Origin: Micropterix aruncella
Taxonomy: Eukaryota > Arthropoda > Insecta > Lepidoptera > Micropterigidae
Assembly: GCA_944548615.1 (NCBI GenBank)
Contig: OX155952.1
Coordinates: 39,939,231-40,003,230 of the forward strand
DNA length: 64,000 bases
Direction of reading: 5' to 3'
Under the pieces are notes generated by a model, which was not told the origin of the DNA, did not search any database, and worked only from the letters and a program-made list of their open reading frames with translations. Shown here piece by piece: positions 1-64,000 of the stretch (its first letter is position 1; every line of letters begins with the position of its first letter). The position numbers and the translations under genes were made by a program.

Positions 1-1432
1 GAACGAAGAATATCTTACTATTCTCACTCGTGTCGCATATCCATTAAACTTTAATTTGTCCATTGATTTAGAGGCTAATTAAAATCAGCCGCGTCTCTGC
101 GATCGCTTTTACTGCTGTCTTTTTCTCTCTTTTCTCTTCCACCTTTTCATACCTTATATCTCGTCATTAATGTCCTACCTGCAAAGCGCATTTGCCTAAT
201 GAATTTACTAGGCACCAAGTTGACGCGCTAAAACGCTTTCACGAGTTTGATTAAGGGGACATTTATTAATGAGTAACCATGCAATTTGCGCATGGGTCCT
301 ATTCTGAATAGAATGCGTTTCGAATTTAATATTGACACACTTGCATTTTAAAATAATTCTCGCTGGATACAGTGGAAGGCAGGCATTACGGTTATTCTGT
401 CGTAGAAGTAGTTAAGTTAAAGGAATAAGTAGAAAGTTTAGAGGAATTTGTAGCGTATTTAGGTTTTTTTACACGACTACCCAACAAACAAGGAGTGTAA
501 TGTGTTCAGGGTTCATCTATATATGTTTTCCATTTCTTTATTCCACCATAATTTCTAACCGTTTGAACCGATTTAGAAGTGTGTAGTATTGTTAGAATTG
601 TTAAGTCATCCTGAAAGTCATAGGGTAACTTAACTGTGCAAATATCAAGTAAGTAGTTGTCTATAGGACTAAATGTCCAAACGTTAATAAATTAACATAA
701 TATAACGTTTTTATTGTCAAATGAATGGTCTGATTGAGTACATTCCGAGAATATACATGTATATATGTATATATATGAATAAATACATCAACCATACATC
801 TTTCAAATAAACACCGTAATAAAAATAATTATAAATACTAAAGTTCACTTTCTGTAACGGCAGCCGTGTTTTTTATTTTTTCAATATGTGTTTCAATATT
901 TTTGTTAACATATATTTTATTGCGATAATTTTTTATCCATATGTTGCCTTTTTATGCTATTTCAGTTTTAATTCTTTGTTTAGGAAATCACACAGTATTA
1001 CAATGAGAAATTACATTAAAAAATACAGATTATTTAAAAATTAAACAGTTAACGGTTTTCAATAAAATTAGAGGAATAACGTTGAACCAGTTAAACTAAT
1101 ATACCTAAAATTTGACTAGTACCTACATAAGAAGCTTATGTTTAGGGTATTTGCATGTGAGTGTGTTGAGTGTGTGAGGAAGGAGTGTGAGCGTGAGCGT
1201 TTGGGTGAGTATTGGGTATCTAGAATGTCCAATATATTGTGTAAACATTCTTGTTCAAATATATTGTTTAGTATATGAGCTGATATAAAATAATAATAAT
1301 AATTGCCATATAAGCATAATAATAGTAATAACAATCAATAAAATAGCTAACATTTATAGTGAGTTTATTGTGTAAGTGCTTATGGAATGATAAAAAAATA
1401 TGGGTATTGATTTATTTATTTATTTATATTAT
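1..1432. other. AT-rich non-coding DNA, no gene seen
   Basis: No convincing coding region is visible on either strand. The first 480 bases are less AT-biased and may be unique host sequence. The rest is AT-rich with short TA/TG runs near 755-780. Confidence 0.5.
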
Positions 1433-1992
1433 TAAGCTATTGCATAGCTTTTATCGCGGGCCTAGGCCAGCGCGGCGACCGAAAGAAGAAATTTCTTAAC
1501 GAAAATTAATGATTTTAAACTGATAATTACGTCTAAACGAGTACTGATTACGATTCGAAAAAAATATATGTTAAACAAGAACATTTTCCTACTATTCTTA
1601 GCTTTGAATATTTTAGATTTTGTTTATATTACATAGTGTAATTAATTTGTGAAATTAGGTCTAACCGAACACAAAAACGACTACTACGCAAATACTATCT
1701 GGCGTATTATTATGAAACCTGCACCATTTTAAAGATAATTTAATTATCTATCTTTTTATCTACGATTTTTTTTCGAATAATCCGGTTTTTTTGGTTTATC
1801 GAATAAAAAATTCGTGCGCGGCGCTCTATCGGAAGACGCATCCGCAAATAATTCGGAATAATTTCAACGTTTTGCGATAGAGCGCAGTTATCTGATATCA
1901 GAAAAAATAAAATAAATAAATAATTATAGTTTCATAAGTTGTTAAAAATGCTATGCAATAGCTTTACCGCGGCAGTCCCCGAGTGCCATACG
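1433..1992. mobile_element. Non-autonomous DNA element, family M1 copy 1
   Basis: A 560-bp repeat, nearly the same as the sequence at 21756-22351. It begins with a hairpin, gctattgcatagc, followed by a cgcgg motif. A matching hairpin, gctatgcaatagc, followed by ccgcgg lies about 30 bp from the right end. No coding capacity is seen. The ends were placed by comparison with the second copy, which sits inside another repeat so that its borders are visible. This copy lacks one arm of the internal palindrome found in the second copy. The superfamily is undetermined. Confidence 0.7.
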
Positions 1993-2011
1993 TATTTTTT
2001 AACAATTAATT

Positions 2012-2585
2012 ACTATAAATCATTGATTTTGCTTACAAAAATAATAGGAACCGAATGGCAAAACCTTAACCTTTTGATTATTTGATTCTGTCACTCAACT
2101 AGGACTAGCCCGTTCTAGGGTGGATAGGACTCTAATATTACAATAAATTTTGTAAAACTTTTACTAAGATTCTAATAAAACTACATTGCCCTTAAATAAA
2201 GTTTTCAAAAAAAAACAAATATAACGTGATAAATAAAAGGTAATTCCATTATATAATCGGCATTTAATCGTACATAACATTAGAATAAATAGACAATGAC
2301 AAACAAAATAGTCTTAAAACTAAAATAAATAGAAAAATAAAGTTATAAGTAAGAAAAGACAGAAAAAGTCCTTTATTTATAATATAATATGTGAACTAAT
2401 ATAAAAGTTAATATGAAAATAAATAGTCAAAAAAGTACAATTTATTGCTGAAACAATATATAACAACAAAGTTAAATAATTTTTGGTAGTTAGCTCAATG
2501 TTAAAATATAATCAACATAATATTAATATTTAAAAATATTTTAATAATTTGTGCACCTAAGTTATTATTAAACCATAAATATTAT
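2012..2585 (+). repeat. Interspersed repeat family R3, copy 1
   Basis: The same roughly 570-bp sequence recurs in direct orientation at 57651-58225 and inverted at 27310-27980. Shared landmarks include the block ggaaccgaatggcaaaacct, a tract reading actagcccgttctagggtgg, and an end with gtgcacctaagtt. The interior is very AT-rich and non-coding. It could be a LINE 3' region or a non-autonomous element. Confidence 0.65.
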
Positions 2586-2619
2586 AATTATTATAAAGAT
2601 GACAGCAGCGTGTGAGTAT

Positions 2620-2679
2620 CAAATCAAAGATGAAACGAAAGCATCCATTTCTGGATGCTTTCGTTTCATCTTTGATTTG
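2620..2679. repeat. Perfect 28-bp inverted repeat with a 4-base loop
   Basis: Bases 2620-2647 and 2652-2679 are exact reverse complements, separated only by tttc. As RNA or single-stranded DNA this would form a perfect 28-bp stem. The stem is perfectly paired and the loop very short, unlike a typical microRNA precursor. Confidence 0.95.
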
Positions 2680-2724
2680 CTGTTACTATTCGCACTACGA
2701 CAACATTGCAGAAATAAAAAGTGC

Positions 2725-2742
2725 GGGGGGGGGGGGGGGGGG
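2725..2742 (+). repeat. G18 homopolymer
   Basis: Eighteen consecutive G, 45 bp downstream of the perfect palindrome. The length may be unreliable in the assembly. Confidence 0.9.
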
Positions 2743-2814
2743 TGAACGGCTCATGTAGGAAATTTGGTCTAAAGATTAACCGAGTAAGTCTCTAAAAAAT
2801 TTTTATGGCTAATA

Positions 2815-3580
2815 GGTGACCTGAAGCAAGTGGAGAAGGTTAAGTACCTGGAAAGCACAATAACGCAAAAATGGAACATTAACGCTGACATTAATGGAGG
2901 ATTTGCAATACTACCGCCGCTTTCGGCAGATTTAGGGGCTCTCTAGACGATCAAGCATGCTTGTCAAGCATTGCGTCGCGGGCTGGAAGGGGATCGTAAA
3001 CCGTAGGATTTATGCTTTTTTTATATTTACCAAAAATGCCTAATTTTGTAGTTTATACCAGATAATCACGTTAATTAGACGTAATTGATTGATGAATGAC
3101 GTGACTCCCTGGTATAAAACTACAAAATTAGGCATTTTTAGTATATAAAAAAATGCAATTTCCTGCGGTTTACGATCCTCTCCCAGCCCACGACGCGATG
3201 CTTGATCGTCTAGAGAGCCCTTTAGGGTTTTCGCTCGCATGACATCATGTTAGCGCTAAGCATTTCACTATACATGGCTATTGTTCAAGATATACGTGGA
3301 TATAGGTTCAATGGTTCAATATATGGATATTTGTCAGAAACGTGGGGCTCATAAAGGATGAACATTCTATTTGCAATTCCCACTCGACAGATTCCACTTG
3401 CAATTCCTCCGGGGATATCACGAACATCTAATGGTCGGATCGCATCAGGAACATAAAAGTCATAGGTACGTCGGGCTAAAATCCACGACGTCGAGGCTTA
3501 TCTGATATGGCGGCAGCTACGCCTGTGCGGACATGTGTTCCTGGTGACCGAAGAAAAAAAAAACTAAAGCGGACCACGGC
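2815..3580 (+). pseudogene. LINE reverse transcriptase relic split by a foldback element
   Basis: Bases 2818-2895 translate to DLKQVEKVKYLESTITQKWN followed by INADIN, matching the region after the RT domain in RTE/CR1-like LINEs. About 450 bp later the same strand resumes with NI(stop)WSDRIRNIKVIG near 3430-3475 and then LRLCGHVF near 3515-3540, both typical of the C-terminal part of such proteins. The segment between is occupied by the foldback element at 2934-3220. Frameshifts and stops show it is dead. The clade is inferred from motif style only. Confidence 0.5.
2934..3220. mobile_element. Foldback/MITE-like element with long inverted arms
   Basis: Bases 2934-3061 and 3109-3220 are imperfect reverse complements, with a spacer of about 47 bp. 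The outer ends read ggggctctctagacga on the left and its near complement on the right. The left arm holds a small internal duplication around aagcatgc/aagcattgc. No coding capacity is seen. It lies inside a LINE relic. Confidence 0.8.
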
Positions 3581-4116
3581 GTCCTTTTCCTGGCTGTCCA
3601 CCCGGTATCTGGTAGCCGAATGGTCGTTTTAAGAGCGGCTGCCACAAGGTAAACAACCGATCCCCGCTATAGGTAACAAAGCTTGTTTCTATCAGTCGGA
3701 ATGCACAGTCGATTGGCTAACGCCTTATGGTGCGCAAACCGTCCAGGAGCACCATAAGAAAAACTCCTGGGGAAACTGCTCCCCAGGCCAGAGTCCTACC
3801 CGGGCTCGCACTTCATGCGTGGAGGCCGCCGGATGGGTGTTGACCCGTGAGTGTGACCGACCCTGAACAAATGGGTCTTCATGACCAACTTCCACAAGGG
3901 CCATTAGCTCCCCCCAGACAGACAGACAGACATATTTCCATCCGGAAATGATCTTAATGGTCTCAGTCCAAGTCCTATAGTTCAAGATTGATATATGAAT
4001 AGTGCGCCCCCTAGTGGACCGATTTCAACCACAATATTTTTAACTCTTGCCATGACCAAATGATGCCTGCATGCCAACTCGATCGGATGAAGCGTTTAGG
4101 CGATATCGTGGAGGAC
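3581..4116. other. Intergenic segment, no gene recognised
   Basis: No family is recognised. A short (CAGA)n run lies at about 3915-3933. A minus-strand open frame at 3725-3985 has no recognisable motif and is not called. Confidence 0.4.
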
Positions 4117-4154
4117 TACACACATACACACACACACACACCCTCACACACACA

Positions 4155-4186
<32 letters not shown>

Positions 4187-4194
4187 GACACACA
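4117..4194 (+). repeat. (CA)n microsatellite
   Basis: Interrupted (CA)n tract of about 78 bp. The flanking text resembles the region near 7890-7940, so the tract may be part of a repeat that carries a CA-rich core. Confidence 0.9.
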
Positions 4195-4605
4195 TGCAAA
4201 CACAGAGACTCACTAACAGAATTCAGTCTGAAAATGGTCCTAATCGTCTCTGGGAGGGGTCAAAATGGATATTTCCGTTTTCATCTCAATTTTTAGCGCT
4301 TTCAGTATACCTTCTCTTGGGCCAGAAAAGTAACAAAACGAACAAATAATTTCTCTATACCGAGACAATGTTCACTGAGCCGTTGGCTTATTAGAATCGC
4401 TCGGGAATAGGCCCGTGAGCGTCGCGTGATCGCCAATCCCCGCAGGCAATTAAGTTACCAGAAACGCACGATGCAATTTATGGACGTCCGCGGTGGAGCG
4501 AGCTTGAGTTGCCTGTTCGCATTCGCTTCCCAATAAATGATTTCTAATTAATCAGGCGTCGCGGTAGGCAAGGTGCGTGTCTCTCTAATCATACAGCCCG
4601 CAGCC

Positions 4606-4641
4606 ATGGCTCCTACAATTTCCTCGCCCGTCAACGTAAGT
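4606..4641 (+). other. Candidate first coding exon with splice donor (weak)
   Basis: The start gccATGg matches a strong initiation context. It opens ten codons (MAPTISSPVN) that run directly into GTAAGT, a consensus 5' splice donor at 4636-4641. The surrounding 4350-4650 DNA is GC-balanced and not recognisably repetitive. Ten codons are too few for a protein family match and no downstream exon was identified, so this is only a candidate. Confidence 0.2.
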
Positions 4642-5020
4642 ACCTTTGGATGAGAAAACAGAAAGCTTATAATATGAGAAAATACCGGAAATTAGTACGT
4701 ATGTTTATGAGATAAACGCGGCACTAAATCAGTAACACATGGAAACCGCAAAATACCAGGACAGAAAATGGAGACTGGAGATCGGGCAGGCACTGGGCTG
4801 ATAAACACACGGGTAGGTTGGCGCAACTCAAATATCGCAAATTTAGCATGTTGCACTAATAGCACTAATAGCACTAATAGTTCAAGAGGCAGCGACAAGA
4901 AAGTGCAAAAGTTTTGTAAAAGCTCATACTTTCAGATCAGATAGTATTTCAACCATTGATTGCTGGGCTAGAATCAGCAGGCCAGATTCCGGGACACCTG
5001 GCGCTGGCGTACTAGGAAAG

Positions 5021-5387
5021 GTGTAATTTTAATTAGTACCCAAAGTGTTTTAGAAAGGCTGAAAATTCATCAGTAAACAGTGCATGCAATACAGAACTCG
5101 AAACAAATGGTCAGACTGCTCAACAATACAATGAGTGGCGTCAGAATTACTCCATACATGTCACAAAAATGAAAATCATTATATTGCGTGGCACATTGGA
5201 CCTATGCGTAAAAGTTACCGACAAATACGTACCGGCGTATTTGCAGGGAGTTTGGAGTAATGTTGACGCCACGCTTTCTATTGTTAAGCAGTCTGACCAT
5301 TCGTTACGGTTTCTTTATTGCATCCATTGTCTACTGATAAATTTTCAGCTTTCCAAAACCCTTTATGGGTACTAATAAAAATTACAC
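5021..5387. mobile_element. Long inverted-repeat MITE
   Basis: Arms of roughly 140 bp (about 5021-5163 and 5235-5387) are reverse complements at good identity. The outer ends read gtgtaatttt and aattacac, and the segments agtaccc/gggtact lie slightly inward. There is no transposase. A TA-type target site is possible but the exact ends are uncertain. Confidence 0.75.
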
Positions 5388-5599
5388 GGCAAAAATTGAA
5401 CCTGGCCCGCTGCCTCTACCCCGGCATCTATGGCCAAAATACACTTGATTGCGGCTGTGTGTGTCCTTGCGATGATTATCGTCGATTTCGTATTTTAACG
5501 ATATTTTGTTATTGCATTTTTTTAACTGCGCCAAGGACCTAACTCTGCTAGTAACATTGCTCTTTTGGCGTTCGATAAATGTGGGCGAATTTCTTTCCG

Positions 5600-5861
5600 C
5601 TTGAAAAAAAGCTATCGTCGTACCGGTACATACGTAAGTGCGTCGCCAAAAACTACGTAGAAAACTATAGACCCATATAAATATTGCCAGTTTTCAGCAT
5701 GAAGAAGGTGGTATACGATCAGCTATATCAAGCTCTTGCTAGCTCATTCACTGACCACCAACATGGCTGTCTCAAAAGGCGGTTGGCCTTTACAAACTTC
5801 GCTCATTTTACTGACTATTCTTTGGGACGTATGGATCGTCGAATTCACGTGGACGCGATAT
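5600..5861 (+). pseudogene. LINE reverse transcriptase relic (early RT motifs)
   Basis: In one frame the strand reads VENYRPI, a stop, then ILPVFS, followed by KKVVYDQLYQALASSFTDHQ and GRMDRRIHVDAILINV. This is the NYRPISILPVFSKV...DHQHGF segment of jockey-like RT domains. It is disrupted by a stop and frameshift and ends where a minus-strand LINE relic begins. Confidence 0.65.
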
Positions 5862-6255
5862 TGATTAATGTCCTCCTCATCGTGATCCGACGACGGTGAC
5901 CTCCGTTGACAGGACTTCTTCGAATATGCGCGCGGAAGTGACTCGTGAATCCCAGTTTGTTTTTGAAGTTCCGATTACAACGACTACAGTAGAGTTCACC
6001 GCAGTCGTTGTAAGTATATGTGTAATTGGGCTTCGGACGAGTTTTGCGCTGTTGGCGGTTCGAGTCGAGGTTTTCAAGCCGGGCTTCCTCAAACTCTTTC
6101 ATTTTTGTGGTCACCGTGGAGCGCCACTCGCTGCGTTTGTGAGCAGCCCTCTCCCAGCTCCCAGGTGGAATACCACTGGCGGTTAGGTGCCTTTTTAACA
6201 CATCTTTATAGCGTAGGTGCTGTCCGCCGACTTTGCGTGCGACTTATATATCGGA
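5862..6255 (-). pseudogene. LINE ORF2 C-terminus with C2H2 zinc finger
   Basis: The minus strand encodes GGQHLRYKDVLKRHLTASGI, then PPGSWERAAHKRSEWRS, ending with CSRCNRNFKNKLGFTSHFRAH. The LRYKDVLKRH...WE..A..R..WR block plus a terminal CxxC...H..H finger is the standard tail of a LINE family common in arthropods. A second member of this type lies at 24376-24790. No RT domain remains upstream. Confidence 0.75.
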
Positions 6256-8335
6256 CGCGATATATAATGACTTCTCAAAGACCTTTAATTGCTGAAATCA
6301 TGCGGAGGTAATAATCCATCTGCCGTTCGAACATCACTTGGTATAAACAACCAAACCGATTTAATAAAATTCCGTCGACCAATAACGCATTTTTCTCGCC
6401 GGTGTCCCGTATGATGCGTCCATACGAGCAAATTGTAATTTGCTTTGTTGGTATTCTCCTAAGTAAATCACAATTCAAGCAACTTGCCTCTGCAAAAAAT
6501 ACAGATTAAAAATGAAACTGAAATTAAAATGTTAGAAGTGTATTACAATGTACGTATATAATAATAAGTGGAAAACGTTTTTAGATTTACATCAAATAAC
6601 TCCATGAAATATTATCTCTAGTACGTAAGACTGATGTAAATCTGTTGTTTTTTCAAATAAAGAGATACAAAATGTGGTATTGTTATGGATAATGGGTTGT
6701 CAATTAGGAGCTTTATATTTTTGATCTAAAATTAAAACTAAACGCTAAGGTATCAAAGGGGCTTTTTTAAATATTAAATTTCATGATATAAATTTCATGA
6801 TATTTTTATTTGAAAAAGATTTCTTGTTTGCAAAGTTTGAAAAAAAAAACGATTCTGGAACACCAATTTTTGTTTCAGATTCAGTGACCGTATAATCTCA
6901 AGAAATGCCTCCATGATTTTAACTCATATGGACTATTTTCCTAGTTATATAAAATAATTAATTTGCTCCTGGAGTTGGCATCAAGTAGGGAAGGCAGTTT
7001 TAGAGCTAGGTCAATGGTTAGTTTGGACTTCAAGAGAGTTGAGGGTCAGCCAGTTTGTCTAATGACAGGTAGGATTTTAAACTAGCTATTATAAGCGCAT
7101 CCAGGCGGAATAGTTGGGTTTTGGTGAAATTATGAATGGGAAAGGGCCATGACAAATGAGAAGTAAGATAGTTTCCAAGCGTTTCAAGGGTCAGAAATTA
7201 TCAATAACTATTATTTTATTTCAATATACAAATCGAGAATCTGGTATAAGGTACCTATATAGAGCTCAATGGAATATATAGCTCAATGGCAAATGTGACC
7301 CACATAAAGATAAAGCATTACACACACCCTACTTTTTTTCGTTTTTTGCATGCACTGTCTGTCATTGTGAGTGTTGTGCAGCCAAAGCCGACATGGGGCA
7401 ATAAAGAGCCCCCGAGCGCCCGCTTGAAGCTCACCTCCCCGCCCATTTGATTCATAAGCGGCGAATTAAAAATAATAAAGATGCATAAATATCCTCGATT
7501 GTGAGATCGACATCATCAGCAGGGGAGTCGCACCCGGAGAATATTAATTTGGATTTGCCCAATTTAAGCAGTGCGAGCGCCTCATATAGTACATACACAA
7601 AAGCCGCTACCTCAAAAAAAAAGAGTTTTTTACGGCAATAAATTCTTTTTTATGAAATTTTCGAATTCCACCAAATCAAATCAAAAATATTTATTTAATT
7701 TCATTTTATTTATTTGTCTCAGTAGATACATGTAGTACAGTTATGACACGTCATTTTACATAGATTAGTAATTTCCTGTGATATTCGCCATTTTGAATCC
7801 ACATGGCGGATATTTCCCAATAGCTTTTAAAATCTTAAAATTAGCATTAGATAAGCTCGTACGTAATTTGGTTCTAATTGGTCGCGTAGTATCCGAGATA
7901 CAGTGGATACATACAACACACACAGACACATACATAAATTTTATAGAAATATTTTTTGATTCCCAGGAGCTTAAAACGTAGAAATCCGGTGCAAACTGGA
8001 AATCTAAATTTTGCTCGAAAACAAGACTTTCGCTATTTATATACTTAGTGTAACGCGATGTATTTTTTAGAGAATGTAAAAAGATATAAAAATCGACACT
8101 AGGTGCTATATTAAATAGAGAAAGTCCTCGTTTTTTATAACCTGTTTAAAGTAAAATAAAATTATGGCTAATAAGAAACAGTATAACCCAAGAGAATTTC
8201 ACACGTTTAAAAAACAGTTTTTGTGGTATTTGTTAAACACACGCCAAGGCTTACAAGGACATAGGAACATAGTTATAACGTTATAATAACAGTTATAATA
8301 GTCATACATTTTCGAATTTGTATTTTTTATATAGA
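6256..8335. other. Intergenic segment, no gene seen
   Basis: No protein family was recognised on either strand. Bases 7370-7600 are GC-balanced and may be unique host sequence. Bases 7660-7960 look like a repeat (ccgagatacagtggatacat followed by CA-rich text) similar in style to 4060-4200. A short direct repeat, aaatttcatgatat, occurs twice near 6777-6805. Confidence 0.4.
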
Positions 8336-9042
8336 TACTAGATGACCCGGTGAACTTCGTACCACCTAAAATTGATTTGTTTGTAAATCTTCATAAGCGT
8401 TTATTGATTATATCAACCTTCCAAATCCAATTCATTGAAATCTATAATATGGCCGAATCGTGTACGGTTTGAGTTTCGTTCGGTGATTAAATGAAAATCG
8501 TTTTATAATTAAAATAACTTCAATGTATTTAATTTACATGATAAAATAATAATGCTTCTTCGACTTTTCCGACTTTTTTGCATTTTTCGACTTTCTTGTC
8601 TTTTTCGACTTCTTTGACTTTTTTGACTTTTTGGACTTTTCCGACTTTTTGACTTTTCGACTTTTCCGATTTTTTCGACTTTTTCTACGTTTTCGACTTT
8701 TTTATTTTTTTTTGACTTTTTTGACTTTTTCGACTTTTTCGACTTTTCGACTTTTTGAAATTTTACACAATTGCACGCAATGAATAACATTTATGGATGG
8801 CGCAGCTGTCAAACAATAGGATCGCCGCGAACGCCATCTATTGAAAGGGGCTTATTTCCCAAAAAGACCAATTTCGATATTTTCGATTTTCAGTTGTTTC
8901 TTTTAATTTTTCCTAAATATTTTTTTTGTAAATCACCCCTGAATCAAGGCAAACAAAACAAAAGAATAATCATTCAAATCGGTCGAGTCATTTTCGAGAT
9001 CTTGCGAGACTAACGCACGGCGATTCATTTTTATATATAAGA
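8336..9042 (+). mobile_element. Repeat A copy 1
   Basis: Begins with actagatgacccggtgaact and ends with cggcgattcatttttatata. The same borders occur at 12023-12738 and, split, at 21257-22479. The middle (about 8540-8755) is a low-complexity array of 9-10 base units related to gtcgaaaaa, which on the minus strand reads as Lys/Ser-rich peptide. The class is unresolved: the ends resemble abundant arthropod repeats of the type 'gacccgg...tatataaga'. Confidence 0.75.
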
Positions 9043-9876
9043 CGAGTGGTATTACCCGGCGCTGCCCGTGTTATATCTTTTCTCAAATACCAATGTATAC
9101 CAATTTTCTTGGCGATCGGTTGAGCAGTATAGAAGTTGGTGTGCTGCAGCGCCGTCTAGTTGAAAGTCGCAACAAAGCGGATATATATAAAAACCTTGAA
9201 AAAATACATATATATGCCAACTTTCATGGTGATCGGTCAAACGGTTTCGGAGTCTATTAAACTCGGACAGACGGGCATACAGATATACCAACATCCATTT
9301 TTATATTATATTATTTTGGCCTGTTTTTAAAATTTAAACTTTGAATGCCTATATCTCGCTTATTTATAGCGACCGACACAATTTTCTTTCAGATTTAGCA
9401 TTAAAATGAAAAAAATTGGAGAGAGGTTCCTATACTGCAGTTATTCCACTTTTATAACTATGTGATAATACTTACATGTATATATTTTAATTAAAGAGTT
9501 TTGAACAATGAAGCACAAATAATTAAAAAGCAGGAATAATTTCACTGTATTACCTTCACAATATTTTGAATTTAGAATAACGCTTGGCCGACTATGACGT
9601 TTGTAGGTTTAACATAGCAGCGCCATCTATGGATTACTCAATAGATAACGCCATCTGTTAAAATCGTTTGGAACTAACAGATAATTGCGAATGTCAAATA
9701 ATAGACATTGCAATAAAATAATATCGCGACTATAAATTAAGACGTAAGCTATCCTATCTTTCAAGTTGGATCAAACTGCACATTGTGTGCAAATTTGATT
9801 CAAATCGGTTAAGTAGTTTAGGAGTCCATCGCGGACAAACAACGTGACACGTAATTTATATATATTAAGAAGATAA
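9043..9876. mobile_element. Insertion X between A1 and B1
   Basis: In the second unit, A and B are joined directly (12730-12745). Here they are separated by about 830 bp starting cgagtggtattacccggcg and ending near taatttatatatattaaga. The start (tacccggcgctgcccgtg) and the phrase ggtgatcggtcaaacggttt mark it as another dispersed repeat similar in style to A but different in sequence. Confidence 0.7.
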
Positions 9877-10299
9877 GATATAAGAAGATAGATAGAATAA
9901 AACATTATGGAAAAAAGACCGTAGGTGATATACATGAAACTGCTGAAAGGACACGCGAAAAAAGTGTAAAGGACAGTAAGCGAAAAAATCAGGTCATGGA
10001 AGGAATTAAAAGTAGGTACCACTTGTATAACATGCCTTAAACACAACCGGTATGACGACGACGTTTAGCCCCTCATATTTGTTCTTCGGAGGAGAAGTCT
10101 TAATCGATGGACGATTCCATGTTTACGGTGAAAACGGATTAAGTATAGCGTGGGTGGTACGGTATAGCTACGACCATATTTCATATCAAAGAAAGCGTAT
10201 TTTTTCTCAAGAAAATTAGCCCCTAGATCTTTGTAATGCAAAGTTGCAGGTAATAAACAAAATGTTAACAAAAATAACCGAGTTATTTTTTTTAAATAA

Positions 10300-10545
10300 G
10301 TGCAACAGCCATGTCATGGTGAAACGTAGAACAGGCTATCATAATTAAATGCGTATACAAAATTTCGTGTCTGTGCTGTTGACCGTTGAGGAGTTCCCTC
10401 GTTGGAAGCCATCCCTGGGCGCCGCAGTCCTGTCTTGATGAAACTTAGATCGGGCTGTCATAATTGAATGCATAAACACAATTTCGTGACTGTGCTGTTG
10501 ATCGCTGAGGAGTCCCCTCGTCGGGAGCTAATCCTGGGTATAGAA
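10300..10545 (+). repeat. Minisatellite, about 120-bp unit, copy in B1
   Basis: Two diverged units, each containing ggctatcataatt-like text followed by aaatttcgtg, gtgctgttgac and gaggagtcccctcg. The same unit appears at 13150-13405 and 42695-42935. Confidence 0.75.
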
Positions 10546-11158
10546 TCAGGGCATGCTTCCTATATAAAATGCATTGTCATCGGAGCTGAACCAACATGTA
10601 AATTTTCAACTTCATATGTTAATATTTGAGGAGTTCCTTCAATTCCTCATGGATCACATCATCAGAACAAAATTTTGATAAAGATGTGACGAATCTGGAA
10701 GTACATCCTTTTAAATAAAAAGAATTTTCCAAAGCAATTCATAAATGACGGATTTCTGAGGTACCAAACATTTAAAGAAAAATACGATCGAATTTATAAC
10801 CTCCTCCTTTTTTTAAAGTCGGTTAAAAATAAATCGGCTGTGGTCTACGATCTATAGGACCTGACAGGAAAACGAAAAGAGCTTTATCATTTGAAGGGCA
10901 TGTTCACAGCAGACTAAGATGTTAAAATTTCAAATCCACACCATAGCAAAGAAGAGGAAGAAATCAAGAATCACACTCATGAAAGCAAAAATGAGAAATA
11001 TTGTAAAACGGACTAACACGGTTATCATAGCATATTGCAAAGGATAAATAGGTCAATAATTTATTAAAAGAAATACAAACAAAATCAAATAATTTAAAAT
11101 GTGTGTATAAGGTAAACTTAGTAATATAAATCCACAACATGACAACTCTACAGTTGTG

Positions 11159-11470
11159 GTAGAAAATTCCCACGCCCACACAACTTCTAACCTCTGCCTT
11201 AGAGCCGTCTGTAAATATGATTGACAGGAACACTGCGACGGCGCAATCGGTCATGTTGATTTTGTCGTGATTGCTGGCGTTGTGTATGTTGTGCACGAAA
11301 TTGTTGCATTCTCAATGTATTCGCTTGTCGTTCATTTTCAGTCGCTCTCAAACATAATTCCGACAATGCATTGCAATACGACTATTTTCATTATCCGTCG
11401 CTCGTTGGTCATCAGTGCGGCTCGCACGTGAAGTAGATCGCCGCGCATTTGACTGACTTCGACGACTTAT
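11159..11470 (-). pseudogene. Broken Helitron/RNase H chimera (B1 copy)
   Basis: The minus strand holds the same pieces as the intact frame at 13824-14516: Gln/Arg-rich Helitron N-terminal text and IFTDGSKAEVRSCVGVGIFY. A deletion of about 212 bp at 11218 removes the intervening codons and fuses the two out of their original register. Confidence 0.65.
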
Positions 11471-12022
11471 GTTACCTATTCTCCTCGGCATTATAATGAA
11501 CACTGTAAAAAGACACGGAATTGTTTTCAGTCACTCAAATCTGTCGAACATTCCTTGAGAACTTAACAATATTGAAATCCTCAGACTAAGGCCAAATTTG
11601 TAGTTATGTATAAGCCTGCAAAGTCTATTTACCTTTATATAATGGCTGATCAAAGTGAAAAAATCTATTCTCCAATCCCACTACCTTTTTTAAAAGAAAA
11701 ACGACGTTAAATGTAATAACAATTTCACACAGTCGCGCGGAATGAATTATGAATGGCGTAGCTGTCAAACAATAGAATCTATTGTTAGAAAATATAGAGA
11801 GCGCCATCTATTGACAGAAATACGAAGTGGCCATCCCTAGAAGTACTAATTTCGTTTTTTTCGATTTTTTAGCTGTTCCTTTGGGTTTTTTCTAAATATT
11901 TTTTTTTGTAAACCACCTCTGAATCAAGCCAAACAATATGAAAGAAATATAATTCAAATCGGTCGTGTCGTTTCCGAGATCCTGCGAGACTAACGCACGG
12001 CGATTCATTTTTATATATAAGA

Positions 12023-12738
12023 CTAGATGACCCGGTGAACTTCGTACCACCTAAAATTGATTTGTTTGTAACTCTTCATAAGCGTTTATTGATTATATCA
12101 ACCTTCCAAATCCAATTCATTGAAATCTATAATATGGCCGAATCGTGTACGGTTTGAGTTTCGTTCGGTGATTAAATGAAAATCGTTTTTAATTTAAAAT
12201 AAATTCAATGTATTTAATGTAAATTATAAAATAATAATGATTCTTCGACTTTACCGACTTTTTTGCATTTTTCGACTTTCTTGTCTTTTTCGACTTTTTT
12301 GACTTTTTTGAGTTTTTGGACTTTTCCGACTTTTCGACTTTTCCGATTTTTTCGACTTTTTCTACGTTTTCGACTTTTTCAACTTTTTTGACTTTTTTGA
12401 CTTTTTTGACTCTTCTGACTTTTTCGACTTTTTCGACTTTTCGACTTTTTGAAATTTTACACAATCGCACGCAATGAATAAATAACAGTTATGGATGGCG
12501 GCTGTCATACAATAGGATCGCCGCGAACGCCATCTATTGAAAGGGGCTTATTTCCCAAAAAGACCAATTTCGATATTTTCGATTTTCAGTTGTTTCTTTT
12601 AATTTTTCCTAAATATTTTTTTTGTAAACCACCCCTGAATCAAGGCAAACAAAACAAAAGAATAATCATTCAAATCGGTCGAGTCATTTTCGAGATCTTG
12701 CGAGACTAACGCACGGCGATTCATTTTTATATATAAGA
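12023..12738 (+). mobile_element. Repeat A copy 2
   Basis: Same ends as 8336-9042 and about the same length. The simple gtcgaaaaa-type array lies at about 12240-12455. It starts directly at the end of B1 (...tataagactagatgacc), which is the tandem junction. Confidence 0.8.
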
Positions 12739-13149
12739 TATAAGAAGATAGATAGAATAAAACATTATTGAAAAAAGACCGTAGGTGATATACATGAAAC
12801 TGCTGAAAGGACACGCGAAAAAAGTGTAAAGGACAGTAAGCGAAAAAATCAGGTCATGGAAGGAATTAAAAGTAGGTACCACTTGTATAACATGCCTTGA
12901 ACACAACCGGTATGACGACGACGTTTAGCCCCTCATATTTGTTCTTCGGAGGAGAAGTCTTAATCGATGGACGATTCCATGTTTACGGTGAAAACGGATT
13001 AAGTATAGCGTGGGTGGTACGGTATAGCTACGACCATATTTCATATCAAAGAAAGCGTATTTTTTCTCAAGAAAATTAGCCCCTAGATCTTTGTAATGCA
13101 AAGTTGCAGGTAATAAACAAAATGTTAACAAAAATAACCGAGTTATTTT

Positions 13150-13405
13150 TTTTAATAAGTGCAGCAGCCATGTCAGCAGGTGAAATGTAGAACAGGCTAT
13201 CATAATTAAATACGTATACAAAATTTCGTGTCTGTGCTGTTGACCGTTGAGGAGTTCCCTCGTTGGAAGCCATCCCTGGGCGCCGCAGTCCTGTCTTGAT
13301 GAAACTTAGATCGGGCTGTCTAAATTGAATGCATATACACAATTTCGTGACTGTGCTGTTGACCGCTGAGGAGTCCCCTCGTCGGGAGCTAATCCTGGGT
13401 ATAGA
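13150..13405 (+). repeat. Minisatellite, about 120-bp unit, copy in B2
   Basis: Same two-unit array as at 10300-10545, with a few substitutions. The unit begins near gcagcagccatgtcag. Confidence 0.75.
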
Positions 13406-13823
13406 ATCAGGGCATGCTTCCTATATAAAATGCATTGTCATCGGAGCTGAACCAACATGTAAATTTTCAACTTCATATGTTAATATTTGAGGAGTTCCTT
13501 CAATTCCTCATGGATAACATCATCAGAACAAAATTTTGATAATGATGTGACGAATCTGGAAGTACATCCTTTCAAATAAAAAGAATTTTCCAAAGCAATT
13601 CATAAATGACGGATTTCTGAGATAACAAACATTTAAAGAAAAATACGATCGAATTTATAACCTCCTCCTTTTTTTAAAGTCGGTTAAAAATAAATCGGCT
13701 GTGGTCTACGATCTATAGGACCTGACAGGAAAACGAAAAGAGCTTTATCATTTGAAGGGCATGTTCACAGCAGACTAAGATGTTAAATTTCAAATCCAGA
13801 CCATAGCAAAGAAGAGGAAGAAA

Positions 13824-14516
13824 TCAAGAATCACACTCATGAAAGCAAAAATGAGAAATATTGTAAAACGGAATAACACGGTTATCATAGCATATTGCAA
13901 AGGATAAATAGGTCAATAATTTATCAAAATAAATACAAACAAAATCAAACAATTTAAAATGTGTGTAAAAGGTAAACTTAGTAATATAAATCCACAACAT
14001 GACAACTCTACAGTTGTGGTAGAAAATTCCCACGCCCACACAACTTCTAACCTCTGCCTTAGAGCCGTCTGTAAATATGACGTCCAAGCCAGGGGACCGG
14101 GACGATATAAGGTCAGAATATACTACATTGTTAAGGGTGGGGACTGCCCTACTGGTTTTTTCATCAAAACTGTTTGAGGGATGATGTACGAAGTAGTAAG
14201 TCTGTCGGAGAAGGGAAGGTGAAAGTCTTGCTACTGATCTCTCCGCACCGTAATCGATTTCCGGATCGTAATGGAATGCCGCTTGTTGCAGGTTGACAGG
14301 AACACTGCGACGGCGCAATCGGTCATGTTGATTTTGTCGTGATTGCTGGCGTTGTGTATGTTGTGCACGAAATTGTTGCATTCTCAATGTATTCGCTTGT
14401 CGTTCATTTTCAGTCGCTCTCAAACATAATTCCGACAATGCCAATACGACTATTTTCATTATCCGTCGCTCGCTGGTCATCAGTGCGGCTTGCACGTGAA
14501 GTAGATCGCCGCGCAT
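13824..14516 (-). pseudogene. Chimeric frame: Helitron Rep/helicase N-terminal fragment plus RNase H fragment
   Basis: Open for 230 codons. The first part is rich in Arg/Gln and reads RRRSVPVNLQQAAFHYDPEI followed by DYG, a signature of the region before the zinc-finger segment in insect Helitron proteins. Residues about 145-170 read DVIFTDGSKAEVRSCVGVGI, which is the first catalytic strand of retroelement-type RNase H (TDGS motif). The remainder is AT-rich and unlike either family. No HUH/Rep motif or helicase is present, so it cannot be a working Helitron enzyme. It is best read as a relic inside a non-autonomous Helitron or as an insertion junction. Confidence 0.6.
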
Positions 14517-15091
14517 TTGACTGACTTCGACGACCTATATTACCTATTCTCCTCGGCATTATAATGAATACTGTAAAAAGACACGGAATTGTTTTCAGTC
14601 ACTCAATTCTGTCGAACATTCCTTGAGAACTTAACAATATTGAAATCCTCAGACTAAGGCCAAATTTGTAGTTATGTATAAGCCTGCAAAGTCTATTTAC
14701 CTTTATATAATGGCTGATCAAAGTGAACAAATCTATTCTCCAATCCCACTACCTTTTTTAAAAGAAAAAATGACGTTAAATGTAATAACAATTTCACACA
14801 GTCGCGCGGAATGAATTATGAATGGCGTAGCTGTCAAACAATAGAATCTATTGTTAGAAAATATAGAGAGCGCCATCTATTGACAGAAATACGAAGTGGC
14901 CATCCCTAGAAGTACTAATTTTTGTTTTTCCGATTTTTTAGCTGTTCCTTTGGGTTTTTTCTAAATATTTTTTTTGTAAACCACCCCTGAATCAAGCCAA
15001 ACAATATAAAAGAAATATAATTCAAATCGGTCGTGCCGTTTCCGAGATCCTGCGAGACTAACGCACGGCGATTCATTTTTATATATAAGAT

Positions 15092-15439
15092 TGTCAAAGA
15101 GGTAACCTAATCGGCGATATTGTAGCCGCAAGCTTTTTTGAGTCGCCAATATGTCGTCAGAGGTGGCCTAAATAGCAAAATTTTGCCTAAAATGGCAACA
15201 TTGGACAGTGTAGTATTTTGGGGCTGAAGGGTTTGGTGATTAGTCACGGATCTACATTTTTTTTGAGCAGGGACATTCCCCTGTCAGATACATCACAGAC
15301 ACTGCGCTCGCATTCAAAAATCATCTTAGGATGCGTTCCAAAATCCTTTCACAATAAATATGAACCATAAATTCTAACCTTTCCATTATCCCCTCCCTTT
15401 CCTTACCCTATTTTGGCAGATTATTTATTTACCTATTTA
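15092..15439. other. Intergenic segment, no gene recognised
   Basis: No family was identified. Weak open text around 15250-15350 was not assignable. Confidence 0.35.
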
Positions 15440-15716
15440 TTTATTTATTTGTTAATATATCAAAATATATATGAATATATAAATGTGTCCAACTCAAAAA
15501 GTTATTTATTTATTTACTGTTTACGTTAAATACACACAAAATGTATATTATATGCTATAATTTAAAAATGAATTTTAAGCTATAATTTTTTGCCTACTCT
15601 TGTTTTCACACCAGCTTGTTGGTTGACTGAAAGATATTGTAATGTAGCAATAAGTCCGCCATTGTTCCTTATTTTTATTGTGCAATAAAGAGATATTCAT
15701 TCATTAATTCAAAATC
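15440..15716 (+). mobile_element. LINE 3' end (plus strand)
   Basis: Contains caataagtccgccattgttc followed by ttttattgtgcaataaagag and an attcattcatt tail. The same phrase recurs inverted at 27135-27240 and 63755-64000. This is the 3' terminus of a LINE family with a short microsatellite tail. No coding part is recognisable. Confidence 0.65.
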
Positions 15717-17549
15717 AAATGAATAACCGATAGTACGACGCGCCCTAGATGTTAGGCGCTTTAGCGAAACAATTTTTAATTCAAACACACGAATTTGGCG
15801 CCTCATTAAATTGCTGCCCGTGGCAGGTACCCCGATTTGCGCTTCTCCCCTAGATCCGGAGCTGTTGGTATTTTTTTTATTTTGGACTGGGATATAATTG
15901 CATCCTTAATGTATTGAAATAATTCAATTTAAGGATGGTGGTGAATTTCGCACGAACGGTTGTCGACGAATATCGCGAGGCGTTCTCAAATGGCGGCTCC
16001 TTAGAAAACCCGGGCGAAATATACGACGCCATTGTACGAGTGCGGTACGTCCAGAGGCCTGCCGCCGCTCGCCGTTTCACGCACATTGTTCAATGGCTCT
16101 ATAAACGTATTGAGGCTCGCGGCGAATAATATCACTTCCAGTGTGAATAAATATAAAAATTGAAATACAGCCGGGCGTTTGAAACGGATACGCGAGAAAT
16201 ATCACGCGGGGAATAAACATCGAGGCGCGAATCGCGATATCCAAGGAAAACAGCTAGAAGAACGTACCCAAGGGCGTTACTTGGCTACGTCTTCTTATTC
16301 TAGCGCCGGAAAGATATTCTTGTAGTTTGCTATGGTATTGGTAACCTCAGAACTGGAGTGAGCTATATAGCGTTTTTTTTTATCATACGGATTGATTTTC
16401 ATTTTCAGGATCTACGAGTCGATATATTTTATGAATGCTAAACTAATCGTTTAATAAAATTTGTTTTATTTAATTACATTACATTACATTACGTTTGACG
16501 GCTAAATACCGCTCTTGGACGTGTCAAAATAATTAGGTAGTAAGTTTCGTTACTACTCTTTACTGAACATACATAGGTAGTCAAGAATTAACCACCTGAT
16601 TGTCAAACTATAAATATAAATAATCAAAATAGAAGCCTAATATTTGAAGTAGTTAGTAATTCGAAAAGATACGTAGTGAAACTATTCATCGTAATATTCA
16701 AATTGTCTGTAAAATGTTAAATAATCAAATTAAATCTACGTTATGCATTTTAAACGTCACTTTAAAGAAATTTTAAAGAAACGATTAAAAGAAAGTCATT
16801 ATTCGTTAAACAAGTAACAATCACAAAAGATACAAAATGATACAATGACTAATGAAATGTTTATTCATCGTTAAATCTACGTTAATTATACATATTCCTT
16901 TATTAATGGTCTTAATATTTGAGATAAAAGAGAAAAAACAAGAAAATAAAAATGGAAATAAAGTGATGCGAGACATACATAAGTATGTGAGATTTACATT
17001 TTTCTCACAAGAAAGTTACAAATAAATTACAAAATTATTATCTATTTTGCATAAACGATAAATATATAACAAAAAACTGTTCATGCGGTTAATAAAGTAG
17101 ATGAAAGGGTTTCCTTGTTGAAGTGACTTTTACCGGATGCAAAAATATCAACGCACCCAAACCTACTATTTTACGTTATCATACTCGTAGCTCTGTTTAT
17201 TATGGAGTGTTTGGTATAGTTCGTTCGTTCGCTAACATATCCAGGCCAATTTAGAATACGTCTCTCCAAAAATATGCGGCCTAGATGACCTTGTCGTTTG
17301 CCTCTTGTAGATCCTGGTGTGTGATGGAGGTTGACAGTTGCGGGCAGGATCGGGGGTGATCTTCATCCTGGAGCGTTCCACCGATGCATATTGGGTCCTC
17401 GGTGTAGCCTCAGCGAACAAGATTAGCTGGGCATCTTGTCTAACCCACCCTCAGTATATATCAATAATTTGTATAGTTATATAATACCATCAATAATTTG
17501 GTATAGATGAAGTTGCATCTCTTTGCAAGAAATACACGCGGGACCAGAG
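15717..17549. other. Mostly unique-looking DNA, no gene confirmed
   Basis: Bases 15720-16330 are GC-balanced and not obviously repetitive. They include a 64-codon plus-strand frame (15935-16129, starting MVVNFARTVVDEYREAF) without a family match. The frame may be chance. Bases 16400-17200 are AT-rich with an (ATTAC)n run at about 16477-16491. Bases 17230-17450 are GC-richer and unassigned. Confidence 0.35.
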
Positions 17550-18380
17550 TAATGCCCACTTTCCACTGCGAAAGGGTAATGAGCAGGAAATAGCTGAGCG
17601 GAACAGAGTGAAATAGTCTTGGCCTTCCATTGCGAAAGAGTTTAAAAAATAATGCTATTTGCCTTCCATATCCAACGAGCTCGACTGAGTGAGCTAGGCG
17701 GGAAATGAGATGCGTCAGATGGGCGAGTTGTTTGCCTTCCATACAGCGGGTTTTGCGGAGTCAACTAGGCGACAGTGTGAGACGGCCCGTCGCAGAAACA
17801 AGTCGCGGTTGACGTTTTGTGGTAATTTTTCGTGATTATGTCAGAAGATTCTAGTGAAGATGACTATACAAATACGATGCGTAAATGCTTACTACTCTAC
17901 AGTTATAATAAGAAAAATAAGCATAACAAACCAAGATTTTGGATAAGCAATCATATTATAGAGATGTATGTCAAAGGCGTTTTACTACGAATGTTCTACG
18001 ATTTACAAGAAGAATATTTCCACACCATATCTTTTTTGTCCCCATGGCGATAATCTTTGTGGTTGGTATCCCTCAAAAACGGGTAGGTACTGTCGCACGG
18101 CTTCAATGAAAAGCTCCATGACACGTCGCACGGGCACTGCGTCGCAGAAACAACTGCAACAACCCTACAAATTTTGCACATGTACGCGGTAGGAATGGTT
18201 GGACGGGCGCTGGGTTCTGGAAATCCGCTCAACTCTGCGACCAATTTTGTGACTCTTTGTACTCGTTCAGTCCGCTCCGCTCACTCATTTACAGTGGAAG
18301 CACTTCTATTAAGTTTTCCATTGCAAGTCAAATGGAGTCCGTACGGAGCCAGCTCCGCTCGCATTGGAAGGCGGGCATTA
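17550..18380 (+). mobile_element. Degenerate PIF/Harbinger-like element
   Basis: The ends are inverted and related: taatgcccactttccactgc on the left and the complement of gcattggaaggcgggcatta on the right. The interior repeats short blocks such as gccttccat and ccattgcgaaagag on the left side. A 5' transposase fragment lies inside at 17838-18053. A TAA/TTA-type target site is plausible but not proven. Confidence 0.6.
17838..18053 (+). pseudogene. PIF/Harbinger transposase N-terminal fragment
   Basis: Starts MSEDSSEDDY and continues through a basic stretch to KPRFWISNHIIEMYVKGVLL and EEYFHTISFLSPW. This follows the layout of Harbinger transposase N-termini (acidic start, R-F-W-[VI] block, 'F..Y/F.RM' block). 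Only about 70 residues are present and no DDE triad is seen downstream. An upstream ATG two codons earlier is equally possible. Confidence 0.5.
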
Positions 18381-18608
18381 AGCGAGGAGGAACCAGAATA
18401 GATATCTTTTCGACTAGATATGCACTGTGAAATACATTAATAATACAAGGTAGAGGAAGATCATAGATTGCAGATTGCAAGATATGCACTTCTATCTTCA
18501 AGACTATCGAGATAAAAAGATTTAACCTATATTTGTACGACCCATCAAATTTATTTATTCTAAAGATTTTTTCTGAATGCGCTCGATTCGTTGCTTGTAC
18601 AAATTGTA

Positions 18609-18752
18609 TTATGAGGACCATAGTTAGTTAGTTAGTTTGACTGGGCTTTTTCCCGCACTTGGCCTCTTGATTGGGCCGTTGTGCGTGGCTCATGTTTCCA
18701 TTTATGTTACTCCAGCCAACCCAGGCTGTCCCAGAAGGTTATGAGGACCATA
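18609..18752 (-). mobile_element. 116-bp retroposon with 14-bp target site duplication
   Basis: TTATGAGGACCATA occurs at 18609-18622 and again at 18739-18752. Between them (18623-18738) is a 116-bp insert which, read on the minus strand, ends in a (TAAC)n tail after ...aaaagcccagtcaaac. This is a severely 5'-truncated LINE or SINE copy. The exact duplication shows a retrotransposition event. Confidence 0.85.
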
Positions 18753-18862
18753 TATACAGTGCTATCTCGAGAATACTTTGGACATAGGCTCCATATATTA
18801 CTTTCAGGGTGAATATCTCGGAAAAAGGGCTTACATGCCCATACTAAAAAACAGCAATCCGT

Positions 18863-18880
18863 AAAAAAAAAAAAAAAAAA
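18863..18880 (+). repeat. A18 homopolymer
   Basis: Eighteen consecutive A, with no coding context seen. An imperfect palindrome (aaccacag...cactgtggttt) lies at about 18959-18981. Confidence 0.8.
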
Positions 18881-19049
18881 CTAAAATAATATATTTTAGG
18901 TGTGTTTCTCGTAAATGAGATTCGATGATATTTATTGGTATTAAGATCGAGTTTGTTCAAACCACAGTAATCACTGTGGTTTAAACAAGCACAGTATTCA
19001 AACCTTACACTGGTAAATTAGTCCATGTCACAGATGTAATGTTTTTAGT

Positions 19050-20000
19050 TAACGTAAATATGCAGTTTGGCCATTTTAATGGAAATTGGTTATTGCACCT
19101 GCTGTAGAACTCTCATGGACATCAATAAATACTTTGAAGGCGTTTATTACTGCTTCGTCAGTGTTGATTTGGTCCCACGTAATAAAAACATCCAAATCCG
19201 GAAAATTCTAAATCTATTGGGGCAAGTCTGAATGCCAGACCTCGACGAAGAGTAGTGTAGGTACTAGAGTAGAGCAAAAGACGAAGAGTCTACAGTCGCA
19301 ACTCCTGCAATTTTGCGACTGTTTAGTGTGAAATGTATGGTCGCACGTTATCGTCCAGAATCTGGGGCGAAGAGTGATCGACCAGGCTCGGTTGATTAGT
19401 CGCGAGCTTTTCCATCATGTTTTGCAGTTCTTTGCGTTAACTTTAGTGCCAGATCGCAAACAGATATAATGGATAACACCGACACATGATCAACAGACCT
19501 TCACCATAAGCTTCTGCTGACTGATCTTGCTTTTTGGACATTGTCTAGCTGTATCTCCTGGATTAAACTACTGTGATATACGCTTACGGTTATCATACAA
19601 GAATACTGCTCAGAATCTCTTAATGTTGGTGTTAGTTTATTAAAGCAATACAAGAGTCGACGTATTCTAGCAGCTGCTATTCATTCGTTTCGTTACACAC
19701 GTTTCGAGATTCATTGTTTTGACGATATCAGTCAAATGATTCTATGTTGTTCGGACACATACATTAGAAGCTGCTAGTTCGCGACGGATCCGTTCCCGCT
19801 ATCGCCTTTATTTCATCATCGTCAATCTTAATCCACGGTCGTCCATGGCGCTCGTTCTCGAGTTTGAAATTACCAGAACGGAATTGAACAAACCAGTAAC
19901 TTACGACGCGTTCGTTCGTGTTGGAAGTACGGAACTCATATTCGAAAATAAAACGAATTTCAACTTTTCCATGAATGCACATACAAAAATATCCGAGCAA
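19050..20000 (-). pseudogene. Decayed mariner transposase
   Basis: Read on the minus strand with several frameshifts. The N-terminus near 19975 gives GKVEIRFIFEYEFR, then NERVVSYWFVQFRSGNFKLE and GRPWIKIDDDEIKAI, the mariner helix-turn-helix region. Near 19590 is YDNRKR...NPGDTARQCPK. Near 19360 is ILDDNVRPYIS, equivalent to the catalytic HDNARPH block. Near 19115 is EAVINAFKVFID. The order and spacing match a full transposase, but stops and frameshifts make it inactive. The first catalytic aspartate block was not found intact. Confidence 0.8.
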
Positions 20001-20496
20001 TAACAAACTACAGAAAGACAAATGAATGTCTGATTTTGGAAAAAAGGAACAACATTGCTTTGAATGAAAACAGAATCGAATTTGGAATTCCAACTCAATC
20101 CGTTTAAGTTCAAAGTGCCTAGAGTTATAAACACAGCAATTACGAAGTCGTTTGTCTCGCTTTATCTTTTGTTCGGGCTGTTGTTGACTGGCTTCGCGTC
20201 TAGGAAGATTCTGCTTATACCACGAAGATTCTGCTGTTACCATTGATTATACCATACGGTATTAGATTGCCAGATACCTGCTGTTAGCGTATGGTATTAA
20301 ATTGATCAATTCCATAGTACGATTTGGCAACCCTTCTGCGCCGGCGAAATGCAGGTGGCGCTGATAGCTGTGACGGCGAAACTAATAGTAATTTATTTGG
20401 CCATCTATTGTAATATTGATAATGAATAGTTGTTTATAAACGACTGATTGATTATAAAACTCTAATAATTTAACCATAAAATAACAATAAAATATC

Positions 20497-20990
20497 ATCA
20501 TCATCATCAGCCAGTAGACGTACACTATTAGATATAGGCTTCCCTCATAGAATGCCATGACCAGCGGTCTTGAGCCGCCTCCATCCACCTACTTTCTGCA
20601 ACCTTGGCTATGTCATCGGTTCATCTTATGGGGGACGTACCACACTGCGTCTGCCGGTTCCTGTTCGCCAGTGGAGAACATTTTTTCCCCAATGGTTGTC
20701 TGTTCTCCAAGCTATAGACCTGCCCATTGTCATTTCAAGTTAGTAATTTTACGAGCTATACCAGTCAACTTGGTTCTTCTGCGGATTTCCTCATTTCGGA
20801 TCCTATCAGGCATAGTAAAACTTCATGCATTTCTTTCTCCATGGCTCGTTGCGCGATTTTGAGCTTGTGTATCAGGGAAATAGTTAGCGACCACGTCTCA
20901 GTGCCATATATCATCACTGGCAACCAGCACTTATTACATGCATTTGTCTTGAGGTTCTGCGGTATTTAAGACGAGAAGATATGACGTATC
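20497..20990 (-). pseudogene. RTE-like LINE 3' fragment
   Basis: The minus strand encodes, with frameshifts, RIRNEEIRRRTKLTGIARKI, QWAGL, and a DGGGSRPLVMAFYEG tail. These correspond to the RIRNEEIRRRTKVTDIA...QWAGHIARR...W segment of a LINE family very common in Lepidoptera. The 3' end on this strand is a (TGA)n tract at 20497-20510. Confidence 0.75.
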
Positions 20991-21256
20991 CCATTCTTAA
21001 GACGGGGACCCCACGGCCGTATTATACACAACAAAATAACAGTCAAGTATTAGTGCCATCTATCGCATTTTGTATATAGACCGATTACATCACAGAAATA
21101 ATGCGGTACAGAATGTCATCTATTAGTCTATCTGAACTTTAAAGTGCGTAACTATTACGTATTGAAATCTGTATATACCTACTAAATGAAAAATTGACAC
21201 ATGACTAAAATAATTAGAGCTATGATTTCAAAGTTCCTTTGCTATTATATTATTAT
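20991..21256. other. Intergenic segment, nothing recognised
   Basis: Short stretch without coding potential. It ends at the left border of repeat A copy 3. Confidence 0.4.
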
Positions 21257-21755
21257 ACTAGATGACCCGGTGAACTTCGTACCACCTAAAATTGATTTGA
21301 TTGTAACTTTTCATAAGCGCTTATTGATCCTAATCAACCTTCCAAATCCAATTCTTAGTAATCTATAATATGACCGAATCATGTACGGTTTAAGTTTTTC
21401 GACTTTTTCGGCTTTTCCGACTTTTTCAACTTTTCCGACTTTTTTGCATTTTTCGACTTATCGACTTTTTCGATTTTTCCGACTTTTTCGACTTTTCCGA
21501 CTTTTTCGACGTTTTCGACTTCTTCGACTTTTTTTTGACTTTTTTCACTTTTTCGACTCTTGACGTTTTCGACTTTTTGACTTTTTGAAATTTTACACAA
21601 TCGCACGGAATGCATAACAGTTATGGAAGGCGCAGCTGTCAAACAATAGGATCGCCGCGAACGCCATCTATTGAAAGTGGCCAATGTTCCCAAAATGACC
21701 AATTGCGATTTTTTCGATTTTCAGTTGTTTCTTTGAGTTTTTCCTAAATATTTTT

Positions 21756-22351
21756 AAGCTATTGCATAGCTTTTATCGCGGGCCTTAGGCCAGCGCGGCG
21801 ACCGAATGAAGAAATTTCTTAACGAAAATTAATGATTTTAAACTGATAATTACGTCTAAACGAGTACTGCTTACGATTTCAAAAAAATATATGTTAAACA
21901 AGAACATTTTCCTAATATTCTTAGCTTTGAATATTTTAGATTTTGTTTATATTACATAGTGTAATTAATTTGTGAAATTAGGTCTAACGGAACACAAAAA
22001 CGACTACTACGCAAATACTATCTGGCGTATTATTATGAAACCTGCACCATTTTAAAGATAATTTAATTATCTATCTTTTTATCTACAAGTTTTTTCGAAT
22101 AATCCGTTTTTTTGCTTTATCGAATAAAAAATTCGTGCGCGACGCTCTATTGGAAGACGTTTAAATTATTCCGAATCATTTGCTTCCGCAGCCGCAAATG
22201 ATTCGGAATAATTTCAACGTTTTCCGATAGAGCGCAGTTACCTGATATCAGAAAAAAAACAATTAATAAAATAAATAAACAATTATAATTGCCTAAGTTG
22301 TTAAAAATGCTATGCAATAGCTTTACCGCGGCAGTCCCCGAGTGCCAAAGG
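21756..22351. mobile_element. M1 element copy 2 inserted in repeat A
   Basis: A 596-bp copy of the element at 1433-1992. Its host repeat is known from intact copies, so the borders can be read directly. The T-rich sequence tattttt appears on both sides and is a probable 7-8 bp target duplication, although the T-run blurs the exact length. It contains a long internal palindrome. Confidence 0.75.
22142..22234. repeat. Internal palindrome of M1
   Basis: The sequence reads inward from cgctctattgg and ccgatagagcg, with a 21-bp core, aaattattccgaatcatttgc minus one base, repeated inverted. Copy 1 at 1821-1886 keeps only one arm. Confidence 0.8.
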
Positions 22352-22479
22352 TATTTTTTTTTAAACCACCCCTGAATCAAGCCAAACAGAATAAAAGAAA
22401 AATAATTCAAATCGATCAAGTCATTTCCGAGATCCTGCGAGACTAACGCACGGCGATTCATTTTGATATATATATAAGA

Positions 22480-24204
22480 TTATATCGTATAGGCGTGTTT
22501 ATACCGCAATCTACAGTGCGCCGCCCAGCGCCGGATTTAGACGTGATAAGGCCCTAAGCTATTTTAGCTATTGCTGCAGCATATTTGTGTTTATATATAT
22601 GATATATATATATGATAATTGCTCACTCGGACAAATTTTGGGGGCCCCCAACTTGCGTAGCTTATACGTAAATCCTGCACTGGCGCCGACGTATTGTTAT
22701 AGAAAGAAAGACGCCATATTAAAAATAATTGGAGAAGATATATCAATATTTGGAGCTATGAGTGCCATATAAACGTTGCGTCTCGTAGTAAAATCCTAGT
22801 TGCCTAATCGCAGTATAACGCTGAGCAATCTAATACCATATATAATCAATGTTAACATGCCATTTTCTTTTCAAATAAACTGAAAGATGTGTCGTCGCAT
22901 CAGCGGCTACTTTGTTTGAATGCATGCTGCGAACCGCAGTTCGAGCATCTCAGCTGAGCGTTTAGTGGCGAGCAGTGCTTATCACTGATAATATAACTTT
23001 AGTGCGTATATTATAAAGAGCCTTAGTCACGTTTTGCGTTTCGCGTCGCGGTCGGACCGGGCGGCTTCCATGCATTCTTAAATGTGCATTAAACTTTTAA
23101 TACGTCCGCGTCCGTTCCGACAGCACGACAAAATGACCGCTGAAGATCGATAAAATTATGAAAATTATTGGCATATCTCGAAGATTAGCCAGCATCAGAG
23201 GTGATATGTATGCAAATACCGTTGCGGTCCCCGCACCACAAGATGATATGGTCGTGCAACCGCGTCCAGTGTTGCCAGTTCGGAAAAATTTCGCTTTTTA
23301 GGCTACCTCTGACCCTACATCGGCGAACCAAAAAAGCTTTTTATTTATTTAATTTTAAAGTTGCAGATGTTAAATACATATAATAAATAAGCTTCCAGAA
23401 AAATAAACTTGCTGATAGTAAATACGTGATTGAGTATTTGCAAATACTTTTTCAAGCTTAAAATAGAATAAATATTCTGCGATAAATAACATTACAAATT
23501 GAATACTTCAAACTAGTTATGCACAAATGATGGATTTATCACTATGTCCATGTATTAAATCGACCATTTGATAACCTATTGTTTAATTAGCATAGTACAG
23601 TACACATCGAAGTAATGAAGTTAAATTAAAATACATTATTACAGATATATATGCCAGTAAGTTTTGTTAGGATTACAGTAACCATTTTGTAAATATGTTT
23701 GCCCAGGGAAGGCTAAAGGAGGGATACGTAAAGGGAAGAGGTATTTGGTTAGTAGCTGTGTGAAAGCAAATGTTTCTTAAACGACTTGAGCAATGAATGT
23801 GCATGCCTTACAGAGTGTGGGAGGGTAATTCCGTAAACGAGCAGAAGGTACCGTTAAAGAGTACGTGTAGACAGAAAAGTGATGGCGAGTGTTTTATCCC
23901 GGCTTGATCGGAGTGGAAAACCGTGGCCTACTAAAGGGTGAACATTCTCCTTGAGATAGGTAAGTTACGACAACGTATGCAAATTTCTTCGGTTGCGAAT
24001 AGAAAGCCAGTGAAGTTGCTCACGAAAGAGCCAACGTTATCGAACTTTCGCAAGTTAAAGATATACCTCAGGCAGATATTTTGCAGATGCTCCAGCTTAA
24101 TCAAAATATAACCAATGGCATTGTTGGCAACGCTTCAATAATGGTATAAATTTGTGTGCGTCGAAACCTTGAGCAGGTCGATAATCGGCAACGCATTGGC
24201 TAGT
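22480..24204. other. Intergenic segment, no gene recognised
   Basis: No protein family was seen. A TA-rich run lies near 22590-22615. Bases 22950-23110 and 23690-23960 are GC-balanced but unassigned. The phrase aaagggtgaacattct near 23932 resembles aaaggatgaacattct near 3353. Confidence 0.35.
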
Positions 24205-24372
24205 ACACAGTCTTGACATGAACCCAATGGAGCATCTATGGGTCCAACTTAAGAGAAGAGCCAGAATTTCTGGTCCTGACTCACCGCGTAGCTCTTAGAC
24301 GGCGATCGAAGAAGAGTAGGAGAATATTTCCCAAGATTATATTTTGACATTGATCAGATCATTGAGAAACCG
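24205..24372 (+). pseudogene. Tc1-like transposase C-terminal fragment
   Basis: Plus-strand translation LDMNPMEHLWVQLKRRARIS, then a broken continuation to EENISQDYILTLIRSLRN. This matches the D-x-NPIEHLW...IPQDYI..LI.SM tail of Tc1 transposases, including the third acidic catalytic region context. Only the last fifth of the protein is present, with stops. It is truncated on the right where a LINE 3' end begins. Confidence 0.75.
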
Positions 24373-24375
24373 AAT

Positions 24376-24790
24376 GTAGTATTTATTAGATATATCCTCC
24401 TAGCCGTGTTCGGCCATAGCGACTACATTCTAGTGACTTCAATGTATTTTTTTATTTAAAAAAAATTATGGTTTGAGGTTTTGCTGGTGCGCCCTCAGGT
24501 GACTGATGTAGCCGATTTTGGCTTGGAATGTGCGTGCACATTTGGAGTCAAGACACCATCGATGTAGTTATACTTTATGGCCGCCGGTGGTCGGACCTTT
24601 AGCTCGTCGCGCTTGGCATCGTAAGTCGAGCAGCCTCTTCTTTTCGAAATCATCTACATTGCCCTGCACTAGCAGTCTCTATCCTGGGCGATCTTTCGCT
24701 TTACTGAGAGGGCTTAATGTTGCACCTTTTCATATGCCTCTTCTGAGCATCCTTGTATCTGAGGGGCTGGCCACCTTGTTTCAGCGATTT
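24376..24790 (-). pseudogene. LINE ORF2 C-terminus with zinc finger and 3' UTR
   Basis: The minus strand gives QPLRYKDAQKRHMKRCNIKP, a frameshifted middle, then [20 protein letters not shown] and a stop at about 24475. It is the same architecture as 5862-6255 (LRYKD block plus C2H2 finger). Its 3' UTR on this strand contains gtcgctatggccgaacacgg (about 24398-24418), a phrase that recurs on the plus strand at about 47863-47884. Confidence 0.75.
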
Positions 24791-24794
24791 GGTA

Positions 24795-26310
24795 GTAGTA
24801 GTCTTTGGTAGTAGTAGTCTTTATTCATAAAAAAAGATACAAATTACATGTCACAGTTCCCCACTAAGGCTAGTGCCTTTTCAGTGGGTAACTAACAATA
24901 ATGTGTTTATATCTGACTTATATTATCTATTACCTATTATACTTTTATTAACTATTATAACTTTTTACGTTAAGTAGATGCATTGACTTCCTAACCTAAC
25001 CTAATCTAACCTATATCTCCTATCATAACTAGCTGAATATACACTTATAAATATGCTTTTCCACTAAATTAATATGCCTACTTACTAATCTAACCTAACC
25101 TATACTAATTATCCTGGTATACTTACTTTGTTTACAATTACAATAACAAATGATTACACTAATAAAATGATTCATACTAGATATCTATACTTATGCCCTA
25201 ACCTAACCTAACTTATCTTAATAAGCTTGGTTTACCGTAATTATTCTACTTGATGTTAATGCTAATTTAGTCTAATAGAATTTTTACTTGTTACAGTTAT
25301 GCTACTGCTTTTACATATTTATGCTAATTTACACTAATATAGTTTTTAATTTCTCTGTTATAGTATTTATATTACATAATATTTAAATTATTTCAATTAG
25401 CTCGCCTGGGTAAGTCATTATTTAGGTTGCTTAGTAGTATAAGTTTCAATGTTTTCTTTAGTAAGTTTGTCTAATTTTATCGAAAAGTGATTGAATAATT
25501 TTGGAACAATGAATTCAAGAGTTCTATCGCCGTAATAATTGTTTTGCTTGTTATATTTCAAATACCCCTTTTCACGTAGCCGAGTTCTGTGTACATGATC
25601 GGCAGGTATTCGTAACGAACCGTTTTCGTTGTTGTCAAGCAGAATTTTATACCATACGAAGAAACTTATAGGCAAGACATCAATTGAGGAGTAGAGATCT
25701 GTGTAATTATTTTGCTTAATTTGTATTGAGCCTTTTGGTGCCATTTGTTTCAGTATTCGAATTTGAATATTTTCCACTTTCCTAACGTACGTGGGAAATG
25801 TAAGTCCCCATACCTGAATGCCATATCCTAGTATAGAATTTACAAGTGAAAAGTATATGATTTTCATAATATTATGAGGTACTACGGATTTTAGGTGAAA
25901 GAATAGTTTAAAAAAATACCTGAGTTTTCCACACAGTAGAAGTATGTGACTTTCCCAATTAAAGTTTTTGTCAAGTATTAAGACCAGGTATTTATGTGTA
26001 CTCACAACCTCTAGACTATTGCAGGAGCAGTTTAGATGTGATACGTTATCGTGAATGCACGTATACGAGTGTGCTTTAATAGCTATCTCGCCCCTTTTTT
26101 TATAGGGAGAGGTGACGTACAATACCTTTGTCTTTCTTATGGTTGATAACGAGGCCGTTGTCATGGGACCAGCGCAACAGTTGTGGGAATTGTTGGTTCA
26201 TGATTGTGTTTGCAGTATTTACGTCATCGTGCTCAACCACTATCGCGGTGTCATCAGCGAATTGGTACACTTTTGATTTAAAAAATTGCAATATATCAAA
26301 TAAAACATAG
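24795..26310 (-). mobile_element. 5'-truncated LINE (jockey/CR1-like)
   Basis: Minus-strand element with the RT YADD region at its 5' side, a long connection domain, a 3' UTR (24840-25417) and a tail at 24790-24836 made of repeated tactactacc-type units after an aataaag signal. The 3' UTR holds several short cctaacctaa runs, that is, TTAGG-like on the sense strand. It lacks the endonuclease domain and most of the RT. Confidence 0.75.
25418..26291 (-). pseudogene. LINE RT C-terminal half, one frameshift
   Basis: First piece (26100-26291): KSKVYQFADDTAIVVEHDDV, with the RT catalytic pair in FADD, then LLRWSHDNGLVINHKKDK. Second piece (25418-26164, another frame): THKYLVLILDKNFNWESHI, then NSILGYGIQVWG and KVENIQIRILKQMAPKGS, the thumb/C-terminal region found in jockey-like LINEs. 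The two pieces are joined by a frameshift between about 26100 and 26164. The reading frame ends at a clean stop before the 3' UTR. Confidence 0.8.
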
Positions 26311-27134
26311 GTCCCAATACGGATTTATTAGAATACTTGGAGGGAATACACAATATTCACATTAAATACTGCTCGATATTATGGAATGTTTTCTTTGTTA
26401 AAATACCAATGTCTTGGGTGGCTGTTTTTTTGAATACTTTAATTATTTTTTTATTTTGGCCCTTGTAAAGAGTAAATTCTAATTCCCGTAAATGGCTTGA
26501 CTTTAAACCCCATTAAGTAACATTATAAACCATATACTTAATATTTTAGTTTAAATTTATTCACAAAAGAATAGCAGGGTGGGTCGTTTTTTTTTTGGTC
26601 GCGAGTGTAGATATTATTGTTACATATTGTTTTATGTGTAATTATCATTATATAAGACATGTTTTTTATTTCTCTTTTTAAACAGCAACTAAAATATATA
26701 CTTTTCCTTTCCACTTTTTCCCTTTATAAATGCATAAATAAATTGAGAGATGTTTGTGGGTGAAATAAGGTGCAAGATAGTTACTTTAGGCTAGCATCAA
26801 AATGGCTACTTTAGGCTACTGGCTAAATCGGCGACTTTCGTTCACAGATACCTGGCATCACCGGCCGCGGTTGCTGCGCTACCACGCTGCCTGCGACATT
26901 CGACAAAATTATTAACACAAAGAAACCCAGGATAGGCCTGCATAAGACTTACAAGTTACAGTAGAGTGCCAAACAAGTGTGCTCAGTTTAATTCTTAGAA
27001 TTTACAATATATGACGTCTGTTTGTCATGCTCGCTTGTCGGATCACGCTTGTCTAATAGCCTAGCGGGGCGTCATTTATTACCAATTTTAAAAAAAATTG
27101 TATTTATTTTATTTTGCTCCGAAAATGTTTGTTC
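26311..27134. other. Intergenic segment, no gene seen
   Basis: AT-rich, with nothing recognised. A T10 run lies near 26590. Confidence 0.4.
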
Positions 27135-27240
27135 AGAAAACTTTATTGCACACACAATGTAATACAACACGGTGGGCCTATTGCCAAGTGGCAGTATAAT
27201 TCGACCATACCATGAATTGACATTTAGCGCAATCAAAATA
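27135..27240 (-). mobile_element. LINE 3' end (minus strand)
   Basis: The minus strand reads ggcaataggcccaccgtgtt and then gtgtgcaataaagttttctg, the same terminal pattern as 15640-15716 and 63755-63850. Only the terminal part is recognisable. Confidence 0.55.
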
Positions 27241-27309
27241 AATCATTAAAGAAGCGGTTATCAAATCATGGCAGACTTACCATACATCAAATAATATAAA
27301 TTATAGCTT

Positions 27310-27980
27310 CATAAAACTTAGGTCCACAAATTATGATATGTATGTTGATTTAAATATGATTTAAATTTTTAAATATGTATGTTGATTATATTTTACCATT
27401 GAATTTTATTAACTAAAATTCTTAAATATCTGTTGTTATTTATGAACATGTGTACAATGTTTTTTTTTTGACTAGGTATGATTTTACAAAATTTTATACT
27501 ATGAACTTGAACATAGATTTTTATTACTAAAAAATCTTAAATAGTTGTTGTTTATTTTGACTAGGTGTTACTTGACATAATTTTATATTTCTGAACATAC
27601 TATATCTCATATAATGACGTTGAATTTTTCTCATAACTTTCCTAATTATTTTTTTTCTTTCCCTCTCCCTTTTTTTGTTCATATGTTTCTTTTAGTTTTA
27701 AATCTATTCTATTTCTCTTACTATATTTATTGGAATTTTGTGTTTAATTTTAATGGCGATATTAATATTGCAATTAACTTTTTTAGGACCACAATTTAAA
27801 GCCATTAGGTTTTATGAGCATTTTTCTACAACGTTTAAATAATTTATTGTACTATGAGAGCTCTGTCCACCCTTGGACGAGTTAGTCCCAGTTGGGTGAC
27901 AGAATAAAAAAAGCATGAGATTAAGGTTTTGCCATTCGGTTCCTGTTATTTGTGTAGCAAAATGAATGTTTTATAGAAAT
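27310..27980 (-). repeat. Interspersed repeat family R3, inverted copy
   Basis: Reverse-complement match to 2012-2585 and 57651-58225, including gttgggtgacagaat and gccattcggttcctgttatt at its right end and cataaaacttaggt at its left end. It is more diverged in the AT-rich middle. Confidence 0.6.
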
Positions 27981-28599
27981 GAATTCCTAAAAAATAAATA
28001 AGTAAATACTGCCGGGGTTATTGTGACTAAAGCTTATTTAGCGCAAATTAATGTATAAAAATATTAATTTAAATAAAATAGCGGACATTATAAATGAATA
28101 CAATTAATAATCATAATAGATACATTAAAACAGCAATTAGTAACATATATCAGCTCGATATTGATGGAAGTATGGTGGATATAAGGCAATGATTACTGAG
28201 GGTACTCTGAATTCTAAGCTCATCCCAAACAATAAATTTAAAACTTGTTCAATGCGAAGCAGAACTGGACAGCGTGTACTCTATTGATGGGGTTTATCAC
28301 CATCACCGGCATGCGGTTGTGGCGCAGAGAGTCAATCGTCAAAAAGACGATATCTTGGAAACTTTCCCACTTACAAATTTTGCTAAAGACTTACAGGGAC
28401 TGAATGAAGCAACCCCAGACGCAACACAACGCATGCATAATTTATCTATTAAAATCTTACTGACATGTACGAGTATATCCTATTTAATGATTATTGAAAA
28501 AATATGTTATTGTTTGTTTTTATTATTATGCTTCTTAATATTATATTAATGACCGATCCTTTTTAAAAACGACAAAGGGAAGGGTAATATCCCAAATTG
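27981..28599. other. Intergenic segment, no gene confirmed
   Basis: A 91-codon plus-strand frame (28274-28549) has no family match and an AT-rich, low-complexity end. It is probably not a gene. Confidence 0.35.
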
Positions 28600-28810
28600 T
28601 TCATAGTATACCTATTTATTTTATTTATTTATTATTTATTTGTATCAAACATAATTATAAAATGCATAAAAATGGTCATAACAAGTAATGGTGCGAAGAA
28701 ACAACGGCCCACATTCACATGACCATGCTCAGCGTATACCCAACTAGGCCAAATATAGCCTGTATCTGGGAATACGACTTACTTTCTGACTTAGGTGGAG
28801 AAGCCTAACT
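28600..28810 (-). mobile_element. Probable LINE/RTE 3' end (minus strand)
   Basis: Read on the minus strand it passes from ctgagcatggtcatgtgaat into an A-rich tail of aaataaat units (about 28615-28640). The tail and orientation suggest a retroposon end. The coding part is not recognised. Confidence 0.4.
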
Positions 28811-30240
28811 GACGTAGGTACTCATATAGATACATATACACATACACACATACATATACATACATACACAAATATATAAATATAACGATCTAAATATATT
28901 ATAGTATTATTCTTTTGCATTATATTACAATATAGTACATTTTGATTAATATCTTATATCATATTATATAGTATAATAGTAAAGTTATGCAGAAATATAT
29001 ATTTTTTTTAAGATATGACTTGCAGCAGTTCTTTCTCTGTCCTTGAACGACCTATGTCGTCAAGCCATTTTTTAATATTTTTTTTGAATAAATACGATAT
29101 ATCATTTTTCTATACATACGATATATCATCGATCTATATGTGAGACCTCGTACGCACCAAAAAACCTCGTATGCATCATTTGTTATTGGTGTAAAATCGA
29201 GCTCCGGGTCGTTTTGTTCATGTACCGAGGCCTCAAATTGCGTAATTCTCGTTGTAGTGGCATTTCGTAGGAATAAATTTAACCGGTAAGACCGCTTGTT
29301 TAGTATTTATTCCTTGGAAACAACATAACTTTTTGACAGTTTCAATTGTTAGCATATATAGTAATTGTTAGCATATATAGTATATATGTTTAATTTTGTC
29401 CTGTTTACACAGCTAAAAAAACATCTCGTTAATGAAGCTATTCAGTTTTTATATGCCCTGAAAATGTTCTTCTTGGCATTTACGAGGTTTCACACACCTA
29501 AAGAGCAGCATTATACGTAACTAAACTGGCATACTTAATAAATCGGCATATGTTTATGTAATATTGGGCTTGTCTCTGTTTATTCTTGCATCAATATCAA
29601 TTGCACCAACAGTTCATGAATAATGTTACAACAAAATAGCGCGCTGACCTGAACGTTCAAAACTGAATACATAGTGGAAAGTTTTAAATAGTATTACGGG
29701 GTTGATGGAAACTTTATTATAATCATAATACTAACAGCAGTCTACTTTCTATACATAAACACAAAAATGTTGAGATTTTTTTATTTACCCTTAAAGTATT
29801 TTATTAATGGTTTGATTACATTGAAAAAAAAAACTTCTTTGGATAAAAAAATGCTGCTCGATAAAAACGAGCGAAAATGACAATTTAAATCCCAGTGTCA
29901 ATTTACAAGTTACAAAGGTGATGAACCCTCTAAAGAGATTCCAAACCTATCAAATTCATTAGTTTTTCGATAAAAACAAATATTTTTTAGTAAAAAATAA
30001 AAAGACCAGTAAACTTTGAAGTTAATCCAATTTAATTAGAGTGTTCTTCAACTCTTTAACTCTGAGAATAATGGCAGATTTTTCGGTTTATATAATATAG
30101 CGATTATGATGATCCTTATAGGAAATTCCTCTTGTGTGCATTTTTACTGAATTTCGTCTGCATTTCTCGCTACAGTGCGATATAAATGTTTGTTGACATC
30201 ATCGTAGCTTGAGTCTTTAGAAATCTGTCCATAATGTGGT
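28811..30240. other. Intergenic segment, no gene seen
   Basis: A (CATA)n microsatellite lies at about 28826-28876. A short direct duplication of ttgttagcatatatagta lies near 29346-29380. Bases 29130-29320 are GC-balanced and may be unique host DNA. Confidence 0.4.
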
Positions 30241-30655
30241 AATAATAATAAAAGGCTTTATTTGTTGAAACAAATCGGCGGGCTTATTGCGTTCAAGCAA
30301 TATCTTACAGCTAACCTTAACCTGACGGGAAGACATGCTATACGGTAAAAATAAGATAAAACTATTATTGAAATCACTTGCTCAAATCAAATGTATCCAA
30401 CATTTGGATTTGGACCCAGCACAAAATGAAACATAACATAAAAAAAATAAAAAAAGAAATAAACCTATAATGACTCAGGGAAGGGGAAGGGGAGGGGAGA
30501 GAGAAATTTATGAGCGCGTGTTAAAATACTCTTTGAGCCTGCGTTTGAAGCTATACCAACTCGGTGCTGTCTTTACATATGTAGGTAAAGCATTACAGAG
30601 ACGGGATCCCTGTACGGAGAAAGAGTGCGAGTAGGAATGACTACTGTGACTAGGT
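30241..30655 (-). pseudogene. LINE C-terminus and 3' UTR
   Basis: Minus strand: RLCNALPTYVKTAPSWYSFK, then RRLKEYFNTRS and a stop near 30508. This matches the 'FN.LP..IK...S...FK..LK.yl' C-terminus of LINE ORF2. The 3' UTR contains caataagcccgccgatttg and the element ends in a tta-rich tail at 30241-30255. Confidence 0.65.
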
Positions 30656-31270
30656 TGTCTTCAGATTTCAGAGGGCGCTCGTGAGCTGATAGAGCATTGA
30701 ATTTGTAAATGTACAGCTGAGTCATTGTTATCTGCTAATATAATCCTCACGGGAAGAGCCTTTTGCCGGTCACTGGGCCGCACTGTTATTATCGAAAAGA
30801 AATATCGTAGGTATGTGGCTATTTTTCGGTACAAAATGCGCATAATCCAATAAAGTTCTTTATTGTCATGAAATATGCATCGATAGCCTCGACTGTCGGC
30901 GACGTCACTAACGATAAAGGAAGAAATAAAATGAGGAAAGGCGTCGACCGTCCGCGACGACCTCCATAAGTGGTCACCATTACGACGGCAATTATGATGG
31001 TGCGGTGCTCGGATCGTGTTTTTATTAGGGGTGGTTTTATGTCGATATATTGAACGTTGACGACCGATTGACTCGACGACACAAAAAGCGATTCGCGACA
31101 ATTCCCGCTTGCTCTCCGCCTGCAGTGGGACTACCAAGCGGGCGATTTGATATTGGCGATTCAAACAACGTGGCGTGAATTGACCGCATACCACATTCAG
31201 GGCATGAATTGATTGACCACACATCGCATTGCTTACAGAGTTTGCGAAGGTCACGGCGACTTAGGAGCTA
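30656..31270 (-). other. Unassigned open frame (197 codons) in GC-balanced DNA
   Basis: A minus-strand frame is open from 31254 to 30661. It is not recognised as any protein family. The composition (GC-balanced, many rare-looking residues, several overlapping open frames) argues for non-coding unique DNA or an old element interior. It directly abuts a LINE C-terminus of the same strand, so it could be more of that element, but no RT motif is visible. Confidence 0.3.
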
Positions 31271-32154
31271 AATTATAATGGCGATTTAAACGGTTAGGTC
31301 CTTACCTATGTGATTTCCGTTTCTTTTATTTAGACTAGCCTCTTTGAACTTCGTTAATTTCGGCTAATTCCAAATGGAAATAAATTTTAAATTACCGCAA
31401 TATTTTTCCTTTTCAACATTGGTTATTCATTCGTCTGTCTATCGTTTGTAATTACTTGAATATTTTTGAGATACAGCTAGATAATGTCCGCAACTAAAGG
31501 TAAGTCAGAAGAAGCTCATAAATTAAATTTTATTTCATAAGCTCTTTCCGGGTGTAGAAAATACAAAGTAATTTTTTTTTATTAATAAAAGATACAAAGT
31601 TGTTATACACGGAAATAAAGACCTAATAAGTAAGAGATGTATAATAAATAATTGTATAACGAATACAACAGTATTTTAAAATTTAAATTTAAAAAATATG
31701 AAATAAATTCAAATTCTCAATAATAAAGTAGTAAAATATCCAAACCAAGTAGAAATTATAAGTAAGTAGTTAGATAAAAAGTAAGAACAAAATTCAAGGT
31801 CAAAATGAAACATAAAAGAAATAAAATAAACACAAAAAATACAAAAAGATTCAGAGAAAAAAGTAAAATTCAATATAATTATCAGGATATTAAACGCGAC
31901 AAATGAGAAATTAAAGGTCATCTGACATATAACTAATATTAGAAATTTAATAATATTTTTAGTATGCATTGTATATATGTATTAGTATTTTAAATCAATC
32001 TATGAAAGTAGTCAATGTATTCCTCATAGCTGTAGGGATATTTTCAATGTAAGTATCTTTTGCACACCTCATTTATGTAAATGTAGCCGTATTTCAAGTA
32101 TTAGTGTGAATGTATAGTGACGGTATGGTGGCTCTGTATATTTATTTTCCATTA
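31271..32154. other. AT-rich intergenic DNA, no gene seen
   Basis: Very AT-rich between 31550 and 31980. No family was recognised. Confidence 0.45.
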
Positions 32155-32490
32155 CAGCTTCTTGCGATTTGGCACTAAGTTAAAAGCAAAAGTATAATGT
32201 CAAGAACTGCAAACACCGATGAAGAAGCTCGCAATGAAACAACCGATCCTGGCCAATTCTTCTTCGTTGCTACTTATGCACGATAACGCTTGACTATACA
32301 CTATACAGCAAAATAGCCACAAAATTGCAGAAATTGTAACTGGAGACTCTTTGTCTCCCACCGTCGCCGGACATTGTTCCAACCGATTTATGCTTTTCCG
32401 GAATGTGAATATTTTTTACAGGAGAAAAATCGATGAGACAGTGAAAAACGCATTCAAAGCACTGGTTAATTCTTGTCCATGATAGTTCTA
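32155..32490 (+). pseudogene. Mariner transposase C-terminal relic
   Basis: Plus-strand text with frameshifts: SGTK-like start (ttggcactaagttaaaagc), then ILANSSSLLLMHDNA followed by a stop, where HDNA is part of the catalytic HDNARPH block. Next come LETLCLPPSPDIVPTDLCF, the PYSPDL.PTD block with the third catalytic Asp, and ETVKNAFKALVNS. It is the opposite strand and a different copy from the mariner at 19050-20000. Confidence 0.75.
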
Positions 32491-32594
32491 CAGCAGAGGC
32501 ATTAAGGGGGGAGCCTGGTTTAAAAAGCCCAAAAAACATGTATTTTTTAAACTTTAAGTTGAATTGTGATGATGATTTTTTTATATTAGTTTGA

Positions 32595-33115
32595 TTAACA
32601 TTTGAAAGATGGAATGCGCACGGAAAACAATTAAGAGACAAATTTCTAGTGCTTGTTTTCTGCTGCGCCAAATACGAAAACTAATTATTACGCTTATTTT
32701 AAGTCTCTTCTCCGTTACGGTATTCATTTCTGGGCGCAATGCATTATCGATCTAACTAAGGCAACATATTTTTCACTGCAAAAACGGGCCATTCAAATTT
32801 TAAGTAATCTGGGTTATGTAGAATCATACCGTGGTCATTTCAGATCGCTTTTAATCCTCACTTTTCCATCTCTATACGTATTAGAATGCATTAATTCGAT
32901 TATAAAAAACATAGCTATGCTGTCGATACCATCAGATACCAATAAATATTTTAGTAAAGGGAGAAATAATCTGATTATTCTGCGTCCTAAACTAGAACTT
33001 TTTAAAAGGTATCCGAATACATCGGAATGATATGTTTCAACAAGCTATTCCTTAGTATCAGAAAAAATATGTTGTGAAAGAAAATTATCCTAATTTAGGA
33101 TTAAACTCAAATTAT
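32595..33115 (+). pseudogene. LINE ORF2 C-terminal fragment
   Basis: Begins KTIKRQISSACFLLRQIRKL, then YYAYFKSLLRYGIHFWAQ, KATYFSLQKRAIQILSNLGY and RSLLILTFPSLYVLECI. This is the jockey-like LINE region after the RT core (..ACFLLR.....YYAYF.S.L.YGI..WG...LQKRA.R). It is open for about 125 codons to the stop at 33030. Truncated at both ends. Confidence 0.75.
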
Positions 33116-34044
33116 ATCTCATTGAAAGAGGATTGCACGATATTAAAGATCTCTTAAAACTGTGTGCATCTTGAATATTGGGTGCATCTTGAATGTACTC
33201 AGGTACGTACCTACTAAATGGAGGCGATGAAACATAGTAGAATTAATCGAATTAAGTATGGATAGGATTTCAGGATATACCAGGCGAGTCCAACGACTAT
33301 CAGAATATATTCTTGTTTGATGCCGTTCTGGAATTCTCTCTCGTTTTCCTAAATTTCTCCTTAGCTTAGGTAAAACCATGTAAATCTAACCATGTTACTT
33401 CCACGTTGGCCACATCGCCACTTAATCTATCAACGGTCGGAGGCGCCGCGACTCCTCCCACTTAACGCTTTTTCGACAGGGCCCGAGGTGCTGCCCGTGA
33501 TTAATGATGGTCGTCTGCTGTTCCCGTTTCCCTCCGATTCTGGCCGATCAGCCACGAGGAGGTGGGGAACTAGAGCAGGTTAATGTGAGGGACGAACGCG
33601 GCTCGAGCAGCGCGAACGCATGATGGATGTGCGCCATTTGCACCTCATTCGCCAAATGCGAAAAGATGTTTCATTTTTAAAACCTGCAGTTGAAAAATAT
33701 TTAATCATCCACGGTTTACGAGAATGTTGTCGAAACATCATGCAGTTAAATCAAGAAAGACGTTCTCAGACGGCGACAGCACCGCGGATATCGCGAGTTT
33801 TTAAGGTTAAAAAAAATATAAGTTAGGTCTAGCGAAAAATACAAAAATACACTGAACCAAAATAGCAATGCAATATTTTCGCGTTTTATTACAAGCCGCG
33901 ATTTCAGGATTTAAAATAGCCCTTTTACACAGTTCCTCTATTTACACAGATGGACCAATTTCTATCAAGAGAAGATATCTCGCCAGCGGCAATCATCTGT
34001 GTTTTATGTAGGTAAATAATTTAAAGGCTACTCCAGGTTAATTG
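33116..34044. other. Intergenic segment with GC-balanced core
   Basis: Bases 33380-33830 are GC-balanced and include a 68-codon plus-strand frame (33620-33826, MMDVRHLHLIRQMRKDV...) without a family match. It may be unique host DNA. No splice-supported gene model is evident. Confidence 0.35.
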
Positions 34045-34345
34045 ACAGAATATGAATGTTTATTTGTTTGTTGCTATTCTTTTGTGAATTTCACAATGGG
34101 CGGGTTTATTATCATACGACAATCTCTCACAACCAACTCTACTATGAAATGTATATACGTATGCGTGCGTGTAATATGTGTGTCAGTATATGTCTTATTA
34201 TTGTATTCGATCGACGGAATTAAAATGCAATTATGTTGATTGTATCTCAAAAGAAAATGGTGACCCATCCAGGAATCGAACCCGAAAACTAACAATACAA
34301 GACCAGACGAACTAACCTCTGTGCCACCAGGCCGTGTCGTCGTCA
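34045..34345 (-). mobile_element. tRNA-derived SINE
   Basis: On the minus strand, TGGCACAGAGG (34326-34316) matches the Pol III A box and GGTTCGATTCC (34282-34272) matches the B box exactly. They are 33 bp apart, in a tRNA-like head from about 34342 to 34262. The downstream part is AT-rich and has no tRNA 3' end, so this is a SINE rather than a tRNA gene. The 3' limit is approximate. Confidence 0.7.
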
Positions 34346-34999
34346 ATTTGATATATTGCATATGTAACCAGCTCATGTTTCAGCTTTGCTTCAACATTCA
34401 TTTATATAAAACTTTCATTAATCAGACATCTGAGAATATACGTTGTTAATAATGTATCTATTGTTAATTTTTTATTTGAGTACCATATACAATAAAATAA
34501 AAAAAGAAATAATGATGGTCCCCTACGTGAACTTTACGTAGCCTTGAGCATTCATAGACGCCTCGCATAAAAGGTTGCGGGCGCTTTTTTGCATTTCGCC
34601 GTAAACGCCGTCCATTCCTTTGAGGTGGTAGATTTATGCAGCCCTACGGCGAACTACGCCGGTATGCAGCCTCGAACGCATCTCCTCGTATCTCCATTAC
34701 GGTGCGCTTCTCCCTCCGTTGTGAAGATAATTAGATTCTGTGTATTCTGGCTGAGTGCAATTGAGACTGGGCCCGCTAATGAGAATGACCATTTCGGTTT
34801 GTTTATTACTTCCAAAGGGCTGAGACGAGGCGCCGTGGCCCGCCGCGCACCGCTTCAATGCAATAGACCACGTTCAAGTAAGACAGTGATTCCCAAAGTG
34901 GTCTATACGGACCCCCGGGGGTCGATTTCAACTTACATATCATGCATGGTACCATGCCGGTGAGGTTTACTTGAACATATACATAGATGGAAGTATGTA
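34346..34999. other. Intergenic segment; possible hAT-type MITE end
   Basis: Bases 34520-34870 are GC-balanced and not assignable. At 34880-34925 the text agtgattcccaaagtggtct, followed shortly by cccccgggggtc, resembles the terminal sequence of hAT-derived MITEs. No matching second end was found. Confidence 0.3.
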
Positions 35000-35870
35000 G
35001 ATGGAACGGAGAAAACCTACAGAACGGTGAAGCACCCAAATACCTGGGGGTTACCCTCGATACTACAAACCATATGCCACAACACAAAAGAGAAGGTATG
35101 TTCTAGAAATAGCATTTCAAGGAAAGGGGGAGCCAACCCACCTACACTTAGAACCTCAGCCCTGGGCCTATGCATCTCCGCAACGGAATATGCCGCTCCA
35201 ATACGAAATCGATCAACATAGGCAAAAATAGTCGACAATGCTGTGAACAATACTGCGAAAATTGTCTTCGTCTGCCTAAAACCTACTCCCGCTGAAAAAC
35301 TTAATCTGCTCATCGTCATCGCTCTCCCTGCAAAGCGTCGTAATGTCATGGCTGATTCTGAACTCCAAAGCTAATATAGGTACGACCCAAGACACCTACT
35401 GCAAGGGCAAGAACCACACTATAATCGCCTCAAATTGATAAAGTCATTCTTGAGCTGCACGCAACCGCTCCAAGGCAGTCAAACTTCGAACCGCATTACT
35501 CAATGAAGGGCTTCACTTGGCTACGTTAAGGATCTTATGGATATTAGGGATCAAATAGCACCAGGGTTCCATCTCCTTTATACCACCTGGCATAGTTTCA
35601 ACAGACTGAGGGCGGGTGTGACAAGATGTCGAGGATGCGAAAGAATCCAATATGCGTCTGTGGCATGAAGACCATCTCCTATCCTGCCCGCAGTTGTCAA
35701 CACACCTCGACCATCACACACCAGGACCTACAGAGGCTAATGACAACGCCATCCAGGCTGCATATTTTTGGAGAGACGTATCCTGGCCGGGCCCGGACAT
35801 GTTAATGAACGAACGAACTCCACACTATAGCCTTCACAAAGTGTGACCAAATCATTGCACTGCTGCGCCG
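35000..35870 (+). pseudogene. LINE ORF2 C-terminal relic
   Basis: Frameshifted text: KYLGVTLD-like APKYLGVTLDTT at about 35032-35066, then GGANPPTLRTSALGLCISAT and EYAAPIRNRST, VDNAVNNTAKIVFVCLKPTP, AKRRNVMADSE, and SFNRLRAGVTRC near 35600. The order KYLG-L..., LR..A..L..S.AEY..P, A...I.GCLKPTP and LNRLR.G..RC is that of a known non-LTR clade C-terminus. Multiple stops are present. Confidence 0.75.
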
Positions 35871-36788
35871 GGGCGAAACCTGGAAAGTGTTGAATATTGA
35901 ATACTTTACAACGGGCACACCAGCCTAATGGTAATAGAGGTCTATATTACATTTTAAAAGCGGTCGTTGTCCACTGTATTAAAGCGAATTATTCTAGTGA
36001 AAGACCCTGTGACGCAGTAATTACATTCATGAGGTAGAGGCTTGCGCAAGCGACCTTGGCTGTATCCTATCTCAGTAAATGGAAAAATCGTCTAACAAGC
36101 AGGGGGAGGGGTATTTAACTTTTAGAGGCAGAAGCTACAACAGAATCTGCAAGGATATCCAAAATACTTTTCATTGCACTACAACAGGGCCCTGGAAACC
36201 TTAAGAGATAACAAAACGATAACCGAAGAGAGAGAAAGTATGAATAACCTTCTTCTTAAATCACACGTTCCAGGCTGTGGTGGCGGTGTCCCCGCTCTGG
36301 CCGGGACATGTCTTCAAGCGAACGTTGGAATTGAACTTAAAAGATGTAAAATATTTTTTAACCGGTAAACTGTTGTTTTCTCCGCTACAAATCGCCAGGA
36401 TTGGGTGGAATAGTACCAGCCTTGCTACAGCGGGGACCGGTAACCATTCTAGAACACATGATTGCATGGTTCATATCAGCGAGAAAAAAATGGAAATTGA
36501 CGAAATATGAGTGGGGGTCCCGGTTAGCTGACGCTATTCTAATATTATACTATTTACCCCCAGTATACTATTTTAAATGTATATAAATCATAATAAGCAA
36601 ATGTAATAACAAACTTGTTTACGTACAGTCAATCAGTCGTAGCTATTTCTTTAGGGTGTACCACAAGTTGTTAAAGCCAGTGGGGAAAATGCGTCATTTT
36701 CGCTAGATAGCATTTTCCATACGACGCGACGTCACTCTACCGCGCAGTGCCAGCGACTGACCAACTACTGACTTCGGCGTTTAGACAA
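35871..36788. other. Intergenic segment, no gene recognised
   Basis: No protein family was seen. Overlapping frames at 36170-36590 lack motifs. Confidence 0.4.
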
Positions 36789-36900
36789 GGTCAATTTCAA
36801 TTTCAATTTCAATTTATTTCTGCTCCAGTAGGTAGGCTTTCCTACACTTGGATGCGTCTTTGCCTCTAAAATTTTAAATAATGTAATTAATTAAAGAATA
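36789..36900 (-). mobile_element. LINE 3' end with hexanucleotide tail
   Basis: On the minus strand the sequence runs aggaaagcctacctactgga, gcagaaataaat, and then four repeats of a ttgaaa-type unit (36789-36816). A short tandem tail of this kind is typical of CR1/L2-like LINE ends. The coding part is absent. Confidence 0.55.
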
Positions 36901-37917
36901 TTAACTATCATGATATAGTTGTGGCAATATAAATTAATTTTAGTAAATTATAATTGGTTTGAAAACCATTGATAAATAGAAAATAATCTAATAATCAAAA
37001 TTGCTGATCAAAAAAAGAGCTCAATGTCATAATTATCAAGGCAATAATATGATGGTCATGAAAATAGATAAGGGTATATAAAAAATATCTAAATTTAAGT
37101 TAATTGTCAAATCTAGCAATATAGCCGTCGTCGATAAAAATAAAAATAAAAATTACGCTCTTTGGCAAAGTTGATTTTCATGAATTTTCCGTTATTTTAC
37201 ATTAGGATGCTCTTGGAATAAGAATTCAGCATTATCCAAGCTGTAGTCAGTACCGCTGTCGCCTTTGGCGGAGAAAGCGGACTGACTTCAAAATATATAG
37301 CAGGAATATCGTAGTCAGCACTGACGCGACAGCGCTGTGCTGGCATGGCAGTATCGGATCAGCATTTTTTTCGAATTTGAAGTCAGTAACTGACAATGTA
37401 AATCAGCCCTAACTTCCATGCCTTAATAATATATGAAGTTGATTGTGCAACTTGCATGATTTTCCTTAGAATAATCTTGTTGCTTGGTCGATGCATCTTC
37501 CAATAAATCGTGTTTGGTGTAAAGAATGATTCAATTTAGCGATAATGGACCAATTCATTTTAAACGATATCCCATTATTTTGAATTTTATATCTTATTAT
37601 CCCATTTACGGCATCAAGTTTTTTTGTCGTTCGAAACAGTTATGGGATTTAATTAACCTCATTGTCATGTTTGCACGTTTTGTTACTGTCATCTTATGAA
37701 AATTGATAATCAAGACTCAAGAGTAAGGTGAACTACATACGCCTCGGTTCGCATATATTACAAACGCTACGGTTAACTGTTTTGCAACTGATACTGGTTT
37801 GCAAAACGAAAATTACGGTTTCGAGTTCTTGTTTCGGTTTCTTTCTTGAATATTTTTCGAAAGTATAAAATATAATTATATTATAGCATATTATGATTGT
37901 ACTAATAAAATTTCCAG
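36901..37917. other. Intergenic segment, no gene seen
   Basis: AT-rich. Bases 36700-36790 and 37230-37400 share cag-rich phrases such as tactgactt and agtcagtac, which may be one diverged repeat. Confidence 0.35.
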
Positions 37918-38035
37918 TATTACCATAGCAGACTATATTTTTCGCTGATTAGTATTTTTTCTCATTGGCCATTTTTACAGTACGCCAGTCAGCACAAATT
38001 TCCCAGTTTAGCCACTTTGTTCTGCTATGGTAATA
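37918..38035. mobile_element. Short MITE, 118 bp, 15-bp perfect terminal repeats
   Basis: Bases 37918-37932 (tattaccatagcaga) are the exact reverse complement of 38021-38035. If the outermost TA is the target duplication, the element is a Tc1/mariner-type MITE with 13-bp terminal repeats. Confidence 0.75.
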
Positions 38036-40224
38036 AAAAATATTATACTGCGACTCCGCGGTTAATAACCTGGTACCTCTCGGGGAGTCAGAGTTTTACC
38101 GTGTTAGGACGGCGACTTTTTAGTCGTTTAAGCTCGTGATTCGTGATTCAGTCGACGAGCCTCGTTAAGGCCGGGACATCTTCTGCTGGGCATTTGTTTT
38201 TTAGCGGAGCTTCGTATGAACCGAACCCATTGACCCGGCTTCCTGGATATGGCGTCACAAGGCTGGGTGCCCTGTGACAGGTATCGACGGCAGTAGATAC
38301 ATAACATCTTCTGTGGCGATGACTGCTGTGCTCAAACCTTCTATTTTTGTTTAAACCGGCTCAAAAATATTCAAAATCGTTACATCATTTTTAAATTAAA
38401 GACTTTTATTCATTTATTTTACAAATACGGAAAATATTTTTTAAAACATGTGTGTAAATTCTTATGCTGTACACTTACTGGCCTTACTTTTTGTTGCAGG
38501 TGATTAGAATAGTTTTCATATAAATCTCGAGATATCTAAAGATTTTCCTAATAGAAAATCTAAAAATATATATATAAAAATCTATAGCACATGCACAGCC
38601 TTCTAAACATCCTTATTTTTTTGTATTTAATATACACCGACACGAATAACACTGAATACTCCCAAGACCTTGATATACGAAGAACAGACTCATAATGAAA
38701 GTACTATATGAATTTCACTCTTATACTCTTGAATTTCAAATTATTTGACAAACATTTTATATTTTTTGCTTAAACTTTTATACTTTCGCCAAATTTTAAA
38801 TCTGTGATTGTGAGAAATTTGTGATGTGAAAAACTTCAAATTCATTTGTGAATTAAAAAACTTAATTTAAAAAAAAAAGAATATAATAGTTATTCAACAT
38901 TGCTACTTATAACGAAGTTAGTTATACTTAATCATTCCGATCAATTTTTCAGAATTTTGAAATGCATATTATCGGGGTAAACGAAATTTGTGGTAAAACT
39001 GGCAGAACCCCCCCCCCCCCATAGGGCATGAGAAAATCTCCCCTTAAAATATGATATGCATATAATTTAATTGCTACATTTTTGCCGCAGAAATCGCCCC
39101 TTGATATCTTTTTATATTATGCTTGCTGTATATATAAATTTGTGTAACGTATGGCTATGATAAGCTACGCAAATATAAGTATATATAAAATACAATCCAA
39201 GAAGAAAATCGGCTACGTATCTTGTGTCTTCTTGACGCAGCTTTATCACGACTGAGTGGCATATGTAACTCAGCAGCGAAGTTGGTACGTCAGGACTGCA
39301 TCAAACGACGTCATTGCAAACTCAATCAATTCAGACGCGTCAACGTTTATTGATTTGTCCGCAATAAAGAATAAATACCCCTCTGATTGTCAGTGATTAC
39401 AGAAAGGCATTCCATTGGAATTCACACATCCGTTAAACGACCAACGCCGATCCCCATCTCTCTCTACAATATGTGAAAGAAATACATAAAACGAATGTCA
39501 AAAAGAGAATGTGTGTGAGAGGGAGAGAGAGAGATATAGAGAGAGAGATACAAGGGAAGTTGGGGGGAGGGGGGGTTTTTTAATTTTCTCATATAATTAA
39601 AATGCTATCACGAATGGCGCTCTTAATGTCTTCATGCGACATACTCGTAAACAGATCAGAATTGGCTGTTAAAATTAAACGTCTCGGCTCGATCGTTAAT
39701 GACCGCTATCGGACCCGAATAGCTTTTAGGTAGGTATGCAGCTTTTTATACTCCTGTGCGTATAACGGGAGTAGATACGGACCGAGAGAGAGGGTTGAAT
39801 GAAGCCAACAAAATTGGAAGCTGCTTGGCCGACCCTTCCATAGATGCACGTTGCCCGTCTTATGTTCTAGCTACGGCCATGCTATCGCTTTTACCGGCCG
39901 GATTAGGTGTGTCGTGCGGACGATGAAAATGATTTATCCATCCGATTTGTGGAGTTTTTGTAGAAGTTGAAATAAAAATATAATTTCATATTCCAATTTT
40001 TTCATATAAATTTATTCAATTCAAATTTAAAACAGTAAAATATTTTTTAATGTATTATAATTTATATTAAATTTTATAAGGTTGCAACAGTTACAATGTA
40101 TAATTTACAATAGTCAAACCTAACTAGGTTTTACAGTCCAGAATATAAAATACACTCGGGAATTCACGCAATTTACGATATTGCCGAAGTCCTATTTTTC
40201 GAAGATAATATAGATTTACACAGG
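38036..40224. other. Intergenic DNA, partly unique-looking, no gene confirmed
   Basis: Bases 38040-38340 and 39200-39950 are GC-balanced. The rest is AT-rich. A C14 run lies at 39008-39021, and a GA/G-rich stretch (gagagagag, then g-runs) lies at 39515-39575. No coding signal was recognised. Confidence 0.4.
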
Positions 40225-40569
40225 CTGAGTTTTAATTAACCGGTATGCTGGAAGTGGGTGAATCAGTACGAGCAAATAAGCAAGTTTTGACATCAAATTT
40301 GTAAAAAATATATTTATTTTTTTTCTTATTTCGCAAATTTGAACAATTTCAATTTCGGATAAAACTTTGCGATATTTTACCTACTGCTAGAAAGCGGATC
40401 GCGCTCAATGCTTTTTATAATTTTTTCAAAAATATATTTTTTTAAATTTTCAAAAGATACCTTTCTCCAAAAACTTTTTTTTTGTTTTTTCCACATTTTT
40501 TTATTAAAAGTTGCTTATTTGCACTTACTGATACACCCACTTTAAGGATGACGGTTAATTAAAACTTAC
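40225..40569. mobile_element. MITE with about 65-bp inverted ends
   Basis: The left arm (about 40225-40290) and right arm (40505-40569) are reverse complements with mismatches. Both share gttttaattaacc, aagtgggtg, atcagta and gcaaataagcaa in order. The interior is AT-rich and non-coding. Confidence 0.75.
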
Positions 40570-42694
40570 CCTATGCCAAAACTGAAAAATCTAAAAACTG
40601 TCATTTTAGAAAGTGGCGAAATGAATATCGCACCTATATTTGCAAGGGTATTTAGTTTAAAAAAACTGAAATAGTTTATTTAAAAAATATCTATACATAT
40701 ATTGAGTATTAAACATGTAGAATTTTGTATAATATGTAGTTGTCTGAGACATTTCTTTATAAATGAAATGCTTCTTTTTCCTTTTTTCTTAAAAAAAGGT
40801 TATAAAATTATTATCTTTTAAATGGGTACTTTATATTATTTGCTAATTTAAAATGTATTAATGGCTATATTAATGTTAATTTATAAAATGTTTTTTTTAT
40901 ATATAAAGAATATGCTGTATACATTTAGTTAATAAAAATAAAAAATAAATAATATAGAATCCGACTGTCCGATCAGAATCCGCTTTTGAATTTCGACTCC
41001 ATTTTTGTTATTAAATAAGGTTAAATCCTTTATAATAGGTTTATTTACAAGCAATCCTAAACATAATAAATATATTGAAATAATTAATTTATACTCTACC
41101 TACTATTGGAACGGTAACTCTGATCCGGTAGCGGTTGCACTCGACAGGAATTTAAATTTTCGTCCCCGTTTCCATAATAATATTGGACGGGATACGCCTG
41201 TATAAAGTATAATATATTGTATTAGGATATATAACTAGGTAGTTGTAGCTATATTTGGTAAAACCAAAATGATGGCTGTGTTAATCCAGCCTTATTAAAA
41301 TGGGAAAGATTCTGGGTTAAAATTCTCTCATAAACTTAGTAGGTATAGGTAATATAGACACTGGTCGTAAATTTATTGGATTTTCTCTATCTCCACCTTC
41401 AAAAGTTGTACTAATCCACTATGTTTTAATATTTCTACGAAAACGCCTTAGACAATTTACTACTTTTAAATATAAGGTCTAAAGAGGGGGAAATAATTTG
41501 GATGATAGAATTGACATCTTTGACTGACATGTCCCATTTCTTCACCTTTCATATATTATAAATAGTTTTATGTTATTAAATTACACACAACTAATAATTT
41601 GTATTACTAAGATAATTTTTGTTACTTAATAGATTATTTAATAGATTATTTAAATATCATTATAAACACTAAATATTGTACCCCTATATTGTATCAAATT
41701 TTATACCATTAAAAACACCGCGAGATGTCCTGTATTGCTTTCTTTATTACCTTATACTACAAGCAGTGTCGAAAGAAACTCAATAGAAACGTGATTAGCA
41801 GGACGGCTCTCTTAAAAGCAATAGATTACCACTTTATCGGTGATTATCGATAAACTTGCAGAGTTAACCGGCGGCGATCGGACTGCAACATAAGACCGGA
41901 AATACTAAAACCGATGGCTTTACGGTTCAAGCTCATTTAGAATACGACTCTTGGTGCGCGGCGCTGATAGACGACGTGGTTTTATTCCTTTAATTTATGG
42001 GTGACTTGCGTGAAGATGCATGCGGAATCTGGTATGGAAGAGCGTAGAAATTGCAACTGCTTAAATTACCGGAAATTAACTTTGAACTTCTGACGTTTGT
42101 TAAATGTACGTTATTGCGAGGAGGATTGGTAATGCGTAAAATACGCCATAAAAATTGATCTCATAACCATCTATTGCATTTCAATGGAAAAACGTTAAAA
42201 TACTGAATGATTTAAATTAAAACCGTCACTCAACTCTAATATTCACGAAAATATATTGCAATTTACATAAAAATATAAATAAAGTGCAAAAATATAAAAA
42301 TGTGCAGAATCACACACTCTCATATATAACTCAACTATGACACATATACGTAGATGTACTTACACACACCCATTAAACACACATTTCAATCACACATATA
42401 AACACACTCATCCTACTCTATCATACACACTCACAAATCGAGAGAACATGATAATATAACATAATATATAAATATTATTACACAACATCACGCACATAAA
42501 CTGTATATTATCAGGAGACTATTTTGGCCGTAATATGGTTATTATTATTTATTAACTTAAGACCCGAACGCTGCTTTTCTTTTTTGTTGAAATAAAATAA
42601 AATAAAATAAATAAATATAATAAATAAAATGTACATAACAAAGAAATATATAGTTGAAATTCGAACACAAAATCAAAATTAAAATAAATAAGTT
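40570..42694. other. Intergenic DNA, no gene seen
   Basis: AT-rich overall. Bases 41760-42150 are GC-balanced and may be unique. CA-rich text lies at 42310-42440. A 66-codon frame at 41005-41205 has no family match. Confidence 0.4.
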
Positions 42695-42990
42695 ATAGTG
42701 AAATTTAGAACGGGCTATCATAATTGAATGCGTGTACAAAACTTCGTTTCTGTGTTGTTGACTGTTGATGAGTCCCCTAGTCGGAAGCAAAACCTGGTGC
42801 AGCAGCCATGTCATGGTGAAATTTAGGACGAGCTATCATATATGAATGCGTAGACAAAATTGTTTCTCTATGCTTTTGACCGTGGAAGAGTCGCCTCATT
42901 GGGAGCCGATCCTGGATGTAGAATCAGGTCATGCTCACCATAAAAATGCATTGTTATCAGAACTAAACCAACGTGTAAAATTCCAACTTC
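42695..42990 (+). repeat. Minisatellite, about 120-bp unit, third locus
   Basis: Two units related to those in repeat B (gggctatcataattgaatgc, gagtcccctagtcgg, cagcagccatgtcatggtga), followed by the same downstream block (tagaatcaggtcatgct, then aaatgcattgttatcag). It is clearly a piece of repeat B without the Helitron/RNase H region. Confidence 0.75.
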
Positions 42991-43166
42991 AAAGTAACAG
43001 AAAGTGGTTCTAATTCAGCTTGACAGCTAATTTGACCTAAACAAACATTCTAACATACATTGCAAGGTAAATAAAAGCTTGTAATAAAGGAGAACTATTT
43101 TAAGTAGTGCAAAAATTAGGCGATTGAAAAAGTTACTTTTTTAAACTTTTGTGTATAAGATATATA

Positions 43167-43292
<126 letters not shown>

Positions 43293-43414
43293 ATAATACC
43301 TAAATTTATATATATATAATAATACCTTCCAAAGGGTTAATACCTAAATTTCCTTTCTCAGCTATAAGTCCAGAAATCCAATATAATTTCCACACTTTAA
43401 GGTTTAATTATGCA

Positions 43415-44652
43415 ATGGAGATTACATTTGTTTTACACAATGAATACAAAGTTTTGGTAGATAAACATTTAAGGTCTCTTATATATTATGTTGATTTGAT
43501 AGAAATGTATTCTCCAATGCATTATATATATGCTAGTGAAATAGTTAGCAGTTCTGTAATTGATTTAAACAATATTAGGCTAAAACACGAAAATAAGTTT
43601 CATAATTTACAAATTTTTCACAAAATCAACAACTCTACACAACAAAATTATACAAGATATAATTCAAATCCTGTTTCAAATTATAACAATAACGAAAACA
43701 TTCCCTTATATTCATCACAAAACAAATTCTCAGCTAATCGTCATTTTATAAACAATTATTCTCATGCAGATATGCATCCCGAACCTACACAAGTTCCTTT
43801 AGAAATCCCAATTATTGAAAATTTGATATCATCAGTTACAAATTCTAATGCTGCACAGGTTCCTATAAATACCGATAGACTTGTCGTAAAAAACTTGTCC
43901 TCAAAAATTATAAACCATAATGAATATTCAGTTTTATCTAAAGGGCTAAATTTCACACCAACTCCCAAAGTTGACCATTTCAGTTTCGGAAATGATATAG
44001 CAAAATTTTGTCGTAATTTGAGATGGCGTGAGTTTTAGCATTCAAGGGACAAAAATGGTAATAATAGTAAATTACATGACGCACTGGCAAAATTTCGACA
44101 ATATTCTAATAAAGAGCCACCCTCTCTTCCAAAAAATCATCCTGTAGAAATATTTATTACAGTTTTAATGAACAAAGTTACACAACCAACATTTTTAAAC
44201 AGCCTCAAACCTACACCTAACTTAACATCTGATGAACTTTCAGCTCTTAACAATCTAAGCAAAGATACCAATATCATCATTTTGCCAGCTGATAAAGGTT
44301 CAACTACAGTCATCCTTAATAAAACAGACTATGTAGCTGAAGGTTTGAGGCAACTCAGAGACGAAACTTCCTATAAAAAATTATATAGTGATCCGAATCA
44401 AAATTTTGCTAATACAATAAAAAAATATATTGAACAACAAAAAACCATTGAAAAATTATCAGATGAAGATGTTAACACTTTAATTCCTAACCCTATCAGA
44501 ACACCAAATTTTTACTTATTGCCAAAAATTCATAAACCTAATAATCCAGGAAGACCGATAGTAGCTAGTTTTAACTCACCCACAGAAAGAATTTCAGCTT
44601 TTGTCGATTACTTTCTACAGCCATTTGTAAAAAATCTAAAGTCACACATTAA
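43415..44652 (+). pseudogene. N-terminal half of Penelope-like RT, one nonsense mutation
   Basis: Open from an internal Met (equivalent to residue 67 of the intact protein) to a TAG at 44036-44038, then open again from Met 44168 to the insertion. The second part includes ADKGSTTVIL and LPKIHKP, early conserved blocks of Penelope-type RTs. The sequence is otherwise the same as the intact copy. With the start codon missing, an internal stop and a 6-kb insertion it cannot yield the full enzyme. Confidence 0.85.
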
Positions 44653-45869
44653 GGCGACGTACTACTTAAAAAATAAACCGTATCTGAGTTTTTAAGCCCC
44701 GCCTACTTACCCCCTCCCCTCGCGACGGGGCAGGTGTTTATTATGTTGACTCATCTCGCAGCGATATTCACTCGCTATCGATGTCTGGACTAAACACACT
44801 AGGTATACACTATTGCAATGGGATTTATATTTTGGGATTATGCAAGTGTCATGTACCTACGCTGGTGAAGAAGGCTACGCTTTATCATCATCTAAACTTG
44901 AACATTATATTACTTTCCCGGCTGCCACTGGTAGGGAAGGTGTTGTGATCGTGCGGAAAAAAATGTTTAGATAACGATAGAGATGTCCATTTTGAGGTCC
45001 ACCAAGATGATTAAGACCATTTTCAGAGAAATGTATGTCTGTTTGCCTGTATGTAATCTCTCACGATAACTGCCGAGCCGTTGAACCGATTGAGTTGAAA
45101 TTTGGAACATAGGGATAGTATCACCCTGGAATGCGCCCATTAGATTTTGGCTGTCAACTGTTAAACCAAACTATCACTGTCAAAAATTGACAGAAGCCAT
45201 ATCTTACAGAATTTCATTTGCGATATGTCATTTGAAATCCCCTGAAAAACTGTATTAAGAAGAGTCACCTGTCACTAATTAATTTTCGACATTTTAAAAT
45301 TATTTTAAATGGTGATAGATGACAATTGGAGAAATGCCGTTAACTGTTTTGGATACAGTTTTCCAAGGGCTTTTAAATGACATAAATCGCAATTCATGTT
45401 CCGTGAGATACAGCTTTAGTATTTTTTTGATAGTTGTAGTGACAGTTTTTGATAGTATTTTTTGGCAGAAAAAACATTTAGAATCGAATTAAAAAACAAC
45501 ATTGTGTATCGAACTATTTATTCGCGGTATAATAGTTCTTTGAGGAGGACATAACGACACCCATCGCCTTGTACATTATCATTAAAAAATTATTTAATTA
45601 AAAAGTAATATAATTTATTTTTAGATACTGTAAGCACATCATTGTAAACTTTAAAGAAATACACATCATTAAAAATAAATAATTATTAATTAAAATATAA
45701 AATCATTAAGACAAAAAATCATGAAGACATTTCTGGTTGGCAAAGTAGTCTGTTATTTCTGAGTAGATACATACATATTAAATGTAAAGAGACGAATAAA
45801 TACATTTAAAATTGCGCAGTACATTTGAGACTTCCTTTTTGTAGCCTTGACAGTGTCGCTTTGTAGTGG

Positions 45870-46377
45870 TGCGCCGACTTTTGTAATTAAAATTCATCAA
45901 ATGATAATACATTTTCAAAAGCCTGTTCATCATTATTAATTAGATCTGTACTCAGCACAGATTTGGAATATCGTGTACTTTTCGGTGGCTCTATATTGCT
46001 TGTGCTTTGGTTTGGAGTGTTATTGGCAAGTACATTCTCTGTGAGTTCTTTGCTCACTTTGTGATGGAATCACTGAAAACTAACTACCGCTTAAGCGTTG
46101 GACAAGGGAGAGGAACCGATTTCTTTCGTTTTATCGTGTCGTTTCTTTTATTTGCTTCTTTCAAAGTGTATTCAGGCTCCCTTAAATCCATATTCCTTCA
46201 TACTCCTGGATCGATAATTTCAGGTAATACACAGTCCATATAAAAACAAACAAGTTTTTTCCATGACATTTGTCCAAATCAAATCATTCGTCTGTATATA
46301 TTCGGTTTTGAGGAGATCGTTTTTACCAGACCAAAATGTAAATAGGCACACTTCCTTTCCAGTTATATGTATCGTTC
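45870..46377 (-). pseudogene. YqaJ-type nuclease gene, C-terminal part
   Basis: Minus strand: IHITGKEVCLFTFWSGKNDL, then TNDLIWTNVMEK, then after a frameshift FYMDCVLPEIIDP and DLREPEYTLKEANKR. This follows the ending of the YqaJ-like proteins seen in insect mobile elements (HITG...C.F..W..., W...M..KL..FY.DC.LPEI.DPR). The preceding part of the gene lies at 48313-49454, separated by the nested insertion. Residues HI occur on both sides of the break. Confidence 0.6.
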
Positions 46378-46399
46378 CAGTTACAGTTTCTTTCCAGCA

Positions 46400-46680
46400 C
46401 ACTTTCTTTAAAGTTATCCACAATACCACAGATAGTTCATACCTTGTTGAAAACTTACGTTTTTTCGTTCCTCAGCGATTAATTCGCAATTCACGCACGT
46501 TTGAGGTATCTCGTGCCAATACCAACTACGGGAAACATTCCATCGCTTATGGGCTGATATGCACGTACGACTCTTGTTTCTCCACCATCGACATTTTCAA
46601 CCTCAACCAACCGACGTTCGTTAAAGAATTATTCAAATCAATTGCACCTAACGAGCTTGTTAATACCTATAGTAATTAGT
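46400..46680 (+). pseudogene. LINE ORF2 C-terminal fragment
   Basis: Plus strand: SSYLVENLRFFVPQRLIRNS, then RTFEVSRANTNYGKHSIAYG and FNLNQPTFVKELFKSIA before a stop at 46679. The block 'RF.VP....R.S..F.V...NTNYG..S' near the end of the frame is typical of a LINE clade common in moths. It lies at the left edge of the nested insertion. The 5' part of the element is missing. Confidence 0.6.
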
Positions 46681-46839
46681 TATATACTTTCTATACAACA
46701 AAATAAAATTCGAAATTTAAATTCTAAGTGTCAACATATTTTAAAATTTTCTCCCCTCTAAATAATAATTAAATAATAAATTTTAGTGATTATAGTGCAA
46801 TTCTATAGTCTGGATTAACTCGCGGTTAACACGGGACGC

Positions 46840-47602
46840 GTCCCGAAGGATCTGATCGGTCTGAGCTGTTCACTTTAAATATTCGACCAGCGTGTCTATG
46901 GAAAAGTCGACCATCGAAAACAAGCGAGCTGTAGTTACTGGCTGAAGGCAGATCGACTTTGCTGAAGATACATCGGAGGACTTACTGAAGGTGGTGGTGG
47001 ATTTGATTGACCAGCCACCTTTCGAAGACTATATGCAAAGACTCTCAGAAGGAGGTTACCGCAAGGTATAAGGACGATCAATTGTGCGCTGGCAGCTTAG
47101 AAGGATTACGAGACTCTTGTGGAGGCGATAGTGGTGGACCTCTGCAAGTGGCGATAGCTGACAACCAATGCCTTTTCAACATAATCACCGTTACCAGTAT
47201 TGGAAAGAGCCCTTGCGGAAGTGCCAAGGGACCTGGCATATACACTGCCGTGAAGAGTCATGTGAAATAAATGGCGTTTTAGGAGTATGTCTACCGGCGA
47301 AAAATTGTCCAAAAACTGAGGGGGATTTGCCAAAAGGGAAACTATCACAATTTTGTATAATGTCGGAACAAGAGACTGTATGCTGTATTCAACACAGCCC
47401 CATGAGCAACAACACGAGATCATCAGAAAACCAGGATAAATCCAATAATGCATCTTCTATATCACCGCCTACTACAACAACTACCAATAAGTCACCGGTC
47501 ATCTCTACAATAGCTCCAGAAAAAACTCAAACATCACCACAAGCCATAACTACCAATTTCATAAATGACAGTGTGAAAAACGAACTAAATCCGAAAAAAT
47601 AG
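46840..47602 (+). pseudogene. Serine protease catalytic C-terminal half followed by a CLIP domain
   Basis: From about 46845: FTLNIRPACLW-like text, VVTG then a stop where WG is expected, DFAEDTSEDLLKVVVDLID, then DDQLCAGSLEGLRDSCGGDS with GGP (catalytic Ser context) and GPGIYTAVKSHV, ending at 47270. One base out of frame, the next text is CEINGVLGVCLPAKNC, FC and VCC, which is the six-cysteine CLIP pattern, then a Thr/Ser-rich linker and stop at 47602. CLIP normally precedes the protease domain, so the order is reversed or two tandem genes were joined. It has no introns, contains a stop and frameshifts, and is inactive. Such proteases act in insect immune and clotting cascades. Confidence 0.75.
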
Positions 47603-47819
47603 CTCTGCAATATTGAGTAAAAATTTAACAATGACAGTCATTGCTGCGTTAGCGATTAATTGATTTATTTTATTTTATCTGCATCCAAACTTTTCTCTGG
47701 TCGTAACGGTCTCCGTTCCATCGGGTTCAGAAGAGGGAGGAAGAGAGAGTGCACCCGTGGTCGCGCGCCCACCTGTGCACTATAATATAGCCTGCGCACT
47801 TGACTGCTTCCGAACAGTG

Positions 47820-48320
47820 GACTCTGAGAAGACTAAAGAAGTCACTAGAATCTACAATGCAGTCGCTGTGGCCGAACACGGCTAGAAGGATATATATACA
47901 ACATATCAGTAGCTACCACAAATATTTATAAATATCTATAAATATTTATTATATATCTATAAATACCTATAAACATCAATAAATATCTGTATTTATATAT
48001 CCACTATACGACCTATCTATATCTTTATTTATATCTATATACATATACACATACCATCGTCTAACTCCTTCTTCCTAATCACTTCCAATTCCCTACCTCT
48101 CCCATCGGTTTTCTATATATTTTTTATATTTAATATGAACTTTGTTTATTTTATAATTAATTTTTAAGTGTAATATGCTGAAATCCAAATGTGTAATAAA
48201 CGATTATAGGCGTAATGTTTTTCTTTTTTTTCTACATTTATGCACACGTATGTATATTGTATGCGCTGTATTTTTCCAGAAATAAAATAAAAAATAAATA
48301 AATAAAAAGAAATTATATAT
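47820..48320 (+). mobile_element. LINE 3'-UTR-like end with A-rich tail
   Basis: Contains gaagtcactagaatctaca, then gtcgctgtggccgaacacgg and ctagaaggatatat. The reverse complement of this block occurs at 24384-24436 next to a zinc-finger LINE terminus, so it is probably the 3' UTR of that LINE family. It ends with aaataaataaataaaaagaa. Confidence 0.5.
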
Positions 48321-49454
48321 GGACCTGTCCTTGAACTTGAACGTACCAGTGATGTTTGATGCTGATTTCAAGTTTTCCATCTTTCTGTTTCCAAAATGTC
48401 ACTTTTCTTTTTCTTGTCGCTTCCGTTAACCAGATTCTATGCGCTGTAATGGGAAATTTGACTTCAAAAATATAATCATCAGATATTCCATCTGGAGAAG
48501 CTCCCAAAAATGGAAATTTAGGGTCAATGAATAATCCACATTGCTGAATTTCCACTTTTTCTAGACATATTTTTCATTCTAGTGCAGTTGTTTCATTTTC
48601 TTTTCCATGGCAAATTGATGCTACGTTGCTCAAATCCCATTTTCAGTCATGGATTTAACTAAATTGGCGCATTTTGTGTGTTGTTAACTATTGACAATTT
48701 TGCCAAAGTTAGACGCAGTTACCATTTTTCTTCGTAATTCCAACCACTCGCTGCTTTCACCTTGAATAACCGTAAGTTTTTCAATTCGCAATCGATCATT
48801 TTTCTATTTTCCAATTCTTGAAATAACAGAGCTTTGCTTTTTTCGAATATTTCTGATGGAACATCGGGTTGGTTGCAATGTTCTCCATAATGCGAATTAT
48901 TGTTTTTTTTTTTCAAAAAAACTTTCTGCTTTTATTTCTTTTATAAAGAATGGATTTACTTAAATGCCTCTGTCTTCTTTATTCCACTTTTGATATCCTG
49001 CCAGAGGGACTTTTGCCTATATATTTTTTATGTAATCTTGAGAGTGGCTGTTTTGTATTAAATGATATAACTGCCGCATTACATCGCGCTTGGTAAGACT
49101 GCTTTTGGATGTAATTTGTCCTCTTACCACCAATAAATTTTGCAATGATGCCGTTAAACCTTTCGAGAACATTACTATCTACATCATGAATTAGGCTTCT
49201 TGCATGTATTGCTACCTACGTTTTAAGTTATGTAACGTATTCTTTCCCAAATAATGTCACCCATCAAACAACTCATTGCATCCAGTGTTTCATTTTCCGA
49301 CAAACAATTTTAAAAACTTCTACATTTATCATGGTTTCCAAATGCATCTATCGGGGCGTTCAAAATGTCATTATACAGGCAATCAATTTTCTCATCAATT
49401 GAAAAGTTTTGACATTTATTATAAGCTACTGCTGATGTAATATTTCTTCGCATT
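48313..49454 (-). pseudogene. YqaJ-type nuclease gene, N-terminal and central part
   Basis: Minus-strand pieces in order: SIDEKIDCLYNDILNAPIDA with FGNHDKC (about 49400-49300); DVDSNVLERFNGIIAKFIGG then KRTNYIQKQSYQARCNAAVI (about 49185-49090); PSEIFEKSKALLFQELENRK (about 48855-48800); and LGASPDGISDDYIFEVKFPI then HHWYVQVQGQVHI (48530-48316). GASPDG, EVK and QVQGQ are the YqaJ/lambda-exonuclease-fold catalytic motifs (Asp, Glu-x-Lys, Gln). Frameshifts and stops separate the pieces, so the gene is dead. Confidence 0.75.
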
Positions 49455-49697
49455 TTTAGTTTTTTTTTTCACAGACATTACAAGTTGAATAAAAGCTTTT
49501 AAAAAGTAGATACCTACGTTTTGTTTTTTAAATTACAATTCTGCCTATCTGACGGTTTTCTATATTAGAACGGTCAGAATCGTAGCCTAATAGTATATTA
49601 TATTTATACATGGTGTATAGCTCTGTCATATGGCTCTAACGCAAATGTATTGGCATTATTTACTGTCCCCTTATATATGACACATTTTGACTCGCGG

Positions 49698-49775
49698 GAA
49701 GCAAGCTGAAGTGGCGCACTTGTTTTAAACTCGCATAAGATCACACCGGTCGTAGGTTCAAAACCTACCGATATG
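49698..49775 (+). ncRNA. tRNA-like sequence (tRNA pseudogene or SINE head)
   Basis: A-box-like aagctgaagtgg is followed 40 bp later by gtaggttcaaaacctac (49752-49768), a perfect 5-bp T-stem with a tRNA-like loop. A T10 run follows at about 49779-49788, suitable as a Pol III terminator. No clear 7-bp acceptor stem could be paired, so a functional tRNA is unlikely. Confidence 0.5.
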
Positions 49776-50702
49776 TATATTTTTTTTTTGTTTTTATACA
49801 TAAAGAAACATTGTTATCAAATAAATGAACACTTTTTATTAAAAAAAAGTAATATTGTAAATTAAAAAAAAAAATAATAAATATTAAATATTATTTTGCT
49901 TATTATTGTTTCTATTTTTCAACATATGATTTATCATGTTTTTAAACCTCTTTCATTTACACGGTGAAATAGCCATCTAAAACCGATATTTTTTTACTTC
50001 ACATCTCCGATCCATCGAAATGTCAATTTGGTAATAATAAGTCATGAAACAGAGCGTCGCGAACGCAACCGCATATGTCGGCCTTCGAAGCCGAAATGAA
50101 CCACGTTTCTAAGAGCCAATAACATTTCATTATAAAAGGTTGGCTGTTATGCCATTTGAATTAGTAATTGATCCCCACATAAGAACCATATTGACCCAAT
50201 GTCGCTTGCGGCATTTTGAATGCCAGCGCGTCGTCGCGAGAAGAGCGCGCTCATCTCATTGTATGACAAAAATAATATAAACGGGCTCTGCAAAATATTA
50301 TTTTTAAAATATACTGATATTTTATTTGAAAAAAATAATCGTCAGTACTACAAGTTTATTGTACATAGTTTATGTAAAAAAAAACAAACTTGAAAAAAAC
50401 ACACAGTAATAAGTAATATTTAACAGTGAATATGGATGAAAGTTACACTTTTTATATAATTTTTTTTAACAAGAAAAACTAATTTTTTTATATTTATGCG
50501 AAAGCATTCCTCTTTACAACTATTGTTAAAATGCCGTAGTATTTTTTTTGAGTTTCTTGATCGTGCAGTTTAGTGTGAGGCACGTTTCAAAAAATGCTCT
50601 AAAATGAAAATTTCCTGTATAGCTCCCAGATTTAATTATTTTCCTCAATTTTCCAATACTTAAAAAAAAATCTGAAATAGCTATATACTTAAGAAAGGTA
50701 CT

Positions 50703-52244
50703 GTGAGTTACGATAATTTTTTTTTGTTGGCTAACATCATCAGTTATTTCAGTATGACTGTTCAAAAATTGCCAAAAAATGTAATTTTCGAAATTTACCT
50801 ACATCGTCGCCTTAAAGATAGTTACCATTTCATCGAGATTCTAAAAAATACCACAATTCCTAAGACTGACAACTTATTACTTGTTACAATTGACGCTGTC
50901 TCTCTTTATACTAATATTCCCCATGATTTAGGCTTAGAAGCGATTTCCCATTACCTTAATCAATGGCCCAGCCCCCAAATTCCTTCTACAAATTTTCTTT
51001 GTAAGTTGGCTGAATTCGTCCTCACTAAGAATGCTTTTTCTTTTGAGGATGAATTTTATCTCCAAATTAAAGGTACAGCAATGGGAACAAGAATGGCTCC
51101 TTCTTATGCGAATCTTTTCATGGGGTTATTAGAAAATAAATTTCTTCTTACTCAAAATTTACAACCACTAATGTGGTATAGGTTTATTGATGATATTATA
51201 TTGTTTTGGCCACATGGACATGACACACTCACTGACTTCCTTACAGATTTAAATAATTTCGGACCATTAGATTTTACATACACTATATCAGAAAATCAAA
51301 TTACATTCTTAGACGTTGATCTAACTCTATCCGAAGGCACCATTAAAACTGCAATTCATATAAAACCTACAAACAAAGAGCAATACCTACATTTCGATAG
51401 CTGTCATCCGTTTCATACCAAAAAGTCAATTCCATATTCAATGTCCATTCGCGGACACCGTTTAATTAATAATAAAGAAAATCTAGATAAGTACCTTTCT
51501 AATCTTAAAAAATCACTAATAGAAAGAAATTATCCTGCCTCTTTGTTAGATAAAAATATAATAAATTCCGAAACAAAATTTTCACCTAAACCTAAATTGG
51601 TGTCAAATTTAAATCAAAATAAAATCTTTCTAAGTACTACTTATTTTCCTGGCACTGAGAAACTGCGACCAATTTTAGCAGATTTATTCCCTATTATAGC
51701 TAACGACCCATCAACCAAAGGTTTATTAGATATACCACCAATTTTATCATTTCGAAAACCTCCTAATTTAAAATCAATACTTAATAAAAATAATCGAAAT
51801 TATCTTAGTACTAACAAAAATTTGGGCCTACAGCCTTGCGGTCGATCACGTTGTAAAACATGTCCTTTATTAGATCGAAGCATTTATTTTACTAGTCCTA
51901 ACACTCCCAACAGTTACAGAGTTCCTTTTAATAGTAGTTGCATTTCAAAAAATATTGTATATCAATTACTTTGCCAGACCTGCAATGCATTTTATATTGG
52001 GGAAACAACTACACCTCTTAGCATTAGGTTAAATAATCACAGGGCCAGCGTAGGCAATGAAAGTCAACTTCCAATAGCATTGCATGCTAAGGCACACAAT
52101 TTAACTTTTGATAATTGTTTTAAAGTAAAAATTATTAAGTGCCTTGGCGATAATGCTAAAGAAAGAGACGTTAAATCTTGGGAGTTGGCTTTTATAAATA
52201 TTTTAGGCGCTTGCAAGGGTCCCGGTCTGAATAGGCAAAATTAA
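50703..52244 (+). pseudogene. C-terminal half of Penelope-like protein, fused to insertion-derived codons
   Basis: The 513-codon frame begins inside the TTAA element. Its first 37 or so residues (MSYDNFFLLANIISYF...) are translated from the element's right end. From 50815 it is Penelope sequence in the correct frame: DAVSLYTNIP (first catalytic Asp), GTAMGTRMAPSYANLFM, YRFIDDIILFW (catalytic Asp pair), the CGRSRCKTC cysteine cluster and the GIY-YIG nuclease. It is open to the normal stop and differs from the intact copy by one residue (Trp for Arg at about 50963). It lacks the N-terminal RT blocks. Confidence 0.85.
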
Positions 52245-52774
52245 TACAGTAATTATATTTGTTCAGACATATTCATTAAAAGCTTATTAATATTTTTCAT
52301 TTAAAAATCATTATTAATAATGTTTTTCAAGGTCGGTTATAGTGCATTTATAACGATATTGCAAAATATTATTAACCCATTTCTCTATGTTCAGTTTTTT
52401 TTAAATTTAAATTTTGAAAAAATTGTTCTATCAGAAATGTCATAGAGATGAATACGACTAGTGTCGAAATATTCTCAATCATATAATTTCTTCTAAAATA
52501 AGTTACTAACATCCATTTCTGTTACAGAAACCATCCTCCTATACGTATTACATCCAAGGGCATACAGTAATTCGGCTGCAATAACTAAGAAAATCATAGG
52601 TTATCAATTGCGGAAACAGGTGCCGCTGCCCTAAGTATTTAAAGAGGACATTAACTATCGTTTAAATGTTTCTGGTCCACCAGGACCCCAGATAAGTAAC
52701 TTTTCATGAATCTAATTTTATATATTATTGAAAATAATTAAAAAAAATTTACACACTTAAAATATCAAAATATA

Positions 52775-56739
<3,965 letters not shown>

Positions 56740-56985
56740 GAACAGGTTGCCACAAGACTAGGAAATGGAAATATTTCCCTGAAAGTGTGGAGCTCGCCAA
56801 GACGTGTGGCGGACGTGGCGGGCTAAATACCTCCAATCATGACGAACAGTATAACTTTATGACATCAAGGAGACAGCTGGACCTGTCTGGATGAGGGAAA
56901 CGGACAACCGATCCGGATGGAGAGTGATTGGAGAGGCGTATGCCCAACGGTGGGCGAATGCGCGCTGATGATGATGAAGAAGAAG
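56740..56985 (+). pseudogene. RTE-like LINE 3' end (plus strand)
   Basis: DIKETAGPVWMRETDNRSGW followed by RVIGEAYAQRWANAR and stop codons at about 56975, then a tgatgatgatgaagaagaag tail. This is the DL...AG..W...A.DR..W...GEAYVQ.W ending of the same LINE group as 20497-20990, in the opposite orientation. Confidence 0.7.
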
Positions 56986-56999
56986 AGTTATTGCATAGC

Positions 57000-57310
57000 T
57001 GACCACGTTTGAGTAGAGGGTCTGCGAAAATCTTCGTATCGTAAGCAAAGAAGCTCGAAGTAGAGTAAATCGAGGGGCGGGGACCGGAAATATGGGGTGA
57101 ATAGTATGGGGCCAGAATTTGGAGTGAATAGTATGGGGCCCTGTGGTACCCCACTTAAAGCAAGTCTTTCGGTGAAAAGACAGAAATAAAAAGTTTATGA
57201 AATTAAGAAATGTGAAGTTTATGTTAGAGGAAAAACGTGGTATGAACATGATAGATGTAATCAATGGAGACATGTAACGAAATTTTCGGAACGGGACCTT
57301 CTCCAAGCGA
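57000..57310 (-). pseudogene. LINE reverse transcriptase fragment (GVPQG and FADD region)
   Basis: The minus strand reads SGVPQGPILF near 57150, the RT GVPQGS motif, and, in another frame, SSFFAYDTKIFAD near 57050, a degraded FADDTKIF catalytic block. A small internal duplication of gaatagtatggggcc lies at 57099-57142. The fragment has frameshifts and is truncated. The rest of the RT is missing. Confidence 0.6.
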
Positions 57311-57650
57311 TAGATATCCGTCTTTCATCCATATCATCTAACATGTCTTGTGGACATGCTGTACGTATGGATATATTTTTTTAGACCTCTAGCGTAAGAT
57401 AGGGCAGTAGGTAACTACTACTTATAAAAATAATACAGGGGCAAAAAGAGACAAACAGGTAGGTTATTCACATAGTCACAAAACAAAGAGTGGAACTGCC
57501 GCAGTGCAACCAATAATTAATATGATCGTTTCCATTTCACCATTGCGACCGGACGATGTATTTTTCTCCGTGAACATTCGCTGCCCGGACCCTCCCTAAA
57601 AATCCTAGATTCGTCACAATTTATTTATTTAGAATTTATTTAAGAATTAG
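57311..57650. other. Intergenic DNA, nothing recognised
   Basis: No family is seen on either strand. Confidence 0.4.
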
Positions 57651-58225
57651 TTACTATAAAACATTGATTTGCTTACAAAAATAACAGGAACCGAATAGCA
57701 AAACCTTAACCTTTTGCTTATTTGATTGTCACCCAACTGGGACTAGCCCGTTCTAGGGTGGACAGGACTCAGTTTGCTACAATCAAGTTTGCTTGATTGC
57801 TTGATTGCTTACAGATGTACAAGTTTTAGTAAAAAGCTAATAACACTAAATTGCCCTAAAATTTGGTCTTCAAAAAAAAAGATTTAAAAAAAAAATAATA
57901 ATAAAAAATATTAAAAGATAATATAATAAATAAAATGCAATTCCATTATATAATCGGCAATAATATAAAATTCGATCAAATAATATAAATAAAATTATAT
58001 GTGAGAAAAGAAAGAAACAGTCATTAATATTTAATATATGTTAAGTAAAAAAGGATTTAATATGAAAATATCTAGTCAAAAAAAAGTACAATTCATTGTC
58101 AAAATAATATATAACAACAAAGTCAAATATTTTTTGGTAGTTAGTTCAATGTTAAAATATATTCAATATACATTTTTGAAAATATGTTTAAATTTGTGCA
58201 CCTAAGTTTTATTAAACTATTAATC
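57651..58225 (+). repeat. Interspersed repeat family R3, copy 3
   Basis: Direct-orientation match to 2012-2585, from ttactataaaacattgattt to gtgcacctaagttttatt. It contains one small local duplication (caagtttgcttgattgcttg near 57785-57805) absent from copy 1. Confidence 0.7.
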
Positions 58226-59086
58226 TTCTGCTAAAGTCCCCCCCCCCCTCCCCCTTATTCCTCTATGCACAAAAGACTTTGATACACATTGGCCATTCGT
58301 TGAGCGCGATGCAAAGCTTCTCCTAGTAATCAGTATGCAATTAACGCTCACGCCTATCTGTGTTCCTCGTGGCCAGCCGCCAATCATGCGGGAGACGAAA
58401 GCCATTTCTGTCGCGGTCGACTTGTCAGCGGCTGTCAGTCTTATCTGCCGCGCGACGGAATCCAATTATGAGCTATATACCTAGACTGGCTCACGGAACC
58501 GACTCGACCTAACTTAGGTTCGCCTACCGTTAAACTGCAGTAGGCTAAACTGAATCGATAGGACGATTGATCCTATCCCTTGTAACACTTATGGGATAAC
58601 TATCGAACGAATCAAAAATTATGTATTAAGGCTCCCTTCCGAGTTGACGCGACTAAAAATTTAGGTATTTTTGCAATGCCACGCGCCCGCGCGCTTTTGA
58701 TATATACATAAAGATGTATAGGTATACCGCGGTGACAAGGGAATACGTCCCACCGTTGGCAGTGGCCAATTACGAATGACGATTTCGACTTCCCACGTCA
58801 TCTAATATAGTCGATTTGGCTTTTCAATTATAATATAATAAATTATCAAATTAATAGTTTTTCATAAAGTAAAAATTATATTAAAATAATAAAATAACTT
58901 AAGATCACTGTGTTATTTTTTATATCACTCAAAAGTATCTTTAATAAATAGAAAAAAAAATATTGTTTGGCCATAGCCTTTCTGGAAATTACGTAATTTG
59001 AAACATTTTTTCTTATATTTTTTGTACGGAAGTTCTAAAAACTGTCTTGGTACTATGCAAATAGACCATACGATGGTGTAAATAGT
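58226..59086. other. Intergenic DNA with a C-rich run, no gene seen
   Basis: A C11-T-C5 run lies at 58238-58254. Bases 58260-58790 are GC-balanced and may be unique host DNA. 58790-59086 is AT-rich. Confidence 0.45.
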
Positions 59087-62000
59087 CATCATCATCATCA
59101 TCATCATCATCATTATTTATTCATTCCATAAAAGCATTTCACAATACTGAGGAACATGTCAAATTTTACAATCATAATTTACTGGATGATAAAACCGCTT
59201 TGATTAATTAAAAGGAAAAAAAAATAATTGTAATCAGAGGTGATTACTTAAAAATAGTCAAATTTACAAAATAATCAATAATCAAACAAATAATAATCAA
59301 TACCATAAAAAAAAAACTGAAACATGCGTAATTAAAAACAATGTCAATAAAATCTAAAACTTAGTTCGAAAGTATAGTCATAATATGGTTATTTATAATC
59401 AAGCAATTGTGGACGCAATATCATAAAAGTCGTCCAGTTTGTAAAGGGCATGTTTGACTAACTGATTTTTCAAACAGATTTTATATGCTGCCATCTCAAG
59501 TCTTTTCGTCGATGATGGCAAAGCATTGAACAATTTAAAACTAATATATAAAAATGTTTTTTGATATTTAGTCAAGCGTACTTTAGGCAATAACACGTTG
59601 TTTTTATGTCGCGTATTATGGCTATGCCGAGTGGAGTGAAGCTCGCAATTTAAAACATTCTCTTTGGCGTATAAAAGGCACTGATATATGTACATGGACG
59701 ACATGGTAAGGATACCAGCTTTAATAAAAAAAGGGGCGCAATGTGTTTCTCTGCTTACACCAAAAATTGTCCTAACGGCTTGCTTTTGTAGCACAAAAAC
59801 GCGATGGGTATCGGTTGCATTACCCCATAGTAGTATCGCATAAGACATCTTTGAATGGAAGCAGGAGTGATACACACTGATCGCTGCACGTTCGCCAGCC
59901 AGAAATTTCACCTTTCTTATAGCATAGACTGCCGATGACAAAGTTGCACACAAATTATTGATATGTTGATTCCAGTTTAAATTTTCATCTAAAGTGATCC
60001 CTAAGAATTTAGTATTTCTGACAATATTTATATTTTCTGATTCCATTTTAATCGTTATATTTTTGTCATTCTTTTTAGTAGTTGAAAATTTCATCGCTAC
60101 CGTTTTTGATGGGTTTATGAAAAGTTGATTTTTTTCAAACCAAGTGTTAGCCACAAGAAGCTGCTCGTTTATCAGCTTTTCCAAGACCTGGGTGTTTTTA
60201 TTTTCAAAAAAGAAGCTGGTGTCATCGGCGTATAGAAGCGTCTTTACTGGCGGCGTAATTGTCCTATCGATATCATTAATAAAAATAATAAATAGTAGTG
60301 GTCCAAGTATAGAGCCCTGAGGTACCCCGCGTGCAATTAATTTTGGCAATGACTTAGCATTGTTTATTTCCACAATTTGGTATCTCCTATTTAGATATGA
60401 TGTGATCAGGCTATGAGCTCTACCGCGGATACCATACCTCTCTAGTTTATCTAGAAGAATCTGGTGATTCACACAGTCGAAGGCCTTCGATAGATCGCAA
60501 AAAACGGCTATGGGGTTTTGAGATGTGTCAAGTGATTCTAAAATTTGCTTTACTAACTCGCTAATTGCCATAGTGGTCGACTTATGCTTTCTGAAGCCGA
60601 ATTGATTTCTTATAATAACATTAAAAGTATCTAAAAAAGTATTTATTCTATTAAATATAATTTTCTCAAAGACCTTTGAGAAACACGGCAACAAAGATAT
60701 AGGACGAAAGTTATTTATATCTGTTTTACTGCCTTTTTTAAATATCGGCAAAACCTTTGCTGTTTTCATAGCAGTGGGGAAAATGCCTTGCTTTAGGCAT
60801 TTATTTAAAATCGGTAATAGGATGGGCGTAATTATTGGCGATATATCCTTGATTAATTTCATGGAGTGGCCCCATATGTCAGTAGCCGACTTGGATTTTA
60901 ATGATTTAAAACACGCACTAAGTTCACCCTCTGTGATCGGATAGAGGTGTAATGAGGCAGGCAAACTATCCGGTAGACTCACACTTTGATTACTTTTCGC
61001 CGTGTCTATAATGATATTACATGTATTAATGAAGTGGTAATTAAAGATGTTTGTAAGTTCCTGTGGATTTGTATATTTTATCTGATTGTGTAGTAATTCG
61101 ATAGATTCGATGTTTCTTGTAGTTTTGTTCCTACATTCTCTATTTATAATGTCCCATGTCGTCCGACTTTGGTTTTTAGAATTAAGAATTTCATTTTTAA
61201 TTGATATTCTCTTTGCGGATATAACAGTCATCCTGTAAACTTGTTTATATTTATTGTAGTACCATCTTAGGGAGCCGCTTTCGTAGCGATTTAGTATATC
61301 TTGTAGAAGTTGTAGTTTAGTTTGTGATATTTGAAGTCCACGTGTGATCCAAGATGGTTTCTTGCATTGTTTAGATGTACATAGGCGTTTTGGAAAACTT
61401 GACTCAAAAATAAGATTGAATTTTCTAATGAAATTTGTAAAAACATTATCAGGCCCTGAGTTTAAATCTAGTTTCACGCTTGCTACTTGTTTATAAAATA
61501 TAGCCTTATTTGTATCAGTTATCTGCCGTTTCCAAACATGCCCTTTATATGACATTTTTTTAATACATAAAGTCTCTAATATCTGTGCATTGTGATCAGA
61601 AAAAGTAATAACGACATTATGAATATAAGAATGGTCTGTTGAAACATTAGTGAAGATATTGTCAATGCAAGTCGCACTGCCCGTTGTTTTGTTGATTCTG
61701 GTGGGAAAATCCACGATCGTCTGCAGTCCATATGACATAAAGAGATCTTTTAGTGAGTTTGCTTGCGATGATAGCTTCAATAAATCCACGTTGAAGTCCC
61801 CGGTAATAACAAATGCTTCATCCTTGCGCTTGCTAATGATACTTAAGATCTTGTCCATTTGGCATAAGAATATGTTGAAATCGCTATTTGGGCTTCGATA
61901 TATACATACAATGATGTATCTAGTTGTTTTAACCTCAATGCATGATATTTCAATGATTTTTTCAACCGATAAGTCCACAATATCTGGTCTACTTTTTGCT

Positions 62001-62360
62001 TCAACTGTTTCCTTTGTCAGTATACAGCAACCGCCGCGTATGTGTGTTTGTCGACAGAAATAGCTCGTAAGTCTAAAATCTTTTATATGTAATGTATCGA
62101 TATTGTAATCATGCAACCAGTGTTCTGTTAAACAGATTATGTCTATTCCGTACTTTTCAGAAATGATTTCCATTTGAAGACTCTTTTTATCAATGCCCTC
62201 CACATTAAGGTGAAATATACTAAAGGTACTTTTATTTGGCGTTCTTTTACTTCTATTGGATGTGCCACTATGGATGTTATCTGTGCTGATTGTATTCGAT
62301 GTTCTATGTATAAGCTTACTCACGTTATTATTTACATGTAGATCGGGAGGGTCAGTTTTC
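59087..62360 (-). mobile_element. LINE (jockey/CR1-like) with intact ORF2
   Basis: Minus-strand element. Its 3' UTR (59113-59398) ends with an aataaat signal and an (ATG)n tail at about 59085-59112. The ORF starts at 62323. The 5' limit is uncertain: only about 40 bp upstream looks like element leader, and no ORF1 (gag-like) frame is seen. It may therefore be 5'-truncated just before ORF2, or belong to a family whose ORF1 lies outside. Confidence 0.8.
59399..62323 (-). CDS. LINE ORF2: AP endonuclease plus reverse transcriptase (974 aa)
   Basis: One uninterrupted frame. The N-terminal apurinic-type endonuclease (about 33-250) nicks target DNA: N40 in FHLNVEG, E67 in CLTEHWL, GDFNVD at 175-180, SDH at 242-244. 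The RT (about 500-760) primes from the nick: NNFRPISLLP at 537-546, motif A FCDLSKAFD with D610, GVPQGSILGP at 666-675, and YADD at 698-701. The C-terminal region has KFLGITLD, YAIRKVKFL and LLWGNATDTHRVFVLQKQAV, as in jockey/CR1-like LINEs. All catalytic residues inspected are present, so it may be active or very young. The Met start follows a short upstream stretch without an in-frame extension being evident. Confidence 0.92.
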   Translation of the reverse strand: MSKLIHRTSNTISTDNIHSGTSNRSKRTPNKSTFSIFHLNVEGIDKKSLQMEIISEKYGIDIICLTEHWLHDYNIDTLHIKDFRLTSYFCRQTHIRGGCCILTKETVEAKSRPDIVDLSVEKIIEISCIEVKTTRYIIVCIYRSPNSDFNIFLCQMDKILSIISKRKDEAFVITGDFNVDLLKLSSQANSLKDLFMSYGLQTIVDFPTRINKTTGSATCIDNIFTNVSTDHSYIHNVVITFSDHNAQILETLCIKKMSYKGHVWKRQITDTNKAIFYKQVASVKLDLNSGPDNVFTNFIRKFNLIFESSFPKRLCTSKQCKKPSWITRGLQISQTKLQLLQDILNRYESGSLRWYYNKYKQVYRMTVISAKRISIKNEILNSKNQSRTTWDIINRECRNKTTRNIESIELLHNQIKYTNPQELTNIFNYHFINTCNIIIDTAKSNQSVSLPDSLPASLHLYPITEGELSACFKSLKSKSATDIWGHSMKLIKDISPIITPILLPILNKCLKQGIFPTAMKTAKVLPIFKKGSKTDINNFRPISLLPCFSKVFEKIIFNRINTFLDTFNVIIRNQFGFRKHKSTTMAISELVKQILESLDTSQNPIAVFCDLSKAFDCVNHQILLDKLERYGIRGRAHSLITSYLNRRYQIVEINNAKSLPKLIARGVPQGSILGPLLFIIFINDIDRTITPPVKTLLYADDTSFFFENKNTQVLEKLINEQLLVANTWFEKNQLFINPSKTVAMKFSTTKKNDKNITIKMESENINIVRNTKFLGITLDENLNWNQHINNLCATLSSAVYAIRKVKFLAGERAAISVYHSCFHSKMSYAILLWGNATDTHRVFVLQKQAVRTIFGVSRETHCAPFFIKAGILTMSSMYIYQCLLYAKENVLNCELHSTRHSHNTRHKNNVLLPKVRLTKYQKTFLYISFKLFNALPSSTKRLEMAAYKICLKNQLVKHALYKLDDFYDIASTIA

Positions 62361-63754
62361 TCGAAAAAACTGAATGTGTGTCACGGTAGGCGCTTTGTCG
62401 TAGTATTTTTTTTTTTAGTATTTTTTAATATTGAGAATCATCTCTAGGTTTTTCAAAAACTGAAGACAAATCTCGCTCGTTTTTATTTTTTTGGAAAACA
62501 GTAACAGAATAAAGATAATTTACAATTAATATGGAAATAATTTAACAATTTCGTTTTAACGAAATGATCGCTTAAGGACCAGGACATAATTGTATTAAAA
62601 TTCTTTTTCGTGTTCTCACAACCAGGCTTCAAAATTATGCTTCATTTAGCTTTTGGCCGCCCTGGCCGCCACGGACGCCACGGCCTCTTAAGTACTTAAT
62701 TTACAATTAAAAACGTTTTTAACCAAATATTTTTTAAGAAAAGGAGGAAGCGGTTACTTTTTCACTTACTTTTCCTGTTTTTTCCGAGGGGCTCGAACGG
62801 GAGACTAGAGTAGGTTGTTTGTCTCGTTGGTCGGCTAAACTAGTAGATCAGCTTCCGTCCGGTAGCCTCATCGAAGGGACGAATTCCCTCGCAAGGGCTC
62901 AGTGAACTCTTGTATCCTGCGTGTGTAAGCAATAGTGTATATGCAGTGCGCTGAGGGGCCCTGGGTGGACATCACTCCCCGCACTGGTAAGGACCGTTGA
63001 ATCGGGCGAATAACCGGGGGCGTTTGAAATAGTATGTTGCCTAAGAAAGCGGGATTGATGTTGATGTGTTCTCACATATTCTTGGAAATGACCCTTTGGC
63101 CACCCGTTCCCGGTTATAAACGCAGGCGAAGGGCGCCACAATTTCACGGCGAACACACACTCACAAGAGGTAGAGGCTCACTTAAGTGACTTAGAACTGT
63201 GACCATTCTAGTGGAAGAAGTATAAAAATATGTCCAAAATTGGTAAACAGGGAGTGAGGAAGCTCCAATGGCTTGCCGGTACCTGTCATAGTACAGCCTC
63301 TGTCTTACTTTGGCGAAACTCGATCAGTAAATTTGTTTCGGTTCCTAAGTCATTAGAACTTACCTCTAGTTGAGAATATGCTACCAGTCGTTATAACATT
63401 ATAGGATTCTCACAGCAATAGGTAAACTTTGCTTTGCAAGTTTGCTTAAAATATGGTGTAAGAATGCATTCAATAATGCATTATCATATTTTTTATATTT
63501 GTTTATTCGTTTATTTATTTATTTGTTTATTAAACTGGTCAACATTACAGTAAAACCAATGCGTTTTAAAAGTAAAATTAATTAAGACTAGCTGAAACCC
63601 GTCGAAATCGACTTTATTGATAGTTTTTTTTATTGACAACGGTCACTTTATTGGCAGTAATGTTTCAAAAACAAAAGGAAACATACTTCTTATTTATGTA
63701 CAAATAATATTTATTTGGATTAATTCGATTACGTTGCGGTGTCTTCCTATAGAG
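62361..63754. other. Intergenic DNA, no gene confirmed
   Basis: Contains a possible tRNA-like SINE head at about 62785-62850. 62860-63180 is GC-balanced and unassigned, and 63480-63600 is AT-rich. Confidence 0.35.
62785..62850 (-). ncRNA. Possible tRNA-derived SINE head
   Basis: On the minus strand, TAGTTTAGCCG (about 62842-62832) fits the Pol III A box and GTTCGAGCCCC (62798-62788) loosely fits the B box, at tRNA-like spacing. No tail or flanking duplication was found. Confidence 0.35.
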
Positions 63755-64000
63755 AGATTCTTTATTGCACATTAAACAAAAACATACAAAAGGCGGACTT
63801 ATTGCCTAAAATACAATCTTTTACAGCCAACCTTCGTGGAAGTGTAAAAATATAGGTGCCAAAAGATAAATTCAAAATTAACAAAAAAAAAAGAAGAAAA
63901 ATTCATCAAGTAACAAAAATGACATTTTTAAAAAATAAAATTAGGATTTGGAATAATTCGCAAGGAGCGAAGGATAGGAGAGGATGGGATGAGACCTAGG
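63755..64000 (-). mobile_element. LINE 3' UTR (minus strand), running off the window
   Basis: The minus strand reads ggcaataagtccgccttttg and then gtgcaataaagaatctctc at its 3' end (about 63755), the same ending as 15640-15716. The coding part, if present, lies beyond base 64000. Confidence 0.55.

What the first reader, a model, noticed from the sequence alone, without database searches (positions are those of the whole stretch)
44653..50811. TTAA-flanked 6.2-kb element inserted in a Penelope copy, with a YqaJ nuclease instead of a visible transposase
Seen: TTAA at both borders, one TTAA in the empty site of the intact neighbour copy, inverted ggcgacg/cgtcgcc ends, and a decayed minus-strand YqaJ-type nuclease gene. 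Known: TTAA duplications are typical of piggyBac and Kolobok. Inference: a Kolobok-like or undescribed TTAA family in which a lambda-exonuclease-fold protein was part of the autonomous element. The empty site gives exact ends.
Basis: partly seen in the sequence, partly recalled or inferred. Interest (0 to 1): 0.75.

Follow-up and report, generated by a model that had tools for sequence, protein, structure and literature searches.

The report
Non-autonomous KolobokE transposon with captured protease
A jumping gene that has lost its own working transposase appears to have spread recently through an insect genome, carrying a scrap of a protease gene, while intact copies of the same family still encode a transposase fused to a phage-like exonuclease; the family is of a known kind.

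Summary
The insertion is real and its borders are exact. A 6,159-bp element (44653-50811) sits in a Penelope copy, flanked by TTAA; the joined flanks match the empty neighbour copy at 124 of 124 bases.

The interpretation needs correcting. The YqaJ domain is not there instead of a transposase: it is the C-terminal part of a DDE transposase-YqaJ fusion whose N-terminal part this copy has lost. That design, with TTAA and GG...CC ends, is the published KolobokE lineage (PMC9587614).

Three full-length copies (8.5-8.8 kb) have the same ends, TTAA on both sides and an open 920-codon transposase-YqaJ frame. Nineteen other copies of the decayed type were read, whole or in part. Ten near-full-length ones, the window's included, share the dead gene and differ by 0.42% on average: a young, non-autonomous family presumably moved in trans. 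Twelve of 18 compared copies carry all or part of a later 1.19-kb insert with insect serine protease fragments.

Verdict: a new family of a known kind. What remains of interest is its recent spread, the captured fragment and the untested role of the exonuclease domain.

The parts
44653..50811 (.). whole element, 6,159 bp, non-autonomous KolobokE-type DNA transposon
   Evidence: exact empty site in neighbour Penelope copy; other copies with the same ends
44649..44652 (.). left target-site duplication TTAA
50812..50815 (.). right target-site duplication TTAA
44653..44659 (+). left terminal inverted repeat GGCGACG
50805..50811 (-). right terminal inverted repeat (CGTCGCC on + strand)
48316..49453 (-). 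decayed transposase-YqaJ gene: residues 371-747 of relative P0177 (last zinc finger, catalytic-E region, most of the YqaJ domain), with stops and frame changes
   Evidence: tblastn pieces 70-89% identical to P0177; Pfam PF09588
45890..46369 (-). C-terminal end of the same decayed gene (from about residue 746 to 905 of P0177)
   Evidence: 51% over the whole alignment, which starts a little beyond the joint
46370..48315 (.). insertion A in the YqaJ coding region, 1,946 bp including B, 6-bp repeat TATATG at both joints (46364-46369, 48316-48321)
   Evidence: intact copy L029 continues across this point with a 6-bp overlap; repeat seen
46701..47892 (.). insertion B inside A, flanked by TATACAACA at 46692-46700 and 47893-47901
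   Evidence: L014 and L025 have the uninterrupted site with one TATACAACA; 6 of 18 copies lack B
46881..47600 (+). insect-type serine protease fragments inside B: trypsin C-terminal part, then a CLIP-like part and linker
   Evidence: Trypsin PF00089 1.5e-11, 4.7e-10 in one frame; 33 relatives; the CLIP label is by eye, Pfam gave no match to that part
43302..52774 (+). interrupted Penelope copy (host of the insertion)
52911..56219 (+). intact Penelope copy carrying the empty site (54256-54259)

Best explanation
The element is a young, non-autonomous member of a KolobokE-type DNA transposon family. Shown: full-length copies in the same genome (8.5-8.8 kb) have the same termini and TTAA sites and an open frame for one polypeptide with a DDE transposase core followed by a lambda-exonuclease-like (YqaJ, PD-D/ExK) nuclease. 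Shown: the window copy has lost the N-terminal part (both catalytic Asp, CCHC, CxxH), has stops and frame changes in the rest, and gained insertion A and inside it insertion B with serine protease fragments. Inferred: transposase from intact copies binds the GGCGACG ends, cuts the element out and joins it to TTAA, moving both full-length and defective copies. Inferred: the YqaJ domain trims DNA ends during or after excision or integration.
Against: No transposition was observed. Only the C17 copy was read end to end; for C8 and C31 the frame rests alone and only ends and short stretches were read. The decayed gene is 89.8-92.5% identical to the C17 copy, whereas nearly all of the left kilobase (element 61-1046) is 98.0% and the right part 84-94%, so the defective family may descend from another master or be a recombinant. 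Placement of the transposase inside the Kolobok tree was not tested. Pfam names the DDE domain 'Mutator-like'. No THAP domain, usual in Xenopus Kolobok, was listed for the relatives scanned or the C17 frame. Some left-end hits lie in mirrored pairs 10,987 bp apart on C1, so not every copy is an independent insertion.
Confidence: 0.94

Rival explanations
1. A separate, undescribed TTAA superfamily whose autonomous element carries YqaJ without a DDE transposase.
For: In the window copy most of the DDE core is deleted, so of the element's own gene Pfam finds only YqaJ.
Against: Copies with the same ends encode a DDE transposase fused to YqaJ.
Confidence: 0.02
2. A piggyBac-type element (also TTAA).
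For: TTAA target duplication.
Against: Ends are GG...CC, the Kolobok type, unlike piggyBac (PMC9587614). No piggyBac family at E up to 0.1 in the six-frame Pfam scan of the element; the intact copy encodes PF20700.
Confidence: 0.01
3. An ISL2EU (Harbinger-like) element, which also encodes a YqaJ exonuclease.
For: ISL2EU elements carry a YqaJ exonuclease frame (PMC4482050; PMC9179366).
Against: ISL2EU makes AT duplications and has YqaJ in a separate frame; here TTAA and one fused frame.
Confidence: 0.01
4. The decayed element is an old insertion, and the near-identity of its copies and of the Penelope pair comes from gene conversion or segmental duplication.
For: On C1 four left-end hits form two pairs of opposite strand, each 10,987 bp apart (36801995/36812982 and 36877028/36888015), as an inverted duplicated segment would.
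Against: 17 left flanks compared show no similarity and 18 of 20 fetched places have their own TTAA.
Confidence: 0.05

Closest known systems
KolobokE lineage of the Kolobok superfamily (Kojima and Bao 2022, PMC9587614)
   Same: TTAA duplication; 5'-RR...YY-3' ends; DDE transposase with C/DxxH, a zinc finger before the last E and a CCHC finger after the first D; [quoted passage not shown]
   Different: the window copy is a defective, internally rearranged 6.2-kb derivative with two nested inserts; its relation to named KolobokE families could not be tested here
Kolobok of Xenopus (PMC6004289)
   Same: TTAA, ends starting with purines, full-length elements of 6.8-13.9 kb (table seen)
   Different: those transposases usually have a THAP domain, not listed here; no exonuclease domain mentioned in the passages seen
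ISL2EU (PMC4482050)
   Same: a YqaJ exonuclease travels with a DDE transposase
   Different: AT duplication; YqaJ in its own frame; different transposase superfamily
piggyBac
   Same: TTAA duplication
   Different: different ends and transposase

Membership tests
KolobokE | TTAA 4-bp target duplication | tested here: met
   window; 13 of 15 other copies with both ends located; 3 of 3 full-length copies
KolobokE | termini 5'-RR ... YY-3' | tested here: met
   GG...CC
KolobokE | DDD/E transposase with C/DxxH between second D and E | tested here: met
   intact C17 frame: DGCW 230, DGDS 324, CKNH 349, E motif 476; catalytic roles assigned by motif and the published signature, not by experiment; in the window copy only the E region survives
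KolobokE | zinc finger between C/DxxH and E | tested here: met
   FGNHEKCRGFLNC at 423 of the C17 frame; 83 of 111 longer relatives match the pattern
KolobokE | CCHC zinc finger downstream of first D | tested here: met
   269 of the C17 frame; 109 of 111 longer relatives (the pattern also admits F at the last place)
[quoted passage not shown]
KolobokE | DDE core inside the Kolobok tree, with named KolobokE | not tested
Kolobok of Xenopus type | THAP domain (described as usual, not universal) | tested here: not met
   no THAP family at E up to 0.1 in 10 relatives or the C17 frame; HMMER's filters drop weak matches
piggyBac | piggyBac transposase | tested here: not met
   no such family in the six-frame scan of the element or in the intact frame
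ISL2EU | AT target duplication | tested here: not met
   TTAA
MuDR (suggested by Pfam's name 'Mutator-like') | target duplication of about 9-11 bp (recalled, from no call) | tested here: not met
   4 bp

The most novel reading that the evidence does not exclude
A currently active KolobokE system in which one polypeptide, transposase plus lambda-type exonuclease, mobilises a long defective passenger element in trans, and that passenger has distributed an identical serine-protease fragment to many genomic sites; the exonuclease domain would be a working part of the transposition or repair step and not a bystander.
Probability: 0.4. Interest if true: 0.6.

Novelty: new member of a known kind. Interest (0 to 1): 0.4.

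Why it matters
The word KolobokE occurs in one paper of the library searched, three times. This genome offers full-length copies with exact ends and open frames, plus a very young defective derivative with the same ends, so one can ask directly why a transposase would carry a phage-type exonuclease. It also shows a protease gene fragment picked up by a transposon derivative and multiplied with it. The transposase domain is filed in Pfam as 'Mutator-like', which can mislead annotation; the TTAA sites and zinc fingers point to Kolobok.

Tried and rejected

Papers: PMC9587614 abstract, sections 3, 9, 10, 11, 12, 20 and found passages; PMC6004289 abstract and found passages; PMC4482050 and PMC9179366 found passages only; all others search listings only. 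Searches: YqaJ with Kolobok, with Mutator, transposase and insect, 'Mutator-like transposase domain' with YqaJ and PF20700 gave 0 papers; YqaJ with transposon and TTAA gave 1, on a bacterial element; Kolobok with lambda exonuclease gave 1, PMC9587614.

Full report
What is in the window. A 6,159-bp element (44653-50811) interrupts a Penelope copy, with TTAA on both sides. The intact Penelope copy next to it keeps a single TTAA at 54256-54259. The two flank matches overlap there by exactly four bases, and the joined flanks equal the empty site at 124 of 124 bases. The ends are GGCGACG and CGTCGCC; beyond these seven bases the two ends are only weakly alike.

The nuclease gene. Pieces of the minus-strand gene, put together with X at breaks, match YqaJ (PF09588, 8.8e-11). 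A protein search returned 352 relatives, 120 listed; many of the listed ones carry PF20700, 'Mutator-like transposase', beside YqaJ. Of 8 scanned here, 7 have PF20700, 7 have YqaJ and 6 both; of 10 longer ones, all 10 have both, PF20700 first. A second search with a longer relative found P0177 (905 residues). The window's remnant matches P0177 residues 371-747 at 49453-48316 and about 746-905 at 46369-45890, 70-89% identical in the main pieces and 51% in the more broken C-terminal piece. P0177 residues 1-370, with both catalytic Asp, CCHC and CxxH, gave no match in the window at E up to 1. The remnant contains several stops and frame changes. So YqaJ here is the C-terminal part of a transposase, not a substitute for one. 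All 510 tblastn matches (E <= 1e-3) of the first 120 relatives to the window begin inside the element.

The genome. The relatives that carry names are nearly all arthropods, many of them Lepidoptera for the transposase, and insects but for one scorpion for the protease. The first 200 bp of the left end gave 697 candidates; all 40 scored are 100% identical. The right end gave 814 candidates; all 40 scored are listed as 100%, four of them, the window's own included, with the top score. I fetched 20 of the 40 left-end places, one of them a short stub by mistake (L018). Eighteen of 20 have TTAA directly to the left. Of 15 with both ends located, 13 have TTAA on both sides; in L013, L019, L020 and L022 the right end was not located. 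Left flanks do not resemble each other (17 of 18 compared). Ten near-full-length copies including the window's differ by 0.06-0.80%, mean 0.42% over 45 pairs. They share the decayed gene, whose copies differ by 0.47% on average in 13 copies including the window's (6 of the 18 others were left out because their remnant ends were not exact). The gene was therefore dead before this family spread.

The autonomous partner. P0177 as query found three places with 95% identity over residues 1-905 and no stop in a 920-codon frame. Beside these came similar copies with stops or only in part, and more distant relatives, most of them 44-61% identical, many with open frames (53 matches; 50 of 4,624 candidates scored). 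The C17 copy, read end to end, runs from 6,344,160 to 6,335,388 (8,773 bp); the C8 and C31 copies are 8,521 bp each by their ends. All three have the same GGCGACG and CGTCGCC ends and TTAA on both sides. Their first 60, 109 and 112 left bases, as fetched next to the end, match the window's at 100%, and the outermost 159-412 bases of their right ends at 94-96%. The C17 frame carries PF20700 and YqaJ and all eight motif patterns.

The passenger sequence. Compared with the C17 copy, the window copy has insertion A at 46370-48315, with a 6-bp repeat (TATATG) at its joints. Inside A lies insertion B at 46701-47892, with a 9-bp repeat. Of 18 other copies compared, six lack B, and two of these, read at the site, show one uninterrupted TATACAACA; nine carry it whole or nearly so and three in part. 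L013, fetched too short and not counted, also shows part of it. B contains plus-strand fragments of a serine protease: the C-terminal part of a trypsin domain followed by a CLIP-like piece (relatives; the CLIP assignment is mine by eye). The 720-bp fragment gave 1,459 candidates, and all 40 scored, the window's included, are 100% identical. Four of them lie in copies fetched here (L009, L011, L023, L027); the rest were not checked for their surroundings. The order, C-terminal piece before N-terminal piece, is odd, and how B arose is unknown.

How it works. Shown: anatomy, target, ends, relatives, multiple near-identical copies, open full-length partners. Inferred: the transposase of full-length copies acts on the shared ends and moves defective copies in trans; the exonuclease domain processes DNA ends. 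No experiment supports the last step. The two-plasmid test in the next steps would decide it.

Verdict. Interest is moderate. It comes from full-length copies with exact ends, which make the role of the exonuclease testable, and from the captured protease fragment.

Noticed in passing
window 46701-47892; 40 scored places in the genome: A 1.19-kb insert with serine protease fragments in unusual order, 9-bp flanking repeat and no obvious terminal inverted repeat has been carried along by the transposon; its own origin is unexplained.
   Followed up: partly
genome G000, one search list (e.g. C5:644224-646500, C7:16054535-16056811): A second KolobokE-like family, 48% identical to P0177: 15 listed matches with 869-codon frames, 13 of them without stops, so apparently young and potentially active.
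   Followed up: no
L026, L028 versus the window element: Two copies share the same internal deletion (element positions 2824-3937), so a deletion derivative has itself been multiplied or duplicated.
   Followed up: no
genome G000 C1:36801995-36888214: Four left-end hits form two pairs of opposite strand, each 10,987 bp apart, suggesting an inverted duplicated segment or an assembly effect.
   Followed up: no
window 49740-49775: A stretch resembling a tRNA B box inside the element, possibly a SINE remnant (seen by eye only).
   Followed up: no
L013: Copy with about 4.2 kb inserted at element position 382-383, where the two matches overlap by two bases, suggesting a nested insertion.
   Followed up: no
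window 8323-15090: Several repeated blocks (up to 98% identical over 1.3 kb), not examined.
   Followed up: no
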